NCBI RefSeq assembly: GCF_000614065.1
Contig: NZ_BAKG01000009.1
Location: 1 to 64,000 of the forward strand
Reading direction: 5' to 3'
Length of the DNA: 64,000 nucleotides
Source of the DNA: Prevotella dentasini JCM 15908
GTDB taxonomy: Bacteria; Bacteroidota; Bacteroidia; Bacteroidales; Bacteroidaceae
Every line of letters begins with the position of its first letter. Positions within the stretch are counted from its first letter, which is position 1. The notes beneath the pieces were generated by a model. The model was given only the letters and a program-made list of their open reading frames with translations, was not told the origin of the DNA and ran no database searches. Below are positions 1 to 64,000 of this stretch, piece by piece. Both the position numbers and the translations under genes were made by a program.

Positions 1-37
1 CCCTGTCCGCTGCCCCGTCCTGCGCCATGTCTTGTAT

Positions 38-436
38 CGGACAGACACGCGGTCTGTCCCTACAGGTTGTGTGGCAGTTTTTCGTGTTTATTGGTTTTGG
101 GGATGTGTCCCCCATTGTTATATATTTTGGGGATACATCCTGTCTTGCAGTCAATCTGTAGGGACAGGCCCCGTGCCTGTCCGCTCCTCCGTCCTGCCAT
201 TATGTCTTGTATCGGACAGACACGCGGTCTGTCCCTACAGGTTGTGTGGCAGTTCTTCGTGTTTATTGGTTTTGGGCATGCGGTGGCGTATGTCCCTGCA
301 TTATATGTAAGATGATAATCTGTTTTTTATCTTTATTTTGTCTTACAATCTATCTGTAGGGACAGGCCCCGTGCCTGTCCGCTCCCCGTTCTGCTCCCAT
401 TTCTTGTATCGGACAGACACACGGTCTGTCCCTACA
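38..436. repeat. Family A palindromic repeats in 175-197 bp units
   Basis: Five family A elements lie at 38-65, 156-183, 213-240, 354-381 and 410-436. Those reading GTAGGGACAGG..CCTGTCC face those reading GGACAGAC..GTCTGTCCCTAC, so each pair is inverted. The stretch beginning CTTGTATCGG recurs at 31, 206 and 403, showing amplification of a larger unit that also carries the linker GGTTGTGTGGCAGTT (first two copies). Another element seems to be cut by the window start. Short reading frames here are by-products of the repeats. Confidence 0.9.
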
Positions 437-440
437 GGTT

Positions 441-780
441 GATTGGCGTCTATTTGTTTTTGGCTTGGGACATGCGGGAGGGTTGCCCTCGCTGCAAGAC
501 GAACGATATTGCTGCTGCCGATTTCCGTTTTCTGCGGATTGGTGCGTGAGAAACGGGAGGAAGCTGTCGGCTGTCTTCGCTGCCTGTACTCCCCTACCCT
601 ATTTCCCTGCCGATGTTCCTGCTGCGGATTTTGCGCCTGTCAAGGAGAATGCAGCAGGACATTCAAGACCGTTACACGGAATGGTGGAAATCAGGATGGG
701 CGGATCGGCTGTTTCTTGTTGGTAGCAGCAGAACAGCCTTTTCGCAAGCCGAAATCATGCCGTAGACTATTTTCGTGCGG
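441..780. other. Gene-free stretch, nothing recognised
   Basis: GC-rich sequence between the family A units and the AT-rich array. Reading frames of 86 and 113 residues exist but overlap each other, are Cys/Arg-rich and resemble no family I know. I see no gene here. Confidence 0.5.
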
Positions 781-1205
781 ATAAATATAGATGTGTATAA
801 AGTGCTTTTCATGTTTATATCGTTTTATCTTGTTATTATAAAATGATAAAATGTGAATATACAAATAATTTCTTTATATCTTTGTGTTTCTATTCTTATA
901 TGTATAGAATGATAAATATAAAAATAATAGAATTTATTTTAATTTCTTTATTTCTTTATTTTGTTGTCTTTATATGATAACAAACAAACATGTAAATATT
1001 ATATTAATTGATTTATTTCTTTATGATATTGTATTGAAAACATAAAATGTAAATATATTGATAACGTTTTAATATCTTTGTTTTGTCGTATTGTTATCTT
1101 AAAATGATAAAACAGAAATATATTTATATTTAGTTTAATTGTTTATTTCTTTATCCTTATCCGTTAAAATGGTAAAACGTAAATATTCAAATATATATTT
1201 ACACT
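781..1205. repeat. AT-rich degenerate tandem array (~65 bp units)
   Basis: About 425 bases of extreme A+T inside GC-rich surroundings. Units begin near 839, 906, 974, 1037, 1099 and 1166 with variants of AAAATGATAAAA or AAAATGTAAATAT and end in TTTATTTCTTTAT-like tracts, giving a 62-68 base period. Divergence between units is high. Two units contain TATCTTTG, which resembles a Bacteroidetes -7 element, but no gene follows. Such iteron-like arrays occur in replication or partition regions; that reading is inference only. Confidence 0.6.
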
Positions 1206-1417
1206 CTTTAGAGGAGATTGCTTGCACTTCCTGTCCCCTATAGATGAAGACGGCTTGCAGCTCGGAAAGAAACTGTAAAGCTTTGGCCGGAGAGTTCTGC
1301 GGTGCGGGTCAGGCGTTGTTCCTGTATCGCTCCTGCCTTTGCATTGTCGGCAGCCGGGGAGTCAGCTTTGGAATTATGGGTATGGTAATGGAAAAGATAA
1401 AAGACGTGGGCGTGTTT

Positions 1418-2058
1418 ATGTTTTTATATAAATATCTTTGAGTAAGAGTGTGGCTCTGTTTTTTTGTACAGGCTTGTCTGCTGCTTCCGACTTTCTCCTT
1501 GTCGGTCTGGCCGGTCTGGCTTGGGAGTGGGATGCAATGGCAGCAATCCGGCAAATGCTGAAGCTGCCAAGGACTGCTGAATATCGGCAGCAGATAGTCT
1601 GGCGAGGAATTTGGGGCGATAAACGCTGTATGTTTTTATATAAATATGGATGTAGATGCCCGGCTTTTCTGTTTTGTGGTAGCAACAAAGTCCACTTTTT
1701 GTCCTTGTTTATGTATTTATGTAAATCCGTCTTTCCTTTTTCTGATAAAAATGTTTCCGTATAAGTTTGCAGGTTTCATTTTAATCTTGTATTTTTGTAT
1801 CGGTAAATGAATCGCTATGATTTTATATAGGTAAATATATATTTATGGCTTTCCGTGTTGCCGTGCGCTGTTTGTATTTGTTGGTTTGAAAATGTATCTA
1901 TTCCTTGGCGTGGAAATATCTTTATATAAAAATGGGATAGTTACTCTTCTGTTTATATTCTTAGGCGAAGAGAGGATTATGTTTTTATATAAATATCTTA
2001 GGTGCGTCCGAATGTCTTTCCGTTAAAATATCATTGGTGTTTTATATAAAAATATATT
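1418..2058. repeat. Dispersed ATGTTTTTATATAAATAT motif
   Basis: The motif ATGTTTTTATATAAATAT occurs at 1418-1435, 1630-1647 and 1979-1996, with relatives at 1915-1935 and 2038-2056. The first and third copies continue as CTT. Between copies the sequence is unrelated and GC-richer. The function is unknown. No convincing gene lies between 1206 and 2368. Confidence 0.6.
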
Positions 2059-2190
2059 TGATGGGCAGATGGACAGAATGTTGTTGCGGATAGGGCAGAC
2101 GGTCTAGTCGGCATGGCGGGAGAAGAAAGTAGGCCAGGGGCAGGCGATACATGCGAACATGCAGATTGGTGCAGAAAGTCTGTGCAGACG

Positions 2191-2292
2191 GCATGCAAGA
2201 GATGCAGTGGCATGCAGTTAGAAACAAATTCCCGGCATGCACGAGATGCGTAAACGGCGTATTGGACAGAGCTGCCGGCATGCAGGGCATGC
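2191..2292. repeat. Cluster of five GCATGC palindromes
   Basis: GCATGC occurs at 2191, 2210, 2235, 2278 and 2287, within 102 bases and directly upstream of the first gene of the window. Two more CATGC half-copies lie at about 2149-2163. Variants read GGCATGCA followed by AGAGATGC or CGAGATGC, so a longer, partly conserved unit is repeated. Confidence 0.5.
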
Positions 2293-2368
2293 GGTGGAGA
2301 GTCATAAATATGTGCGTGGAGAGTGATAATATATTAAGGTGGAAACAAGAAAAAGAAAGGACAAGAAT

Positions 2369-3070
2369 ATGAAGTTAGAAAGATTCCGGGTCAGTCCGAA
2401 GGCTGACGAGACAATGAACTGGGCATTAGGCATCGCACTGGCGGCCTATGCGCTCTCGTTTCTGGACAACTATTTTTCTCCTGCCAACGACGGTCAGGAA
2501 CCGTTGGTGCAGCTTTTCGCCTCGGCAGTGAACCCCGACGTGCTGTCGATAGTGGAGATGGTGCTGAAGCTGGGCGGTACGCTCGTCATCATGGAAAACC
2601 TGCGCCGCTGCCTTGTCCGGGAGGGACGCTACTTCCTGCAACTGGCAGTGGTACTGCTGATGGTGCTCATGACGCTGCTCGGCGTGGTAGGCTGTCTGCC
2701 GGACGGTACGGTGATGGATGCCGAGGGAACAGTCAGTCAGACGGCCCTTGGAGTTTTCCAAAACCGTTTCTTCTTTTGGGACAGTGTCGCCATCTTCCTG
2801 AACGAGGTGTTCCTCGGCGTGGGGCTGATGCGCTTCTATGCCGGGCTGATTCGCCTCTACGGTCTGTCGCTCTTCTGCGCCCCGCTGCTGGCACAGCTTG
2901 GCAGCTTCGGTGTCTACTATGTATATACCGAGGTGGGCGGAGTAACGATGAACACCATTCAGACGCTGGCGAGCATTAACAACTATGCCAGTGTCGTGTT
3001 GGCGGTACTTCCGCTGGTGCTGATGCGGCTGAGCATGCAGGTTCAGGATGTTGACGGATTGGCGGACTGA
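2369..3070 (+). CDS. Unknown multi-pass membrane protein
   Basis: A protein of 233 residues with no family I recognise. Hydrophobic segments are visible near residues 18-36, 88-108, 145-165, 175-190 and 212-228, so four or five membrane passes are likely. The start at 2369 (MKLERFRVSPKADE) is preferred over an upstream in-frame ATG because the extra residues are only basic and polar. The next gene, after a 158-base gap on the same strand, is also a membrane protein of similar character, so the two may act together. Function cannot be inferred from the sequence. Confidence 0.75.
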   Translation: MKLERFRVSPKADETMNWALGIALAAYALSFLDNYFSPANDGQEPLVQLFASAVNPDVLSIVEMVLKLGGTLVIMENLRRCLVREGRYFLQLAVVLLMVLMTLLGVVGCLPDGTVMDAEGTVSQTALGVFQNRFFFWDSVAIFLNEVFLGVGLMRFYAGLIRLYGLSLFCAPLLAQLGSFGVYYVYTEVGGVTMNTIQTLASINNYASVVLAVLPLVLMRLSMQVQDVDGLAD

Positions 3071-3228
3071 CAGACAGCCTGCCATAGAAACATGCACGGA
3101 GAGTCGGGCTGCCGGGACGGTCAAAAGTGATGCCGCTGAGCGTGCAACCCTGTCGCCGACCTGTATTCCGCACTTTGCGAAAGCCGAGCGGAAAGGATGG
3201 GGAAGGCTCTCGGACAGAATAATATAAA

Positions 3229-3877
3229 ATGAAAACAACCATAACATACACCATAAAGGAGAAGGCTGCCATGACGGCCCTGTTCGCGCTTTTCGTTGCC
3301 GGAATCGTGGGCGACCTGCTTGCCCTGCTGTCTCAGTCGGAGTTTGTCAACGGCGGTGTCTTTACCGAATCGCAGAATCTGACGGGCGACTATTTTTCCC
3401 TCGCTGCCGAGAGCCTTGTGCTGTCGGCAGGGGCCGGAATGGCAGCGTGATTCGCCGCGCAGCCGGCAGGGTAGGGGAGGCGCTGGCTGTCCCGTCGCGC
3501 TGGCTGGCGGTAGCCGTGGTGCTGACGATTGTCTATGTAGCCAGTGCCAAGCTCCCAGTCCTCGTCCTCGGCAGCGACGGCATGCCCTATTGGCTCGACC
3601 TCGTCGGGACGGGTTCGGGGCTTCTCGCCTTTTCGGCATATCCGCTGGGACTTCTCTCGCTGCGCAGGCGCGTCGGTGTAGGCAGGGCCGCAGGCTCGGG
3701 CGCGCGGTGCTGCTGTTCGTTCTGTTCTGGCTGACGGGCGTCGCAATCGTGGCGGTGCAGCTCTTTGCCGATTTGCCCCCGTGGGCTGCTGCAGCCGGTG
3801 TGCTGACAGCCGCCGGATGCCTGACGGTGCATGGTGGAATGGTTTGCAGACTGACGAGTGGAGATGTCGGCAAGTAG
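3229..3877 (+). pseudogene. Unknown membrane protein, reading frame broken twice
   Basis: Three overlapping reading frames (3229-3450, 3447 to about 3700, then to 3877) together give one hydrophobic protein of about 215 residues. Membrane-like segments are AAMTALFALFVAGIVGDLLAL, WLAVAVVLTIVYV and RAVLLFVLFWLTGVAIVAV. Both shifts are in the direction of one lost base, near 3445 and 3700, and both lie in G/C-rich sequence. The first junction reads GTGA, so two overlapping genes with a GTG start is the alternative. I favour one gene with sequence errors, like the many other breaks in this window. The function is unknown; it sits between another membrane protein and a ParA ATPase. Confidence 0.5.
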
Positions 3878-3991
3878 CCGGGCTGCTTGCGTATCAGAGA
3901 CATACACCAAGCGTATATTCCGCGGGGAAACAGGGAGGAAGCCTGTCCGCAGGAACCATTTTTGATAACAATAACAACATATATATAAGCA

Positions 3992-4654
3992 ATGAAGAAT
4001 AGAAAGATTGTTTTTGCCAACCAGAAGGGTGGGGTAGGGAAGAGCACCCTCTGCATGCTCTTTGCCAATTATCTTGCTTGGAAGGGCAAGCAGGTCTGCA
4101 TCATCGATACCGACCTTCAGAAAACCATTTACATGCAGCGGCAGAAAGACCTTCAGGCCTACGAGGACGTGGAAGAGCCCTACACCGTGCAGAGCTTCGA
4201 CGTATCGACGCCCGAACTGATGCAGGAGCTGATGGACTCTGCCTCGGAGGTGGAAGCCTACGTGCTCTTCGACTCGCCGGGCAATGTTAGCGAGGACGGG
4301 CTCGTGCCGCTCTTCGCCAATGCCGACTACATCGTCTGCCCCTACGAGTACGAGGACAAGACGCTCGACTCCACGGGCACGTTCGTGCAGGTAATCAACA
4401 AGCTCAAGGAGCTGATACCCGGCATGCACGCCGAAATCTTCTTCGTCCCCAACCGCATCGACCCGCGTATCGGTACGACAGAGGAGCAGCGTGTGTGGAA
4501 GGAAGCCAACGCCATCTTCCAGAAGGTGGGGAAGGTTACGCCCGTAGTCAACAGCCGTGCCGCCCTCAAGCGCATCGACACCATTCAGCTGCTCGCCAAT
4601 CAGCGCGATGCGGTGAAGGGAGCGTTCGAGTTTATGCTCAGAAAAATGAAGTAA
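3992..4654 (+). CDS. ParA/Soj-family ATPase
   Basis: A 220-residue protein of the ParA/MinD P-loop group, which assorts DNA or protein cargo by ATP-driven cycling. The deviant Walker A motif KGGVGKST is at residues 11-18, the switch region IIDTD at 37-41 and the Walker B-like VLFDSPG at 91-97. It ends cleanly at ordinary family length with no extra DNA-binding domain. The next gene encodes a DUF3408-like protein 46 bases downstream, an arrangement seen at the start of transfer operons of Bacteroidales conjugative elements (TraA-like). No transfer genes follow, so the pair looks orphaned. A role in partition of a chromosome or integrated element is possible. Confidence 0.85.
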   Translation: MKNRKIVFANQKGGVGKSTLCMLFANYLAWKGKQVCIIDTDLQKTIYMQRQKDLQAYEDVEEPYTVQSFDVSTPELMQELMDSASEVEAYVLFDSPGNVSEDGLVPLFANADYIVCPYEYEDKTLDSTGTFVQVINKLKELIPGMHAEIFFVPNRIDPRIGTTEEQRVWKEANAIFQKVGKVTPVVNSRAALKRIDTIQLLANQRDAVKGAFEFMLRKMK

Positions 4655-4700
4655 CAGCACCGAAGTCTATCCACCGAGAGGAACCAACAACAACAAAGCT

Positions 4701-5462
4701 ATGATAAAGAAGAAAGCAAAAGTGATACTCCCCGGCAGCATTTCCTCCATTACCAACAGCGTGCAGGAAGTCCCGAGGACTAAAGTTGAGAATTACAGTG
4801 AGGCCGAACAGCAGCCAATGGAGGAAGCGGCGGAGGCTGCCGAGCCGCAGCCCGCGGTGCCGCAATCCGCAGCGCAGGAGCTGCCGCCCGTCCGGCAAGA
4901 CAGGCATCCCTCGTCCGTACAGGAAGAGATTCCGGCACAGCCCGTTGCCCGGCCCGTATCCCCTGCACCCCAGCCGCGTCTGTCCGGCACCACCTTTGGA
5001 GGACACTATCAGCAGCCTGCCCCCGAACCGAAAGACCGCACCGCCCCTGCGGCCAAGAAACTGCCCAAGGCAGAGGGCAAGCAGCTTGCGCGCGAGTACT
5101 CCATGGCCAAGGACAGCGGTGAGGACAGCTGGCAGCTCTTCCTCGACCTCGCACGCGACTACAAGCAGCGCGACTCCAAGCTCGCCACCGTCTACATAGA
5201 CTCCGACCTGAAGCACATCCTCGACCGCCTGAAGTCGTCGGGCAGCGTCAAGCTCCCTTCCACGGCCATACTCAGTGCCATCGTTGCCCGCTTCGTCTTC
5301 GACCATGAGCAGGAGGTCAAGGATGCCATCTACGGCGACAGCTGCTGTAGGAATCACAATGGTGCAGGGCATACGGGAAGGAAAGTCTACTCTGACAGCA
5401 GGCAGCCTGTCAGCTTGTCCGCCAAGGCAAGCAATCCGCCCGTCAGCCCGTCCACCCGTTAA
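4701..5462 (+). CDS. DUF3408-like partner of ParA
   Basis: A 253-residue frame with a Pro/Gln/Glu-rich disordered region at about residues 25-130 and a basic C-terminal domain at 135-215 (ATVYIDSDLKHILDRLK, then an AIVARFVFDHEQE helix). This resembles the ribbon-helix-helix-like DUF3408 family found beside ParA/TraA in Bacteroidales elements. The last ~40 codons (after IYGDS) look like repeat-derived sequence of the type CCCGTCAGCCCGTCCACCC. If one C were restored in AGCTGCTGTAG near 5345, the protein would end at the TAG at 5348-5350. The listed end is therefore the literal frame and the natural end is probably about 5350. DNA binding is inferred, not shown. Confidence 0.65.
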   Translation: MIKKKAKVILPGSISSITNSVQEVPRTKVENYSEAEQQPMEEAAEAAEPQPAVPQSAAQELPPVRQDRHPSSVQEEIPAQPVARPVSPAPQPRLSGTTFGGHYQQPAPEPKDRTAPAAKKLPKAEGKQLAREYSMAKDSGEDSWQLFLDLARDYKQRDSKLATVYIDSDLKHILDRLKSSGSVKLPSTAILSAIVARFVFDHEQEVKDAIYGDSCCRNHNGAGHTGRKVYSDSRQPVSLSAKASNPPVSPSTR

Positions 5463-5474
5463 CTCGTCAACAAA

Positions 5475-6681
5475 ATGCAATCACTACGACGATTATTCAG
5501 AATAGGAAAAGGCCCGTCCAGCAGTCATACCATGGGCCCGCAGCGCGCAGCGAAGAAGTTTGCCGCACGCCATCAGGAGGCCAGTGCCTTCGAAGTAACA
5601 TTATACGGCAGCCTCGCCGCCACGGGCAAGGGGCACAGCACCGATCAGGCCATCATAGAGGTGCTCGAGCCGATTGCCCCTGTCAGCATCGTCTGGCAGC
5701 CGACGGTCTTCCTGCCCTACCATCAACGGGATGCTATTCAAGGCTCTTGACGCAGCCGGCCGCATCACCGAGGAGTGGACGGTCTACAGCGTCGGGGGCG
5801 GTGCGCTCTCCGAGGGGAAAGGCGATGAAGACGCGTTCCGCGACGCGCCCGTCTACGATCTGACGACGCTCCGCGAGATACAGCAGTGGTGCGTGCGCAA
5901 CGGGCGCGGCTACTGGGAGTATGTCGGACAGCAGGAGGACGAAGGCATCTGGGACTATCTGCGCGAGGTTTGGCAGACGATGCAGGCGGCAGTGGAGCGC
6001 GGCATCGACACCGAGGGCGTGCTGCCCGGTCCGCTGAACCTTGCCCGCAAGGCTTCCACCTATCATATTAAGGCACGCGCCTACAGGCCTGCCATTCAGA
6101 GCCGCGGCATGGTCTATTCCTACGCGTTGGCGGTCAGCGAGGAGAACGCTTCGGGCGGCACCATCGTTACGGCCCCGACGTGCGGTGCCAGCGGCGTAGT
6201 GCCTGCCGTGCTGTACCATCTCGCGAAGGCGCACGAGTTTTCCGAGACAAAGATTCTCCATGCCCTTGCCACGGCAGGACTCTTCGGCAATATCGTCAAG
6301 TTCAATGCTTCCATTTCCGGTGCCGAGGTAGGCTGTCAGGGCGAGGTAGGCGTGGCGTGCGCCATGGCCTCGGCTGCGTCGTGCCAGCTCTTTGGCGGCA
6401 GTCCGTCTCAGATAGAATATGCGGCCGAGATGGGACTGGAGCACCACCTTGGCATGACGTGCGACCCCGTGTGCGGTCTCGTTCAGATTCCCTGCATCGA
6501 GCGCAATGCCTTTGCAGCCTGCCGTGCCCTCGACGCGCAGCTGTATGCGAACTTCAGCGACGGAAACCATCAGGTGTCGTTCGACCATGTGGTGGAGGTG
6601 ATGAAGCAGACCGGCCACGACCTGCCGTCGCTCTATAAGGAGACGAGCGAAGGCGGACTGGCAAAGGAGATGGGCGAGTAG
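5475..6681 (+). CDS. sdaA: L-serine ammonia-lyase (one frame break)
   Basis: L-serine dehydratase of the iron-sulfur type, converting L-serine to pyruvate and ammonia, about 402 residues when repaired. The N-terminal beta domain shows FRIGKGPSSSHTMGP at residues 7-21, typical of the family. The alpha domain shows AVSEENASGGTIVTAPTCGA and cysteines in TCDPVCGLVQIPC, which hold the 4Fe-4S cluster. The frame changes near 5733 in CTACCATCAACGGG, where the family has YHPNGM; two bases seem missing (or one is extra). Everything before and after is intact, so this is probably a sequence error. The gene starts 13 bases after the literal end of its upstream neighbour. Confidence 0.9.
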
Positions 6682-6741
6682 GGGGCGTTTGTTCTTGGCT
6701 GCGATTTAGGCAGAATATATAAGGGGACTTTATATTATAAA

Positions 6742-7060
6742 TATATGGACATGCCCCGTATGTCCGAAAAACATCGAATGACAATGAAATGCCATCCAGT
6801 CTGTAGGGACAGACCTCGTGTCTGTCCGCTGCTGTCGGTTGGTGGTTATGCGTTGAGCGGACAGGCACGGGGCCTGTCCCTACGGGTTGTTTGTAGGCCA
6901 ATGTCTGCTCCTTGTAATATATGGACATGCCGCGTATGTCCGAAAAGCATCGGATGACAATCAAATGCCATTCCATCTGTAGGGACAGACCGCGTGTCTG
7001 TCCGCTATAGTCGGTTGTGGTTATATGGTGAGCGGACAGGCACAGGGCCTGTCCCTACAG
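6742..7060. repeat. Two ~176 bp units, each with a facing family A pair
   Basis: A unit starting ATATATGGACATGCC is present at 6742 and again at 6918. Each copy carries a facing family A pair: 6801-6828 with 6858-6885, and 6977-7004 with 7033-7060. In both, the first hairpin is the A-T type (GGACAGAC..GTCTGTCC) and the second the G-C type (GGACAGGC..GCCTGTCC). The last element provides the stop codon of the gene at 7055-7824. This stretch (6682-7054) holds no gene. Confidence 0.9.
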
Positions 7061-7824
7061 GTATGACTCCGTCATCTCGTCCATGAGGGTCTCGAAATTG
7101 GTGGAGTTGAGGGCGGCGCGGCGGAAGAGCATTTCGAGATTGTCGCCCGAGAGGTCGGGCGTGGCATCGTGGAGCAGGGCCACCATGCGTGAATCATCAG
7201 GCGGTAGATGGTGGGCTGATGCGGAGCGGGTGCCGACGGATTCTGCGTGCCGGAGGAAAGTCCGAGAACGTAAGACTGCATTTGCGTGCGGACGACGGAG
7301 CGGATGGCGAGGGCTACGGGAACGGCCTCGCCCCCGTCGGGCAGGGAATAGCTGGCGTTTCCGGCAATAGGCTCGCCTGCCGGGTCGGCTTGCAGGCTGC
7401 GCTGTACGCTCTCGTTGGTGGGATAGGCGCTGCGAAACTCTGAGACGGGCTGTAGGCGGCCGCCGAGGAGGGCGGACATCTGCCGGCGGTACTCTGCAAC
7501 GACGGTGTCGTAGAGCGGTTTCGATGAGCAGGCGTAGCGCAGGAGCACTTTCGGCGGTGTGGAGGAAGAGAAGTGGCGGCGTCGCATGTCGGCTGCCACC
7601 TCGTCGAAGTTGTCGTGCGTCAGCCGGAGCAGGATGGGGAAGAGGCAGGAGACGAAACGGGCCGACAGCGTGTCGTAGTTGTCGGCAAGCAGCTGCTTGT
7701 AGTCGCGTGGCTGAAGGGGGGATGCGAGACGGCGCGACTCAGCCTGTCCGGCCATGAAACTATGGAAGAATCCGCGTACCATCGTGGCAGCAGTGCGGTG
7801 GGAGGAAAGGTGAGTGAGGTGCAT
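7055..7824 (-). CDS. Unknown protein (one frame break)
   Basis: About 256 residues when repaired. I do not recognise the family. It is soluble-looking with no signal peptide, and contains helical segments such as DYKQLLADNYDTLSARFVSC and PTIYRLMIHA. The frame changes near 7180 (GATTCACGCATGGTGG); after it the protein continues MVALLHDATPDLSGDN and ends MDEMTESYL. Its stop, TAG at 7057-7055, is formed by the first bases of a family A repeat (CCTGTAGGG), so the repeat inserted at, or was placed exactly against, the end of the gene. It is divergent in character from the lipoprotein gene 167 bases upstream on the same strand. Confidence 0.55.
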
Positions 7825-7991
7825 TTTAGTTGACGAGTTTACGGGTTGAAGAGTTGTTTATGACGGATCTACGGATTTACGAGTTGCTTGTCGGGTTGGC
7901 AGACAGGCTGACGGCGCGTTTTCCGCGACAGCCTCTCCTCCTATAGTTCAGGGGGAGAGGCTGGTGCGGTTCGCCGACTCGTCTGTGCAGA

Positions 7992-9128
7992 CTATCTATG
8001 ACCGCCGAAGGAGCCGTTGTTTCTCGGTGCAGACGGGGCCTGCCGTGGGGCAGGGGTCTGGCGGACGGTAGCGGGACTTGTCTGCCGCGACGGTGTCGTC
8101 TGCCGTGTTGTCGGGCTGGTTGCCGGAGAGGTTTGCCGCGGTGTGGCAGTCGGCTGCCTGCTTCCTCCGAACGAGCCTGCCGGCGTATTGGTGTGGCTGG
8201 GCAGCGTGATTGTCTGGCTGTTTCTGTTCGGGTTGGCAGGTCTCCGTCCCGAGGTTGTGCGTCCGTTTCCGTTTCCGGAGCTGTAGGCGTTGGTGCTGCC
8301 GTTGGAGCGGCTGATGTTTCCGTAACTGTTGCTGTTGCGCGTTCCGTTGCCGAAGGTCCGGTTTCCGCTGTTTCCGTTTTTGTTGCTGTTCTGGTTTCCA
8401 TTTCCGTTGTTTCCGTTGCGCGTCCCGTTTCCGAAATTGCGGTTTCCGCCCTTGCTTCCGTTTCCGAAGGTACGGTTTCGCATGGCGTTGTCCGACGGTG
8501 TGCGTCGTCCTGCAAACGTTCCGCTGCCCGTGTTGCGGTTGCTGACCACGGGCTGTCCCGTGCGCTGGCCGAACCGTCCGCGGTAGTAGCTGTCGGCCAT
8601 CTGGTTGCGTCCGCCCCGGTAGGAGTCGTAGTAGACGGGCCGGCGGCGGTAGTAGAGCTGCGGGTCGCTGTAGCGGTCGTAGACTGCGAAGACGTAGGAA
8701 TTGTCGTACCAGTAGACGGGGCGGTAGAAGTAGTCGTAGCCTACGAAGTAGTTGTACTGCGCCGGCGTGAGCACATAGAACAGGTCAGAGTTTCGCCTCT
8801 GCCAGTAGTTGCTGTATATGGAAGCCTCGCCCTGCATGGAGAGCAGGTAGTCGAGGTTGATTTCGTACACGGCCTCGAACTGGCTGTCGGTAAGCCCCAG
8901 TTCGTATGCCATCTTGTCGGAGAGGTAGAAAGCCTTGCGCCTCGCGTCGTCGTATGCCATTCTTCCGTATGCGTAGTCGTATCCGGCATCGTATCCGGAG
9001 GTGTAAACGGCATCTGTGCCGACGACGGTGCCCGTGCTTCCGTCCAGTGCGAGCAGTGTGCTGCAGGAGGTGAGTGTCATCGAGGCTGCTGCCATCGCTG
9101 CCATCTGTAGTATGCTTTTCGTTCTCAT
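7992..9128 (-). CDS. Asn/Gly-rich outer lipoprotein
   Basis: A 378-residue lipoprotein: MRTKSILQMAAMAAASMTLTSC carries a lipobox (LTSC, Cys22). Residues 40-190 are Tyr/Arg-rich (for example YYRRRPVYYDSYRGGR). Residues 200-300 are low-complexity Asn/Gly/Arg/Ser with RTFGNG-type repeats. The tail is Thr/Pro/Arg-rich (RQTSPAT repeats). No catalytic domain is recognisable; a surface-exposed structural or adhesive role is a guess. A clear promoter lies upstream (9155-9185). The repetitive coding sequence makes this locus prone to length variation. Confidence 0.8.
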   Translation of the reverse strand: MRTKSILQMAAMAAASMTLTSCSTLLALDGSTGTVVGTDAVYTSGYDAGYDYAYGRMAYDDARRKAFYLSDKMAYELGLTDSQFEAVYEINLDYLLSMQGEASIYSNYWQRRNSDLFYVLTPAQYNYFVGYDYFYRPVYWYDNSYVFAVYDRYSDPQLYYRRRPVYYDSYRGGRNQMADSYYRGRFGQRTGQPVVSNRNTGSGTFAGRRTPSDNAMRNRTFGNGSKGGNRNFGNGTRNGNNGNGNQNSNKNGNSGNRTFGNGTRNSNSYGNISRSNGSTNAYSSGNGNGRTTSGRRPANPNRNSQTITLPSHTNTPAGSFGGSRQPTATPRQTSPATSPTTRQTTPSRQTSPATVRQTPAPRQAPSAPRNNGSFGGHR

Positions 9129-9154
9129 AATCGTTTTCTTTTTTGTTTATGCTG

Positions 9155-9185
9155 CAAAATTAGCGGATATTTTCCGATTGGGCAA
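9155..9185 (-). promoter_or_regulatory. Bacteroidetes-type promoter of the lipoprotein gene
   Basis: On the minus strand a TTG lies about 20 bases before TAATTTTG (9162-9155), matching the TTTG/TAnnTTTG pattern of the primary sigma factor. The start codon is about 26 bases downstream. Confidence 0.65.
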
Positions 9186-9385
9186 GGGAAGAACGCCTAT
9201 ATCTGCGGGGGAAAGCCCTAAACCGCGCACCGTCCGCCCGTCTGTTTCCGCTGCACCGTGTAGGGAATCCCGAAAGGGTGGGGCAGCCGTCGGCCGATGT
9301 TGCCGGGCGTGCGGCTGTGCAATCGTTTGCCAACGAAAAAGGCTGAAAAACAACAAATTATGAATGTCCGTCGGGAAAGTTGCCT

Positions 9386-9612
9386 TACCTTTGCATTGTC
9401 AAAAGGAGAATCCTCTATGGGGATGAAAGTTCCTTGAAGGTAAATTAGATTGTTCAGAATACATTTGCACTTAATTATATTCAGATATTTGTGTTTTGGT
9501 ATTTAAGGTTTAAGTTTACACATACAAGATTGGTAATTTGAGATTAGTTTTTGTTGATTTGGTAAGAGTCCCATTCGCTGATAGAAGCAAGTGGGATTTT
9601 GTTTTTTTTGTG
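9386..9612 (+). ncRNA. Possible ~210-nt non-coding transcript
   Basis: TACCTTTG at 9386-9393 resembles a -7 element, although no good -33 element precedes it. About 170 bases later TCCCATT (9569-9575) can pair with AAGTGGGA (9589-9596), followed by TTTTGTTTTTTTTG. The intervening sequence is AT-rich, has no reading frame of note and starts with an AGGAGAATCCT hairpin. Promoter and terminator together suggest an independent small RNA. I cannot assign a family. Confidence 0.35.
9569..9612 (+). terminator. Intrinsic terminator
   Basis: A seven-pair stem TCCCATT/AAGTGGGA is followed by a T-rich tract at 9597-9609. Confidence 0.55.
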
Positions 9613-9623
9613 CCATTTAATGA

Positions 9624-9741
9624 TGTAGGGACAGACCTCGTGTCTGTCCGTTTCCGTCGGATGGCTTAGGCGTTTGTTCGGACAGGCCGTGTGTCTGTCC
9701 GCTTCAGGCGGGTGGGGTTAGGCGTTTGTTCGGACAGGCGC
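9624..9741. repeat. Family A repeats, partly decayed
   Basis: Elements lie at 9624-9650 (A-T type), 9679-9701 (mismatched GGACAGGC..GTCTGTCC) and 9731-9741 (fragment). The stretch TTAGGCGTTTGTTCGGACAGG occurs twice, at about 9666 and 9718, indicating a 52-base tandem duplication. The stretch 9613-10000 holds only repeats. Confidence 0.8.
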
Positions 9742-9773
9742 GGCGGAAAAGCGAAATAGGCGGTTTCGCAAGG

Positions 9774-9817
9774 CGAAAGCGGCACTCTGACATGGTCGGG
9801 GTGCCGCTTTCGTTTTT
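9774..9817. repeat. Family C hairpin with T tract
   Basis: A perfect 12-pair stem CGAAAGCGGCAC (9774-9785) / GTGCCGCTTTCG (9801-9812) with the loop TCTGACATGGTCGGG, then TTTTT. It could terminate plus-strand transcription. The copy at 24167 has the same TGACATGGTC loop core but an A-T pair where this one has G-C, so pairing is conserved. Confidence 0.8.
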
Positions 9818-10002
9818 GGGTGTGGCAGGAGCTGCGGACAGGCGGCGACGGGGGAAGGACAGATGGAAATAAGAAAAGGGACATGCGGAAACGGAGGGAA
9901 CGGTGGGAGAGAAGCGAGCGAGAAGGCAGGTGCAGCATGGCGGCGACGGGGGCTTGGCGGTGCTGTCCCTCCACTGTCCCCCCGGGTGTCCCCCATACTT
10001 TC

Positions 10003-10033
10003 TTGACATCGGCCTCGGGATGTTGTACCTTTG
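10003..10033 (+). promoter_or_regulatory. Promoter upstream of the M15 peptidase/HU/smalltalk genes
   Basis: TTG at 10003-10005, 20 bases, then TACCTTTG at 10026-10033, an excellent fit to the Bacteroidetes consensus. The leader to the ATG at 10170 is about 130 bases, AT-rich and without a clear structure. Confidence 0.7.
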
Positions 10034-10169
10034 CATCGTCAATCAGACAAAGAGTTAATTATATATCAGTCTTAAAACACTTATATATAAAAATAGAAAA
10101 AGGTAAACAGGCAACAATCAAGCCCGGATTTCCGTCAAGGGGATACAGGGCGACAAAAAGGGAAGAACG

Positions 10170-10631
10170 ATGATAGACTACGAGGAAAGACTTTCGGAAC
10201 ATTTCACGCTGGGCGAGCTGCTGCGGTCGGGAACGGCCATACGGGCAGGAATCAGGAACATACCCTCGGCCCATCCTGAAGACGGGCTGACCGACGAGGA
10301 GGTCAGGGAGAATCTGCGGCAGCTGTGCCTGCACGTGCTCGAACCGCTCAGGCGGCGCGTCGGGCGGCTGACGATAACGAGCGGATACCGGTGCAGCGCG
10401 CTGAACAGGGCGGTGGGAGGCGTGCCCTGCTCGCAGCATCTCAGGGGCGAGGCGGCCGACATATATCTGCCCAACGAGGCGGCCGGAAGAAGGTATGTGG
10501 CGGTGCTGCGGCAGCTGGCCAGATGCGACCAGATTCTGCTCGAGCCGTTGGGGGCGGTCAGGAAGCGTTGGCTGCACGTCAGCTACGGGCGAGCTGTCCG
10601 GCGACAAAAAGATGAAAACATAAAAAGGTAA
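10170..10631 (+). CDS. M15A-type peptidase (D-Ala-D-Ala carboxypeptidase-like)
   Basis: A 153-residue protein like the M15A C-terminal domain, a zinc peptidase fold that cuts D-Ala-D-Ala or peptide cross-links in cell wall. Visible family marks are HFTLGELLRS at residues 11-20, ITSGYRCSALNRAVGG at 70-85, SQHLRGEAADIYLP at 89-102 (zinc-ligand His91 and Asp98) and WLHVSYG at 137-143 (second His). There is no signal peptide, as in endolysins. It lies upstream of an HU-like gene and a smalltalk peptide, a trio repeatedly seen in Bacteroidales genomes. The biological role of that trio is not established. Confidence 0.8.
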   Translation: MIDYEERLSEHFTLGELLRSGTAIRAGIRNIPSAHPEDGLTDEEVRENLRQLCLHVLEPLRRRVGRLTITSGYRCSALNRAVGGVPCSQHLRGEAADIYLPNEAAGRRYVAVLRQLARCDQILLEPLGAVRKRWLHVSYGRAVRRQKDENIKR

Positions 10632-10730
10632 ATATATACACTAACCGGGGCATTGCCCCATATTCGACAATCTATTAAAAGCTATGCCTCGTAGAAGACC
10701 CCGGCTGCCGGGGAGAGGCACGAAAGAGTT

Positions 10731-11176
10731 ATGGCAATCAAGTATCGCATGTATCAGAGCACCCGTGAGGTAAGTTCAAGAACTATTGGTATGCCCGTCC
10801 CGTCGTGGACACGACCATCGGCGTGAGGGCACTGGCAGAGCGCATCAGCGACCGCTGCACGGTAACAGAGTCGGACATTCTGGCGGTAATCAGCGCGTTG
10901 GTGAAGGAACTCGCCTACGAGCTGAAGAGCGGACGCCGCGTGAAGCTCGACGGACTGGGAGCGTTCAAGCCCTCGTTCCACTGCATGGGCTGCAAGGAGC
11001 GCAAGGACTTCGTCGTGGCGAAGAACATCAGGAGCACCCACGTCATCTTCCAGCCGGAGACGCACAAGAGCGGGCCGCACACGATGTCGAAGTATCTGCT
11101 CGAAGGCGCGAAGCTGGAGGAGGTAACGGCCGTGAAGCCCGAGGACAAGGGCAAGGCGGAGCCTGCGCTTCCGTAA
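10731..11176 (+). CDS. HU-like DNA-binding protein (one frame break)
   Basis: A histone-like protein of the Bacteroidetes HU-related family, about 148 residues when repaired. It begins MAIKYRMYQSTRE and continues KFKNYWYARPVV, then the HU fold (TTIGVRALAERISDRCTVTESD, GRRVKLDGLGAFKPSF). The frame changes near 10770, where CGTGAGGTAAGTTC needs one G to give GAG GGT AAG TTC. The tail after residue 130 is Lys/Glu/Ala-rich. HU-like proteins bend and wrap DNA; the WYARP N-terminus and longer tail separate this subfamily from housekeeping HU. A GC-rich hairpin follows (11182-11220). Confidence 0.8.
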
Positions 11177-11181
11177 GCGGT

Positions 11182-11225
11182 GCCCGGCAGGCGTCCCCCC
11201 GCGTGGGGCGGCCTGCCGGCTTTCT
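11182..11225 (+). terminator. Terminator-like hairpin after the HU-like gene
   Basis: GCCCGGCAGGC (11182-11192) pairs with GCCTGCCGGC (11211-11220), followed by TTTCTT. The T tract is short, so some read-through into the smalltalk gene is likely. Confidence 0.5.
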
Positions 11226-11266
11226 TAATGCAGATGAGTAATAATATAACAATGGAGGAACCTATA

Positions 11267-11359
11267 ATGAAGAAAGATACGTGGAAGATGATTCTTCAGA
11301 TTCTGCTGACGGTGCTGACGGCCGTGTGTACGACGTTCGGCGTGTCGTCTTGTATGTGA
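11267..11359 (+). CDS. Smalltalk protein
   Basis: A 30-residue peptide beginning MKKDTWKMILQILLTVL and ending TTFGVSSCM. It matches the smalltalk family, tiny hydrophobic proteins of Bacteroidales that sit beside HU-like and muramidase/amidase genes. Residues 7-25 form one membrane-spanning helix; a Cys sits next to the C-terminus. The distance from the HU-like stop is 90 bases. The partner genes upstream make the identification firm despite the length. No function is known for the family as far as I am aware. Confidence 0.8.
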   Translation: MKKDTWKMILQILLTVLTAVCTTFGVSSCM

Positions 11360-11466
11360 TGGTGGCATTAACAAAAGTTTTCACTTTTTTGTCGCTGCAA
11401 ATATATTTATATATAGAAATAATATTGCCTTTAGGCAGAGGCAGCGAGCGGAAAGTGCATATAGCG

Positions 11467-11659
11467 TTGTAGGGACAGACCTTGTGTCTGTCCGCTGCGG
11501 TTGGATGGAGTTAGATGGTATTCGGACAGGCACGTGGCCTGTCCCTACTGTTGGTTGCGGAAAGTGCATATAGCGTTGTAGGGACAGACCTTGTGTCTGT
11601 CCGCTGCGGTTGGATGAAGTTAGGTGGTTGTTCGGACAGGCACGTGGCCTGTCCCTACA
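11467..11659. repeat. Two ~109 bp units, each a facing family A pair
   Basis: Pairs at 11467-11494/11523-11548 and 11576-11603/11633-11659. GGAAAGTGCATATAGCGT starts each unit (11450 and 11559), so a 109-base unit is duplicated. The first hairpin of each pair is the A-T type, the second the G-C type. The last element ends four bases before the stop codon of the minus-strand gene at 11663. Confidence 0.9.
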
Positions 11660-11662
11660 TCA

Positions 11663-12046
11663 TCAGTTGCCTGTGGGAATCTGCTCTATCTGCGGTACCT
11701 TGACGGTGGGTTCCTTGGGGTCTTCGGTAGCGGCGGGCGGCGTGGACGGAACGATGACAGGCTCAGGTGCAGCCGCCTCGGTGGGTTCCTGTGGCTGAGG
11801 TTCCGGCTCTACGTAGTCTACCTTTTTGTTTTCCTTCACCTCAACCTCCTTCGCCTCTTCCTTGGTCAGGACGGGAATCTTGGTGGTCGTGTCTATTCCG
11901 ATGACTCCGCCCGACATGTCGACCTCGTACTTGCGGGGTGGTGCCATCTCGCGCGTGGCCATGAGGATGGCAAGCAGGATGGCACCGCCTGCGAGGATGG
12001 CGGCACAGATGGCAACGGGGAGGGTATGGGTTGGCTTCTTTTGCAT
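11663..12046 (-). CDS. Single-pass protein with Pro/Glu-rich tail
   Basis: 127 residues. A short cytoplasmic N-terminus (MQKKPTHTL), one membrane helix at about 10-31 (PVAICAAILAGGAILLAILM), then a charged region containing KEEAKEVEVKENKKVDYVEP and a Pro/Glu/Thr-rich tail. The layout, one inner-membrane anchor plus an extended Pro-rich periplasmic arm, recalls TonB- or MotB-like linkers, but no C-terminal domain follows, so I do not name it. The start at 12046 is chosen because it directly precedes the basic residues and helix. It lies downstream of a 39-residue gene in a probable two-gene unit. Confidence 0.65.
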   Translation of the reverse strand: MQKKPTHTLPVAICAAILAGGAILLAILMATREMAPPRKYEVDMSGGVIGIDTTTKIPVLTKEEAKEVEVKENKKVDYVEPEPQPQEPTEAAAPEPVIVPSTPPAATEDPKEPTVKVPQIEQIPTGN

Positions 12047-12059
12047 GATGCTTGGTGTT

Positions 12060-12166
12060 TTGAGACCCACCCTAACCCTCCCCGTGGGGAGGAAACGCCT
12101 GACGGCGGCAGGCGCAGGGAGGTTTGGTCGTCTTGTCCCGTCCCCGTGGGGGAAGGACGGTGGGGG
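12060..12166. repeat. Family B GC-rich palindromes
   Basis: CCCTCCCCGTGGGGAGG near 12075-12093 and CCCCGTGGGGGAAGG near 12141-12157, an inverted G/C-run family found at intergenic sites throughout the window (for example 14143, 14275, 15310, 17158, 25415, 28262, 53411, 55793 and 61390). Confidence 0.75.
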
Positions 12167-12167
12167 C

Positions 12168-12286
12168 TTATTTTCTTGTGCCCCGTTCGTTGTTGTCGTA
12201 GAAGATGTCTACCTGACGCTCGTCGTCTGATAGGCGTTGTCCATGTCAAATTCGTGTTCGTTGAACATTTTTGGCTTTCTGGTCAT
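12168..12286 (-). CDS. Small acidic protein, 39 residues (one frame break)
   Basis: Begins MTRKPKMFNEHEFDMDNAYQ and, after restoring one G in TATCAGACGACGAG, continues DDERQVDIFYDNNERGTRK to a TAA at 12170-12168. Without the repair it would stop at SVR after 25 codons. The repaired sequence is uniformly charged and lies directly behind a good -7 element (12377-12370), which supports a real gene. I do not recognise a family. Confidence 0.45.
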
Positions 12287-12369
12287 AGCTGTGTCCTCCA
12301 CGCGGTTCCCGAGGTCCGCCGGAACCTGTTGGTTATTGTTCAGAGTGGCGGACTGCACCCTGCTTTTTG

Positions 12370-12377
12370 CAAAGATA
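12370..12377 (-). promoter_or_regulatory. -7 element upstream of the 39-residue gene
   Basis: TATCTTTG on the minus strand (12377-12370), followed by GC and an ~80-base leader. A -33 element at the ideal distance is not clear. Confidence 0.5.
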
Positions 12378-12441
12378 GGAAAAAAAACGGAAAGGGCGTA
12401 CAAGTGGAGGATAAAAAACGGGCAGGTCTTGTCTGATTTTG

Positions 12442-13119
12442 CTACAAGGCGGTGTGCAATGGGCCTTCGCGCAGTTCTTCGAGTGCAGGTATCGTTATCT
12501 GTCCGCGCGCAAGGGTGAGCAGCCCCTCTGCCTGCAGGGTGTTGAGAAGCCGGGAGACGTTCAGCCGGCTTTCGTGTATTTCGCGGGCGAGGTCGTTCAT
12601 CTTTATGTGGAGCACCTTCTCGCCGGCAGGACGGAGCGAGTGCTGCCTGACGAAGGCGGTGAACCGGCTGCGTATGTCGTCGGGCTGACGCTGCCACGGC
12701 AGACGGGCAGCGCGCTGGGCGGCGGTGGAGACGGTGTTGAGGAAGTTGAGCCGGAAGACGAGGTGCTCGTCCATCAGGCGGAGCACCTCGCTCTTGTCGA
12801 GGGCGAAGAGGTTGCAGGCCGTGTGGGCGAGGTAGGTGCGTGTGTGATGCTGGGTGAGTCCGAACAGCAGTTCGGGCTGGATGACGGCCGGGGCGTGGAG
12901 AAACTCGGCGATGCGGTAGCGGTGGTCGTCGGATGCGGTGGCGGCGGTGAGTGTGCCGTCGATGAGGAAGTAGAGCAGCTCGCACTTGTCGCTCTCGCGG
13001 ACGAGGATCTTGCCCGGCTCGAGCTTCATGAAGCGGAACTTCGTCGTGCCGAGGATAGTCTGCAGGTCTTCGCTGCCGATGCCGATGAAGAGCGGGAGGA
13101 GTATGAGCTTGTCGTACAT
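12442..13119 (-). CDS. Crp/Fnr-family transcription regulator
   Basis: 225 residues: an N-terminal cyclic-nucleotide-binding-like beta-roll (about 5-120, including GKILVRESDKCELLYFLIDGTL) and a C-terminal winged helix (155-215, with MNDLAREIHESRLNVSRLLNTL as the recognition helix-turn-helix). No FNR-type cysteine cluster is present, so oxygen sensing by an iron-sulfur cluster is unlikely. It begins five bases after the apbE stop on the same strand, so the two are co-transcribed. Ligand and targets are unknown. Confidence 0.85.
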   Translation of the reverse strand: MYDKLILLPLFIGIGSEDLQTILGTTKFRFMKLEPGKILVRESDKCELLYFLIDGTLTAATASDDHRYRIAEFLHAPAVIQPELLFGLTQHHTRTYLAHTACNLFALDKSEVLRLMDEHLVFRLNFLNTVSTAAQRAARLPWQRQPDDIRSRFTAFVRQHSLRPAGEKVLHIKMNDLAREIHESRLNVSRLLNTLQAEGLLTLARGQITIPALEELREGPLHTAL

Positions 13120-13124
13120 TGTCT

Positions 13125-14120
13125 TTAGTTGACGTTCTGCCACGTCTTCATCTCGCCTTTCTGTCCGGCATAGATGAAGTAGGCTTTCAGTTCGGGGTGC
13201 TGCTGCAGAAGCTCCTTGGCGCGGTCGAGCCCCATGACCATGAAGGCTGTGGCGTAGGCGTCGGCGGTGGCGCAGTTCTTTGCAAGTACGGTTGCCGAGA
13301 GGAGGGTGTGCTGCACGGGATAGCCCGTGGCTGGGTCGATGGTATGGGCATATTTCCTGCCGCCCTTGTAGTAGAAGTTGCGGTAGTTTCCGCTCGTGGC
13401 CATGGCGCGGTTGGTAACATTGAGCACGGTCTGTATCTCCTGACTTGTGGCGGTGGTGTCGTCGACGGGCTTGTTCACGCCTATTTTCCACGGCAGCCGT
13501 TTCTCGCTGTTTCCGCTCGTAACGATTTCTCCGCCTATCTCCACCATGAAGTTCTTCACGTCGTTGCGGCGCAGCAGGCGTGCCACGACGTCAGAGCCGT
13601 AGCCCTTGGCGATGGCAGAGCAGTCGAGCATGATGCGCGGGTCGGTCTTGACGACGGTGTTGCCGCGGAGGCTCACCTTCTGATAGCCTACGAAGCGGCG
13701 GATGCTGTCTACCTTGGCGGGCGACGGCTGCTGCCCGGTCTTGAATCCGAAGCCCCAGAGGTTGACGAGCGGTGCGACGGTGATGTCGAACGCGCCTTCG
13801 GTGTCCTTGGAGACCTCTTCGGCAAGGGCGAAGACCTCGTTGAACATCTCGTCGGTCTCTGTCTTCCGGCCGCTGTTGATGAGCGAGATAACCGACTGCC
13901 TGTTGAAGGTGGACAGGGAGTTGTCGACCTTTTGCAGTTCTGCCTCAATCTCTTTTTGCAGGTCGCGGTCAGACTGGTAGGTGATGTGGTAGACCGTGCC
14001 GAATATCAGTCCCTCGTTGTGCTGGTAGGGCATGGACCGCTGATGGGCCACTATGAAGATGGTGCCCACGACGAGGAGGGCGAGGAAGGGCAGCTGCCAG
14101 AGGAGTTTTTTCTTGTTCAT
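13125..14120 (-). CDS. apbE: FAD:protein FMN transferase
   Basis: 331 residues. ApbE attaches FMN to a Thr of flavoproteins such as NqrB, NqrC and RnfG outside the cytoplasmic membrane. An N-terminal helix LLWQLPFLALLVVGTIFIV anchors or exports it. Family marks are MLDCSAIAKGYGSDVVA at about residues 165-181, EIGGEIVTSGN near 197-207, and YAHTIDPATGYPV near 265-277 followed by SATVLAKNCATADAYATA (metal and FAD site). Start 14120 is taken just before the basic NKKK and the helix. The Crp-like regulator overlaps in transcription downstream. Confidence 0.92.
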   Translation of the reverse strand: MNKKKLLWQLPFLALLVVGTIFIVAHQRSMPYQHNEGLIFGTVYHITYQSDRDLQKEIEAELQKVDNSLSTFNRQSVISLINSGRKTETDEMFNEVFALAEEVSKDTEGAFDITVAPLVNLWGFGFKTGQQPSPAKVDSIRRFVGYQKVSLRGNTVVKTDPRIMLDCSAIAKGYGSDVVARLLRRNDVKNFMVEIGGEIVTSGNSEKRLPWKIGVNKPVDDTTATSQEIQTVLNVTNRAMATSGNYRNFYYKGGRKYAHTIDPATGYPVQHTLLSATVLAKNCATADAYATAFMVMGLDRAKELLQQHPELKAYFIYAGQKGEMKTWQNVN

Positions 14121-14142
14121 ATACGTAGTGAGACCTTTCACC

Positions 14143-14332
14143 CATCCTCTCCCCAAGGGAGGGGGACGCCTCGCCGAAGTGCCGTCTGCCCGGCGGAGCG
14201 GACACTGCTGCGGAGTTGCGGCATAGGCGGCAGGGACGGCGGAAACGCAGGGAGGGGCTCGGTGTTTTTATTTTCTCCCCTTGGGGGAGGGTGGGGTTTG
14301 ACTTTCCCTCCTGTTTCGGAGGGGATGGGAGA
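14143..14332. repeat. Family B palindromes between apbE and the GT2 gene
   Basis: CTCTCCCCAAGGGAGGGGG near 14148-14166 and CTCCCCTTGGGGGAGGGTGG near 14275-14294. Both are near-perfect inverted repeats. They occupy the gap between two genes on the same strand and may attenuate read-through. Confidence 0.75.
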
Positions 14333-15292
14333 CTACTGGAAGTTTATCTCCTTCTCTATCTGATAGTCGTTGCGCCGGTCGCTGGAGCGACTGACAAGGT
14401 CGCCTATGAATCCGGCGAGGAAGAGCTGCGTGCCGAGGAGCATGGCTGTCAGGGCTATGTAGAAGGAGGCGTGCGAGGCGAGCAGGTCGCCGTAGACGCC
14501 GTTGCAGAGGTTGACGGCCTTCTCGCAGCCGAGCCATACGAGGGCGATGAAGCCGATGAAGAAGACGAACGAGCCGAGAAGCCCGAAGACGTGCATGGGC
14601 TTCTTGCCGAAGTTGGTGAGGAACCAGAGCGTCAGCAGGTCGAGGTAGCCGTTGAAGAAGCGGTTGATGCCGAACTTCGTCGTGCCGTACTTGCGTGCCT
14701 GATGGTGGACGACCTTCTCTCCGATGCGTGCGAATCCGGCCTCCTTGGCAAGGTAGGGGATGTAGCGGTGCATCTCTCCGTAGACCTCGATGTTCTTCAC
14801 CACTTCGCGGCGGTAGGCCTTCAGTCCGCAGTTAAAGTCGTGCAGGTTGTGTATTCCGCTTATCCTGCGTGCCGTGGCGTTGAAGAGCTTCGTGGGGATG
14901 GTCTTCGTCAGCGGGTCGTAGCGTTTCTGCTTGTAGCCGCTGACGAGGTCGTAGCCTTCCTCGGTTATCATGCGGTAGAGTGCCGGAATCTCGTCGGGCG
15001 AGTCTTGCAGGTCGGCATCCATGGTGATGACGACGTCGCCCCCGGCGGCCCTGAATCCGCAGAAGAGGGCAGGACTCTTGCCGTAGTTGCGGCGGAACTT
15101 GATGCCGCGGACGTTGGGGTCGTCGCCGCTGAGCCGCTCTATGACCTGCCAGCTCTCGTCGGTGGAACCGTCGTTGACGAAGATGACCTCGTAGGTGAAG
15201 TGGTTGGCCCGCATGACGCGCTGAATCCACTTGTGAAGCTCGGGCAGGCTTTCTGCCTCGTTGAAGAGGGGTACTATTACTGATATGTCCAT
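14333..15292 (-). CDS. GT2 glycosyltransferase, polyprenyl-phosphate sugar type
   Basis: 319 residues, similar in plan to dolichol-phosphate mannosyltransferase and ArnC/GtrB proteins that load a sugar on undecaprenyl phosphate. The GT-A domain starts at once with ISVIVPLFNEAESLPELH; VNDGSTDES at about 39-47 and TMDADLQDSPDEIP at about 90-103 carry the nucleotide and metal-binding Asp residues; KYGTTKFG is in the acceptor loop. Two C-terminal membrane helices follow (about 232-255 and 270-296). It lies 53 bases downstream of the DUF4199 gene on the same strand, an arrangement common in Bacteroidales. Confidence 0.9.
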   Translation of the reverse strand: MDISVIVPLFNEAESLPELHKWIQRVMRANHFTYEVIFVNDGSTDESWQVIERLSGDDPNVRGIKFRRNYGKSPALFCGFRAAGGDVVITMDADLQDSPDEIPALYRMITEEGYDLVSGYKQKRYDPLTKTIPTKLFNATARRISGIHNLHDFNCGLKAYRREVVKNIEVYGEMHRYIPYLAKEAGFARIGEKVVHHQARKYGTTKFGINRFFNGYLDLLTLWFLTNFGKKPMHVFGLLGSFVFFIGFIALVWLGCEKAVNLCNGVYGDLLASHASFYIALTAMLLGTQLFLAGFIGDLVSRSSDRRNDYQIEKEINFQ

Positions 15293-15345
15293 TGTGTTTT
15301 TGTTTTTATTCTCCTTCTCCCTTGGGAAGGACAGCTACCGTGTCT

Positions 15346-15873
15346 TTATTTCCTCATCATGGCTGCCATGGCGGCTATCATCAGGCTGAGCACTGCCCCG
15401 GCTACCATTCCGTTGACGATGCTCGACGTGGCGAGCGACAACGGTGAGAGCTGCGGTGCGAGAATCGACATGTATTTCTCGGGCGTCAGCTGCATGGGTG
15501 CGAGGATGTCCTTGGTCTCGGGCGAATGTACGGCGAGGGAGATGATGCCCAGCAGCTTGCCGCCGTCGATGAACTGCATGTACGCCCACTGGACGAATGC
15601 GAAGACGAGCGAGCCGGTAAGGAAGACGCGCAGGCTGTAGAACAGGGCGCGGGCGAAGGAGATGCTGCCGCCCAGTGCCTCGTTGCGGTACTTGCCCAGC
15701 CGGTAGGAGACGAAGAGGGGCGTGGAGAGCAGCAGGAGCATCCAGCCCAGACCGAAGAGGCTGTGCCACGTCATGCCCAGAAAGCAGGCGAAGCTCGCTG
15801 CCCAGATGATGGCGAGATAGATGCCGTCGTAGAGGGCGTAGGCCCGCAGTTGTTTGTATTCATTAGGATTCAT
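15346..15873 (-). CDS. DUF4199 membrane protein
   Basis: 175 residues with four hydrophobic segments (about 14-32, 38-56, 80-105 and 145-172), as in DUF4199, a Bacteroidetes family of unknown function. It is normally encoded upstream of a GT2 glycosyltransferase, as here. The ATG at 15873 lies only a few bases after a TAATTTTG element (15885-15878), so the message is leaderless or almost so. Confidence 0.8.
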   Translation of the reverse strand: MNPNEYKQLRAYALYDGIYLAIIWAASFACFLGMTWHSLFGLGWMLLLLSTPLFVSYRLGKYRNEALGGSISFARALFYSLRVFLTGSLVFAFVQWAYMQFIDGGKLLGIISLAVHSPETKDILAPMQLTPEKYMSILAPQLSPLSLATSSIVNGMVAGAVLSLMIAAMAAMMRK

Positions 15874-15877
15874 GCTG

Positions 15878-15885
15878 CAAAATTA
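15878..15885 (-). promoter_or_regulatory. -7 element abutting the DUF4199 start codon
   Basis: TAATTTTG on the minus strand followed by CAGC and ATG. The transcription start would fall at or next to the ATG. Confidence 0.55.
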
Positions 15886-16541
15886 GCGAAATAATATGAT
15901 ATACAGATGTTTTTCTCCGCTAATTTTCCATCTTACGGTATCGTGTGCCTTAATATTTTAAGGCGGCTCTGGCATAAGACAGAATGTACGGAAGGACGGA
16001 AGATGTCCGCCTGCCGGCGGTTGCCTCTTGTAGGGACAGGCCCCGTGCCTGTCCGTGTCGTTTCCCTTCGCGCGCGTTTTTGTTTATCGGACAGACACGT
16101 GGTCTGTCCCTACGGGTCGGTGTGCCTTCTGCGTCGTGTTGCGTCATGGGGGCGGCACGTGGGCGGTTGCCTCTTGTTCTCTGCGTCTGTCCGTTACGCC
16201 CCGTGCGTCTGGCCTTTACGCATCGTGCGTCAGGGCGGTTGGGATTGCCGGGGCAGGCGAGGGCGTCCGTCCCGACAGGTTAATTGACGTTTGTTTTAAT
16301 TCAAAATGTTGCAGGGCGGACAGACGCGTGGTCTGTTCGCCCTGTGGGTTGTGCATGCCCTCCTGCGTCGTGTTGTGTCCGTCGGGCAGCATGGGGACGG
16401 TTGCCTCTTGTAGGGACAGACCGCGTGTCTGTCCGCTCCGTGTGTTTCGGACAGGTACGGGGCCTGTCCCTACAGGTGGGTGTGTATTCCTGCGTTGTCT
16501 TGCGTCATCGGGCACACGGGGGAGATGTCCCTGAGTGTCTT
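15886..16541. repeat. Gene-free stretch with five family A elements
   Basis: Elements at 16029-16055 (G-C) facing 16088-16115 (A-T), a diverged copy at 16317-16348, and 16409-16435 (A-T) facing 16448-16475 (G-C). The linker CTGCGTCGTGTTGCGTCAT with following GGGCRGCA and GTTGCCTCTTG recurs at about 16131, 16365 and 16492, and again at 18894, so a longer module travels with the palindromes. No gene seen. Confidence 0.85.
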
Positions 16542-17040
16542 TTACTTCTTTACGACCTTTTTGCCGTCTACGATGTAGATGCCGGCCGGCAGGCGGCTGA
16601 AGTCGCCGGACATGCGCACGCCCTGCAGGTTGTAGATGCCCTGCTTCTTGGCAGGCACGGCGGTGGCTACGGTGCTGATGCCGTCGGCGGTGCCGAATAC
16701 CGTAACGTCGTCGATGTTCAGGCGGAACTGGTCGGTGCAGTTGTAGTGGCGGAACGCTACGTAGCGGGTGCCGGCAGGCAGGTCGACGTTGTATTCGTAC
16801 CACTGGCCAACAGTCCTCGTCATAGGCTTGGCGGCCGTCGTGGTCCGCTCCGCTCACGAGCGGCGTAATGAGGTAGTTGTCCGGGTTAAGGGGCTTTTCG
16901 TCACCGTAAGAGTGCGAAGTGGCGTTTATCCTGAAAAGTCTGTCGCACTCTATCTGGGTGGCAAGGTGGGAGTTATCCATGGTGACGGAGCTGAAGTCTA
17001 TTCTTTCTCCATAAAAGCATGTTATCTTTGAATTTCGCAA
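16542..17040 (-). pseudogene. Remnant of an adhesin-like secreted protein
   Basis: The 5' part (MRNSKITCFYGERIDFSS... to NPDNYLITPLVS) and the 3' part (WYEYNVDLPAGTRYVAFRHYN, NIDDVTVFG) look like the two ends of a cleaved-adhesin or choice-of-anchor-J domain. The frame breaks near 16800-16860 and the central strands of the domain are absent. The C-terminus (GIYNLQGVR, then IYIVDGKKVVKK) is the tail common on Prevotella secreted proteins. There is no signal peptide or N-terminal bulk. Unlike the single-base breaks elsewhere, this appears to be genuine decay by internal deletion. Confidence 0.6.
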
Positions 17041-17157
17041 GTAGATGTTTCCTTTGTTACGTAGATGCTGCTGGAGTTTACGGAGTTAAAGCGGTTCAGG
17101 CCGAGAAGCACGACCTTTAGTCCGTTGTTGTCCTTGTTTTCCTGTGCGTGTCTGCTG

Positions 17158-17186
17158 CCTCCCCCTGCTCTTGAGGGGGAGGCGGG
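17158..17186. repeat. Family B palindrome at the end of the next gene
   Basis: GCCTCCCCCTGCTCTTGAGGGGGAGGC, an inverted repeat with ten-base arms, sits just past the stop of the gene at 17189-18613 and may act as its terminator. Confidence 0.6.
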
Positions 17187-17188
17187 CC

Positions 17189-18613
17189 TTACTTCACCTC
17201 CACGGTCTGCATGCCGATGCCCTTGTAGCGCAGCGGTCCGTACTTGCCGCCGCCCTGATGGTCTTGGCAGAAGCTGTAGTCGTGGGCTACGGTGCGTCCC
17301 TTGTCATCCTTGTAGACCACCCATGCCCGGAGTGCGCGGTCGGTGATGACGAGTCCGTTCTTATGGATTTTCCATGCGTCGTTTTCTATGACCACGCGTA
17401 TGCAGTCCGGTTTCTTCTGCTTGGCTATGCGGAGCACCTGTGCGTTGAGCGATGCGTTGAGTGCGCCCGGCTTGAGGGTTACTTTCTCCAGCGGAGCCTC
17501 TTTCATTGCTCCGTCGAGGATGCTGGCGTATTCCCGTGTGTTGTAGTACTTGGTGTAGAGCACCAGTGCCTTGTTGAACTTGCCCTTGTTGGCAGCGAAG
17601 TCCTTGTGGTGCATCATCACTTTGTCGTATAGCTCGTTGGCTGCGAGCATGTAGGCCACCTTGGCGTAGCCCGGCTTCCGTGCCTCCATCGTCTGGTAGA
17701 GTTCGAGCACTATTTGGTTGATGAGGTTGATGTCCACGTCGTTGCAGGCAATCTCCCGCATCAGGTCCTCGCGCCGGCTCCGTATATTGTCTGCATCGTA
17801 GGGGAACATCCATCCCTTTTTGGCGTATGCCACACCGGAGTTGGTCTTTATCTCATAGTTCCTCACTCGTCTCACGGCATTGCTCTGGCTGGCGAGAATC
17901 ATGGCGAGCTTGTAGACGCCCTGCTTGCTGTTGGGGTCGGCAAAGAAGGCTGCGGCGAATGGGTAGCGGTAGACGTCGTCCTCCTGTACTGCCAATGGCT
18001 GTCCGTCTGCCGATACGAGTTCGGGTATCTGCTCGTTGCTCGCAAGGTAGAGGGTTATTTCATAATTGATAGGCGCGGTTAGAATCTCTTCCATAATGCT
18101 GTAGAGAATCCTGTCGCCGTTTCCTGCCCATTTGCCCAGTTCGTACATCACGGGATACTTGTAGTAAGGCTGGAGAGGGAAGTACTTGGGGTCGAGATGC
18201 TCGTAGGCGGCGTGCACCTGTTTGTAGGAGCGCGTGGAGAAGTCGGGCACGGTCTCGTCCTGCGCCTGCGGGTCGTTGGCAATGGCTTCCTTCGAGGGTT
18301 TGAAGTTGCGCTTGTGGAGCGTTGCCATTCCGCCGTCGTCAGTGGAGCTGCCGTTGGAGGTGCTCTCTTCGGGCAGGTTCACGCCTGCCTTTCCGGCAAC
18401 GTCCTTGGCTGCTTTCTTGGCTTTTTTCTTGGCGGTGCCGATGGCGGCGTCGGTAGCGTCGTCCATTGCCCTTTCTACGGCGTGTTCCACTTTTTCCTTT
18501 GCCTTTTTCTTCGCCTTGTCGATGAGTTTCCCGAACTGTGCCTGTGCAGGCGTTGCGATTGCGAATGTCAGTGCGATGGCTGCCGACATTGCGATGAACT
18601 TGTTTTGTCTCAT
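17189..18613 (-). CDS. Secreted protein of unknown function
   Basis: 474 residues with a signal peptide ending TPAQAQ (about residue 26). Residues 27-75 form a long basic amphipathic helix (KLIDKAKKKAKEKVEHAVER, KKKAKKAAKDVAG). From about 120 to the end the protein is a globular, helix-rich domain with SRREDLMREIACNDVDINLI and a C-terminal sheet-like region (IRVVIENDAWKIHKNG). No enzyme signature is visible. It is probably periplasmic; the lysine-rich helix could bind acidic polymers. It stands alone, with repeats on both sides. Confidence 0.75.
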   Translation of the reverse strand: MRQNKFIAMSAAIALTFAIATPAQAQFGKLIDKAKKKAKEKVEHAVERAMDDATDAAIGTAKKKAKKAAKDVAGKAGVNLPEESTSNGSSTDDGGMATLHKRNFKPSKEAIANDPQAQDETVPDFSTRSYKQVHAAYEHLDPKYFPLQPYYKYPVMYELGKWAGNGDRILYSIMEEILTAPINYEITLYLASNEQIPELVSADGQPLAVQEDDVYRYPFAAAFFADPNSKQGVYKLAMILASQSNAVRRVRNYEIKTNSGVAYAKKGWMFPYDADNIRSRREDLMREIACNDVDINLINQIVLELYQTMEARKPGYAKVAYMLAANELYDKVMMHHKDFAANKGKFNKALVLYTKYYNTREYASILDGAMKEAPLEKVTLKPGALNASLNAQVLRIAKQKKPDCIRVVIENDAWKIHKNGLVITDRALRAWVVYKDDKGRTVAHDYSFCQDHQGGGKYGPLRYKGIGMQTVEVK

Positions 18614-19357
18614 AGTTTTGTTAATTTTATTGTTGATGATAAAGATTGTTTGTTTCTGCTATGGAGTTGAGGGGGATAGAGAAGTCGGGGGAGGTCGGGG
18701 GGACGGATGTCCTTTTGCTTGGGATTGCCGGGAGAGGGCTGTTGTTCCTTTGACTTCTTTCAGCTTCCTTTCACATCTTCTTTACTCTTTCGTTTCAAAC
18801 ATCGCCGTTGCTTTTTGGACGGACAGACGCGGGTGCGTGTTTTTGTTTGTCGGACAGACACGCGGTCTGTCCCTACGGGTTGGTTGTGTCCTCTGCGTCG
18901 TGTTGCGCTATCGGGCGGCAGGGGGTGTTTGCTCTGTTGTAGGGACAGGCCCCGTGCCTGTCCGCCTTGTTCCCTTCGTCCGGTGTTTGCCTTCATGCCT
19001 TTCTACTCCTTATTACATGTCGGGCAATGCTGAATTTTCTGCTGCAAAGTTAGATACGCACAGCACGAAAGTACATTGCAGAATCGGACAAAAATGTTTC
19101 AAAATCGGACATTCTTCGTCTTTCTGACTTATCAATATCGGTCTGTCTGTAAACACTTGCTGCTCAAAGGTTTAATAGTGATAGCTTTATCCTTTTTAAC
19201 AATCAGCGGTTTTTAGGCATCAAACGGTTTCCTGATGATAGTTCCGTTCAGATTCCGTCCCCACAGGGTGAGCCGCCGGCAGGCTGGAAACCGCGGGGTG
19301 GCGCGTCTCCGGCTTTTGCCCCGGCGCGGACAAGGCACAAGATAAAGGAGATTTTCC
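18614..19357. repeat. Gene-free stretch with family A elements
   Basis: Family A elements at 18851-18878 (A-T type) and 18938-18964 (G-C type) are arranged back to back rather than facing. A diverged half-copy lies near 18821. The linker CTGCGTCGTGTTGCG at about 18894 matches those at 16131 and 16365. The remainder (19020-19350) shows no gene. Confidence 0.8.
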
Positions 19358-19388
19358 TTGGTGCGCCCGAAAGTTTTGTGTATATTTG
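19358..19388 (+). promoter_or_regulatory. Promoter of the hybrid regulator
   Basis: TTG at 19358-19360, 20 bases, then TATATTTG at 19381-19388. The leader to the start codon is about 105-175 bases. Confidence 0.65.
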
Positions 19389-19499
19389 CAGGCGTACAGA
19401 TTACCATCAGAAGGACAAGGCAACGAAGGCTCTGCTTCGGTTGCCGGCATAGTACGACTGCTGTCATGAATAACTCTGAATCATCACATTTCATATAAT

Positions 19500-22378
19500 A
19501 TGCAATTGTTCCGAAACGCCTCTTATGCAGCCTTGAAGCATTGCCATGAGACCTTTACGAATGGTATGGGGGGAATCCGCAGCCTTATTTCGCGCACACT
19601 GCCGGTGCTTGTGTCTATCCTGCTCCTGCTCGCCTCGTGCGGGAAGGAGCCGCATGCCTTTACCCCCGAGGAGCGCAAGGCGGCCGACAGCATCGTACAC
19701 GCTGTAGGCGGAGCCGACTCGCTCGCCCTGCTGCAAAGACGGCTGGAGGGCGAGGGCAACAGGCTCGGCAGCATCGTTGCCCTCAGGCGGTGGGGCAAGG
19801 CACTGCGCGACGATAGCCGCTTCGAGGAGGCACTGCGCGTCCACAGCAAGGGGCTGCAGCAGGCGGCCGACGCCGGCGATACGCTGGAATGGGTGCAGGC
19901 CCTGAACAATGTAGGTACGGACTACAGGCGCATGGGCGTGCTCGACGTGGCACAAGGATACCACTACAGCGCGTGGAAGATGAGCGAGGAGTGTGCCGAC
20001 ACCTCGTTCACGGCGAGGAAGAACCGCGTCGTGTCGCTCAACGGACTGGGCAACATCTACCTTACGCTGGGCAACTATGAGCGGGCCGACAGCACGCTGC
20101 GGATGTGCCTGAAAGGCGAACAGGAACTGCACAGCACGGTGGGGCAGGCCATCAACTACGCCAATCTCGGCTCCATCTTCGAGCACCGGGGACAGACAGA
20201 CTCGGCCTGGGTGTACTACCGCCGGTCGATGGAGCTGAACACCGAGGAGGGCAACGAGTTAGGCATCGCGCTCTGCCATACCTATTTCGGCTCGCTCTAC
20301 GAGAAGGCGCGGCAGTACGACAAGGCGGCTGCGGAGTATGAGACCGCTTACCGGCTGATGAAGGACTCCAAGGACGACTGGCACGCCCTCAACATGCTCA
20401 TTGCCCTTGCAGGCATCTGCCACGCCACGGGAAACGGAAGGCAGGGAGATGGAATGTCTCGGCAGGGCAAGGCAGGTGGCGGAGGCCATAGGCTCGCGCG
20501 AGCATCTGGGTCAAATCCACACCTTATATTATAGGCACTACAAGCAGAAGGGCGACTGCCGCGCGGCACTGGCCGCCTACGAGAAGGCTACGGCCATGCA
20601 GGACAGCGTGCTGGGCATGGAGAAAGTGAACCGCATACAGAACACGAGCCTGAACATAGAGCGAAACAGGCAGGAAAGGGAAATGAACGAGGCGAGAGTC
20701 AAACTGGAGCAGGAACGGACGGCACGCCAGATAGACTATGCCGTCTTCGTCTTCGTCGTCATCATCCTGATAGGCGCGCTGGTGGCCTTCCTCTACATAC
20801 AGCGTTTCCACCGCCGCAACCACTTGGCACTGAAGCGGCTGGCGGCACTGCGCGAAAACTTCTTCACCAACATCACCCACGAGTTCCGAACGCCGCTCAC
20901 CGTCATACTCGGACTGAGCCGCGACCTCCAAGAACCTGACGTGAAGGAAGTGGAAGACAAGGCCCGGACCATACAGCGGCAGGGAGAGGGGCTGCTCATG
21001 CTCATCAACCAGCTGCTCGACATATCGAAGATAAAGTCGGCGGTGGGCAATGCCGACTGGAAGAACGGCAACATCATAGCCTACCTCGGCATGATAGTGG
21101 AAAGCTACCGCGACCATGCACGTAGCCGCAACATAGAGCTGCAACTCATATCGAAGGGAGAAGTGGTGATGGACTTCGTGCCCGACTACGTGGCCAAGGT
21201 GCTCAACAACCTGCTCTCAAACGCCTTCAAGTTCACGCCCGAATACGGAAGGGTGAGCGTGGAGGCATGGCGCGAGGGCGACAGGCTGCTGATAGAGGTG
21301 GCAGACACGGGCAGGGGCATGGACGGGAAAACGCTTGCCCACGTCTTCGAGCCGTTCTATCAGGCGACAGCGACGCACAGCACATAGGCACGGGCGTAGG
21401 CCTGGCCCTCGTCATGCAGATAATGAAAGCCGTCGACGGGACGATTACGGCAGAGAGCACTCCCGGCAAAGGCACGACGTTCCACATCAGCGTGCCCGTG
21501 AGGAACTCCGGCCGTCATGCAAAGTCCGTCGTTACGGATGCCGGAAACGTTCCGCTGCTGCCCAAGGCCGGGCCTGAGCTTGACGACAGCGAGGGCGACG
21601 ACAGCCAGTGCCGGCTGCTCGTCATTGAAGACAACCGCGACATTGCCGCCTATATCGCTCGCAGTTCGTGGGCCGCTACGCCGTCTCCTACGCCGGCAAC
21701 GGTAAGGACGGACTGGAAAAGGCAGAGGAACTGGTGCCCGACCTCATCATTACCGACCTGATGATGCCCGGCATGGACGGACTGGAGGTGTGCAGGCAGG
21801 TGCGCGGCAACGAAATCATCAACCACATTCCCGTCATCGTCGTTACGGCAAAGATTACCGACGAAGAGCGCATCAGGGGCATAGAGGCCGGGGCGGACGC
21901 CTATCTCGCCAAGCCGTTCAATGCCGACGAGCTGCGGACGAGGGTGGAGAAGCTCTTGGAAGGCAGGCGGATGTTGCAGAAGAAGTTTGCCGGAATGATG
22001 CAGCAGCGCGGGGAAGAGACGGAAGAAGGCGGCAGGGCGAACGAGGCCGATCTGCGGTTCCTCACCAAGGTGTCGGGGCTGGTCAGCAGGCATCTCGACC
22101 GCAACAGGATGGTGGACGTGGCAGCCGTCGCCTCCGGCATGGGCATGAGCCCGCGGCAGTTCTACCGGAAGATAAATGCCCTTGTGGGCGATACCCCTGC
22201 CGCCCATATCCAGCGTCTGAAGATAAAGCGCGCATGCAGTCTGCTGGACAAGGACAGCAAGGTAAGCTTTGCGGAAGTGGCAGAGCAGTGCGGATTCGAC
22301 GCTTATCCCAATTTCGTGCGTGCGTTCAAGAACGTGTGCGGCGTTACCCCTACCGAGTACAGGAGGCGCGGAGAGTAG
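19500..22378 (+). CDS. Hybrid two-component regulator: TPR, kinase, receiver, AraC (three frame breaks)
   Basis: About 959 residues when repaired. A lipoprotein-like signal ends LLLASCGKEP (a start at 19566 would fit it better). TPR-type helical repeats follow to about residue 380, then a coiled coil and one membrane helix (YAVFVFVVIILIGALVAFLY). The kinase has its phosphorylated His in THEFRTPLT and ATP-binding LLSNAFKFTP and GTGVGLAL; the receiver has ITDLMMPGMDG; an AraC-type helix-turn-helix ends the chain. It thus senses in the periplasm and binds DNA itself. Breaks lie near 20425 (two bases lost or one gained), 21366 (a C lost in CAGGCCGAC) and 21660 (a G lost in CTCGGCAG). Target genes are unknown; the MFS exporter downstream is a candidate. 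Confidence 0.88.
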
Positions 22379-22465
22379 GCAATGGTGCCCTGCAAGGGAA
22401 AACGAACTTGCCGTCCAGTGCCTGTCGGTGCCGGAGTTATCCGAAACGATTAGAAAGTAACAGGA

Positions 22466-22624
22466 ATGGAAGAAACAAACAGTTTGCAGCCGGTGTGCGG
22501 ACAAGCCCGGCAGACGGAATGTCCCTGTCCGAAGGCCTGCCCCCGGCACGGCCGGTGCAGTGAGTGCGTGGCACATCACCGCAGCCACGGCAACCTGCCC
22601 TTTTGTCTCAAGGGCTTGGCATAG
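22466..22624 (+). CDS. Small Cys-rich protein, DUF6485-like
   Basis: 52 residues, MEETNSLQPVCGQARQTECP onward, with seven cysteines in a pattern like CPCPKACPRHGRCSECVAHH followed by HGNLPFC. Short proteins with C.C...CPRHG.C.ECV..HR..G.LP.C are widespread in anaerobes (DUF6485-like), and presumably bind zinc or an iron-sulfur cluster. The gene lies between the hybrid regulator and the MFS gene, 87 bases after the former and 63 before the latter, all on the same strand. The start follows AACAGGA at a plausible distance. Confidence 0.7.
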   Translation: MEETNSLQPVCGQARQTECPCPKACPRHGRCSECVAHHRSHGNLPFCLKGLA

Positions 22625-22687
22625 CGGTTATGAAATAGATAAGGAAAAACTTCCCGTCGCTGTGTGCGGCAGGGCAGACTTTGCAGG

Positions 22688-23856
22688 ATGATACGATTGA
22701 AGGAAGACGGGGGAATCCCCCGCGCCATGATGATTATGATGGCGGCTATGGCAGGCCTGACGGTTGCCAATCTGTACTATAATCAGCCCTTGCTCGAGAA
22801 GATATGCCGCGACCTTGGCGTCAGCGAGGTGTCGGCAAATCTCATCACGGTGATTACGCAGACGGGCTATGCCTTGGGGCTTTGCTTCCTCATACCCTCG
22901 GGCGATTTGTATTCGCGCCGCCGGCTCATTATCGTCAGCATGGCAATGGCCGCCCTCATGGCGGTCGTCATCGGCTTTGCCGCCGACATCTACACGATAT
23001 GGGCAGCCTCCGTATTCTTGGGGGCGTTTTCCGTCGTACCGCAATTCTTCCTGCCGATAGCCACCCAGTTCTCAAGGCCCGGGAACAAGGCGCGCAACAT
23101 GGGCTACGTGCTCTCCGGGCTGCTCGTGGGCATATTGGGGGCACGCGTCGTGGGCGGACTGGTAGGCGAGTGGCTGGGCTGGCGGTCGATGTTCCTGATA
23201 GCGGCAGGCATCATGCTGCTGTGCCTTATCATCACCTTGCGGATGATGCCCGACATGAAGCGCAATTTCCACGGCAGCTACGCCTCGCTGATGAAGACCG
23301 TGTTCCAAATCTTCATCGCCCATCCGGGCATACGCGTCAACTCCGTCCGGGCAGCCTTCGGCTTCGGCAGTCTGCTGACGGTATGGGCCTGTCTGGCCTT
23401 CCACCTTGCCAAGGACTTTGGCGTCGGCTCGGACATGGTGGGCATGCTCGGGCTGTGTGGCATAGCAGGGGCAATGGTGGCCAGCGGTCTGGGGCGGTAC
23501 GTGCCCCGTTTCGGCGTGTACCGCTTCTCTGTCGCAGGCGGCAGTATAATGATTGCCGGCTGGCTCGTGGCCCTGTTCTTGGGCAACAGCTACGTGGGCA
23601 TGGCAGCCAGCATCATCCTGCTCGACATCGGCCTGCAATGCCTGCAACTCAGCAATCAGAGTGCCAGTATAGCAGAGATACCCTCCGCAAGCAACCGCGT
23701 GAACACCATCTTCATGACCATCTATTTCGTCGGTGGTTCGTTGGGCACCTTCCTTGCCGGATGGGGCTGGAAGACGGCCGGATGGCAGGGCGTGTGCGCT
23801 GTCGGTATCGTCATGGCAGGCATGAGCTGCTTGTCAGCCTGATTGCGAGGAAGTGA
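22688..23856 (+). CDS. MFS transporter (frame break at the end)
   Basis: About 389 residues with twelve hydrophobic helices. The YNQPLLEKI sequence after helix 1 and GDLYSRRRLI between helices 2 and 3 (the MFS signature loop) place it with drug or sugar exporters of the YgaY/YtbD type. Near 23832 the frame ends prematurely as MSCLSA; restoring one C in ATGAGCTGCTTG gives MSLLVSLIARK and a stop at 23854-23856, the natural end. It follows a sensor/regulator gene on the same strand, so induction by that regulator is plausible. The substrate is unknown. Confidence 0.85.
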
Positions 23857-24246
23857 AAGAAGGCGCAGGCAGCGCATGCAGTACTGATTCGTTCTGTCTG
23901 AAGTCTTAGGCGACTCGCAGGCAACCCGTAGGGACAGACCGCGTGTCTGTCCGATAAACAAAAATATGCACGTAGGTAACGACGCCGGACAGGCCCCGTG
24001 CCTTTCCGAAACGGTGGAACGCACGATTTGTGTTAATGTCGGATTGTTTTTGATGCGGACAGGCACGTGGCCTGTCCCTACATTTTTATTTCCCCTCCAC
24101 GTTCCTGAACACGGTGGCGGAACGCGCCCTGCGCAACGGGAAAACGAAAGGGGCGGTTTGACGATGCGAAAACGGCACTCTGACATGGTCGGAGTGCCGT
24201 TTTCGTTTTTCGGGCGTGGCGAGGGGGTGGGAAGGACAGGCGGCTG
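23857..24246. repeat. Gene-free stretch with family A and C repeats
   Basis: Family A at 23927-23953 (A-T type), 23986-24008 (G-C type, one mismatch) and 24056-24082 (G-C type, reverse). A family C hairpin lies at 24167-24205: CGAAAACGGCACTC / GAGTGCCGTTTTCG, 14 perfect pairs, loop TGACATGGTCG, then TTTTT. The 9760-9820 locus has the same order of a decayed family A copy followed by this hairpin. Confidence 0.85.
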
Positions 24247-24504
24247 TCAGCCGCGCCTTGCGCTGCGCGCGAGGGCAAGGCGTTTCTCGTAGACGGGACG
24301 CCACTTGTCTATCATGGCCTGAAGATTGCGGCTGCGCTGCCCGAGTTCGCGGTATTCGGCGGTGTCGGTCAGCGAGTTGCGGCTCATCTCGAGCATGCGC
24401 GAGAGGAGGAGCTGCTGCTGTGCGTCGGCCTGACGGAGCTGGTTGCCGAGCTTTTCGAGGCTCTCCGTGAACTGGAGGGCGCGGTCTATGTGGTCTTGTT
24501 CCAT
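24247..24504 (-). CDS. Unknown small helical protein
   Basis: 85 residues, all helical and probably coiled-coil, from MEQDHIDRALQFTESLEKLG to LARSARRG. Heptad-like spacing of Leu is seen through QLRQADAQQQLLLSRMLEMS. The start at 24504 is chosen because upstream in-frame residues look non-coding. No family is recognised and no partner is obvious. Confidence 0.5.
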   Translation of the reverse strand: MEQDHIDRALQFTESLEKLGNQLRQADAQQQLLLSRMLEMSRNSLTDTAEYRELGQRSRNLQAMIDKWRPVYEKRLALARSARRG

Positions 24505-24594
24505 ATCGTTTGTGGGTCGGATAAAGCTTGCAGCGGTGCGTGCCGGAAGCATAATAGGGATGGAGGGATGGCCTTGGGGAGCTGCTTGACTTGC

Positions 24595-25080
24595 TTAGTT
24601 GTAGAAGTTGACATCCAACAGCATCCTGAAATGGTGTTCAAGTTCCTGTCTGAAAGGGTGGGTAGAGGAGTATAATGCCATTGCAAAATTGGTCTCACCG
24701 TCTATATCGAAACTCCCATCCAGTTTAGAAAGCGTACCGTCGTCAAACTCTGAAAACCATTTATCGAAGAGTCTTTTGCGGCACATCTGCCTTTTGTCGC
24801 TGCTGTCGTAAATGGCAACCATCGCATTGTCGTTTCTCTGAAAGAACCTTTCCAAGATATTCAGGATCGTGTTGCGGACAGCATTGCTGCTCTTACACTT
24901 CCCATGGGGCGGAAATCTTTCTATGCCAAAGGCGTAGACCGGGTATTCCGTGCCGATGACATCCGAGTAGTCGAGAAACGTTATTATGTACAGGATGCCG
25001 TCGTCTGTGGTAAATTCGTAGGCCGACGTCTCATAATTGTATTTTATTTCAAACTGGACGAGCGAATTTAATTCTGTCAT
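24595..25080 (-). CDS. DUF6169 family protein
   Basis: 161 residues. The core MVAIYDSSDKRQMCRKRLFDKWF (about residues 90-112) and the Tyr/Phe-rich N-terminal sheet (YETSAYEFTTDDGILYIITF) fit DUF6169, a Bacteroidetes family of unknown function. The start codon overlaps the end of a 44-residue gene by 32 bases, so translation is coupled. Base composition is lower in G+C than neighbouring genes, suggesting recent acquisition. A two-gene toxin-antitoxin-like module is a reasonable but untested idea. Confidence 0.7.
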   Translation of the reverse strand: MTELNSLVQFEIKYNYETSAYEFTTDDGILYIITFLDYSDVIGTEYPVYAFGIERFPPHGKCKSSNAVRNTILNILERFFQRNDNAMVAIYDSSDKRQMCRKRLFDKWFSEFDDGTLSKLDGSFDIDGETNFAMALYSSTHPFRQELEHHFRMLLDVNFYN

Positions 25081-25183
25081 TCTTGAAGCCTTTCAGGGTG
25101 CCGTGCTCACGAATATAGTTCTGAACTTCCTTTTTGTCTTCCATCATCCGGCGGATAATGGAGGGGGCTGTATTCTTCTTCAT
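25049..25183 (-). CDS. Small protein coupled to DUF6169
   Basis: 44 residues: MKKNTAPSIIRRMMEDKKEV, then a middle NYIREHGTLKGFK and the end KFARPV. Basic, helical, without a signal peptide. It overlaps the DUF6169 start by 32 bases. Small proteins of the form ...YIREHGTLKGF...F..P. are regular upstream neighbours of DUF6169 genes as far as I recall. It could be an antitoxin-like or DNA-binding partner. Confidence 0.6.
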   Translation of the reverse strand: MKKNTAPSIIRRMMEDKKEVQNYIREHGTLKGFKNDRIKFARPV

Positions 25184-25414
25184 GTTCGTTTGCTTTGTGG
25201 TTCTTGGGCGAAGAACCTGTTTAGTGCTACAAATTTACAAAATAAGTTTTCTCCACGCGGTTTTCATCAAGGGTTTAACGCTGAGTTGTTGTGGAATTAA
25301 CTATAAATTAACATTCAGACGTTAAACATTCGGATGAAAGGGGCTGGCCGGCGGGGAATAAGGAATGTGGGTCGGTAATTGACGTCTTCCTGCTTCGGGC
25401 AGGCGCAACGAGAA

Positions 25415-25442
25415 ATCCCCTCTCGGGGAGGAGAGGGGATGT
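25415..25442. repeat. Family B palindrome downstream of the DUF5686 gene
   Basis: CCCCTCTCGGGGAGGAGAGGGG lies ten bases past the stop of the minus-strand gene and may serve as its terminator. Confidence 0.55.
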
Positions 25443-25452
25443 ATGCGGTGGG

Positions 25453-27972
25453 TTAGAATACTAGATTGAATCCGAAGCGGATGCCGTCGACCGATATGCC
25501 CGGGTAGGCGGTGTAGGTGAGGCGGCGCACGTAGTCGACTTCGAGGCACTTGAAGATGTTGTGTATGCCGACGACAAGCTCGAGGTAAGGCTCGTGGTTC
25601 ATCACGTGCGTGCTCGGGGAATCGGTAGAGGTCGGGGTCGGCGGCGTTCTGCGGCAGGTAGGGGTTGTTCTTGTCGGTCAGGTGTCCCCACATTCCCTTG
25701 AAGGCGATGTACTCGCGCCACTTCAGGTGCTTCAGCAGCGGAATACGGTTGAAGACCTTTCCCTCGAGGTTCCACGCAAGGTTGAACTGCGCGTAGCGGT
25801 CGTTGAGGAACTCCATGTTCTCCATGAGGTTGAACGTTCCCTGATGTTCGAAGTACGACGTGTTGACGGGCGGCATGATAAGGAGTGGGAAGGGGACTTT
25901 GTTCCATTGTGCCCCTGCGGAGAGGCGGATGTCGAATCTTCCCCAGCTGCCGAGCCAGATGCGCTTGTAGGCTGACAGCTCGGTAAGGTTGGAGTTCAGC
26001 TGCGAGCCGAAGAGGCTCTGTATGCCCATGGTATGCCTGAGCTTGAACTCGGGGGCGTCGAGGTTGACTTCCATCCGCTGCTGCTTGGAGTTGATATAGC
26101 TTTGTCCGGGGCGGTAGTCGAAGCCGAGGGACAGCGAGGTCTGGCGTATTTTCGTTACGACGTCGCCGTTCAGGTGCTCGTAGAGGAGCTTTGCCGTCGG
26201 CTCGGTCTTCTCCATCTCGAAGGCGAAATGGGTGGCGAGGCCGTAGTCTGTCTCCCAGTCGAAGGTGAGCCGCTGGCGGTTGTAGAAGTACATTTTCTCT
26301 ACCTTGACGGGCCGGAAGGCCATGAAGATGTTGTCCTTGTTGTGGATGAGATATTTGTCGGAGGGCGACTCCACGTCCTTGTATGCCTCTATGGATATGG
26401 TGCGGATGGGAAACTCTATGGGCTGGTACTGGGGCTTGTTGAACGAATAGGTTGCCTTTGCCCCGTAGTAGCTGTTTTTTGTCTTCGTGCCGTAGGCGTA
26501 GTAGCCGTCGAAGAACCAGTGCGGACTGAAGTGTGCCGTGGTGCGGGCTGCTGCACGGAGGCGTATGCCGTCGACGAAGTTCTTGGAGAGGAACGTGTTG
26601 ACCGGTCCTATGTCTATCTTGCTGGGATGCTTCCCGTTGCCCGTCTCGATGAAGTTCTCTATCAGGCCTTCGCACCGAACATGACCCAGCGGAATCGTCG
26701 GGTCTTGGCCATCTTGCTGACGAAATCGTCCATGCCGCTCTCGCTCTTGGTGAGCTGTGCCGTCCGGTGCTCGCTCCAGAAGCTGTCGTCGCGCATCTTG
26801 GCACCGGCGTCATACTTCAGTTTTGCCTTGCCCTTGAAGAGGGCGTCGGGAATGGGGGCGAAGGCATAGTTGCGCATGCCTGTGGTACGGATGACGATGA
26901 CGCGCTGGAAGAGGTCTGTCAGCTTCAGCTCGGCCACCATGTTGTCCGTGGTCAGCACCCATTCGCCGTTGGGCTGCTGTTCGTACTCCTGCCCGAACTT
27001 CATTGCATCGACGAAGTTGACGCCCGTGTTGGCAGGGAGCTGCATGTCGCACTTGCGTACGTGCAGGGAGCTGTCGGCAAGGACGTAGAGTTCGCCCCGG
27101 AATCCGAAGTCCTGCTGGTTGGCAGGCATGAATTGCAGGCGTATGCACTTGTCTTTTCCGATGTAGAGAGTGTCGTCTATGTAGAAATGGTAGAAGGAGA
27201 TGGCGGTGGAGCCGATGGGCGATGGGAAACGCGACTGAAGGAGATTGATTTGGTCGTCGTAGAGGTCGATGTCCTTGAAGATGTCCTTCACCACGGTGTT
27301 GAGGGCGGACCCGGTCTGTATCAGCTTCGAGATGCCTTTGGTAGACTGGCCCTTGATGATGTCCTTCTCGTCGCGCGGCGACTTGCGGTAGACGTGCTGA
27401 GTGAGCGTCTCGTCGACGGAGAAGGGGAGGATGAGCTTGTTGTTGTACGCGCAGACTTCCACCTGATCGAGCAGCCACGGCGACTTCGCGAAGAGAGAGC
27501 CTTCCAGCTCGTCGGGCGTAAGGTTGTTGATGGCCATCGTAACCTTCTGATACTTGTCGTACTGATAGTAGTCGTGGTTGGAGAGGTCTGTCGTTTTCTT
27601 GGCGGCAATGACGCGCCGCATCAGTTCTACGGCCGGATTGTCCTTGCGCGAATATTTGTGCCGGCGTTTCGCCTGTACGACGACGCCTTCGAGTTGTCTT
27701 GAGTCGGCAGCGAGGGCTACTTTTATTGTCTCGGGGGTGGAGGTGGTTATCCTGACGCGCTTCGCCTTGTAGCCGACTGCGGTAACGGTCAGTTGCTGTC
27801 CTGCCTTGCGTGCAATGACGAGCAGTCCCGACGCGTCGGCCGATGCGCCGAGTCTCAGCGACTTGTAGTTGGCGTTGGCGTAGGGGATGCTGTCTCCTGT
27901 CTGGGAATCGACGACATAGCACCGCAGGTTCTGTGCGGAGGCGGCGAGGGTGAAGAAGAATAGGAGAAGCAT
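25453..27972 (-). CDS. DUF5686 / carboxypeptidase-regulatory-like outer-membrane protein (two frame breaks)
   Basis: About 840 residues when repaired. Start 27972 gives a signal peptide MLLLFFFTLAASAQ. Next comes a carboxypeptidase-regulatory-like beta-sandwich (residues about 15-100, SQTGDSIPYANANYKS, VGYKAKRVRI). The rest is the DUF5686 region, likely an outer-membrane beta-barrel, ending GIRFGFNLVF with a terminal Phe. The first break, near 26667, is one G lost in GCGAAGGGCCTGATAGAG. The second, near 25614, needs two bases added or one removed (CCCGAGCACGCACGTG); beyond it the barrel continues HVMNHEPYLELVVGIHNIFK. Function is unknown; the family is often found with TonB-dependent systems. 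Confidence 0.82.
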
Positions 27973-28061
27973 TATCCCGGCTTTCCCCGGAAGAAGAAGC
28001 CCCCCGAAGCTCTTCCAATGGGAGCGTGGGCGTCTTCCTGTAGGGGACGTGCCAAGTAAAA

Positions 28062-28325
28062 GAGGGAGATTGGCTCTCCCCCGGCTCCTTCCCCATAGGG
28101 AGGGGAGGAGAGTGTGTTGTGTTCTGAGACTGGATGTCTGTGCCATATATTCTTTGAGTTTTCTTTTGCGGAGGGGAGGCGGCTGCCGGTGAATGGCTGC
28201 GACGCGGCAGCAATCGGCCGGGAGCAGTCTGCCCCGGCACACAGGCGGCGTTGCCGTTCGTGCGCCCTCCCCGGACGGGGAGGAGACATGGACAGGGACA
28301 GCCCCCTCCCGTGAGGGAAGGACAG
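28062..28325. repeat. Family B palindromes flanking the DUF5686 5' region
   Basis: CTCCCCCGGCTCCTTCCCC with AGGGAGGGGAGGAG at 28076-28112, and CCCTCCCCGGACGGGGAGG with CCCCTCCCGTGAGGGAAGG at 28265-28322. These sit in the untranslated region between ino1 and the DUF5686 gene. Confidence 0.65.
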
Positions 28326-28338
28326 GCTGTCTGCCTTC

Positions 28339-29645
28339 TTAGTCTATCTCCTCGTCTGCTTCGTAGCCGCCCATCTCGCGGATGGCGTTCTTGAGCATGG
28401 TGTATTGCTCGAAGAGATTGTTGACCGCCTCCTCGCCTTTCGTATAGTCGTGCATCGGGCTTTTGAGGAAGAAGCTCAGGAAACGCTGTATGCCGTAGCG
28501 TCCGGCACGGGCCGCAAGGTCGCTGAGTAGCGTCAGGTCGAGCAGCAGCGGAGCGGCAAGGATGGAGTCGCGGCAAAGGAAATTGATTTTTATCTGCATC
28601 GGATAGCCCATCCATCCGAAGATGTCGATGTTGTCCCAGCCTCCTTGTTGTCGTTGCGGGGTGGGTAGTAGTTGATGCGCACCTTGTGGTAGATGTCGCC
28701 GTATAGGTCGGGCTGGTCGTCTGCCTTGCAGATGGTCTCGAGCGTGGATAGCTTGCTGACCTCCTTGGTGTGGAAGTTGGCAGGCTCGTCGAGCACGAGC
28801 CCGTCCCTGTTGCCGAGTATATTGGTAGAGAACCATCCGTCGAGTCCGAGGCAGCGCGTCTTGATGATGGGGGCAAATCCCGACTTGACGAGCGTCTGCC
28901 CGGTCTTGAAGTCCTTTCCCGATATGGGCATGCGCGTCTTTTCGGCGAGTTCCCACATGGCCGGAATGTCCACGGTGGTGTTCGGTGCGCCCATGATGAA
29001 GGGGCAGCCCTCGGTCAGTGCGGCGTAGGCGTAGCACATGGACGGTGCGATATGCTCGCGGTCGTCGGCCTTCATGGCCGTTTCGAGCTGTTCGAGGGTC
29101 TTGTGGACCTTTTCGTCGTAAGGAACGTATATCTCGGTAGATGCCGCCCAGATGACGACGATGCGGCTGCAATCCTGCTCTTTCTTGAAACGGCGTATGT
29201 CTTCGCGCAGTTCCTCTGCCATTTCCCACCGCGTGGCACACGTCTTGACGTTGTCGCCGTCGAGCCGCTTGGCGTAGTTCTTGTCGAAAGCCGCCTTCAT
29301 CGGGCGGATGGCCTCAAGTTCGTCGCGCACAGGCTCGATGTCCTTGGCTTTCAGCACCTCGGCATAGACTGCTGCCTGATAGGCGTTCTGCGGATAGACA
29401 TCCCATGTCCCGAATACGATGTCGTTGAGGTCAGCCAGCGGAACAATGTCCTTGTAGTGGAGATATTGCTTCTCTGCCCCGCGTCCTACACGTATTTTGT
29501 CGTATTGGGTCATCGAGCCGACGGGCTTTGCGAGACCTTTGCGAGCCATTAACACTCCGGTCATAAAGGTCGTGGCTACTGCACCGCACCCTACAACCAT
29601 GATTCCTAACTTGCCCTCTGAGGGGGCTACCTCTGTTTTCTTCAT
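28339..29645 (-). CDS. ino1: Inositol-3-phosphate synthase (one frame break)
   Basis: About 435 residues when repaired. This NAD-dependent enzyme converts glucose 6-phosphate to 1D-myo-inositol 3-phosphate. The Rossmann motif is IMVVGCGAVATTFMTGVL near the N-terminus, with SGKDFKTGQTLVKSGFAPI and NILGNRDG in the catalytic domain. The frame changes near 28647: AACAAGGAGGCTGGGAC needs one G to read NKEGWDNIDIFGW, a hallmark of the family. The start at 29645 (MKKTEVAPSEGKLG) is preferred over an upstream ATG. It is the last gene of a minus-strand cluster with a CDP-alcohol phosphatidyltransferase and a HAD phosphatase, the gene set for inositol lipids in Bacteroidetes. Confidence 0.9.
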
Positions 29646-29764
29646 ATTCTTAGAGTTTATCTTGGGCGGGATGGGCGTTGCTGAACGGATGATAAGCACG
29701 GACGGGCTTCAAAGAACGCTTCTCTCCCGACGTTGTATTTTATAATAACGTAAGTTGTTGCGGA

Positions 29765-30526
29765 TTATTGCGGTGGAGGCAATAATTCGGCAAGATGGCC
29801 TATGATGCGGTCGGCAGCCGTACCGTCGGGCTGGTCGTCGGTCCATCCCTCGCCTTTCAACCAGACGGTCCGGCAGCCGAGGGAATGGGCAGGGGCGATG
29901 TCTTTGTCGTAGCTGTCGCCGACGACTGTCGTGTCCCCGGGATTTGTCCCGAGTGCCTCCACGGCAAGGCTGAATATGCGCGGATCGGGCTTTCTGACTC
30001 CGCAGACGGCACTTTCTACTACGGTCTCGAACAGGCCGGAAAGGTTCAGCTCGTCGAGAACGGTGTGGAGATTGCCGTAGAAGTTGCTCACGAGGGCGAG
30101 GCGGCTGCGCTCTTTCAGGCGGAGGAGCACCCCGCGGCTTTCGGCAGCGATGGCCTTCACCTTGTCATATACGTCGTCGAGCACCGCGGCCTGCATGTCG
30201 TCGGACGGGGATTGTGCCGAGCCGGCAAGCCCGTGCTGCGTCAGGTATTCAAATTCTATGCGCAGCTTTGTTTCGAGCATGCGGCGGAAGGTGTAGCCGG
30301 GCTGTATGATGGGATTCCTGCCCAGCGTCCGTTCGGCATGGATATATGCGGCACGGAACGCCTCCTCGCCGACGGGCACTTGCTGCCGCCGGTAGGCATG
30401 CCAGAGAAACCGCCCCCAGTGGCAGCCCCGTGTGTCGAGCGTGCCTCCGAAATCGAAGAGGAAGGCCTCGCTTGCAGGCTCTTTCCGGGCAGCGGTGGAG
30501 GCTGGATGTTCTGTAGATGGTTTCAT
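29765..30526 (-). CDS. HAD-superfamily phosphatase
   Basis: 253 residues with all four HAD motifs: DFGGTLD (nucleophile Asp near residue 26), SNF (motif II, near 145), the Lys of VRKPDPRIF (near 182), and GDSYDKD (near 206). A helical cap lies between motifs I and II. In this cluster the likely substrate is phosphatidylinositol phosphate, or inositol phosphate, releasing the free headgroup; this is inference from context. A haloacid-dehalogenase protein with DFGGTLD is also typical of small-metabolite phosphatases, so another substrate is possible. It is transcribed 93 bases downstream of the phosphatidyltransferase gene. Confidence 0.8.
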   Translation of the reverse strand: MKPSTEHPASTAARKEPASEAFLFDFGGTLDTRGCHWGRFLWHAYRRQQVPVGEEAFRAAYIHAERTLGRNPIIQPGYTFRRMLETKLRIEFEYLTQHGLAGSAQSPSDDMQAAVLDDVYDKVKAIAAESRGVLLRLKERSRLALVSNFYGNLHTVLDELNLSGLFETVVESAVCGVRKPDPRIFSLAVEALGTNPGDTTVVGDSYDKDIAPAHSLGCRTVWLKGEGWTDDQPDGTAADRIIGHLAELLPPPQ

Positions 30527-30619
30527 GTTTTCGTTGATTGTCGGCTGTTATGGCGGTGTTGCGGCAGCGTCGCAGCATATTGGTTGACGGAGGACAGTGC
30601 CTTTATGTCCGCCTTTCTG

Positions 30620-31621
30620 TCAGTCCGCCTTTGGGAGACTGCTCCTGCACAGGTCTTCGTGCCGCTTGTGCATATAGATATAGACGACGTTGTAGAGCGT
30701 TATCTCTGCAATGAGATAGACCCACGGGCAGTCCGTCAGACAGGTAGCGTAGATGAGAATGGCGCGCGAATTGAAGGTGAGGAAGTTGGTCAGCGGCATC
30801 AGCGGACGGCTGCCGCTAAGGAACTTGTCCTTCCACTCCTGCGGAATGTTCTCCACCTGCCCGTACTTCTCTTTGAGGGCGGCACGCAGTTTCTGGAAAG
30901 CCGGGGTGCGCTTCTCCTGCCGGTGGCAGTAGTGCTGGTAGTTGTAGTGGAACGCCCGCTCCCAGAACACGCCCTTTTTGCCGCGCAGGCTCTCCGCGAT
31001 GGCATGCTCGGCAGTATATGAGTCAAGCTCCGACCCCTCCTTGCCCTTGAGGAAGAAGAGGTGTATCTGGCGGTAGTAGTCGCTGATGGCACTCTGATGC
31101 GAATGGCTGAGCAGTCCGGCTATGGCAGCGAGGGCAAGCCCCCAGAAGCCCCAAACCTCCATCGTGCCGGGCATGGGCTGGTGCCACAGGCGGAGGACAA
31201 TGGCGAGATAGATGGCGAAAAACCACGTGTCGCCGGCAAATCCGTCGAGGCAACGCCCCTTCATGGAGCGTTGGTTGGTGAGCCGTGCGAGCTGGCCGTC
31301 GGTGGAATCGCAGAAGTTTGCGAGCATCAGCAGGACTACACCTATTATATTATAGGTGATGTCGGTGAAGTAGAACATCACGCCTGCCGACACGCCCAAG
31401 AAGATGGAGAGGATGGTTATCGCGTTCGGCGTAACGCCTATCCGGTGCCAGAAGAGGGCGAAGGCGAGTCCGATGGGACGGGTGAAGTAGATGTCTATCC
31501 ACTCCTCGGTGTCGCGCGACTTGAGAGAGGCCGCAAGGAGTTCCCTGAAAGGAGGTCGCTTGCCTTGTTGCTTTCCTGCGGCGAGGGGGGCGGCAGAGTC
31601 TGTCGGTTGTCTTTCTTTCAT
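30620..31621 (-). CDS. CDP-alcohol phosphatidyltransferase, probable phosphatidylinositol-phosphate synthase
   Basis: 333 residues. The family signature D-x2-D-G-x2-A-R-x8-G-x3-D-x3-D is complete: DSTDGQLAR at about 105-113, then G121, D125 and D129 in KGRCLDGFAGD. Membrane helices flank it (about 70-100, 130-165 and 285-325). The 60-residue insertion with EKRTPAFQKLRAALKEKYGQ is predicted cytoplasmic. These enzymes join CDP-diacylglycerol to an alcohol or phospho-alcohol. With ino1 in the same cluster the acceptor is most simply inositol 3-phosphate, giving phosphatidylinositol phosphate. Confidence 0.88.
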   Translation of the reverse strand: MKERQPTDSAAPLAAGKQQGKRPPFRELLAASLKSRDTEEWIDIYFTRPIGLAFALFWHRIGVTPNAITILSIFLGVSAGVMFYFTDITYNIIGVVLLMLANFCDSTDGQLARLTNQRSMKGRCLDGFAGDTWFFAIYLAIVLRLWHQPMPGTMEVWGFWGLALAAIAGLLSHSHQSAISDYYRQIHLFFLKGKEGSELDSYTAEHAIAESLRGKKGVFWERAFHYNYQHYCHRQEKRTPAFQKLRAALKEKYGQVENIPQEWKDKFLSGSRPLMPLTNFLTFNSRAILIYATCLTDCPWVYLIAEITLYNVVYIYMHKRHEDLCRSSLPKAD

Positions 31622-31721
31622 GTTGCTGTTGGTTGTTGTTGGTGAGCCTGCGGTGCTGCTGCAGCCTGCCGGGTTACAGATGCCGGGCCTGCGGCGTTGG
31701 CGGCAGGGCGTCGCTGCACTT

Positions 31722-32575
31722 TCAGCGGTGGGTGGCGAGGTCTACTATTGCCCCGGCTGCCGCTTCCCTGCACCGTGCGAAGCTCGGCCAGTCGTTGAAG
31801 TCGATGATGACAAACGTGCCGTCGGGCCTTATGATGGCATCGCCCCCGTAGACGGGGACGGCGGCGAGGTCGGCGAGGCGGCCGGCAGCCGATTGCAGGT
31901 CGGCCGGGGCGAAGGTATAGTGGTGGGGCGTCCCGTTGCGCATCTCGTCGCCCATCTTCGTAATGCCGTCGTCGCCGGGGTAGTAATGGCGGAAGAAGCC
32001 TGTGCCGAGCACGCCGTAGAACTTCACGAGGTCGCCCTGTACGTGGGCCTGCACAAGATGGTCGGCGATGCCCCGGCGGCCGAAGTCGGCGAGGGCGGCG
32101 GCAAGCTCGCGTTGGCCGGCACAGAAGCGGATGTCGCCTGCCGACTGTGCCGATGTGTCGGCCCGCTTCAGCCAGTAGCCGTGCCGGCCCGTCGCGGGCG
32201 GCTGTGGAATGTCGTTGTCGGCCATCAGTGCGGCAAGGCGGCTGCGGTGGCAGCAGAGTTCTACGCCCAATGGGGGATTGAGCACCCGCGTGCCTTGGTT
32301 TCCTGCTCCTTCAGCCATGCGAGCGTCCCGGGGCGGCGGCCCATTGAGAGGATGAGTTTGTAGCGTCGGTCGGCAGACAGCGGCAGCTCGTCCTCGGAAA
32401 GGAGCTGCACGGGCGCGGCGAGGCGGTCGGCGACGGCACGGAGGATGGCTGCGTCGTTGGCCTCCGAGTTGGGAGAGAAGCAGGCGGAGCGGAAGAGCAG
32501 AAGCCCCGCTGCCGGTGTTTCTCCTGCGGAGGCTGTGGCGGTGTGCAGTGGGTGTCGGGTGTCGGATACGGGCAT
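31722..32575 (-). CDS. ATP-grasp-like protein of the inositol-lipid cluster (one frame break)
   Basis: About 284 residues when repaired. The C-terminal half resembles an ATP-grasp fold: a lysine-containing strand (GYWLKRAD), a hinge (LVQAHVQGDLVKFYGVLG) and the metal-binding end (YGGDAIIRPDGTFVIIDFND) with Asp/Asn ligands. The N-terminal half (residues 1-100) is a small alpha/beta domain. The frame changes near 32297: GAAACCAAGGCACGCGG needs one G to read KGTRVLNPP. The plan is like inositol polyphosphate kinases of the ITPK type and other ATP-grasp ligases. Either an inositol-phosphate kinase or a headgroup ligase would suit the cluster; neither is shown. Confidence 0.65.
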
Positions 32576-32662
32576 GGGCGGCAGTGGATTGATGGCAGGG
32601 TGGGGGTTGTGGGCGGACAGGGGCTGCAGCGTTGTGGCAGATGGCCGCGCTTTGGTCTTCGT

Positions 32663-33483
32663 CTACTCTTCTTGGGGGCGGCATGCCGTGTCTGCGGCGT
32701 GGTGTGGGGCGTTGTGCGGCTGAACGAGGCGTTCGGCCTTCTCTATGTCGCCTGCGTGGTCGATGTCTATCACCTTGGAGAACGCATGGGCGGCAACGCG
32801 CAGTCCGTCGGACAGGAGGGCGCGCTGGAAGTTGCGCATGCGGCTTTCGCCCCGTCCGATGCAGGCGCGGAGCGTGTCAAGACAGGGAGCTGTCAGCCCG
32901 TAGATGCCGGCAGAGATGTAGCGGCAGGGCGGGTCGGGCAGGTCGTAGAAGCCCGTAACCGCAAGCTGACCCGGCAATGGTGCGGCAGCGGAAGGCCCTC
33001 CGTGGGCGCGTCCGCCGTCCGTCGTCCCGACATAGAGCGGTTTCTCGTCGTCGATATAGTCGGTAACGCCCATCAGGCGTCGGTTCCGTGCCCGGCAGCC
33101 TCGGAGAAGGCGCGGACGTAACGGCTGAACTCGTCTTCGCGGAACACCGTGTCGACGGTGGTCAGCACGAACGGCCCGCCGCCCATCAGGCCGCTCAGGG
33201 CATGGAAGCTGTGCATGGAGCTGGGAGTGGAGCGGACGACGAAGCGCAGCGGGACGGGATGTCCGCAGAGTCCGTTTTCCGCGATGTCGGCCAGATGCCG
33301 GCTCACCTCGCTCATTTCCTCGTTGCAGACGACGGCTATTTCCGTCGCCCCGTTTTCCGCGAAGATGCGTATCAGCCTGTCTATCAGCCTCTCTCCGTTT
33401 ATTCTTACCAACGGCTTCGGTACGCCGACTCCCTCCTGAGCGAGCCGCGAACCGTTTCCGGCAGCTATGATGGCATACTTCAT
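32663..33483 (-). CDS. Nucleotidyltransferase, possible inositol-phosphate cytidylyltransferase (one frame break)
   Basis: About 273 residues when repaired. The N-terminus AIIAAGNGSRL with PKPLVRINGERLIDR is the NTP-transferase signature; TTVDTVF at about residues 105-111 holds the metal Asp. The frame changes near 33075: GACGCCTGATGGGC needs one C to read DALMGVTDY. The C-terminal half contains YISAGIYG and KVIDIDHAGDIEKAE, as in sugar- and inositol-phosphate nucleotidyltransferases. It opens the minus-strand inositol cluster, so activation of inositol phosphate is attractive, but ordinary sugar activation cannot be excluded. It diverges from the SDR gene at 33731. Confidence 0.75.
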
Positions 33484-33685
33484 GGCTATTCTTGCTTGCC
33501 GGACGGGCAGAACCATTCCGCCCGTCCCGAATTGCAAAGATATAATTCTTTTCCGAGAATAACGAATGATTGCAAGAGTAATTCCGCACAATCTGCCCCT
33601 GTCCGGGGAACGGCGGCTGTGGGGGAGAAACAAAAAAGTTATGGTCAAAATGCCGTACCGATGCCCGATTACGCCGATTTTTTCA

Positions 33686-33693
33686 TATCTTTG
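33686..33693 (+). promoter_or_regulatory. -7 element of the SDR gene
   Basis: TATCTTTG followed by CATCC; the ATG is 37 bases downstream. The -33 region lacks a clear TTTG. Confidence 0.5.
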
Positions 33694-33730
33694 CATCCGA
33701 CACATACAATCGTATAAAAGTAACCAGACT

Positions 33731-34488
33731 ATGGAAAAGAAAATCGCGCTCGTTACGGGTGCTACCAGTGGAATCGGCGAAGCCTGCGCACGCAGGTTTG
33801 CCCAAGGAGGATACGACCTCATCATTACAGGACGCAGACAGGACCGCCTCGCAGAGGTCAAGGCACAGCTCGAAGCCGACGGGGCCAAGGTGCTGACGCT
33901 GCTCTTCGATGTCCGCGACAGGGCGGCTGCCACGGCTGCCGTCGACTCGCTCGAGGGACGGTGGGCAGAGGTCGACGTGCTCATCAACAACGCCGGACTG
34001 GCCCTCGGTCTGGAGCCGGAATATGAAGCTCGTACGACGACTGGGACACGATGGTGGACACCAACATCAAGGGCCTGCTGACCATGACGCGCCTCGTCGT
34101 GCCGGGAATGGTAGCGCGCGGACGGGGACATGTCATCAACATCGGTTCGGTGGCAGGCGATGCCGCCTACGCCGGGGGCAACGTGTACTGCGCCACGAAG
34201 GCAGCGGTGAAGACGCTCACCGACGGACTCCGCATAGACGTGGCCGACACGGCCGTCCGCGTAACCAATGTGAAGCCCGGACTCGTCCAGACCAACTTCT
34301 CCACCACGCGCTTTCATGGCGACAACGAGCGGGCCGACGGTGTCTACAAGGGCATACAGCCCCTCACGGGCGGCGACATTGCCGACGTAGCCTTCTATGC
34401 CGCTTCCGCACCGGCCCATGTTCAGATAGCCGAGGTGCTCGTCCTCGCCACCCATCAGGCGAGCGGAAGCGTCGTAAAGCGGAAATAA
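33731..34488 (+). CDS. Short-chain dehydrogenase, YdfG-like (one frame break)
   Basis: About 252 residues when repaired. NADP-binding GATSGIGE near residue 10, RR at 36-37 favouring NADP, NNAG near 86, catalytic Ser in INIGSVAGDAAY, and YCATKAA (Tyr, Lys) near 152. The sequence resembles E. coli YdfG, which oxidises 3-hydroxy acids such as L-allo-threonine and serine. The frame changes near 34031: TATGAAGCTCGTACG needs one G to read EGSYDDWDTM. It stands alone behind its own promoter. Confidence 0.88.
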
Positions 34489-34667
34489 CGCTCCTGCCGT
34501 CTTCGTCCGCCCCTGTCGTCCGCTCTGTGTGCAGGCGTCCGGGCCGGGCGTTTCCGGCTGTCGTCAGGTAGTCGGGAAAAGTGGCTTTGTCGCTCGTTTC
34601 TACTTAAATTACCTTAAATCGTCCGGCAGGGGGCACAAATGTTACCCTGCGATTGTGGCAAAAGCCC

Positions 34668-34675
34668 TAACTTTG
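34668..34675 (+). promoter_or_regulatory. -7 element of the YecH-like gene
   Basis: TAACTTTG, 39 bases before the ATG at 34715. Confidence 0.45.
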
Positions 34676-34714
34676 TTTCCTGAAACGAATAAGTAACAAT
34701 AAAGAAAAGGAAAT

Positions 34715-34948
34715 ATGGCACACGGACACGATGTCCTCCACATGATGGAGGGAAACAGCTATGCGACGAAAGAGGCACTGGTAGAGGCGATAGAAGAGAG
34801 ATTCGGAACGGAAGAGCGGTTCCACACCTGTTCTGTAGACGGAATGACGGCTGCCGAACTGGTAGACTTCCTTGAGGGGAAGGGCAAGTTCATGCCTGCC
34901 GGGGCGGAAGACTTTACGGTGGACAGCAGTAAGATATGTAACCATTAG
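34715..34948 (+). CDS. YecH-family metal-binding protein
   Basis: 77 residues, complete. HGHDVLHMM at the N-terminus, FHTCSVDGMTAAELV in the middle and the C-terminal KICNH match the YecH (DUF2492) family, whose His and Cys residues are thought to bind a metal. In E. coli yecH lies beside ferritin. Here it precedes a glutaredoxin-like gene by 82 bases, which suggests a small metal/redox unit. Confidence 0.88.
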   Translation: MAHGHDVLHMMEGNSYATKEALVEAIEERFGTEERFHTCSVDGMTAAELVDFLEGKGKFMPAGAEDFTVDSSKICNH

Positions 34949-35029
34949 CCAACCGCGTGCAGCGTCTGCCGGCCCGGTCTTCCGGGCGTGGCATCGGTGC
35001 TGCATGCCCACGAAACACCCACCATCGCA

Positions 35030-35275
35030 ATGATAAGGATTTACGGTATGGACACCTGTCCCGACTGCACGGCAGTCTACGAGCGGGTGAAGGACGACCC
35101 TCGGTACGAGATAGTAGAGATAGGCAGCCACGTGCTGCGCCTGAAGGAGTTTCTGCACCTGCGCGACACGCATGCCGTCTTCGATGATGCGCGCCGCGAG
35201 GGGTATGCCGGCATACCCTGCTTCGTGCTTGAGGACGGCACTGTAACGCTCTCTCCCGAGGAGGCCGGGCTGTAG
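35030..35275 (+). CDS. Glutaredoxin-related protein
   Basis: 81 residues. A thioredoxin-fold pattern IRIYGMDTCPDC places a CxxC redox pair (Cys10, Cys13) after the first strand, and GYAGIPCFVLEDG contains the cis-Pro loop. Proteins of this size with CPDC are common in anaerobes and often read as glutaredoxin-related. The start at 35030 follows ACCATCGCA and directly precedes the first strand; an upstream in-frame ATG at 34988 gives an unlikely extension. Confidence 0.8.
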   Translation: MIRIYGMDTCPDCTAVYERVKDDPRYEIVEIGSHVLRLKEFLHLRDTHAVFDDARREGYAGIPCFVLEDGTVTLSPEEAGL

Positions 35276-35663
35276 TGCTGCGTGGTTTCCCCAGTGGCGG
35301 ATTGTCGCGTGCAACCGTCTGATAATCAATAAAGTATGGACAGCGAAACGAAAGTGTCGTTGTCGTATGGTCAAAGTGCCGTTTTCATTCAGTGAAAACG
35401 GCATTTTCGTTTTGTGGAAATGGCAGGATGAATGTTTCGTTGTCAGATTTCGGGCGGTAATGGGTGGCGAGATGCGGTTATGCAGGCAGCCTGTCATACA
35501 TTCTCTCCGTGCTACTGGCGGAGTTCAGGCGAATTGTCGGGACAGGCCCTGTGCCTGTCCGAAACAAGCAAAGAAGACAGACTCGCGGTCTGTCCCTACG
35601 GGTTGACAGCTTTGTTCTGCCGTATCGGGCTGACGGAAGAGATTTCCATGCCGGTTCGGGGCA
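35276..35663. repeat. Gene-free stretch with family C and A repeats
   Basis: Family C: AAAGTGCCGTTTTC / GAAAACGGCATTTT (35374-35387 with 35393-35406), preceded by a diverged copy at 35345-35365. Family A: 35538-35561 (G-C type) facing 35575-35601 (A-T type). No gene found. Confidence 0.8.
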
Positions 35664-35712
35664 AGAAAAAAGCCATATCCATTCTCCGCAGGCGGAGCAC
35701 AGATATGGCTTG
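35664..35712 (-). terminator. Terminator of glyA
   Basis: On the minus strand AGCCATATCT (35710-35701) pairs with GGATATGGCT (35680-35671) and is followed by TTTTTC. A nested CTCCGCCTGCGGAG hairpin fills the loop. It lies 87 bases past the glyA stop. Confidence 0.8.
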
Positions 35713-35798
35713 TTATTGATAGGGTTACGAAGCGCAGGCGGACAGATTATGAGACCCTTTCGGGCAATGGCCGCCTGTTGGCCGTTTCCCTGTTCCTT

Positions 35799-37079
35799 TT
35801 AATATGCGAAGAGAGGATAGTCCTTCATCGTAGCGTTTACCTTCTCGCGAACGCGTGCGATAACCTTCTCGTCCTCAGGCGAAGCGAGTACCTCGTCAAC
35901 GAGCTCGGCAACGAGCAGCATCAGGTCTTCCTTTACACCGCGGGTCGTCATGGCAGCGGTGCCGAGACGGATGCCTGAGGTCTGGAAAGCAGAACGGCTG
36001 TCGAACGGAACCATGTTCTTGTTGACGGTGATGTCGGCAGCAACGAGTGCGTTCTCTGCCACCTTACCAGTCAGGTCGGGATACTTGCCGCGGAGGTCGA
36101 GCAGCATGGAGTGGTTGTCGGTACCGCCGCTGACGATGTTCAGACCGCGGTCTACCAATGCCTGTGCAAGGGTGGCGGCGTTCTTCTTCACCTGCAGTGC
36201 GTATTCCTTCCAGCTTGGGAGCAGGTTCTCGCCGAAAGCGACTGCCTTGGCTGCGATGACGTGCTCCAGCGGACCGCCCTGATTGCCGGGGAAGACGGCA
36301 GAGTTGAGAACTGCCGACATCTTCTTGAGCGAACCGTTCTTGAGGGTAATGCCCCAAGGATTGTCGAAGTCCTTGCCCATGAGGATAACGCCGCCGCGCG
36401 GACCGCGGAGGGTCTTGTGTGTGGTGGTGGTAACGATGTGTGCGTACTTCAGCGGGTTGTCGAGCAGTCCGGCAGCAATCAGACCGGCCGGGTGTGCCAT
36501 GTCTACCATGAAGAGTGCGCCTACCTCGTCGGCAATCTTGCGCATGCGTGCATAGTCCCACTCGCGGCTGTAGGCAGAGCCACCGCCGATGATGAGCTTA
36601 GGCTTGTGCTCGCGTGCGAGCTTCTCCATGTTGTCGTAGTCAACGCGGCCCGTCTCCTTGTTGAGGGTATAGCCTACGGGGTGGTAGAGGATGCCCGATG
36701 TGTTGACAGGGCTGCCATGAGAAAGGTGCCCGCCGTGGTCGAGGTCCATGCCCATGAAGGTGTCGCCCGGCTTGAGTACGGCGAGGAAAACAGCCTGATT
36801 GGCCTGTGCGCCGGAGTGGGGCTGCACGTTGGCATATTCGGCACCGAACACCTGCTTGATGCGCTCAATGGCAAGTGTCTCCACTTGGTCTACTACCTGA
36901 CAGCCACCGTAGTACCGCTTGCCGGGATAACCTTCGGCATACTTGTTTGTAAGGTATGAACCCATGGCGTTCATAACCTCGTCGCTGACAAAGTTCTCGG
37001 ATGCTATCAGCTCCATTCCCTTGAGCTGACGCTGGTGCTCCTGTTCGATCAGATCGAAAATCTCTTGGTCTCTTCTCAT
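35799..37079 (-). CDS. glyA: Serine hydroxymethyltransferase
   Basis: 426 residues, complete. This PLP enzyme interconverts serine and glycine with tetrahydrofolate, feeding one-carbon units to purine and thymidylate synthesis. [10 protein letters not shown] near residue 23, [13 protein letters not shown] near 48, and [14 protein letters not shown] near 220 (PLP-binding Lys) are intact. It is one of the few long conserved genes in the window without a frame break. A good promoter lies at 37197-37166, and a strong terminator follows. Confidence 0.97.
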
Positions 37080-37165
37080 GTTGTTCTGAAATTAGAAGGT
37101 TGCCTGTCGTGGCATTATTCTTTCGGATGATAAGCCTGACAGGGCGATTAGTAATTAAATTGCTG

Positions 37166-37197
37166 CAAATATACTGATTTATAGGCAAAGCTCCAAA
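37166..37197 (-). promoter_or_regulatory. Promoter of glyA
   Basis: On the minus strand TTTG (37197-37194), 20 bases, TATATTTG (37173-37166); the ATG lies 86 bases downstream. Confidence 0.75.
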
Positions 37198-37320
37198 GAA
37201 AATGGGACTTTTTTTTCGGCCGTGGCCGTGTCGCGGCCGGAAGAGGGTGAGGATGCCTGACGGCGTCCGGCAGGGGCGGCGGCAGTATCGTGGCCGGGAC
37301 AGGCGTCCGCCGTGCCGCGC

Positions 37321-37776
37321 TTAGCAAAGCTCCACCTTATCTATATGCTGCTCCTTGTCGCAGTAGTGGCACTTGAGTATTCCCTCGGTCTTGTCCACTA
37401 CGTTGAATATGGTGGGCATCGGCTCGTTGTTGGTGATGCACTTGGGGTTGTTGCACCGTACAATGCCCCGAAGCTCGTCAGGCGTTACCACCTTCTTCTT
37501 CTCTACCACTTCATAGTCCTTAATGATGTTGAGCACCACGTTCGGTGCCACGACCGACAGACGGGAGATTTCAGCATCGGTGAAGAACTTGTCGCTCACC
37601 TTGATGATTCCCTTTGTGCCTACCATCTTCGATGAGAAGTTATAGCCGATGGTAACGGGTGTGGCGAGCTTCTGGAGCTGTAACAGGTTGACCACCTGAA
37701 AGGTTTTTTCAGACGGGATATGGTCGATGACGGTGCCGTTCTCGATGGCGGCTACCAAGCGTTCTTTCTTTGACAT
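37321..37776 (-). CDS. pyrI: Aspartate carbamoyltransferase regulatory chain
   Basis: 151 residues. PyrI pairs with PyrB and carries nucleotide feedback sites. [17 protein letters not shown] at about 13-29 and the C-terminal zinc site with CNNPKC and CHYC are complete. It lies 118 bases behind pyrB on the same strand, the usual pyrBI order. Confidence 0.95.
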
Positions 37777-37894
37777 AGTCGGAAGGCCCTGCTCCGTCCT
37801 CCCGGCAAGGGAAGAAATGCCTACGGAGCGTGCGTGGGCGGCGTTTAAGGTGAAGGCTCGCAGGCGTCGGCGAGCGTAGTGGGGTGGGTATGGC

Positions 37895-38839
37895 CTACAG
37901 GATGGTCTTGTCGTTTCTGACCTCTTCGAGCGAGATGCCGAGGCAGTGGCAGAAGATGGCCTCACGGGCGAAGAGTCCGTTCCGTGCCTGCTGTATGTAG
38001 TAGGCGTGCGGGCTGTCGTCTACGTCGTAGGCAATCTCGTTGACACGGGGCAGGGGATGGAGGACGCGCATGTTCGGCTTGGCCATCGAGAGCATGTCGC
38101 GGTGGAGGATGTAGACGTTCTTCACGCGCTCGTATTCCATCAGGTCGGAAAACCGCTCTTTCTGCACGCGCGTCATATAGAGGATGTCTGCTCCTGCTAT
38201 AATCTCGGGCGTGAAGTCCTCGTGCTCCGTGAAGCGGATGCCGTGCTCGTGGCAGTAGAGCTTGTACTCCTCGGGCATGGCGAGTTCCTTGGGCGCGATG
38301 AAGTGGAAGGTGGGGTTGAAATGGCGCATGGCCATGATGAGGGAGTGGACGGTACGGCCGTACTTGAGGTCGCCGACCAAGTAGATGTTCAGGTTCTCGA
38401 GCGTGCCCTGCGTCTGGTGGATGGAATAGAGGTCGAGCAGGCACTGCGAGGGATGCTGGTGGGCACCGTCGCCGGCATTGACGATAGGGACGGGAGCCAC
38501 CTCCGAGGCGTACTGCGCTGCACCTTCTATGTGGTGGCGCATGACGATGGTGTCGGCATAGTTGGAGACCATGAGGATAGTGTCCTTGAGGGTCTCGCCC
38601 TTGCTGACGCTCGAGACCTTGGCATCGGTGAATCCGATGACGCGCGCCCCGAGGCGGTTGGCGGCCGTCTCGAAGCTGAGCCGGGTGCGGGTGGAGGGTT
38701 CGTAGAACAGGGTGGCGACGACCTTTCCCTTGAGAAGCTCCCGATTCGGATGCTTCTCGAACTCCTGTGCCATTTCAATAAGGTAGAGCAACTGCTCCCC
38801 ACTGAGGCACTGGATGTTCACAAAGTTATGCTTTTCCAT
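37895..38839 (-). CDS. pyrB: Aspartate carbamoyltransferase catalytic chain
   Basis: 314 residues, intact. It catalyses the second step of pyrimidine synthesis. The carbamoyl-phosphate motif [13 protein letters not shown] is at about residues 45-57, the [12 protein letters not shown] segment near 125-136, and HPLPRVNEI near 262-270. Co-transcribed with pyrI downstream. Confidence 0.97.
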
Positions 38840-38860
38840 TTATGTCTTGATGTTTGAAGC

Positions 38861-39225
38861 CTCCCAAGTTCCTCCGGGGAGGAAGGTAAGTAGCGGGCGG
38901 TCCGCGTGTCTGCCGGCCTGCGACTCGTCTGCCTGTCAGCCCGTCTGTTCGTTTAGACCCTTACCCGACCGTAAAGTTACGGAAATAATCCGGAACGGCA
39001 AGTTATCCGATATGGAAAATTTTCCGCAAGAGAAAAAAACTATCAATAATTTTGCATATCCGCTGATTTGCATTATCTTTGCAGAATATTCCCGTCTGCA
39101 GGCCGGCGCGTGGGCAAGTCTACGAGTAGACGAGTTGAGGGTAGACGGGTTTTATGGGTACTTGCTCCTCCCCACGCATAGACAGGGAAGGCTCGCAAAG
39201 AAGCCTGAACACCGAATTTATATCA
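38861..39225 (+). promoter_or_regulatory. pyrB / penicillin-binding protein divergent region with promoter
   Basis: A good plus-strand promoter lies at 39051-39081: TTTG, 19 bases, TATCTTTG. Between it and the ATG at 39226 is a leader of about 140 bases containing the palindrome GTCTACGAGTAGAC and a run GAGTTGAGGGTAGACGGG, a short repeat also found as a variant near 7830 and 5440. A family B motif sits at 38861-38885. No further gene seen. Confidence 0.65.
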
Positions 39226-41524
39226 ATGAGAAGACATCTCGTACACATCCTCTGGGGCACATTGATTGCCGTCGTGGGCTTCGTCTGCGTTTTCTTCGTT
39301 TCGGTATGGAACGGATGGGTAGGCTATATGCCTGACATGGAAGAGCTTTCCAATCCTATCGACAAGTTTGCCTCGCAGGTCTATTCGGCTGACGGGAAGC
39401 TGATGGGAACGTGGAATCAGGACAACGCCAACCGTGTTGCCATCGACTACAACGGCCTCTCCCCACACCTTGTCCACGCCCTCGTGGCTACGGAGGACGA
39501 GCGTTTCTACGAACATTCCGGCATAGACTTCATAGCCTCGGGCGCGCTGTCATAAAAAGAGGCGTGCTCCGCCATGCCAGTGCAGGCGGAGGCTCCACCA
39601 TAACCCAGCAGCTTGCCAAGCAGGTTTACTCGGAGAAGGCTCACAGCACCATCGAGCGTCTGTTGCAGAAGCCCATAGAATGGATTATTGCCGTGAAGCT
39701 CGAACGGTATTTCACCAAGGAGGAAATACTGGCGATGTACTTCAACTACTTCGACTTTCTCCACAATGCGGTCGGCATCAAGCGTGCTGCCAACATCTAT
39801 TTCGACAAGGAGCCGCGCCGGCTCAATGTTACCGAGGCCGCCACGCTGGTGGGTCTGTGCAAGAATCCGTCCATGTTCAATCCTCTCCGCTATCCCGAGC
39901 GTTGCCGCGGCCGGCGCAATATCGTGCTGATGCAGATGCGCAAGTCCGGCTATATTACGCGCGAGGAATACAACGAACTCATAGAGCGGCCGCTCAATAT
40001 CCACTATACCAAGCGAAGCCCGTCAACGGAGCGGCAGACTACTTCCAGTCGTTCCTCCGCCAGTACATGATGGAGAAGAAGCCCGAGCGCGAGAATTATC
40101 AGGAGTGGCAGAACCGCGAGTTCGTGCTCGACTCCATAGCATGGGAGCAAGACCCCCTCTATGGCTGGTGCAACAAGAACCTGAAGCGCAACGGCGAGCC
40201 GTACAACGTGAACACCGACGGACTCCGCATCTATACGACTATTGATACGCGCATGCAGCAGTACGCCGAGAAGGCCGTGCGGCGTCATGTCGGAGGCTAT
40301 TTGCAGGCGCAGTTCAACATAGCCAACCGCTATAAGAAGAACGCACCCTTCTCGTCGCACCTCTCGCACAACACCATCAAGGCCATACTGAACCGCTCGT
40401 GCAAGCTCTCCACGCGCTATCTGAAGCTGAAGGAGCAGGGAGCTACGCCCGAAGAGATTAAGCGCAGTTTCCGGACGCCCCATGAGATGACGCTCTTCAC
40501 CTATCATGGCGACATTGACACGGTGATGACCCCGATAGACTCCATCCGCTACTACAAGTCGTTCCTCCGTTCGGCCTTCATGAGCATGGAGGTGAGGACA
40601 GGCGCGGTGAAAGCCTACGTGGGCGGCATCGACTACGAGCACTTCAAATACGATATGGGAATGGGCGGACGCCGTCAGGTCGGCTCCACCATCAAGCCCT
40701 ACCTCTACGCCCTCGCCATGCAGAACGGCATGACGCCTTGCAGCACCGCCCCCAACGTACAGCGTACCTACGGTGGCTGGACGCCTCGCAACGGGTCGCG
40801 TGCCCGGTACGGCCAGCAAGTGCCCCTCCGTTGGGGACTTCAGCAGTCCAACAACTGGATTTCTGCCTACCTCATCAGCCTTCTCGGGCCACAGCAGTTT
40901 GTGGGCATCCTCCACGATTTCGGACTGAATAATCCCGATATAGAGAAGAACGTAGGGCCTGTGCTCTGCCTCGGTCCCTGCGAAGTGTCGGTAGGCGAAA
41001 TGACCAGTGCCTACACCACCTTCGCCAACCACGGCATCCGCTGCGCCCCACTGTTCGTAACGAAGATAGAGGACAGCCACGGCAATGTGATAGCAAAGTT
41101 CCAGCCACTGATGAACGAGGTTATCTCAGAAGAGAGTGCCTACAAGATGATAGACATGCTCCGTGCCGTCGTCAACGGCGGAACCGCCAGCCGGTTGCGT
41201 GGCTACGGCCTGCGCGGCGACATCTGCGGAAAGACGGGAACGACGACCAACCACTCCGACGGATGGTTTATGGGCTTTACGCCGCAGCTTGTCAACGGCT
41301 GTTGGGTGGGCGGCGAAGACCGCGACATCCATTTCGATACCATGTCGCTCGGTCAGGGCTCTTCCATGGCACTGCCCGTCTGGGCCTATTACATGGAACA
41401 GGTCTATGCCGACAAGCGTCTGGGTTATCGTCCCGATGCGCGTTTCGACATTCCCAAGAGCTTCGACCCCTGCAACTCTGCCGATTCCGTTTCCATCAAC
41501 GGAATACAGGAAGTATATTTCTAA
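39226..41524 (+). CDS. Class A penicillin-binding protein 1A (two frame breaks)
   Basis: About 766 residues when repaired. It polymerises and cross-links peptidoglycan. One membrane helix (ILWGTLIAVVGFVCVFFVSV) is followed by the GT51 domain (EDERFYEHSGID with the catalytic Glu; GGSTITQQLAKQ), then a linker and the transpeptidase with STIK (serine nucleophile, GSTIKPYLYAL), SNN (QQSNNWISAYL) and KTGTTT. The first break is near 39538 (ATAGCCTCGGGC needs a C to read IALGRA), the second near 40013 (AAGCGAAGCCC lacks one base; KPVNGAADYF follows). The start at 39226 precedes the basic RRHL and helix. A strong hairpin follows at 41679. Confidence 0.9.
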
Positions 41525-41678
41525 AGGTTCTTGCTGCGCTTGCCGCTGTTCTGCCGCGTGGAGCTTTCGCAGGGTGTTCCACTTACAGAGACAGGGTTGT
41601 CCGCATCGTTGGTCGTCGTCGGAAAGAATACCAAATAAAATACCAAAAACATTAATTTCTCAAAACTGACTAATCTTG

Positions 41679-41710
41679 GCAGTCCGATTCGTGAGAGTCG
41701 GACTGCTTTC
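41679..41710 (+). terminator. Terminator of the penicillin-binding protein gene
   Basis: A perfect nine-pair stem GCAGTCCGA (41679-41687) / TCGGACTGC (41698-41706) with a ten-base loop, then TTTCC. Confidence 0.7.
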
Positions 41711-42022
41711 CGTTCCGGCAGGTTCTTCGTGCCCGATTGCCGCAGGGATGAAACAGCATCAGCAAGTGCCGTCCTGTGCTTTTTGGCACAGAATTTTTCC
41801 GTGCCGGACTCTCCTTCGTTTAATGCCCGGGGCAGCGGACTTGAAGCGCGGTGGAGGGATAATCATCCTCTCTTCTGACCGAAACGAGAGAGATACGGAA
41901 TACCCGTATCCCTTGTTTGCTTACATTCCAAAACTTTTATCCTTTCCTTCTCGTTTCTCGTTTTTTTTTCTTTACTTTGCAGAGATTATTTCCCACGGAG
42001 GCTTTCTCCACAAAGTAATGGT
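41711..42022. other. Gene-free leader upstream of tamB
   Basis: No gene seen. Near the end, a pyrimidine-rich tract and TTTACTTTGCAG at 41971-41982 resemble a -7 element 42 bases before the tamB start, but the -33 element is not clear. Confidence 0.4.
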
Positions 42023-45000
42023 ATGAAAAAGGTACTGAAATGGTTGGTGGGCATCGTTGCTGTCCCCATTCTGTTGTTTCTCATCCTGACGATGCTGCTC
42101 TATTGTCCGTCCGTACAGAACTGGGCGGCAAGGCGCGTGGCATCGTATGCCTCCGAGAAGACGGGAATGGAGATAAGCGTCGGCAGGGTCGGGCTGTCGT
42201 TTCCGCTCGACCTGCAGATAGACAGCCTGCGCGCGCTGCGTGTCAACGATTCCATTGCGCACCGCACCGATACCGTTGCAGATGTGGCGCGGCTTGTTGC
42301 GAAAGTGCAGCTGCTGCCCCTCATGGACGGCGACATAGAGGTGGACGAGCTGACATTCAGCGGTCTGCATGCCAATACCACCAATTTTATCGGCGACCTC
42401 CGCATCCGCGCCCGTCTCGACAGGCTTCATCTCGAGAGCCATGCCATACACACCGTGGGCGATTCCATCCGTATCAATGTCGCCGACATCCGTGGCGGAT
42501 GGCTTGATATAGCACTGGGCGACACCGTTCCCGACGATACCACTAAAGAACGTCCGCTATGGAAGATAGACATCGACCGGCTGCAGCTCGCTCAAACCGA
42601 CTTGCACTTCCATCTGCCGGGCGACACCATGAGCGTAAAGGCACGCTTCGGAAATGCCGTGGCACGGAGAACGCGCCTCCTTCTGCACGATAACATCTAC
42701 TCCATCGGCTCGCTCGACTGGCAGAAAGGAGCTTTCGACTATAATCTCAACTACGAGCCGCACGCCCGACGGGGCTTTGACGCTGCCCACATCGCCATGA
42801 CGGACGTTAATGTCGGGCTTGACTCGTTTCTATATGCCGCCCCACGCATCTACCTGCACATGAGGACGGCCAACCTGCGCGAAAAGAGCGGACTTGCCAT
42901 CGACGACCTGCGCGGACCGCTGCTCCTCGATTCCACGCGTCTTTCCCTTTCCTCTCTCTATCTGAAAATGCCCGGAACGGAGCTTTCCGGCCGCTTCGAT
43001 ATGGACCTTAATGCCTTTGCCGACAGCCATCCCGGACGCTTTTCCGTCCGTGCCGACGGCCATGTGTCGAAGTCAGATCTCCGTCCTTTCCTCACCTCGT
43101 TGCCGCAGCGTGTCTATGCGGCTGTCCCCTCCGTGCCGCTGACGGTTCAGGGCCGCTTGGAGGGCAACCTGCAATATGCTGCCTTCCGCAGCCTGCGGCT
43201 GGCAATGCCCCGTCATTTCGACTTCACGGCAACGGGATGGGCGTCGGGCATGACGGGCCACTGCAGTTTCCGTTCCGACTTGCGGATGGCAGGACGCGCC
43301 GACGACCTCCGCTTTGTAGCGAGACTCCTGCCGCGCAGCGTAGCCCGGACAATAGCTATCCCGCGCGGTATCGGACTGAACCTCAACCTGCGCCTGCGAC
43401 CCGAAAGATACTCGGGAAGGGTGCGGCTCAGCGAGGGCGGCGGAACTGCCGTAGCATCGGGATTCTACGACACTGCTACCGAAGCCTACCGCCTGCAGCT
43501 CCGGGCAAATGCGCTGCGGCTCGGACATTTCCTTCCCCGGCAGCCGCTCCGCCCCTTTACAGGGCGGATAGCCCTTGAAGGACGGGGGACCGACTTCCTC
43601 AGTCCGCGCTCCAGTCTCAGAATGAGCGCACGGATAGACCGCTTCCAGTATGGCAGTTATGTGCTCGACGGAATCCGCGGAAACATCAGCATGAATCATG
43701 GTAAGACCCTTGCACGCGTCAACAGCACGAACCCGATGCTCGGCGGCAGCTTCACCTATTCGGGACGGCTGACCGACCGCCTTGTTGACGGACATCTTCG
43801 CGGATGGCTTCACCGGGTAGACCTGCGCCGGCTGGGCATAATGACGGACCCTTACGTTGTCTCGGCATGGGCCGACCTCGACGTGCGTACCGACATGAAA
43901 GACCGCCATTATGCGAGCGGCCTGCTCCGGCAGTTCCGTCTCCACTCCGAGACGCACCGCGGCAGACGGCAGCTCCTTGCCGGAACGTTCAACCTCCGGG
44001 CCACCGTCAATGGCAGGAACATCGACTCCCACCTGCGCGGACGCCTCTCCGACGCCGGCCTGCAGGCCCTCGGACTCGTAGACAAGAACTATCACCTTGC
44101 TGCCGATGCCGACCTCGACTTCCGTTCCAACTCCTCTACCTATTATAATATAGCCGGACACATTGGCAGCCTCGCCCTCAGCGAACGACGTGGCAAGGAC
44201 ATCATTCCCCTCGTGGAAGGCGACTTTGACATCGATGCCGCCATGAAGGGCAAAGCAGTGGGCGGAAGATTCGACGGCTCTGTCGCCCGTGCCGACCTCT
44301 ATCAGCTCGGCATGACCAGTCAGCCGTTCACCCCACGGTTTACCGCCAGCCTCAATTTCTCTGCCGACGGAGCCGACGACCTGATGGTGCGCGGACTTGT
44401 AGGGGGACTCACCGTAGCGACGCGGCAGCGCGAGTATGCACCGGGCGACGTGTCAATCGATATCCTCAGCCGTCGCGACACCACGCATGCAGTTGTAGAC
44501 GGAGGCGATTTCCACCTCAATACTGACCTTGCCGGCAGTTACCGCGCGGCACTCTCGGCAGGCGAAAAGCTCTATGCTGACCTGACCGCACAGATAGCCA
44601 ACAAGCGCATCGACCAGTCGGCCCTTCGCCGGAGGCTCCCCACGGGCCATCTCGTGCTCCGCAGCGGAGAGGGAAACCTCTTCAGCCATCTCCTTGCCGA
44701 GCAGGGCTACATCTTCAGGTCGGCCGACCTCGACCTCTCCTGTTCGCTCCGGGGGCATCAACGGCAGTGCCCGGATAGACTCTCTCGTCAGTTCGGACAA
44801 CGTGCGGATTGACAGCATGCGCATGCAACTCGCCACCCACTCCGACCAGCTCGTCTACGACATTGCCGTACTTAACGGCCCTGCCAACGAATATCCCTAC
44901 AGAGGCTACCTGAAAGGTACATTCTACGAGCACGGCATCCGCTCCGACGTTTCCATCCTCGACCAGTACGACCGCGCAGGAGTTGCCCTCTCCCTGCAGG

Positions 45001-47108
45001 CTGCCATGGCCGACAAGGGCATACGGATGGGCATCACGTCAGACAAGGCCGTCCTCGGCTACAAGGAGTTCTCCGTCAACGATTCCAACTACGTCTATAT
45101 AGGCCGCGACCGCCGTCTCTCTGCCGACATGCGCCTGCTTGCCGACGACGGTGCGGGCGTGCAGCTGTCTACCGAGGATGCCGACACGACATCGCTTCAG
45201 AACTTCACCGTCTCCATGAACCGCTTCGAGCTGGGCAAGCTCCTTGCCATGCTACCTTTCGCGCCCAACATGCAGGGTACGCTCAACGGCGATTACCACG
45301 TGGTGCAGACGGCGGAAGACATGACCGTCTCGAGCGACATGACCATCCGCAACTTCGTCTACGAGAACTGCCCGATGGGAAATGTGGGCACGCAGCTCGT
45401 TTATATGCCAAAGGAAGACGGAACCCACTATGTCGACGGAATCATCACTCAAGACGACCGGGAGGTAGGCTCGCTTACGGGAACCTACAGCAGCGAGGGC
45501 CGTGGACGGCTCGATGCCGTGCTCGACATGGACCGCCTGCCCCTCGGCTACGTCAACGGCTTCGTGCCCGATCAGCTCGTCGGCCTGCGCGGCTACGGCG
45601 AAGGCTCGCTCTCCGTGAAGGGCCCGCTCGACCAACTCGACATCAACGGCGAGGTATATCTCGACTCTTCCTATATCGTCAGCGTCCCCTACGGCGTAGA
45701 AATGCGCTTTGCCAACGACCCCGTACTCATCAGGAACAGCCGCATAGAGTTCGAGAACTTCGAGATGTTCGCCAACAACGACTCTCCGCTCAATCTGGCA
45801 GGTTATCTCGACTTTGCCAATCCTGCACGCATGCAGATGGACGTGAGGATGCGAGCACGCAACTTCCAGCTCATCGATGCCCGGGAGAATCCGCGCTCGG
45901 AGGTCTATGGAAAGGCGTTTGTAGACTTTGACGGAAGGATGAGCGGCCTGCTGAGCAACCTGCGGCTGACGGGGCAGCTCGACGTGCTCGGCAATACCGA
46001 CATGACCTACGTGATGCGCGACGGTACGCTTACGACCGACTCCGAGCTGAAAGACCTCGTCAGGTTCACCCAACTCAACGACTCTACGCCCGACATCGTG
46101 GCGCGTCCCGACCTCACGGGCTTCTCCATGGCACTCTCCATAGGCATCGACGAGCAGGCCCACATCATCTGTTCGCTCAATGCCGACCACTCCAACTATA
46201 TCGACCTCTTCGGCGGCGGCAGCCTCCTCCTCAGCTACGACCCTGCCAACAGCGTGCAGCTCCGCGGACGCTATACGCTCTCCAACGGAGAAATGAAGTA
46301 TTCGCTGCCCGTCATTCCGCTGCGCACGTTCACCATACACGACGGCAGCTACCTCGAGTTTACCGGCGACCCGATGCAGCCCATCCTCAGCATTGTCGCG
46401 ACCGAGGAGGTGAAGACCAGCGTCTCCGAAGGACTGGGCGAGGGAAGGCTCGTCGGCTTCCAGTGCGGCGTAGCCCTCTCGAAGCGTTTCCCCAAGCCGG
46501 GCGTGGAGTTTATCATCAATGCTCCCGACGATCAGGAGATGCAGAACACGCTCAATACCAAGAGTACCGAGGAGCGGTCGAAGCTCGCCGTAACGATGCT
46601 TGCCTCGGGAATGTATTTCGACGCTACCAACACGTCGAGCACGAACACCGCCATGAACGGTGCTCTGGCGAGCTTCCTGCAAAGTCAGGTCAACAACATC
46701 ACGGGCAAGGCCCTCAACACCATGGGACTGGATATTACGGCCAACATGGAGAGTGCAGCCGACGTCAACGGCTCGCTCCATACCGACTATACCTTCAAGT
46801 TCTCGAAACGGCTCTGGGACAACCGCCTCCGCATCAACATGGGTGCGCGCGTCTCCACAGGCTCCAACTATTCGCAGGAGAACGGGGCCTACTTCGACAA
46901 CTTCTCGCTCGAGTACCGCATGAACAAGAAGGAGACCAAATACCTCAAGCTATACTATGAGCGCGAGGCCTACGACTATCTTGAGGGCAGTCTGAGCGAG
47001 TTTGGTGCCGGCTTCATGTGGAAGCGCAAGCTCGCCCACTTCCGCGACATCTTCCGCTTCAGGAGCAGGCAGCCTCTCGCCGTTCCTGCCGACAGCACGA
47101 AGCGGTAG
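42023..47108 (+). CDS. tamB: TamB-like translocation and assembly protein (one frame break)
   Basis: About 1695 residues when repaired. The N-terminal membrane helix (residues about 7-28) and the AsmA-like start (NWAARRVASYASEKTGMEISV, GRVGLSFPLDLQIDSLRAL) lead into a very long beta-rich repeat region and the C-terminal DUF490/TamB domain (near residues 1350-1690, including SVQLRGRYTLSNGEMKYSLP). Such proteins bridge the inner and outer membrane and move lipid or help outer-membrane assembly. The frame changes near 44753 in CTCCGGGGGCATC, a G run, and needs two bases added or one removed; both sides are intact. The TamL-type gene starts 50 bases downstream, so the two form one unit. Confidence 0.9.
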
Positions 47109-47158
47109 CCCCCTGCCGTCGGCCCGCGGCCTTTCCCATTCATAAAAAGCAATAGCCA

Positions 47159-49530
47159 ATGAAACATCTACTCATAGCCCTCCTTGCCCTTGCTCTCGTT
47201 GCCTGCTCCACCACCTCGGCCATTCCCGAGGGAGAGCAGCTCTATACGGGCATGGAGACGACCCGCTACAGCAACTACAAGCCGGGCGAGCACTATGCAG
47301 CCACGCGCGAGGAACTCGACGTCGTCCTTGCCACCAAGCCCAATGCCGCCCTCTTCGGGAGTCCGTCGGTACGCTCGCCCTTCCCCGTCGGTCTGTGGGT
47401 CTGGAACGCCTTTGTGGCAGACAGCAGCAGCCTCGGCCGCTTTCTGGTGCGCGCCTTCGGGTCGGCTCCCGTGCTGATGAGCTCCACCACGCCCGACCTG
47501 CGCGTCAGCGTCGGCGAGAACCTCCTTTCCAAGCGTGGCTACTTCAACGGGAAAATATCCTACCAGCAGGTTCCTCAGAAGAACCCGAAGAAGATGAAGC
47601 TCCGATACTCCGTGGACATGGGACATCTCTGGACGCTCGGCAGCATCCGCCACACGGGCTTTCCCCCCGAGGCCGACAGCCTGATAACGGCCGACTCGGC
47701 AAGGGCTGTCATCAGGGAGGGCGATGCCTTCGACGTCGCCACCCTCGAACAGGAGCGGCAGCGCATCACCACTCTGCTGCGCGACAACGGCTACTACTAC
47801 TATCAGAACAGCGACGCCAGCTATCTGGCCGACACGACCCTCATGAGCGGAAAGGCCGTCGTGCAGCTTCAGCTTGCCGACTCGGTGAAGCCAGAGAAGC
47901 TGCGGAAGTGGACCATCGGCAACCTGACGGTCAACTTTCAGCGCAGTTTCCTCGAGACCCTTTCCAACGAACAGCGTTTCGGCCCGATGCTCATACGCTT
48001 CAACGGTTCGCGCCCGCCTGTCAGGCTGCGCGCCCTCGCCAATTCGCTCCGGCTCAGGAGGGGCGACCTCTACAGCTATGCCCGGCATGAGGAGTCGCAG
48101 AACAAGCTCAACGCCACGGGCATCTTCTCCTCTACCAACTTCACTTTCACGCCGCGCGACAGCTCGGACACCTGCCGGATACTCGACATGACGCTCAACT
48201 GCATGTTCGACCGCCCCTACGACTTCTACGTCGAAGCCTACGGAAAGGGGAAGACAAGCGGAAAGTACGGGCCGGAGCTGATAGTCGGCCTTGCCAAGCG
48301 CAATGCCTTCCGTGGCGGAGAGCTGCTCAACATCCGCCTGCACGGTTCCTACGAGTGGTCGTCGCGCCGTACCGATGCCTACAATCCCGACCGCGTCAAC
48401 GACTATGCCTACGGTGCCGAGGCAAGCCTACGGTTCCCCCGTATCGTCAATCCCTTTCAGACGCCTCCGCGGAAGCGGTGGGCACGTATTCAGCGGCAGC
48501 GGGCCGAGGCACTGGCGAGGGGCGAGCAGCCTGCCCCCTTCAGGCGGAGGGAGTTCTACGACACGCCGACGACGACGCTCCGCGCCTCGGCCGACGTCGT
48601 CAACCGTGCCAACTACTTCAAGCGGCATGTCGTCTCGGGCGAGCTGTCCTACAACTGGAAGACGAGCGAGCGGAGCGAGTTCACCCTCACACCGCTCAGC
48701 CTGACCTACGAGTACATGCACCAGATTACGGCCCGCTACGACGAGCTGGCGGACAGCATGCCCTACCTGCGCGTCTCTATGGCGGACCAGTTCATCCCCA
48801 AGGCGAGTTTCGCCTACACCTATCAGAGTCCGGCAAGCTACCGCAGCCCCATTAAGTGGCAGACCACCGTCAGCGAGGCCTCCAACCTCCTCTCCTTGGG
48901 ATTTGTCTGTGCCGGAAGGAAATGGAGCGAGCGCGACAAGGAGATGTTCAAGAATCCCTTCGCGCAGTTCGTCAAGATAGAGACCAATTTCACCAAGCTG
49001 TGGGCCGTGGGCGGCAAGAGCAGCGTGGCGGCCCACGCCAACGCCGGAGCGGTGTGGACTTACGGAAACAGCACCATCGCCCCTTACACGGAGCAGTTCT
49101 ATGTCGGAGGTGCCAACAGCGTGCGTGCCTTCAATGCGCGCGAGATAGGCCCGGGACGCTACCGTTCCGCCTCCCGTGTGCGCTCCTACGTAGAACAGAC
49201 GGGCGACATCAAGGTGCAGCTGAACCTCGAGTACCGCCCCCATCTCATGGGAAGCCTCTACGGGGCAGTCTTCCTCGATGCCGGCAATGTCTGGACGATG
49301 CACGACGACAATGAGCGTTCGGGGAGCAAGTTCTCCGCATCCGGCTTTCTGCGGCAGATGGCACTGGCACGGGCGTAGGGCTTCGCTACGATTTGGGCTT
49401 CTTCATGATTCGCGTCGACTGGGGAGTGGGTCTGCACGTGCCCTACGAGACGGGTCGGACAGGCTTCTACAACGTCGATTCTTTCCGCGATGCCCAGACC
49501 CTCCACCTCGCCATCGGCCTGCCGTTCTAA
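47159..49530 (+). CDS. TamL: lipoprotein Omp85/BamA-family barrel (one frame break)
   Basis: About 790 residues when repaired. The signal peptide MKHLLIALLALALVAC ends in a lipobox, which marks the Bacteroidetes TamL subtype of TamA. POTRA-like domains (about 30-330, with GEHYAATREELDVVLATKP and LRRGDLYSYARHEESQNKLN) precede the 16-strand barrel. The lid-lock motif is VRAFNAREIGPG. The last strand ends LAIGLPF. The frame changes near 49367: ATGGCACTGGCACGGGC needs one G to read ALGTGVGLRYD; without it the barrel would stop 50 residues early. Works with TamB upstream. Confidence 0.9.
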
Positions 49531-49920
49531 GTGGGATGGCCGGAGCGGCAGGACGAAAACGGCACTTTCGGTTCGTGGAAACGGCAGAATGGATTGCCAA
49601 CACGGAGTATGAGACGAACAGCGGATAATGTGCAGCGGTCAGCAATCAACCCGTAGGGACAGGCCCTGTGCCTGTCCGCCACACTCGCATCGGACAGACA
49701 CGCGGTCTGTCCCTACATTTCCGCTTGCTGCAAACAGGGTGTTCGCGGCCGGAATCTGTCTTTTCTGCATCTTCTGTCTGCACCACAGGCGAGACGCTAT
49801 CTACCTATGGGAATCATTATCCCTAATGAGAACAACTGCCGTTTTCACCCAATGGTAACATTCTGCTATATTTTGATTTGCATCAAAAAAGCAGACTTTT
49901 TCTGCCATTCTCCTACAAAA
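49531..49920. repeat. Gene-free stretch with family C and A repeats
   Basis: A family C half-copy, GAAAACGGCACTTTCGG at 49554-49570. Family A at 49652-49679 (G-C type) facing 49691-49717 (A-T type). No gene found. Confidence 0.75.
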
Positions 49921-49923
49921 GTC

Positions 49924-49954
49924 TTTGCAGTTCCGCCTGTTCTCCTTATCTTTG
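49924..49954 (+). promoter_or_regulatory. Promoter of the ncRNA
   Basis: TTTG at 49924-49927, 19 bases, TATCTTTG at 49947-49954: an exact fit to the Bacteroidetes consensus. Confidence 0.85.
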
Positions 49955-49959
49955 CACCA

Positions 49960-50203
49960 TCAAAAGAAAAGAGTAATAAGATTGTTTAGGTTAGTAATTA
50001 TAGATTTAGGTTTGTAGTCAGGCAGAGTCCGAAATCCCTTTTGGCCTTGGCCGGAAGTGGAAAGGACGAAAGCCGCGAGCCTGTGAAGGCGAGTAAAACC
50101 GTTAGGGTTATTAGATTGATTTTTCAAGAAAACACCATGGCTGTCTGTCGACAGCGAGAAGTGCACAGCAATCGGGTCTTTCCCGATGGTTGTGCACTTT
50201 TTC
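49960..50203 (+). ncRNA. Structured non-coding RNA, ~244 nt, possible 6S-like (Bacteroidales-1)
   Basis: A perfect promoter (49924-49954) and a very strong terminator (50158-50203) delimit a transcript with no reading frame above background. Internal pairings include CAGGC with GCCTG enclosing GTCC with GGAC, a GCCTGTGAAGGC hairpin and a GGTTT/AAACC closing stem. Flanking segments near 49990-50010 and 50098-50120 are AT-rich. Size, own promoter, own terminator and isolated location fit the Bacteroidales-1 class, which has been proposed to be the 6S RNA of this order. I cannot align it, so the family name is tentative. Confidence 0.55.
50158..50203 (+). terminator. Terminator of the ncRNA
   Basis: AGTGCACAgcAATCGGG pairs with CCCGATggTTGTGCACT around a TCTTT loop, followed by TTTTTCC. 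Confidence 0.85.
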
Positions 50204-50645
50204 CGTTCTTAAGGGCCGAATTTCCCTGATATGGATGTAATTATCCCGAACTGGCGTATTGATGCACAGGTGCAATAATGCAGACAAGCACAGGGCCTGT
50301 CCCTACATTTTTGATTGCAGAATAACGGGTATTCGTGCCTGAAGCCCTGTTCGTTTGTGTGTTCTGTCTGAAGCCATTGACGATGGGCAACCAACCTGTA
50401 GGGACAGGCCCCGTGCCTGTCCGACGCGTTGGGTTGTGCGGTTTGTTCCCCAATGTCTGGTTGGTTTTGATGCGGACGGGCACAGGGCCTGTCCCTACAT
50501 TTTTGATTGCGGAATGATGGGTATCCGTACCTGAAGCCCTGTTCATTTGTATGTTCTGTCTGAAGTCATGGGCGAACCGCAGCTTTCCTGCAATTCTGAT
50601 GCAGCGGTTTTGCATATACCGGTTACGGGTTGTCGGGAACGGTGA
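50204..50645. repeat. Family A elements in ~194 bp units
   Basis: Family A at 50280-50307 (G-C, reverse), 50396-50423 (G-C, forward) and 50473-50499 (G-C, reverse). The stretch CTACATTTTTGATTGC followed by GAAGCCCTGTTC recurs at 50303 and 50497, so a 194-base unit is duplicated. This is the one facing pair in the window where both hairpins are of the same (G-C) type. No gene found. Confidence 0.85.
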
Positions 50646-50651
50646 GGGCAA

Positions 50652-50687
50652 AAAAAAGCCTTGGCTGATTCGCATCACCCAAGGTTC
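50652..50687 (-). terminator. Terminator facing the oxidoreductase gene
   Basis: On the minus strand CCTTGG pairs with CCAAGG (50682-50663 region), followed by CTTTTTTTTG. The gene at 50815-51369 would be terminated about 130 bases past its stop. Confidence 0.65.
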
Positions 50688-50814
50688 CAATACTAAAACT
50701 AAATTAACCACTAAAAAAACTGCTACAAAGATAGTGATTTTTTCTGAAACACCATCATTGAATATCGAATTTTAACGTTAAAAAATGTATTTTGCCGCTT
50801 TTGCGCCTGTTTTT

Positions 50815-51369
50815 TTACACTTTTTTTACCTGTTCTATGAGTTTTTGGGCGTGCTGACGGCTGACTTCCCTTATTTGTTCGAGCAGGGCATCATCGGTGC
50901 GCATGGCGTAGGAGACGCTGCCCGTGTAGACATAGTCCTGAAGGTCGAGCTTGCAGAGGGCGCAGGTGGCCTTAATCTGCGAGAGGAGAATCTCGTCGAT
51001 GGTGTAGCCCACGGCTTCGTGGCTGTAGGCCTCGGCAGGCGCGCCCGTGGTGAACGAGGGGATGAGCTTCTTGCCTTCGAGGGCGTGGCCCGTGGAGCCG
51101 TAGGCGAATCCGTGTACGACTACCTGCTCTATCCACCGGCGGAGGAGGGAGGGCATGCTGTACCAGAATACGGGGAACTGCCAGACGATGACGTCGGCGC
51201 GGACGAGCTTATCCTGCTCTGCCTTGACGTCGATGCGGAAGTCGGGGTACAGCTCGCTGAGGATGGAAAACTCTGCATCGGGGAAGGCCTTGCGCAGTTC
51301 GTCGAGAATGATTTTGTTGGCTACCGAGTCGTTGAGGTCGGTGTGGCCGGAAACGATTAATATGTTCAT
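50815..51369 (-). CDS. Flavodoxin-fold NAD(P)H-dependent oxidoreductase
   Basis: 184 residues. LIVSGHTDLNDSVANK at the N-terminus is the FMN phosphate loop; VIVWQFPVFWYSMPSLLRRWIEQV at about 60-83 and GKKLIPSFTTGAPAEAYS at about 98-115 fit the KefF/MdaB/NQO1-like flavoprotein family that reduces quinones. It stands alone behind a promoter at 51474-51444 (TTGG, 19 bases, TAACTTTG on the minus strand). The substrate is unknown; protection against quinone or redox stress is the usual role. Confidence 0.9.
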   Translation of the reverse strand: MNILIVSGHTDLNDSVANKIILDELRKAFPDAEFSILSELYPDFRIDVKAEQDKLVRADVIVWQFPVFWYSMPSLLRRWIEQVVVHGFAYGSTGHALEGKKLIPSFTTGAPAEAYSHEAVGYTIDEILLSQIKATCALCKLDLQDYVYTGSVSYAMRTDDALLEQIREVSRQHAQKLIEQVKKV

Positions 51370-51443
51370 AATGCTGTTTTTTCCACATCCGGGCGGTGCG
51401 CGGACGTGGGTTCATATATCCTGTTTTTATTCTGAATCTGTTG

Positions 51444-51474
51444 CAAAGTTAGGCATTTATGGGGTGATGGCCAA
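51444..51474 (-). promoter_or_regulatory. Promoter of the oxidoreductase gene
   Basis: On the minus strand TTGG (51474-51471), 19 bases, TAACTTTG (51451-51444). Confidence 0.65.
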
Positions 51475-51586
51475 GATTTTTGTCATGTTTTTGACGGATA
51501 GTCTGGATAAATGTCATTCGGCTGTTCTCTGTCTGTCGTCGGTGAGGGGTGTGTGGCGCGGTTCCGGCCCGGTGAGGGTGGGAAAA

Positions 51587-51625
51587 CGAAAGTGCCGTTT
51601 TCGCCCTGTGAAAACGGCACTTTCG
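51587..51625. repeat. Family C hairpin, 16-base arms
   Basis: A perfect inverted repeat CGAAAGTGCCGTTTTC (51587-51602) / GAAAACGGCACTTTCG (51610-51625) with a 7-base loop; a half-copy AACGGCACTTTGG follows at 51635. The stretch 51370-51705 otherwise holds only the oxidoreductase promoter. Confidence 0.85.
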
Positions 51626-51705
51626 CATAGTCGGAACGGCACTTTGGCCTGACGGGTACAGCGGTGCGGAGACGGCAGTGCGCTGACCGGGCGTGCCGGG
51701 CGGTG

Positions 51706-52560
51706 CTACCAGTCGGCAAGGCTGGCCGATGCCTCTACCTCGGTCTCTACGTCGTCTGGCAGGCCGGAGAAGAAGTCAAGCCCTGTGATGCGCTCTACTT
51801 GGTCTACGGTGTTGACGTAGGAGTCCTTGGGGCGGTTGCCGTCGGTGTTTCGGTAGACGAATCCGATGGCCTTTGGCTTCCGGCCCGTGCAGAGAATGAC
51901 CTTGAAGAAGGCTTCGGGCACGGTGATGCGGTTGCGTCCGATGGTCTTGTGCCGCCGGTTGAGGAGGATAGGTCCGCAGACGATGTGCAGGTCGCCGTAG
52001 CGTCGCGCCCAGTCGCGGCATTGCATTTCGAGTTCGTTCCAGTCGCCGCGGTTGAGGTTCGGGTTCTGCGGACAGACGTTCGTCAGGAGGAACGACTCCT
52101 CCATAGCCCGGCGGTCCCACTTGTTGTCGCCTGCCGGGCAGAGGTGTCCGCGGTCGTAGCCCGACTGGATGTAGTCGTAGGTGGTGGCGCGCGGCATGGG
52201 CACGTCCTCGTCTTCGTGGAAGGGAATGTCCTTGCGCGATGCCTTGCCGCGGAGATGCTCTGCCGTCAGATGCCACGCCACCCAGTTGGGTATGCGCAGT
52301 TCGGGGTTGTAGGACAGGTCATAGGCGGTGCGGTGCAGGATGATTCCTGCCGCCTTTCCTCCTACAGGAAGCAGGCTGATTGCCGGTCCGGGGCTGTCGG
52401 GGGCAGTCGCGGCAGCATCCTTGCCGGAGGGGGTGGGCTGTGGCAGGGGTATTTCGGCCCTGCCTGCAGGGCGGCGGAGCGACGGGGTGTGGCGTCGTGG
52501 GCCGCAGGCGGCAAGGAGTAGGGGAAGGAACAGGAGGGGGAGGATGGATGACGGGCGCAT
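51706..52560 (-). CDS. DNA/RNA non-specific endonuclease, lipoprotein
   Basis: 284 residues. The start at 52560 gives a lipoprotein signal (SILPLLFLPLLLAAC). A Pro-rich linker precedes the NUC1-type domain: the catalytic DRGHLCPAGDNKW is at about 145-157 (His general base), with downstream SFLLTNVCPQNPNLNRGDWNELE supplying the metal-binding Asn. The enzyme would act in the periplasm or at the surface, probably to degrade extracellular nucleic acid for nutrition. It is tandem with an rluA-type gene on the same strand. Confidence 0.9.
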   Translation of the reverse strand: MRPSSILPLLFLPLLLAACGPRRHTPSLRRPAGRAEIPLPQPTPSGKDAAATAPDSPGPAISLLPVGGKAAGIILHRTAYDLSYNPELRIPNWVAWHLTAEHLRGKASRKDIPFHEDEDVPMPRATTYDYIQSGYDRGHLCPAGDNKWDRRAMEESFLLTNVCPQNPNLNRGDWNELEMQCRDWARRYGDLHIVCGPILLNRRHKTIGRNRITVPEAFFKVILCTGRKPKAIGFVYRNTDGNRPKDSYVNTVDQVERITGLDFFSGLPDDVETEVEASASLADW

Positions 52561-52682
52561 GGGCGAGAGTGGAAAATGGGAAAAAGGAAGGGTGGGGGCG
52601 GACGGCACGTGCGGCGGAAAGCCGGCAATATGCCCCGCTTAAGGCTGCCGCGTGTGTGCGTCGGTGCGTCGTCGTGCGGCGG

Positions 52683-53405
52683 CTACGGGGTGCATGGCTC
52701 TTCGGAATCCGACTGTGGCCGGCCCGTACCCTGCTCTCCGGGTGCTATTGCCTGCCAGAGAGGGTCGTCGGGGAGGGGCGACTCTACGCTGATGCCGAGC
52801 TTCGAGACGGGGTGGACGAACTCTACGCGGTGGCTGAGCAGCGAGATGCTGCCGTCGGGGTTGGAGCGTCGCGCACCGTACTTGAGGTCGCCCCTGATGG
52901 GGCATCCCATGTTGGAGAGCTGGCACCGTATCTGGTGATGTCTGCCCGTCAGCAGATTGACTTCGAGCAGCGTGTAGCGGTCTGTTCCGCCTATGACCCT
53001 GTAGTGGAGTATGGACTTCTTCGACGTGGGCATCTCGCGGTTGTAGGCATAGCTCTTGTTCTGCCGCTCGTTGCGCACGAGCCAGTCTGTCAGCGTGTCC
53101 TCGTCGCGGTAGGGTGCCGTCTGCACGATGGCCCAATAGGTCTTGTGCACCTCGCCGTTGCGGAACATGCTGTTCAGCCGGGTGAGTGCCTTGGAGGTCC
53201 GGGCAAAGACGACAAGTCCTGCCACGGGACGGTCAAGCCTGTGTACGACGCCCAAGAACACATTGCCGGGCTTCTGATACTTTTCCTTTATCCACCGCTT
53301 GACGGTCTCGGAGAGAGGCTCGTCTCCCGACTTGTCGGCCTGCACTATCTCGCCTGCCTCCTTGTAGACGATGATGACGTGGTTGTCTTCGTAGAGTACC
53401 TTCAT
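52683..53405 (-). CDS. RluA-family RNA pseudouridine synthase
   Basis: 240 residues from MKVLYEDNHVIIVYKEAG. HRLDRPVAGLVVFAR at about 60-74 contains the catalytic Asp. LLTGRHHQIRCQLSNMGCPI and GDLKYGAR complete the signature. There is no S4 domain. Sites modified in rRNA or tRNA cannot be told. It lies behind fabG with a family B hairpin between. Confidence 0.93.
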   Translation of the reverse strand: MKVLYEDNHVIIVYKEAGEIVQADKSGDEPLSETVKRWIKEKYQKPGNVFLGVVHRLDRPVAGLVVFARTSKALTRLNSMFRNGEVHKTYWAIVQTAPYRDEDTLTDWLVRNERQNKSYAYNREMPTSKKSILHYRVIGGTDRYTLLEVNLLTGRHHQIRCQLSNMGCPIRGDLKYGARRSNPDGSISLLSHRVEFVHPVSKLGISVESPLPDDPLWQAIAPGEQGTGRPQSDSEEPCTP

Positions 53406-53410
53406 TGTAG

Positions 53411-53460
53411 TAAGAGGCCTCCCCAAGCCCTCCCGGAAAGGAAGGCTTGGGGAGGCCGTC
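53411..53460. repeat. Family B hairpin between fabG and the rluA-type gene
   Basis: GGCCTCCCCAAGCC (53414-53427) pairs with GGCTTGGGGAGGCC (53444-53457), 14 perfect pairs around a 16-base loop. It sits in the 68-base gap of a same-strand gene pair and may reduce read-through. Confidence 0.8.
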
Positions 53461-53473
53461 GGTCAGTTGGTTA

Positions 53474-54220
53474 TTACATGTTCATGCCGCCGTCTACCTG
53501 AATTACCTGTCCCGAAACGTAGCTCGAGAGGTCTGATGCGAGGTACACGGCCGTGTTGGCGATGTCGTCTACGGTACCGCCGCGGCGCAGCGGAATCTTT
53601 GAAATCCACTCCTTGCGGATGTCGTCGGGCAGGGCCTGTGTCATGGCCGTGTCGATGAAGCCCGGCGCGATGGCGTTGGCGCGTATGCCCTTGGGACCCA
53701 TCTCCTGTCCGATGCTCTTGGCAAGGGCTATGAGTCCGGCCTTGGAGGCAGCGTAGTTGGCTTGTCCGGCATTTCCGTGAACGCCTACGACGCTGGCCAT
53801 GTTGATGATGCTGCCGCCGCGCTGCCGCATCATGACGGGGACGCAGGCGTGGATGAAGTTGAAGGCACTCTTGAGGTTGACTGCTATGACGGCGTCCCAC
53901 TGCTGCTCGGTCATTCGGAGCATGAGCCCGTCCTTGGTGATTCCGGCGTTGTTGACGAGTATGTCTACCGACCCGAACTCTTCCTTCACCTGTCTTACCA
54001 CCTCTTCCGACTGTGCGAAGTCGGCGGCGTTGCTGGCATATCCTCTTACTTTCACGCCGAGGGCGGCTATTTCAGCTTCGGTAGCCTTTCCGTTCTCGTC
54101 AATGACGAGGTCGGTAAAGGCGATGTTGGCACCTTCCTGTGCAAACTTCAGCGCGATGGCTTTTCCGATTCCGCGTGCAGCTCCTGTAACGAGGGCTGTC
54201 TTTCCTTCTAATAGTTTCAT
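53474..54220 (-). CDS. fabG: 3-oxoacyl-ACP reductase
   Basis: 248 residues, intact. NADP motif GAARGIGKA, NNAGITKDGLMLRMTEQQWD (a hallmark of FabG), catalytic Ser of NMASVVGVHGN, YAASKAGLIALAKS (Tyr, Lys), and the C-terminal VSGQVIQVDGGM. It reduces beta-ketoacyl-ACP in fatty-acid elongation. It lies 93 bases behind a TetR-type regulator, which may control it. Confidence 0.95.
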   Translation of the reverse strand: MKLLEGKTALVTGAARGIGKAIALKFAQEGANIAFTDLVIDENGKATEAEIAALGVKVRGYASNAADFAQSEEVVRQVKEEFGSVDILVNNAGITKDGLMLRMTEQQWDAVIAVNLKSAFNFIHACVPVMMRQRGGSIINMASVVGVHGNAGQANYAASKAGLIALAKSIGQEMGPKGIRANAIAPGFIDTAMTQALPDDIRKEWISKIPLRRGGTVDDIANTAVYLASDLSSYVSGQVIQVDGGMNM

Positions 54221-54313
54221 TTTGCTTTATTGTTTTTTGTGGCCTGCAGGCTGTCCCTGCAGGCTGTTGTTGGTCTTTTTCGGCCGGGGTGTGGCGTCGG
54301 GGGTGGGAGGTTT

Positions 54314-54907
54314 CTACTTCGTGGTTCTGTTGCCCAGTGCTCCGTAGACCACCTTTGCCACGAGCGGACGCGATGTCTCCTCGGTCAGCCCGTGCCCGAG
54401 CCGTCCGTAGATGAAGGGCACTTCGAGTCCCTTGATGCAGTAGTGGGTGATGTCGGCCACGAGTTCCACGTTGTCAATGTCGAACTCTCCGTCTGCCTTC
54501 GCGTCGGCATACACCTTTCTGAATAGTTCTATCTCGTCCTCGTCGAAGTTCTTGCGCACCTTCTCCACCATCCAGATGTTGCGGAAGAACTCTGCCCTGA
54601 GGTTGCCGTTCCGCATGACCGTCTCCTTGATCATGCTCAGGTGGGTGTATATCAGTTCGATAATCTTGTCCTGAGGGGAGATTTTCTTGGATGCCACCTC
54701 GTCGAGCTTGTCGGACAAGCGTTCCAGTTCCGCCTCTATGACGGCATAGTAGACGTCGTCCTTGCTCTTGAAATAGGTGTAGAGCGTGCGGCGGCCCTTG
54801 CCCGAGGCCTGCGCAATGTCGTTCATCGTAGTGTTGGCAATGCCGTTCTTGGCAAACAGCTGCCTTGCCACGTCTACCAGTTTTTGTCTTGTCTTTGAAA
54901 TGGACAT
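54314..54907 (-). CDS. TetR-family regulator upstream of fabG
   Basis: 197 residues. The N-terminal helix-turn-helix (LVDVARQLFAKNGIANTTMNDIAQASGKGRRTLYTYF) is typical; the C-terminal ligand domain is helical. The gene immediately precedes fabG on the same strand. A palindromic operator overlaps its own -7 element (54930-54969), so autoregulation is likely and it may tune fatty-acid synthesis. The effector is unknown; long-chain acyl groups are a guess. Confidence 0.9.
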   Translation of the reverse strand: MSISKTRQKLVDVARQLFAKNGIANTTMNDIAQASGKGRRTLYTYFKSKDDVYYAVIEAELERLSDKLDEVASKKISPQDKIIELIYTHLSMIKETVMRNGNLRAEFFRNIWMVEKVRKNFDEDEIELFRKVYADAKADGEFDIDNVELVADITHYCIKGLEVPFIYGRLGHGLTEETSRPLVAKVVYGALGNRTTK

Positions 54908-54929
54908 CTTTTCTTTTTTCTTTTATGAG

Positions 54930-54989
54930 TGCGTTTGCACAATGTAAACGCTATGTGCAAATGTACGCATAATCTTCAAGATATGCAAG
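54930..54989 (-). promoter_or_regulatory. Promoter with overlapping TetR-type operator
   Basis: TTTGCAC (54934-54940) and GTGCAAA (54955-54961) form a perfect inverted repeat, extended by TGCG (54930-54933) and CGCA (54966-54969). On the minus strand TACATTTG (54965-54958) is a -7 element, with TTGC 20 bases upstream as the -33 element. Thus the right operator arm covers the -7 box. Confidence 0.7.
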
Positions 54990-55070
54990 TTTCGGGGGGA
55001 AAAACAGTTGTTAAAGTCTGTTGATTTGCTGTTTGTCCTCCTCCGGCAGTGGGCGTGCGCGGTTATTTGC

Positions 55071-55775
55071 CTATTCCTCCAGTGCGAAATACTCTTTCAG
55101 TTCGGCAATCGCCTCGCCGTTGGCGTTCCGCAGGTCCTTTGCTATCTCCCCTCTCTCAAGGAGGAGTATGCGCGTGGAAATCTCGGAGACGAACTCGAGG
55201 TTGTGGCTCGAGAGGAGGACGGTCGTGCCCAGTTCGGCATTGAGCCTGCATATCCTGCGTGCCACAATCATCTGCGAGGAGGGGTCGAGGTAGTTGAACG
55301 GCTCGTCGAGTATGAGCAGTTGCGGATGTATCATCATTGCACCGATGATGCCGGTCTTCTGCCGGTTGCCCTGCGAGAAGTTGCGGAGATACTTCCCCGT
55401 GGCGAGTATCTCGCCGTGCATGAGCTGGTCGAAGTCGGCGAGACGGGCCGAAAGCTCGCCGGGCGGCAGGTGGTAGAGCTGGGCGATGAGGTCGAAGTAC
55501 TCCTCGGGCGTGTAGAAGTCGATGAGGAAGCGGTCGTCGATGAACGAACCCGTAAACTCCTTCCACTCCGTGCTCTGGTCTACCCGCTGTCCGTCTATGG
55601 CGGCATGGCCGGTGGTGGGTTGGAGTATGTCGAGCAGAATCCGCAGCAGGGTGGTCTTGCCTGCCCCGTTGTTGCCTACGAGTCCGACAATCTCGCCCCG
55701 GCCTATGGTCAGTTCGGGAATGTTGAGGGCAGTCTGGCTGCCGTACACCTTGGTGAGTTGGTTGATGCTTATCAT
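55071..55775 (-). CDS. ABC transporter ATP-binding protein
   Basis: 234 residues. Walker A GNNGAGKTT (about 34-42), signature FSQGNRQKTG (about 134-143), Walker B LLILDEPF (about 153-160), then SSHNLEF. It powers the DUF5687 permease encoded 96 bases upstream on the same strand. Together they make a two-gene exporter of a type common in Bacteroidetes; the cargo is unknown. Confidence 0.92.
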   Translation of the reverse strand: MISINQLTKVYGSQTALNIPELTIGRGEIVGLVGNNGAGKTTLLRILLDILQPTTGHAAIDGQRVDQSTEWKEFTGSFIDDRFLIDFYTPEEYFDLIAQLYHLPPGELSARLADFDQLMHGEILATGKYLRNFSQGNRQKTGIIGAMMIHPQLLILDEPFNYLDPSSQMIVARRICRLNAELGTTVLLSSHNLEFVSEISTRILLLERGEIAKDLRNANGEAIAELKEYFALEE

Positions 55776-55792
55776 GCTGTTTGTCTGTTATA

Positions 55793-55812
55793 GTCTCCCC
55801 GGGGGAGGCTGT
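55793..55812. repeat. Family B palindrome inside the ABC gene pair
   Basis: CTCCCCGGGGGAG lies in the 96-base gap between permease and ATPase genes. Confidence 0.6.
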
Positions 55813-55871
55813 CTGTGGGCGCGGAGGGCGGTTTGTCCGTCCGCTGCCGGTGGGTGGAACTTAGGTTTTCG

Positions 55872-57251
55872 TCAGTTTCGGTAGCTCTCCATGCGTTCGT
55901 ATCTCCTTGCCATGAAGGCTGCCTCCACCGTGCCGATGACTCTCCTATGGAGGGCAAGCCCTGCCAGACCGACCGTGGCAAGGACGAGCGTGCACCATAC
56001 GGGCGGCAGGAATACCGCGCAGGCGACGTATCCGGCAAAGGGAATCAGGGAGAGGAAGCCCAAGGGCGACCAGCTCGCCCCCTGATAGTTGAAGAAAGCC
56101 GAGGCGAAGATGTCTATCCTGTTAGATTTCAGGCAGGTGGGCAGGTAGGTGAGGTTGCCCGCTCCCGAGGCGAACAGCCACAGGGCGAGCAGATGCCACG
56201 TGCCGACGAGGTCGGTGAGGAAGGTCAGGGGCAGCAGAATCGTCATTCCCACGGCGTTGAGCAGGGCGAAGGCGTAGTATTTACGCTGCAGCATCGTGCC
56301 GACGGCGTAGGGCTTGGTCATCAGTCCGTCGAAGTAGTTGGCTTCCACTCCGAACATCATTCCGCCCATCGCCATGGACGCTCCCTCCACGGCCATGTAG
56401 AGGACGAGGGGTATCAGCAGGGCCATGTCGCCGCTGCCGTTGTCGAGCAGGGCGAGATAGTACACCTCCAGAGGCATCACGACGAGCATGACGAGCACCG
56501 TCATGCGCAGCCGGCGGGCGCGCAGTATGCCTGCCATCTCCATCCTGAACACCGAGAGCCACCCGAGGCCCATCACGCGGTGCGTCCGCCGCCGGTCTTC
56601 GTGGTAGGTGTGCAGGCGGCACATATACAGATATACGGCGAGGGACGCCACGGCCGAGAGCACGGCAAAGCCTGCGAGGTGAGCGGCCCAAGGTATGCGG
56701 AAGAGGTTGATGGCGTAGAGCGTCAGCACTCCTCCCCAGAACATCCATCCCATGACGACGGGCAGGCGGTACTCCCACCCCCTTGCCTTGCGCAGGGCGG
56801 TAACGGCCAGCCCGTCGGTGTAGGAGAGGGCGTAGAACGCCACCGAGGCAAGGGCTGCCACGGCAGGCGGCATCAGCCAGAACGACAGGGGCACGAGGAT
56901 GATGAGGAGGGCGAAATTCCAGAAGTTGAAGAGGTTGGTGACGGCGATGAAGCGGTTCCACGTTGTCTCGCCGACGGGCTTCGTGCGCAGGCAGTCGTCC
57001 ATGACGGCCGTGTCGTGCTTCATAAACAGCTTTACCATCGTGTCCGCAGGAATCATCGCCACCGCCATGACGGCCGCCGCCACGGCCCAGTCGGCCTTGG
57101 CGGTCGCGCTGCCGAGGTCGTCGCCCGAAGTCATGACGGACAGCACCGTCCCCATGGCCATGAAGCTGTAGACGTACACCGCCCCGAAGAGCTTGCTCCA
57201 CTTAAATTCTCTCCGCTGCCTGAGCAGCCACAGTCTGAGCAGTAGTTTCAT
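55872..57251 (-). CDS. ABC transporter permease, DUF5687 family
   Basis: 459 residues with about ten to twelve hydrophobic helices. It fits DUF5687, a Bacteroidetes ABC-2-like permease found beside a short ATPase, as here. Residues PADTMVKLFMKHDTAVMDDCLRTKPV form a loop after helix 2, and the middle loop (about 205-240) is strongly basic (EDRRRTHR). Substrate unknown. Confidence 0.85.
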   Translation of the reverse strand: MKLLLRLWLLRQRREFKWSKLFGAVYVYSFMAMGTVLSVMTSGDDLGSATAKADWAVAAAVMAVAMIPADTMVKLFMKHDTAVMDDCLRTKPVGETTWNRFIAVTNLFNFWNFALLIILVPLSFWLMPPAVAALASVAFYALSYTDGLAVTALRKARGWEYRLPVVMGWMFWGGVLTLYAINLFRIPWAAHLAGFAVLSAVASLAVYLYMCRLHTYHEDRRRTHRVMGLGWLSVFRMEMAGILRARRLRMTVLVMLVVMPLEVYYLALLDNGSGDMALLIPLVLYMAVEGASMAMGGMMFGVEANYFDGLMTKPYAVGTMLQRKYYAFALLNAVGMTILLPLTFLTDLVGTWHLLALWLFASGAGNLTYLPTCLKSNRIDIFASAFFNYQGASWSPLGFLSLIPFAGYVACAVFLPPVWCTLVLATVGLAGLALHRRVIGTVEAAFMARRYERMESYRN

Positions 57252-57264
57252 AGTCGTTGCGGCA

Positions 57265-57636
57265 TTATGTGTCGGGGTTCTCCCTATAATATTCGTCCCA
57301 TTTTCTCATGGCCTCCTGCCAGTCGGTGGCCTGCTCCCCGTCCGGGGTCTGTTGCCGGGCGGCTTGGTCGCGCTCCCGGTCGCGTGCGCGCTTGGCTTTC
57401 ATGCCGGCAATGGTGTCGTCGTCGAGTATGAGGATGGCACGCCTGTCTATGGCCTGCCGGAGCTCGTCCTCCCCGAACGCCTTTCCCGGCTCGTTGAAGT
57501 CGGAGATGTTGAACTCATAGTCTACCCGCAGCCGGTGCCTGATAAGTTTCTGTCCGGCCCGGTTGGCGGCATTCTTCTGGCGCAGCAGCCGTGCTATGTC
57601 CCTGATTTCTCCCTGCGAGTATTTGTTTCTTCCCAT
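57265..57636 (-). CDS. Conserved small protein upstream of the ABC genes
   Basis: 123 residues, soluble and highly charged. MGRNKYSQGEIRDIARLLRQ and YEFNISDFNEPGKAFG are reminiscent of a small Bacteroidetes family without a function that I know. The C-terminal 40 residues are Arg/Gln/Asp-rich and likely disordered. It ends 13 bases before the DUF5687 start, so the three genes form one operon. Confidence 0.7.
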   Translation of the reverse strand: MGRNKYSQGEIRDIARLLRQKNAANRAGQKLIRHRLRVDYEFNISDFNEPGKAFGEDELRQAIDRRAILILDDDTIAGMKAKRARDRERDQAARQQTPDGEQATDWQEAMRKWDEYYRENPDT

Positions 57637-57855
57637 GAATGGTCGTTGCTGTCTTTGGTTTTACGGATGCAAAGTTACGAAAATAATGCCATTACCCGTC
57701 GCTTTGGTGCCGGAAATCGGCCGTCCCGTGCTTTCCGTCTCCGTTTTCCGGCCGCATCCTGCCGTTCTTCCGGGCGTCCAGCCCCGTTCCCGGCGTGCTG
57801 CGCGCCCCTTGTGTCTGCTAATATGCGTGCCGTGTACAAAATAACGGTCTTTTCT

Positions 57856-57887
57856 TTTGGTGATTTATTCAAAAAGCATTAACTTTG
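57856..57887 (+). promoter_or_regulatory. Promoter of a small RNA
   Basis: TTTG at 57856-57859, 20 bases, TAACTTTG at 57880-57887. Confidence 0.7.
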
Positions 57888-57891
57888 CAAT

Positions 57892-57984
57892 CGTTATCCT
57901 GAAAACAATCTTTTTACCTTAGAAGGTACTAATGCCTATTTAAGAATTAAGCGGTTCCCTGTGAAGGTCATCGCTTTTTTCGTT
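57892..57984 (+). ncRNA. Possible ~95-nt small RNA
   Basis: A consensus promoter (57856-57887) is followed within 95 bases by AAGCGGT (57949-57955) pairing with ATCGCTT (57970-57976) and a TTTTTTCGTTTTT tract. An internal TACCTTAGAAGGTA hairpin lies at about 57917-57930. There is no reading frame. It is isolated, with the nearest gene more than 500 bases downstream. I do not recognise the family. Confidence 0.45.
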
Positions 57985-58011
57985 TTTATACGCCTGTCCC
58001 CCTTTCCGTCC

Positions 58012-58110
58012 CGGCCTTGCGAAAGCGGCACTTTGACACGGTGAAAGTGCCGTTCCGACACAGCGAAACGGGCTTGTTCGCCTTGCGAAAGCGGCCCTTT
58101 CGTTTTCCCG
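58012..58110. repeat. Family C repeats
   Basis: GCGAAAGCGGCACTTT/AAAGTGCCG at 58019-58052 (nine-pair core) and a second arm GCGAAAGCGGCCCTTTCG at 58085-58102. Confidence 0.75.
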
Positions 58111-58200
58111 TTGTTTTGGACGGGCAGTGCGCCTGCGGTGCAGGGGGTGTATGGTGGCCATATTCCGTCCCCCAAAATCCTTTTTTATAGCAATCGAAAA

Positions 58201-58266
58201 TGTAGGGACAGACCGCGTGTCTGTCCGATGGGTGTTTGGCGGACAGGCACAGGGCCTGTCCCTACA
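58201..58266. repeat. Family A facing pair
   Basis: 58201-58227 (A-T type, forward) faces 58240-58266 (G-C type, reverse). Confidence 0.9.
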
Positions 58267-58301
58267 AGTCGCCTGCACTTCGTCGGTGGTGTCGACGGAG
58301 G

Positions 58302-58453
58302 GTGCAGAATGTTCTTATGCGATGATAGAAATGCAGGTACGGACACTCCGTATGCCCGAACGGGCAATGCGGACGGACTGCCTGCCGGCTGCCGCGGACC
58401 CGCGCCCGGCCTGCCGGCACCGGCACGGGAACGGACGGGAGAACATTCTGCAC
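58302..58453. repeat. 14-bp perfect inverted repeat around a 124-bp GC-rich segment
   Basis: GTGCAGAATGTTCT at 58302-58315 is exactly inverted as AGAACATTCTGCAC at 58440-58453. The segment between has no reading frame or promoter that I can see. It lies 100 bases upstream of recF. Confidence 0.75.
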
Positions 58454-58518
58454 GGCGGAGAAAAACGCTCTCCGTGCGGCATAAAGAATGTCGAGGCCGT
58501 TTCTCCGGCCCTCTGGCT

Positions 58519-58549
58519 TTGTTTTTCAGATAAAATTATTTACCTTTGC
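58519..58549 (+). promoter_or_regulatory. Promoter of recF
   Basis: TTTG at 58519-58522, 19 bases, TACCTTTG at 58542-58549. The ATG at 58554 follows after only CAGCT, so the message is leaderless or almost so. Confidence 0.75.
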
Positions 58550-58553
58550 AGCT

Positions 58554-59669
58554 ATGCTATTAGACAGGCTATCCATTATCAACTATAAGAACATCCGCGC
58601 AGCGTCGCTCGTGCTGTCGCCGAAGATGAACTGCTTCATAGGACATAACGGGGAGGGGAAGACCAATCTGCTCGACGCGGTCTACTATCTCTCGTTCTGC
58701 AAGAGCGCGTTCAACCCGAAAGACTCCGAGGTGATGTGCCACGGGGCGGACTATTTCGTCGTCGAGGGCGACTACACCGGCGACGGCGGAGAGCCGGAAC
58801 AGGTCTATTGCGGCATGAAGCGCGGACAGAAAAAGCATTTCAGGCGCAACAAGAAGGAGTACAAGCGGCTGGCGGAACACATCGGAATGGTGCCGCTGAC
58901 GTTCGTCTCGCCTGCCGACGCTGCGGTCATCGACGGGGGCAGCGAGGAACGCCGGAGGCTTATGGACGTGGTGATAGCGCAGTACGACCGCCCCTTCATC
59001 CGCGAGCTGCAGCTATATAATAAGGTGTTGCAGCAGCGCAACACGCTTCTGAAGCAGGAGACGGAGCCGGACCCGACGCTGATGGAGCTGCTCGAGATGC
59101 AGATGGCGGAGCACGGCGAGGAAATCTACCGCCGCCGGGCAGCCTTCGTCGAGGAGCTGCAGCCCTTCTTTCAGGAAATCTATTCCACCATCTCGGAGGG
59201 ACACGAGGAGGTCTCGCTCTCGTATGTATCTCATTGTCAGCGCGGAAAGCTGCTCGATGTCATCCGCCGCGACCGCGCCAAGGACCGCATCATGGGCTTC
59301 TCGCTCCACGGCATCCACCGCGACGACCTCCTGATGGAGCTGGGCGGCTATCCCATCCGCCGGGAGGGAAGTCAGGGGCAGAGCAAGACTTTCGTGCTGG
59401 CCCTGAAGCTCGCGCAGTTCAGGTTCCTCTGCCGGCGTTCCCCGGGCAACACGCCCATACTGCTGCTCGACGACATTTTCGACAAGCTCGACTCGCGCCG
59501 CGTGGAGCAGATAGTGCGTCTGGTCTCGGGCGAGGGCTTCGGGCAGATATTCATCACCGATACCAACCGCGACCATCTCGACCGGATACTTCAGGCGAGC
59601 AGCTCTCCCTACAAGCTCTTCGAGGTGAGGGGGGGCGAGGTGAGCGAGCTGGCAGGCAGGGCAGACTGA
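58554..59669 (+). CDS. recF: DNA replication/repair protein RecF
   Basis: 371 residues, intact. An SMC-like ATPase that loads RecA at gapped DNA. Walker A GHNGEGKTNLLDA at about 29-41, ABC-type signature REGSQGQSKTFVLALKLAQF near 280-299 and Walker B LLLDDIFDKLD near 312-322. The next gene encodes DUF721, a frequent recF neighbour in Bacteroidetes, where replication-initiation genes are scattered. Confidence 0.95.
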   Translation: MLLDRLSIINYKNIRAASLVLSPKMNCFIGHNGEGKTNLLDAVYYLSFCKSAFNPKDSEVMCHGADYFVVEGDYTGDGGEPEQVYCGMKRGQKKHFRRNKKEYKRLAEHIGMVPLTFVSPADAAVIDGGSEERRRLMDVVIAQYDRPFIRELQLYNKVLQQRNTLLKQETEPDPTLMELLEMQMAEHGEEIYRRRAAFVEELQPFFQEIYSTISEGHEEVSLSYVSHCQRGKLLDVIRRDRAKDRIMGFSLHGIHRDDLLMELGGYPIRREGSQGQSKTFVLALKLAQFRFLCRRSPGNTPILLLDDIFDKLDSRRVEQIVRLVSGEGFGQIFITDTNRDHLDRILQASSSPYKLFEVRGGEVSELAGRAD

Positions 59670-59734
59670 CGCCGCGGCCGTGTTGTCAGACCGTCTGCGG
59701 ACACCCGGATGTTTCATCCTAAAATACAAGTAAT

Positions 59735-60025
59735 ATGTTTCGACGCAAAGTACAGCCTCTGAGCGAGGTCATGGGAAAGCTCCTCCGTCAGCAGGGACTG
59801 GAGATGCCGCTGCAGCAGAAGCGGCTCATTGACGCTTGGGACGAGGTGGCAGGCAGCACCGTGGCATGCTATACGGCCGAGAAAGCGATACGCAACCAGA
59901 CGCTCTTCGTCAAGATTGTCAATCCCGCGCTGCGTGCCGACCTTGCCATGATGCGCAGCGAGCTGGTCAGGAAGCTCAACGCCAAGGTGGGCGGAATGGT
60001 CATTGCCGACCTGAGAGTGTATTAG
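59735..60025 (+). CDS. DUF721 (DciA-like) protein
   Basis: 96 residues. PLSEVMGKLLRQQGLEMPLQ, a central WDEVAGSTVACYT and a C-terminal sheet LFVKIVNPALRADLAMMRSELVRKL fit DUF721. The DciA members of this family load the replicative helicase DnaB in bacteria without DnaC. Location 65 bases after recF supports a DNA-replication role. Confidence 0.88.
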   Translation: MFRRKVQPLSEVMGKLLRQQGLEMPLQQKRLIDAWDEVAGSTVACYTAEKAIRNQTLFVKIVNPALRADLAMMRSELVRKLNAKVGGMVIADLRVY

Positions 60026-60084
60026 CCCCGTCGCCGCCGTGCGCTGCGGCCGTGTCTCCGCCCCGCTTCCAAACAACGTAAAGT

Positions 60085-60786
60085 ATGAAGAAAAATCCCC
60101 ATATCACCCTCCTGCTGCTTGCAGCATTGCTCTTCCTCTCCGCCTCGTGCGGCAGGGAGAAGACCGCCGAGCCTGCCCCCGCGGCCCTCGACACCATTCC
60201 TGTGTTGGTGTCGGACGTCCGCCAGTGCTCAAGGCTCTATACATCGGAGTACCGCATACACAAAATCGTTACCCATTCGGACCAGATGAAGCTGGAGGGT
60301 ACGGTCATGCGGCACAGCTTCAGCGTCAATCTGCCCGTGGGCGAACGGCGCATCGCCATCCCCATGACGGCCGTGCTGAAGGCATACGTCGACTTGGGCG
60401 GATTCTCCGAAGACAACGTCCGGCGACAGGGACGGAAGATTACCATCCTCCTGCCCGACCCGCGCTTTGTCCTCACCGCCACGAAGATTGACCACAAGGG
60501 CGTCCGCCAGTATGTGGCACTGACGCGCCGGAACTTCTCCGATGCCGAGCTGACCGGCTACGGACGGCAGGGCAGGGAGCAGATAATCGGCAGCATACCG
60601 CAGATGAACCTCATAGAGACGGCACGGGCGAGCGCGGCACGGCAGATTGTGCCCCTCGTCAAGGCACTCGGCTACCGCGAGGAGGACATCACGGTAACGT
60701 TCCGCCGTAAGTTCTCATTGAACGACATACGCAGCCTCATTGACAATCAGACGATAGAGAAACGATATGAAGAAGACGTACAATAG
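60085..60786 (+). CDS. DUF4230 protein, lipoprotein
   Basis: 233 residues. The N-terminus ends LFLSASC, a lipobox. The DUF4230 region shows SRLYTSEYRIHKIVTH at about 50-65, then VGERRIAIPMTAVLKAYVDL (a strand-rich domain). Family function is unknown. The stop overlaps the next gene by 20 bases; both carry DUF4230-type features, so they are probably a paired complex. Confidence 0.85.
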   Translation: MKKNPHITLLLLAALLFLSASCGREKTAEPAPAALDTIPVLVSDVRQCSRLYTSEYRIHKIVTHSDQMKLEGTVMRHSFSVNLPVGERRIAIPMTAVLKAYVDLGGFSEDNVRRQGRKITILLPDPRFVLTATKIDHKGVRQYVALTRRNFSDAELTGYGRQGREQIIGSIPQMNLIETARASAARQIVPLVKALGYREEDITVTFRRKFSLNDIRSLIDNQTIEKRYEEDVQ

Positions 60787-61438
60787 TCTGGCCGACCTCT
60801 TCGGGAGCTTCGGCAGAATGGTCTGGGCCGTCGTTGCGGCCGTGGTGCTGCTCGGTGTGGGCATCGGCATCCTCGTATGGCTGAACCGCGACAACCACGC
60901 AGGCGTTACCGTGGAACAGCGCATTGACATCACCCCCACACAGCTGCAACAAATCCGCGACATCGGGCAGTGGGAGTTTCTGGCCGTCAGCGACGAGGAG
61001 CTGGTGGACACCGTGCGCCGCGGTTTCCTCTCCGATGCCGAACTGGTGCGCATCTATTACGGTACGCTGCGGCTGGGCATAGACTTCAGCAAGGCCAGCC
61101 GCCACTGGTTCCGCGTCGAGGGCGACTCGGTGGTCGTGGCGCAGCTGCCGCCCGTAAGGCTGCTCGACACCGACTTCATAGACGAGGCGCGCACGCGGTC
61201 GTTCTTTGAAAAGGGCGACTGGACGGCTGCTGACCGCGAGCAGCTCTACCAGCGGGCCTACAGGAAGATGCTTGCACGCTGCATGACCAAGGAGAACCTG
61301 CACGCCGCCGAGGAAAACGCGCACCGCGAGGTGGAGAAACTGCTGAAGAGTCTGTTCCGGGGCGAGGTGCGGATGAGGGCGGCAGCGTCTCCCGGTTCTT
61401 CCCAAGAGGGGAGGGGACAACGGGGCGCAGGCAAGTGA
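60767..61438 (+). CDS. DUF4230-like membrane protein
   Basis: 223 residues. One membrane helix near the N-terminus (VWAVVAAVVLLGVGIGILVW), then QIRDIGQWEFLAVSDEELV resembling the start of DUF4230 and RIYYGTLRLGIDFSK. The last 22 residues (SPGSSQEGRGQRGAGK) read through a family B palindrome at 61386-61418, so the C-terminus is repeat-derived. Translation is coupled to the DUF4230 lipoprotein upstream by a 20-base overlap. Confidence 0.8.
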   Translation: MKKTYNSLADLFGSFGRMVWAVVAAVVLLGVGIGILVWLNRDNHAGVTVEQRIDITPTQLQQIRDIGQWEFLAVSDEELVDTVRRGFLSDAELVRIYYGTLRLGIDFSKASRHWFRVEGDSVVVAQLPPVRLLDTDFIDEARTRSFFEKGDWTAADREQLYQRAYRKMLARCMTKENLHAAEENAHREVEKLLKSLFRGEVRMRAAASPGSSQEGRGQRGAGK

Positions 61439-61553
61439 AGACAGGCAGCGGCACTGCCGGGGGACGCCCTGACGCACGGTCGCCGAAAGGTTTCCCCTGA
61501 CTCCGGGCAAGGAACAGGGCAGGGCAACGGGCACATTCCACAAACGGATAACC

Positions 61554-62948
61554 ATGTCATCAAATATCTTTCAATCCTCATTCTGGCAGGGGCCGGGGGC
61601 AAGGCGGACGGCCCGCGAGTCGGGCGCGCTCGTCGCGCTCGGAGTGTCCATCGTCGTCGGACAGATAGGGACTATCGTGCTGGGCTTTGCCGACACGCTG
61701 ATGATAGGCCGGCACAGCACCGACGAACTCGCAGCGGCATCGTTTGTGAACAACATGTTCGTGCTCGTCCTTATCTTCGGACTGGGCTTCTCGTATGGCC
61801 TGACACCCATTGTCGGTACTCTTTACGGGCAGGGCAGGCGGTGGCGGGCAGGCGACATGCTCCGCAATGCGCTGCTTGCCAACCTTGCTCTGGCAGTCGT
61901 GCTGACGGGCGCGCTGCTCCTGCTCTACCTGTCGCTCGGCCGCCTCGGACAGCCTGACGAGCTGCTTCCGCTCATGCGGCCCTACTTTCTGGTCAATCTG
62001 GCGTCGCTGCCGTTCGTTGCCTGCTTCAACACCTTCAAGCAACTGTCTGACGGAACGACCGATACGCGCACGGGAATGTGGATTCTCGTAGGCGGAAACC
62101 TACTCAATATCATAGGCAACTACCTCCTCATATACGGTAAGCTCGGCCTGCCCGAACTCGGACTTCTCGGTGCAGGAGTCTCTACGATGCTTTCCCGTAT
62201 GGTGATGGCACTTGCCTTTGTGGCCGTCTTTTGCCTTTCGGACCGTTACCGTCCCTATCGCCGGGGCTTCATGGCGGGCCGCTTCCGTCGCGAACCGCTC
62301 GTCCACCTCTGCCGGCTCGGCTTTCCGCTCAGCCTGCAAATGGGCATGGAGACGGCCGCCTTCAGTCTCAGCTCCGTCATGGTGGGCTGGATAGGCACGG
62401 CAGCATTGGCCGCCCATCAGGTGATGCTGACCATCTCGCAGTTCTTCTTCATGGTCTACTACGGCATGGCGGCTGCCGTGGCGGTGCGCGTGAGCCTGTT
62501 TGCCGGGCAGCGCAACTACGGTGCGGTCGGCCGTTCGGCCAGTGTGGGCTTCGGACTGATACTTGCGATAGCCTTGGTGGTGTCCGTTCCCGTCGTGATT
62601 TTCCGTAGCAGCCTTGGCGGCATCTTCACTGACAGCCGCGAGGTGAGCCTGCTTGTGGCGGAGGTTATTACTCCGCTGATAGTCTATCAGTTCGGCGACG
62701 GACTCCAGTGTGCCTACAGCAACGCGCTCCGTGGGCTTTCCCACGTCCGCCCGCTGATGTTTGTCGCCTTCCTTGCCTACTTCGTCGTCTCGCTTCCGCT
62801 GGGCTATCTCTTCGGCATCCGCCTTGGCTACGGCCTTCTCGGCATCTGGTACGCCTTCCCGTTCGGCCTTACCACGGCAGGCGTGCTGTACTATTGGTTC
62901 TTTCGGAAACGCCTTGGAGAGCTGACGGACGGACAGGCTGACGGGTAG
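61554..62948 (+). CDS. MATE-family efflux transporter
   Basis: 464 residues with twelve helices. ALGVSIVVGQIGTIVLGFADTLMIG near the start and SLQMGMETAAFSLSSVMVGWIGTAALAAHQVM in the second half are the usual repeat-related MATE regions, including the cation-site Asp of helix 1 and the AAHQ motif. It likely exports cationic drugs or metabolites by Na+ or H+ antiport. Substrate unknown. Confidence 0.93.
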   Translation: MSSNIFQSSFWQGPGARRTARESGALVALGVSIVVGQIGTIVLGFADTLMIGRHSTDELAAASFVNNMFVLVLIFGLGFSYGLTPIVGTLYGQGRRWRAGDMLRNALLANLALAVVLTGALLLLYLSLGRLGQPDELLPLMRPYFLVNLASLPFVACFNTFKQLSDGTTDTRTGMWILVGGNLLNIIGNYLLIYGKLGLPELGLLGAGVSTMLSRMVMALAFVAVFCLSDRYRPYRRGFMAGRFRREPLVHLCRLGFPLSLQMGMETAAFSLSSVMVGWIGTAALAAHQVMLTISQFFFMVYYGMAAAVAVRVSLFAGQRNYGAVGRSASVGFGLILAIALVVSVPVVIFRSSLGGIFTDSREVSLLVAEVITPLIVYQFGDGLQCAYSNALRGLSHVRPLMFVAFLAYFVVSLPLGYLFGIRLGYGLLGIWYAFPFGLTTAGVLYYWFFRKRLGELTDGQADG

Positions 62949-63085
62949 ACAGGCTGTTTTCAGCCCGTCATGCGTGCCCCGGAACGGCATCGGCAGGAAG
63001 GAAACAGGCAGGCGGACGGGCGGCATCGGTGACTGAAAGTTGGATATTCTTCGTGCCTTCTGTCCCGTTACTCGTTTTTTTTATG

Positions 63086-63093
63086 TACTTTTG
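63086..63093 (+). promoter_or_regulatory. -7 element of the last gene
   Basis: TACTTTTG, about 60 bases before the ATG at 63154; no clear -33 element. Confidence 0.4.
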
Positions 63094-63153
63094 CACATCG
63101 TTTCGGGGCGGCATGCCCCATTCGTAAGGATAATATCAAAAAACAAACAGATA

Positions 63154-64000
63154 ATGAAACCAACATTATTGCTTCTTGCTGCCGGAATGGGCAGCCGATA
63201 CGGAGGCCTGAAACAGCTCGACGGAGTAGGCCCCAACGGGGAAACCATCATGGATTATTCCATCTACGATGCCATTGAGGCAGGGTTCGGGAAGATTGTC
63301 TTCGTCATCCGCAGGGACTTCGAGCAGCAGTTCCGCGAACAGGTTCTCTCCAAATACGAGGGCCATGTGCCCGTAGAGCTTGTCTTCCAGAGCGTCGACG
63401 CGCTGCCGGAGGGATTCAGCGTGCCCGAGGGGCGCGAGAAGCCGTGGGGTACGAACCACGCGGTGCTGATGGCGAAGGACGTTATCCGCGAGCCGTTCTG
63501 CGTCATCAACTGCGACGATTTCTACAACCGCGACTGCTTTAAGGTCATCGGCAACTTCCTCGCCACGCTTCCCGAAGATGCCCGGGGCAGGTATGCCATG
63601 GTAGGATTCCGCGTAGGCAACACGCTGAGCGAGAACGGAACGGTATCGCGCGGCATCTGCACGACCGATGCCGAAGGCCACCTTGCCAACGTCGTAGAGC
63701 GCACCAAGATAGAGCGCAGGGACGGGAAGGTGCAGTATATCGGCGACGACGGCGAATGGACGGCCACCGACGACAATACGCCCGTGTCCATGAACGTGTG
63801 GGGTTTCACCCCCGACTACTTCGAGTACAGCGATGCCTACTTCCGCGAGTTCCTCTCCGACGAGGCGAACATGGCGAACAAGAAGTCCGAATACTTCATA
63901 CCGATGATGGTGAACAAGCTCATCGGCGACGGAACGGCCACCGTGAAGGTGCTCGATACGACGAGCAAGTGGTTCGGCGTAACCTATGCCGAAGACCGCC
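63154..64000 (+). CDS. Sugar nucleotidyltransferase-like protein (cut by the window end)
   Basis: 282 residues are present and the frame is open at the right edge. LLLLAAGMGSRYGGLKQLDGVGPNGE at the N-terminus is the NTP-transferase signature (glycine-rich loop and Lys), and INCDDFYNRD at about 113-122 carries the metal Asp. The family in Bacteroidales often accompanies a phosphotransferase-type gene, which would lie outside the window. The nucleotide and sugar cannot be told from the part seen. Confidence 0.85.
   Translation, partial: MKPTLLLLAAGMGSRYGGLKQLDGVGPNGETIMDYSIYDAIEAGFGKIVFVIRRDFEQQFREQVLSKYEGHVPVELVFQSVDALPEGFSVPEGREKPWGTNHAVLMAKDVIREPFCVINCDDFYNRDCFKVIGNFLATLPEDARGRYAMVGFRVGNTLSENGTVSRGICTTDAEGHLANVVERTKIERRDGKVQYIGDDGEWTATDDNTPVSMNVWGFTPDYFEYSDAYFREFLSDEANMANKKSEYFIPMMVNKLIGDGTATVKVLDTTSKWFGVTYAEDR

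Follow-up and report, generated by a model that had tools for sequence, protein, structure and literature searches.

Three short genes on the forward strand lie side by side in the window, by which we mean the whole 64,000-nucleotide stretch of DNA that was analysed. They encode a wall peptidase of the M15 type, an HU-like protein and a membrane peptide of the smalltalk family. This raises the question of whether the three form one unit and, if so, what that unit would do. The sequence-only reading had proposed that the trio recurs in Bacteroidales and that its enzyme and membrane peptide look like an endolysin/holin pair. Here we compare the residues, the gene order and the phage relatives of the trio, and weigh this proposal against its rivals.

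Genes and sequence features of the locus

The first gene (10170–10631, + strand) encodes a 153-residue, endolysin-like Peptidase_M15_3 protein, which scores 58.8 bits against PF08291 (cut-off 23.2) and has the endolysin family phrog_894 as its best phage family (110 bits). No signal peptide is seen when the N-terminus is read by eye, in agreement with the earlier description of a wall peptidase lacking one. The metal ligands of Peptidase_M15_3 enzymes are His, Asp and His, and H90, D97 and H136 are invariant across a seven-sequence alignment with phage enzymes. A single-sequence search for relatives of solved structure returns none; the profile of the seven sequences reaches 1lbu with an E value of 3.8e-11. 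In trimmed alignment rows, the strict two-motif pattern is present in all 7 tailed-phage enzymes, in 17 of 19 from trios, in 14 of 15 solo enzymes and in 6 of 15 microviral ones; most of the nine microviral rows that fail it had been cut short where the profile ends. The first motif is absent from the enzymes of L311 and L313, both of which lack smalltalk.

The third gene (11267–11359, +) encodes a 30-residue peptide with a single hydrophobic helix and a C-terminal SSCM. By NF033879 (49.6 bits, cut-off 24.7) and DUF6486 (40.3 bits, cut-off 22.7) it is a smalltalk peptide, as had been read from the sequence. The middle gene (HU-HIG, model HU_rel; 10731–11176, +) is the member of the proposed trio that does not stand intact. 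Its WYARP frame passes both TIGR01201 (72.2 bits, cut-off 68.6) and PF18291 (82.7 bits, cut-off 26.2), but the ATG at 10731 opens a different frame that ends at a stop 31 residues on, leaving no single open frame from start to stop in the window. The HU gene is open at this position in the three nearest relatives examined (L264–L266). ATG and WYARP thus stand in different frames, either through a genomic frameshift or through faulty assembly; with its HU frame broken, the copy of the trio in the window may be in decay.

The 2.55 Mb source genome holds a single smalltalk match, a single M15 match at E ≤ 1e-6 and 13 HU-HIG matches (10 above the cut-off); DUF4248 finds no match in it. Five of the eight window neighbours scanned are ordinary chromosomal genes and three have no Pfam family, and no phage structural or replication gene is found among the eight. 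A promoter-like TTG ... TAnnTTTG lies 5′ of the M15 gene (10003–10033, +), which may follow the Bacteroidetes consensus. Between HU and smalltalk, a hairpin is followed by a T-rich stretch (11182–11226, +); it is not conserved, and a terminator-scoring script makes no terminator call there. No Rfam family reaches its gathering score at the trio locus. The intergenic repeat words gggacagacc and gtgtctgtcc flank the trio on both sides (9627–9690 and 11470–11660).

An HU–smalltalk core with exchangeable wall enzymes

The M15, HU and smalltalk genes keep an identical order and strand in 14 of the 29 loci of the best M15 relatives in the genus. The other 15 have no same-strand HU gene in the flank examined, which is short in two, so the recurrence claimed earlier holds for the former loci and not for the latter. 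Relatives of the window M15 enzyme are present in 78 of 120 genus genomes, and the trio is annotated as adjacent genes in Prevotella nigrescens. Smalltalk itself is found at E ≤ 0.001 in 7 of 295 order-level, 185 of 399 family-level and 92 of 120 genus-level genomes sampled (6, 179 and 88 genomes, respectively, above the model cut-off), with up to 18 matches in a single genome. The libraries used list no function for smalltalk or DUF6486. A translated DNA pattern matched at least 120 stretches in a public genome collection, and the 80 titles among the matches listed are all from Bacteroidales or Bacteroidetes, Candidatus Minthosoma included.

An HU gene lies upstream of smalltalk in 38 of the 52 genome-contig loci having at least 1.5 kb upstream; L131 (2 bases), L196 (no smalltalk by our own model) and loci with short flanks are excluded from the counts. 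The gap between the two genes varies from 10 to 379 nt. A conserved terminator switch in this gap was considered and rejected, since a terminator occurs in only 6 of 34 gaps. Among 200 non-identical host peptides, W5, A18 and G24 are retained in 95, 98 and 98%, respectively. A Cys stands in the last three model columns of 166 of the 200, usually after a lipobox-like motif; many Bacteroides peptides end without Cys, as do all seven free-standing microviral peptides, so the lipobox Cys is not family-wide. The host pN/pS is 0.59, a value pooled over 171 pairs from 19 hand-picked loci with synonymous sites near saturation.

Four enzyme families occur near chromosomal smalltalk: M15_3, Amidase_2, a P5-type phage endolysin and DUF5675, the last of which perhaps acts on the cell wall. 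In Bacteroides and Parabacteroides examples, HU, smalltalk and Amidase_2 are accompanied by DUF4248 and by DUF3987/BT4734 or DnaB. In one other genus, the gene for a 141-residue protein sits between HU and smalltalk (L133 3536–3961; L134 3527–3952). No Pfam model matches this P5-type protein; it scores 139 bits against the phage endolysin family phrog_873, also matches PDB entry 7q47, ‘Endolysin’, and is matched by Bacteroides phage genes that bear an endolysin annotation. The P5-type gene is found between HU and smalltalk in L260 as well, after smalltalk in L187 and before HU in L207, and DUF5675 precedes HU in L195 and follows smalltalk in L024.

To express how often such an enzyme accompanies the peptide, we counted same-strand members of the four families in four partly overlapping sets of loci. 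They are present near smalltalk in 11 of 25, 1 of 18, 12 of 44 and 12 of 39 loci and absent from the remaining 14, 17, 32 and 27; a stricter subset of the 44 gives 3 of 19. The density per 100 kb near smalltalk versus elsewhere is 7.70 versus 0.61 (44 loci), 7.50 versus 0.22 (39 loci, 12 of them from a single genome) and 5.13 versus 1.35 (19-locus subset), a 4- to 34-fold enrichment in these three comparisons, which have long flanks; it is 14.75 versus 0 and 1.87 versus 0 for the sets of 25 and 18. The enzyme is therefore enriched yet optional, because its density is raised near smalltalk while most loci consist of HU and smalltalk only. At 27 loci without M15 or Amidase_2, 81 neighbour genes matched 75 Pfam families, of which the best 25 are listed, and therefore an unlisted wall enzyme is possible there; two of these loci (L133 and L134) carry the P5-type enzyme, which Pfam missed. 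HU and smalltalk form the core, and the wall enzyme is an optional, exchangeable part. This link of smalltalk to exchangeable wall enzymes is new here.

Other neighbours were also noted. Smalltalk stands directly 5′ of large repeat-type surface proteins, RHS/YD-like by eye, in L050, L054, L062, L119 and L125, and glycosyltransferase gene clusters adjoin it in L031 and L033.

Smalltalk in microviruses

A tblastn search with the window peptide gives weak matches in microviruses, the tiny ssDNA phages; tblastn is insensitive for short peptides, and a made-up consensus query returned nothing. In OR148991, an unannotated 29-residue smalltalk ORF follows the pilot gene, and an M15 gene lies elsewhere in the genome. 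Scanning the viral collection with a pattern yields one contig (L140), a 6.9-kb microvirus arranged as OR148991; the two share 66% identity in their capsid proteins and 26 of 28 positions in their smalltalk peptides. Some microviruses therefore encode smalltalk, which is new here. The sequence-only reading had called for a comparison with phage genomes and had named the lack of any link to phage genes as a ground for giving it up; the comparison does find such a link.

Two curated models and one of our own describe these peptides. Of 19 phage records, six have an NF033879 match above the cut-off and three more have one below it; two tailed phages have no match. DUF6486 exceeds its cut-off for four of the seven microviral peptides submitted; L294 and L308 are below both cut-offs and L304 is below that of DUF6486 only. 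Our own model was built from 26 seeds, and the hits used score 25.9–35.7 bits, compared with maxima of 11.1 bits for 23,222 reversed ORFs, 4.6 for 690 reversed microviral ORFs, 20.3 for 14,000 block shuffles of seven microviral peptides and 4.4 for 53 lipobox-like ORFs.

M15 is present in 15 of 17 microviral records; seven of these 15 carry smalltalk and eight do not, by our own model at i-E < 1e-6. Several of the 19 microviral records examined were selected through smalltalk itself, and L035, L036, L140, L339 and L340, picked in this way, are not counted for frequency. Among microviruses obtained by M15 similarity (L293–L296), one of four has smalltalk; among those obtained by the L294 capsid (L305–L313), eight of nine have M15 and three of nine have smalltalk at i-E < 1e-6. 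L304, obtained by the L035 capsid, has both. In L294, L305, L306 and L310 the M15 gene and smalltalk share 4 nt, the stop of the one lying across the start of the other, so that an enzyme of the phage endolysin type adjoins a small membrane protein. In L035, L140 and L304, smalltalk begins 32–41 nt 3′ of the pilot gene, away from M15; the ORFs of L035 (3707–3796) and L304 (3621–3707) are unannotated in both saliva microvirus records. The pN/pS values of five microviral pairs are 0.15, 0.39, 0.43, 0.36 and 0.24, and the microviral copies are under purifying selection. Across the 19 microviral records, HU is found in none, and Amidase_2, the P5-type enzyme, DUF5675, DUF3987 and DUF4248 have no match, compared with M15 in 15.

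A smalltalk-like start is joined to a lipoprotein-like tail in L339 (2054–2281; 28.1 bits by our own model) and L340 (5735–5923; 22.2 bits), and a weaker one in L036 (5536–5742; 13.8 bits by the curated model). These three records have no M15 match, and L339 is a partial genome. Other candidates were set aside. The smalltalk model gives no support to the short hydrophobic ORFs that L307, L309 and L311 carry at M15 or behind it, and the pattern match L262 contains no smalltalk ORF. L261 reaches 20.9 bits in a chromosomal-looking context, and the 17 stretches of the last viral pattern scan reach at most 10.4 bits. Three ‘Bacteriophage sp.’ records (L028, L029 and L030) are unverified fecal contigs and were discarded as phage evidence; by eye, the genes of L028 and L029 look chromosomal, and L030 carries a Bacteroides-type cassette. 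The window HU matches 13 records in the phage collection, all of them unverified fecal, and none of its relatives in the viral collection is confirmed.

The enzymes themselves do not follow the pairing. In a 56-row M15 tree, all microviral enzymes lie on one side of a branch with support 90/78. The window enzyme belongs to a group of ten from trios, supported at 100/94, and the remaining trio and solo enzymes interleave. With microviral and chromosomal enzymes apart in the tree, the pairings do not derive from a single recent enzyme transfer. A microviral M15 peptidase has been proposed as an endolysin exchanged between phages and hosts, and the parts of that article available to us describe an ORF of no assigned role beside 5 of 11 microviral peptidase genes, in passages that do not name smalltalk (Roux et al. 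2012, PMC3394797). The microviral peptidase described in those parts belongs to the same Pfam family as the window enzyme, which instead clusters with chromosomal trio enzymes. A term search of the main text of Krupovic and Forterre 2011 (PMC3091885) finds neither peptidase nor lysis. Within literature searches that most subscription papers lie outside, ‘Smalltalk protein’ appeared only in an expression table, in the portions of text accessible, and DUF6486 not at all. Searches of the same scope found nothing relevant on HU-HIG, no paper beyond Roux et al. joining microviral M15 endolysin, holin and Bacteroid, and none tying an amidase and a histone-like protein to the Bacteroides fragilis capsule and to phage.

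A proposed lysis cassette and its rivals

The anatomy of the trio, a signal-less M15 enzyme and a one-helix peptide, fits a lysis pair as judged from the sequences. Because smalltalk is also found in microvirus genomes carrying a gene for a wall-cutting enzyme, we favour, tentatively and at close to an even chance, the reading that takes smalltalk for a minimal holin-like lysis peptide of phage type and the trio for a phage-style lysis cassette on the chromosome. Smalltalk, whose 28–30 residues comprise a positively charged N-terminus and a single helix with many small residues, would insert into the inner membrane and permeabilise it. The signal-less wall enzyme would thereby get to the peptidoglycan; this enzyme would be M15_3 here and, elsewhere, Amidase_2, the P5-type endolysin or conceivably DUF5675. 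DNA binding or control of the cassette would fall to the HU-HIG protein, and in microviruses smalltalk would act as the membrane partner of the proposed M15 endolysin. Pore formation, lysis, a benefit to the host and the role of HU are what we infer from this picture.

The ordered recurrence of the trio, the gene overlap in four microviruses, the purifying selection on microviral copies, the raised enzyme density near smalltalk, the microviral smalltalk with M15 and the unrelated enzymes beside chromosomal smalltalk count for the cassette, and the last two bear out part of the proposed endolysin/holin pair. Against it, most chromosomal smalltalk loci lack a member of the four enzyme families, 8 of 15 M15-bearing microviruses lack smalltalk, none of the 19 microviral records has HU, no phage gene is found among the eight window neighbours scanned and the M15 tree does not unite microviral and chromosomal pairs. 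None of the matches of smalltalk in Pfam, PHROGs and NCBIfam is to a holin family, and a plain holin has no need of a lipobox-like Cys motif. The holin–endolysin cassettes of tailed phages likewise combine a small membrane peptide with a signal-less wall enzyme; however, smalltalk is only 28–30 residues long, and the chromosomal trio adds HU. If true, the cassette reading would give the proposed microviral M15 endolysin the membrane partner it lacks so far, and would suggest that dominant bacteria of gut and mouth carry lysis cassettes of their own. A bolder version, which we consider rather improbable, would rank smalltalk, as common property of microviruses and Bacteroidales, among the smallest holin-like lysis peptides, and make the HU–smalltalk units (up to 18 per genome, some with endolysins) a programmed release system for DNA, capsule or vesicles, or for a satellite-like element shipping HU-bound DNA.

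A serious rival or complement, although on balance unlikely, is that HU, smalltalk, the wall enzyme, DUF4248 and the DUF3987/DnaB-type replication genes belong to an old mobile or satellite-like element, spread and decaying in Bacteroidales and useless to the host. In the complete genome G730, HU–smalltalk units at several sites share about 90–96% identity over a stretch that reaches from about −950 to +100 relative to smalltalk, and in some of them HU is incomplete. In this genome, with its 18 smalltalk matches, the units (L095–L106) have the appearance of dispersed near-identical repeats. A contig end falls in the 500 bp upstream of smalltalk at 37 of 119 genome-contig loci (L141–L260), versus 10 downstream, the neighbours include DUF3987, BT4734, DnaB and DUF4248, and the HU frame is broken in the window. 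The order DUF3987, DUF5675, HU, smalltalk in L195 and HU, smalltalk, DUF3987, DUF5675 in L216 are apparent permutations; the two look as though derived from a circular element. However, the ordered trio is retained in the loci of 14 species, no match to a microviral capsid (MCP), pilot or Rep protein occurs in 267 bacterial loci (window excluded), and an integrase label, from a one-sequence model, stands beside one locus only. Such an origin can be compatible with a lysis cassette.

Smalltalk might instead kill or permeabilise alone, with the enzymes as optional helpers, an idea we regard as improbable. The phiX174 protein E is a small membrane lysis protein of a microvirus that blocks wall synthesis, small type I toxins act at the membrane, and microviruses are known for single-gene lysis. 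The commonest chromosomal form, HU–smalltalk without a recognised enzyme, and the length of 28–30 residues with a single helix suit such an action. Unlike these single-gene proteins, smalltalk is often accompanied by a wall enzyme gene, and both the M15 overlap in four microviruses and the enrichment of wall enzymes near smalltalk count against such a solitary action. Single-gene lysis of microviruses is discussed in the accessible parts of Roux et al. (2012, PMC3394797).

The C-terminal Cys and the microviral fusions to lipoprotein-like tails would allow for a lipoprotein-type action. Smalltalk would then amount to a lipoprotein signal peptide on its own, active in or beyond the envelope through its lipidated or released end, much as a peptide pheromone or the signal peptide of bacteriocin release proteins. 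The latter are tiny lipoprotein-like peptides tied to release and have a stable signal peptide; smalltalk differs in having almost nothing after its Cys. The Cys of 166 of 200 host peptides and the tails in L339, L340 and, more weakly, L036 point in this direction, but the terminal Cys is missing from many Bacteroides and all seven free-standing microviral peptides, and the 53 lipobox-like ORFs stay at or below 4.4 bits by the smalltalk model. We hold this explanation to be highly doubtful. Lastly, a chance neighbourhood of three unrelated genes, to which the unconserved spacing and hairpins between HU and smalltalk and the 15 of 29 M15 relatives without the HU–smalltalk pair could be ascribed, is very unlikely because of the ordered trios in 14 of 29 loci, the upstream HU in 38 of 52 and the enrichment of enzymes beside smalltalk.
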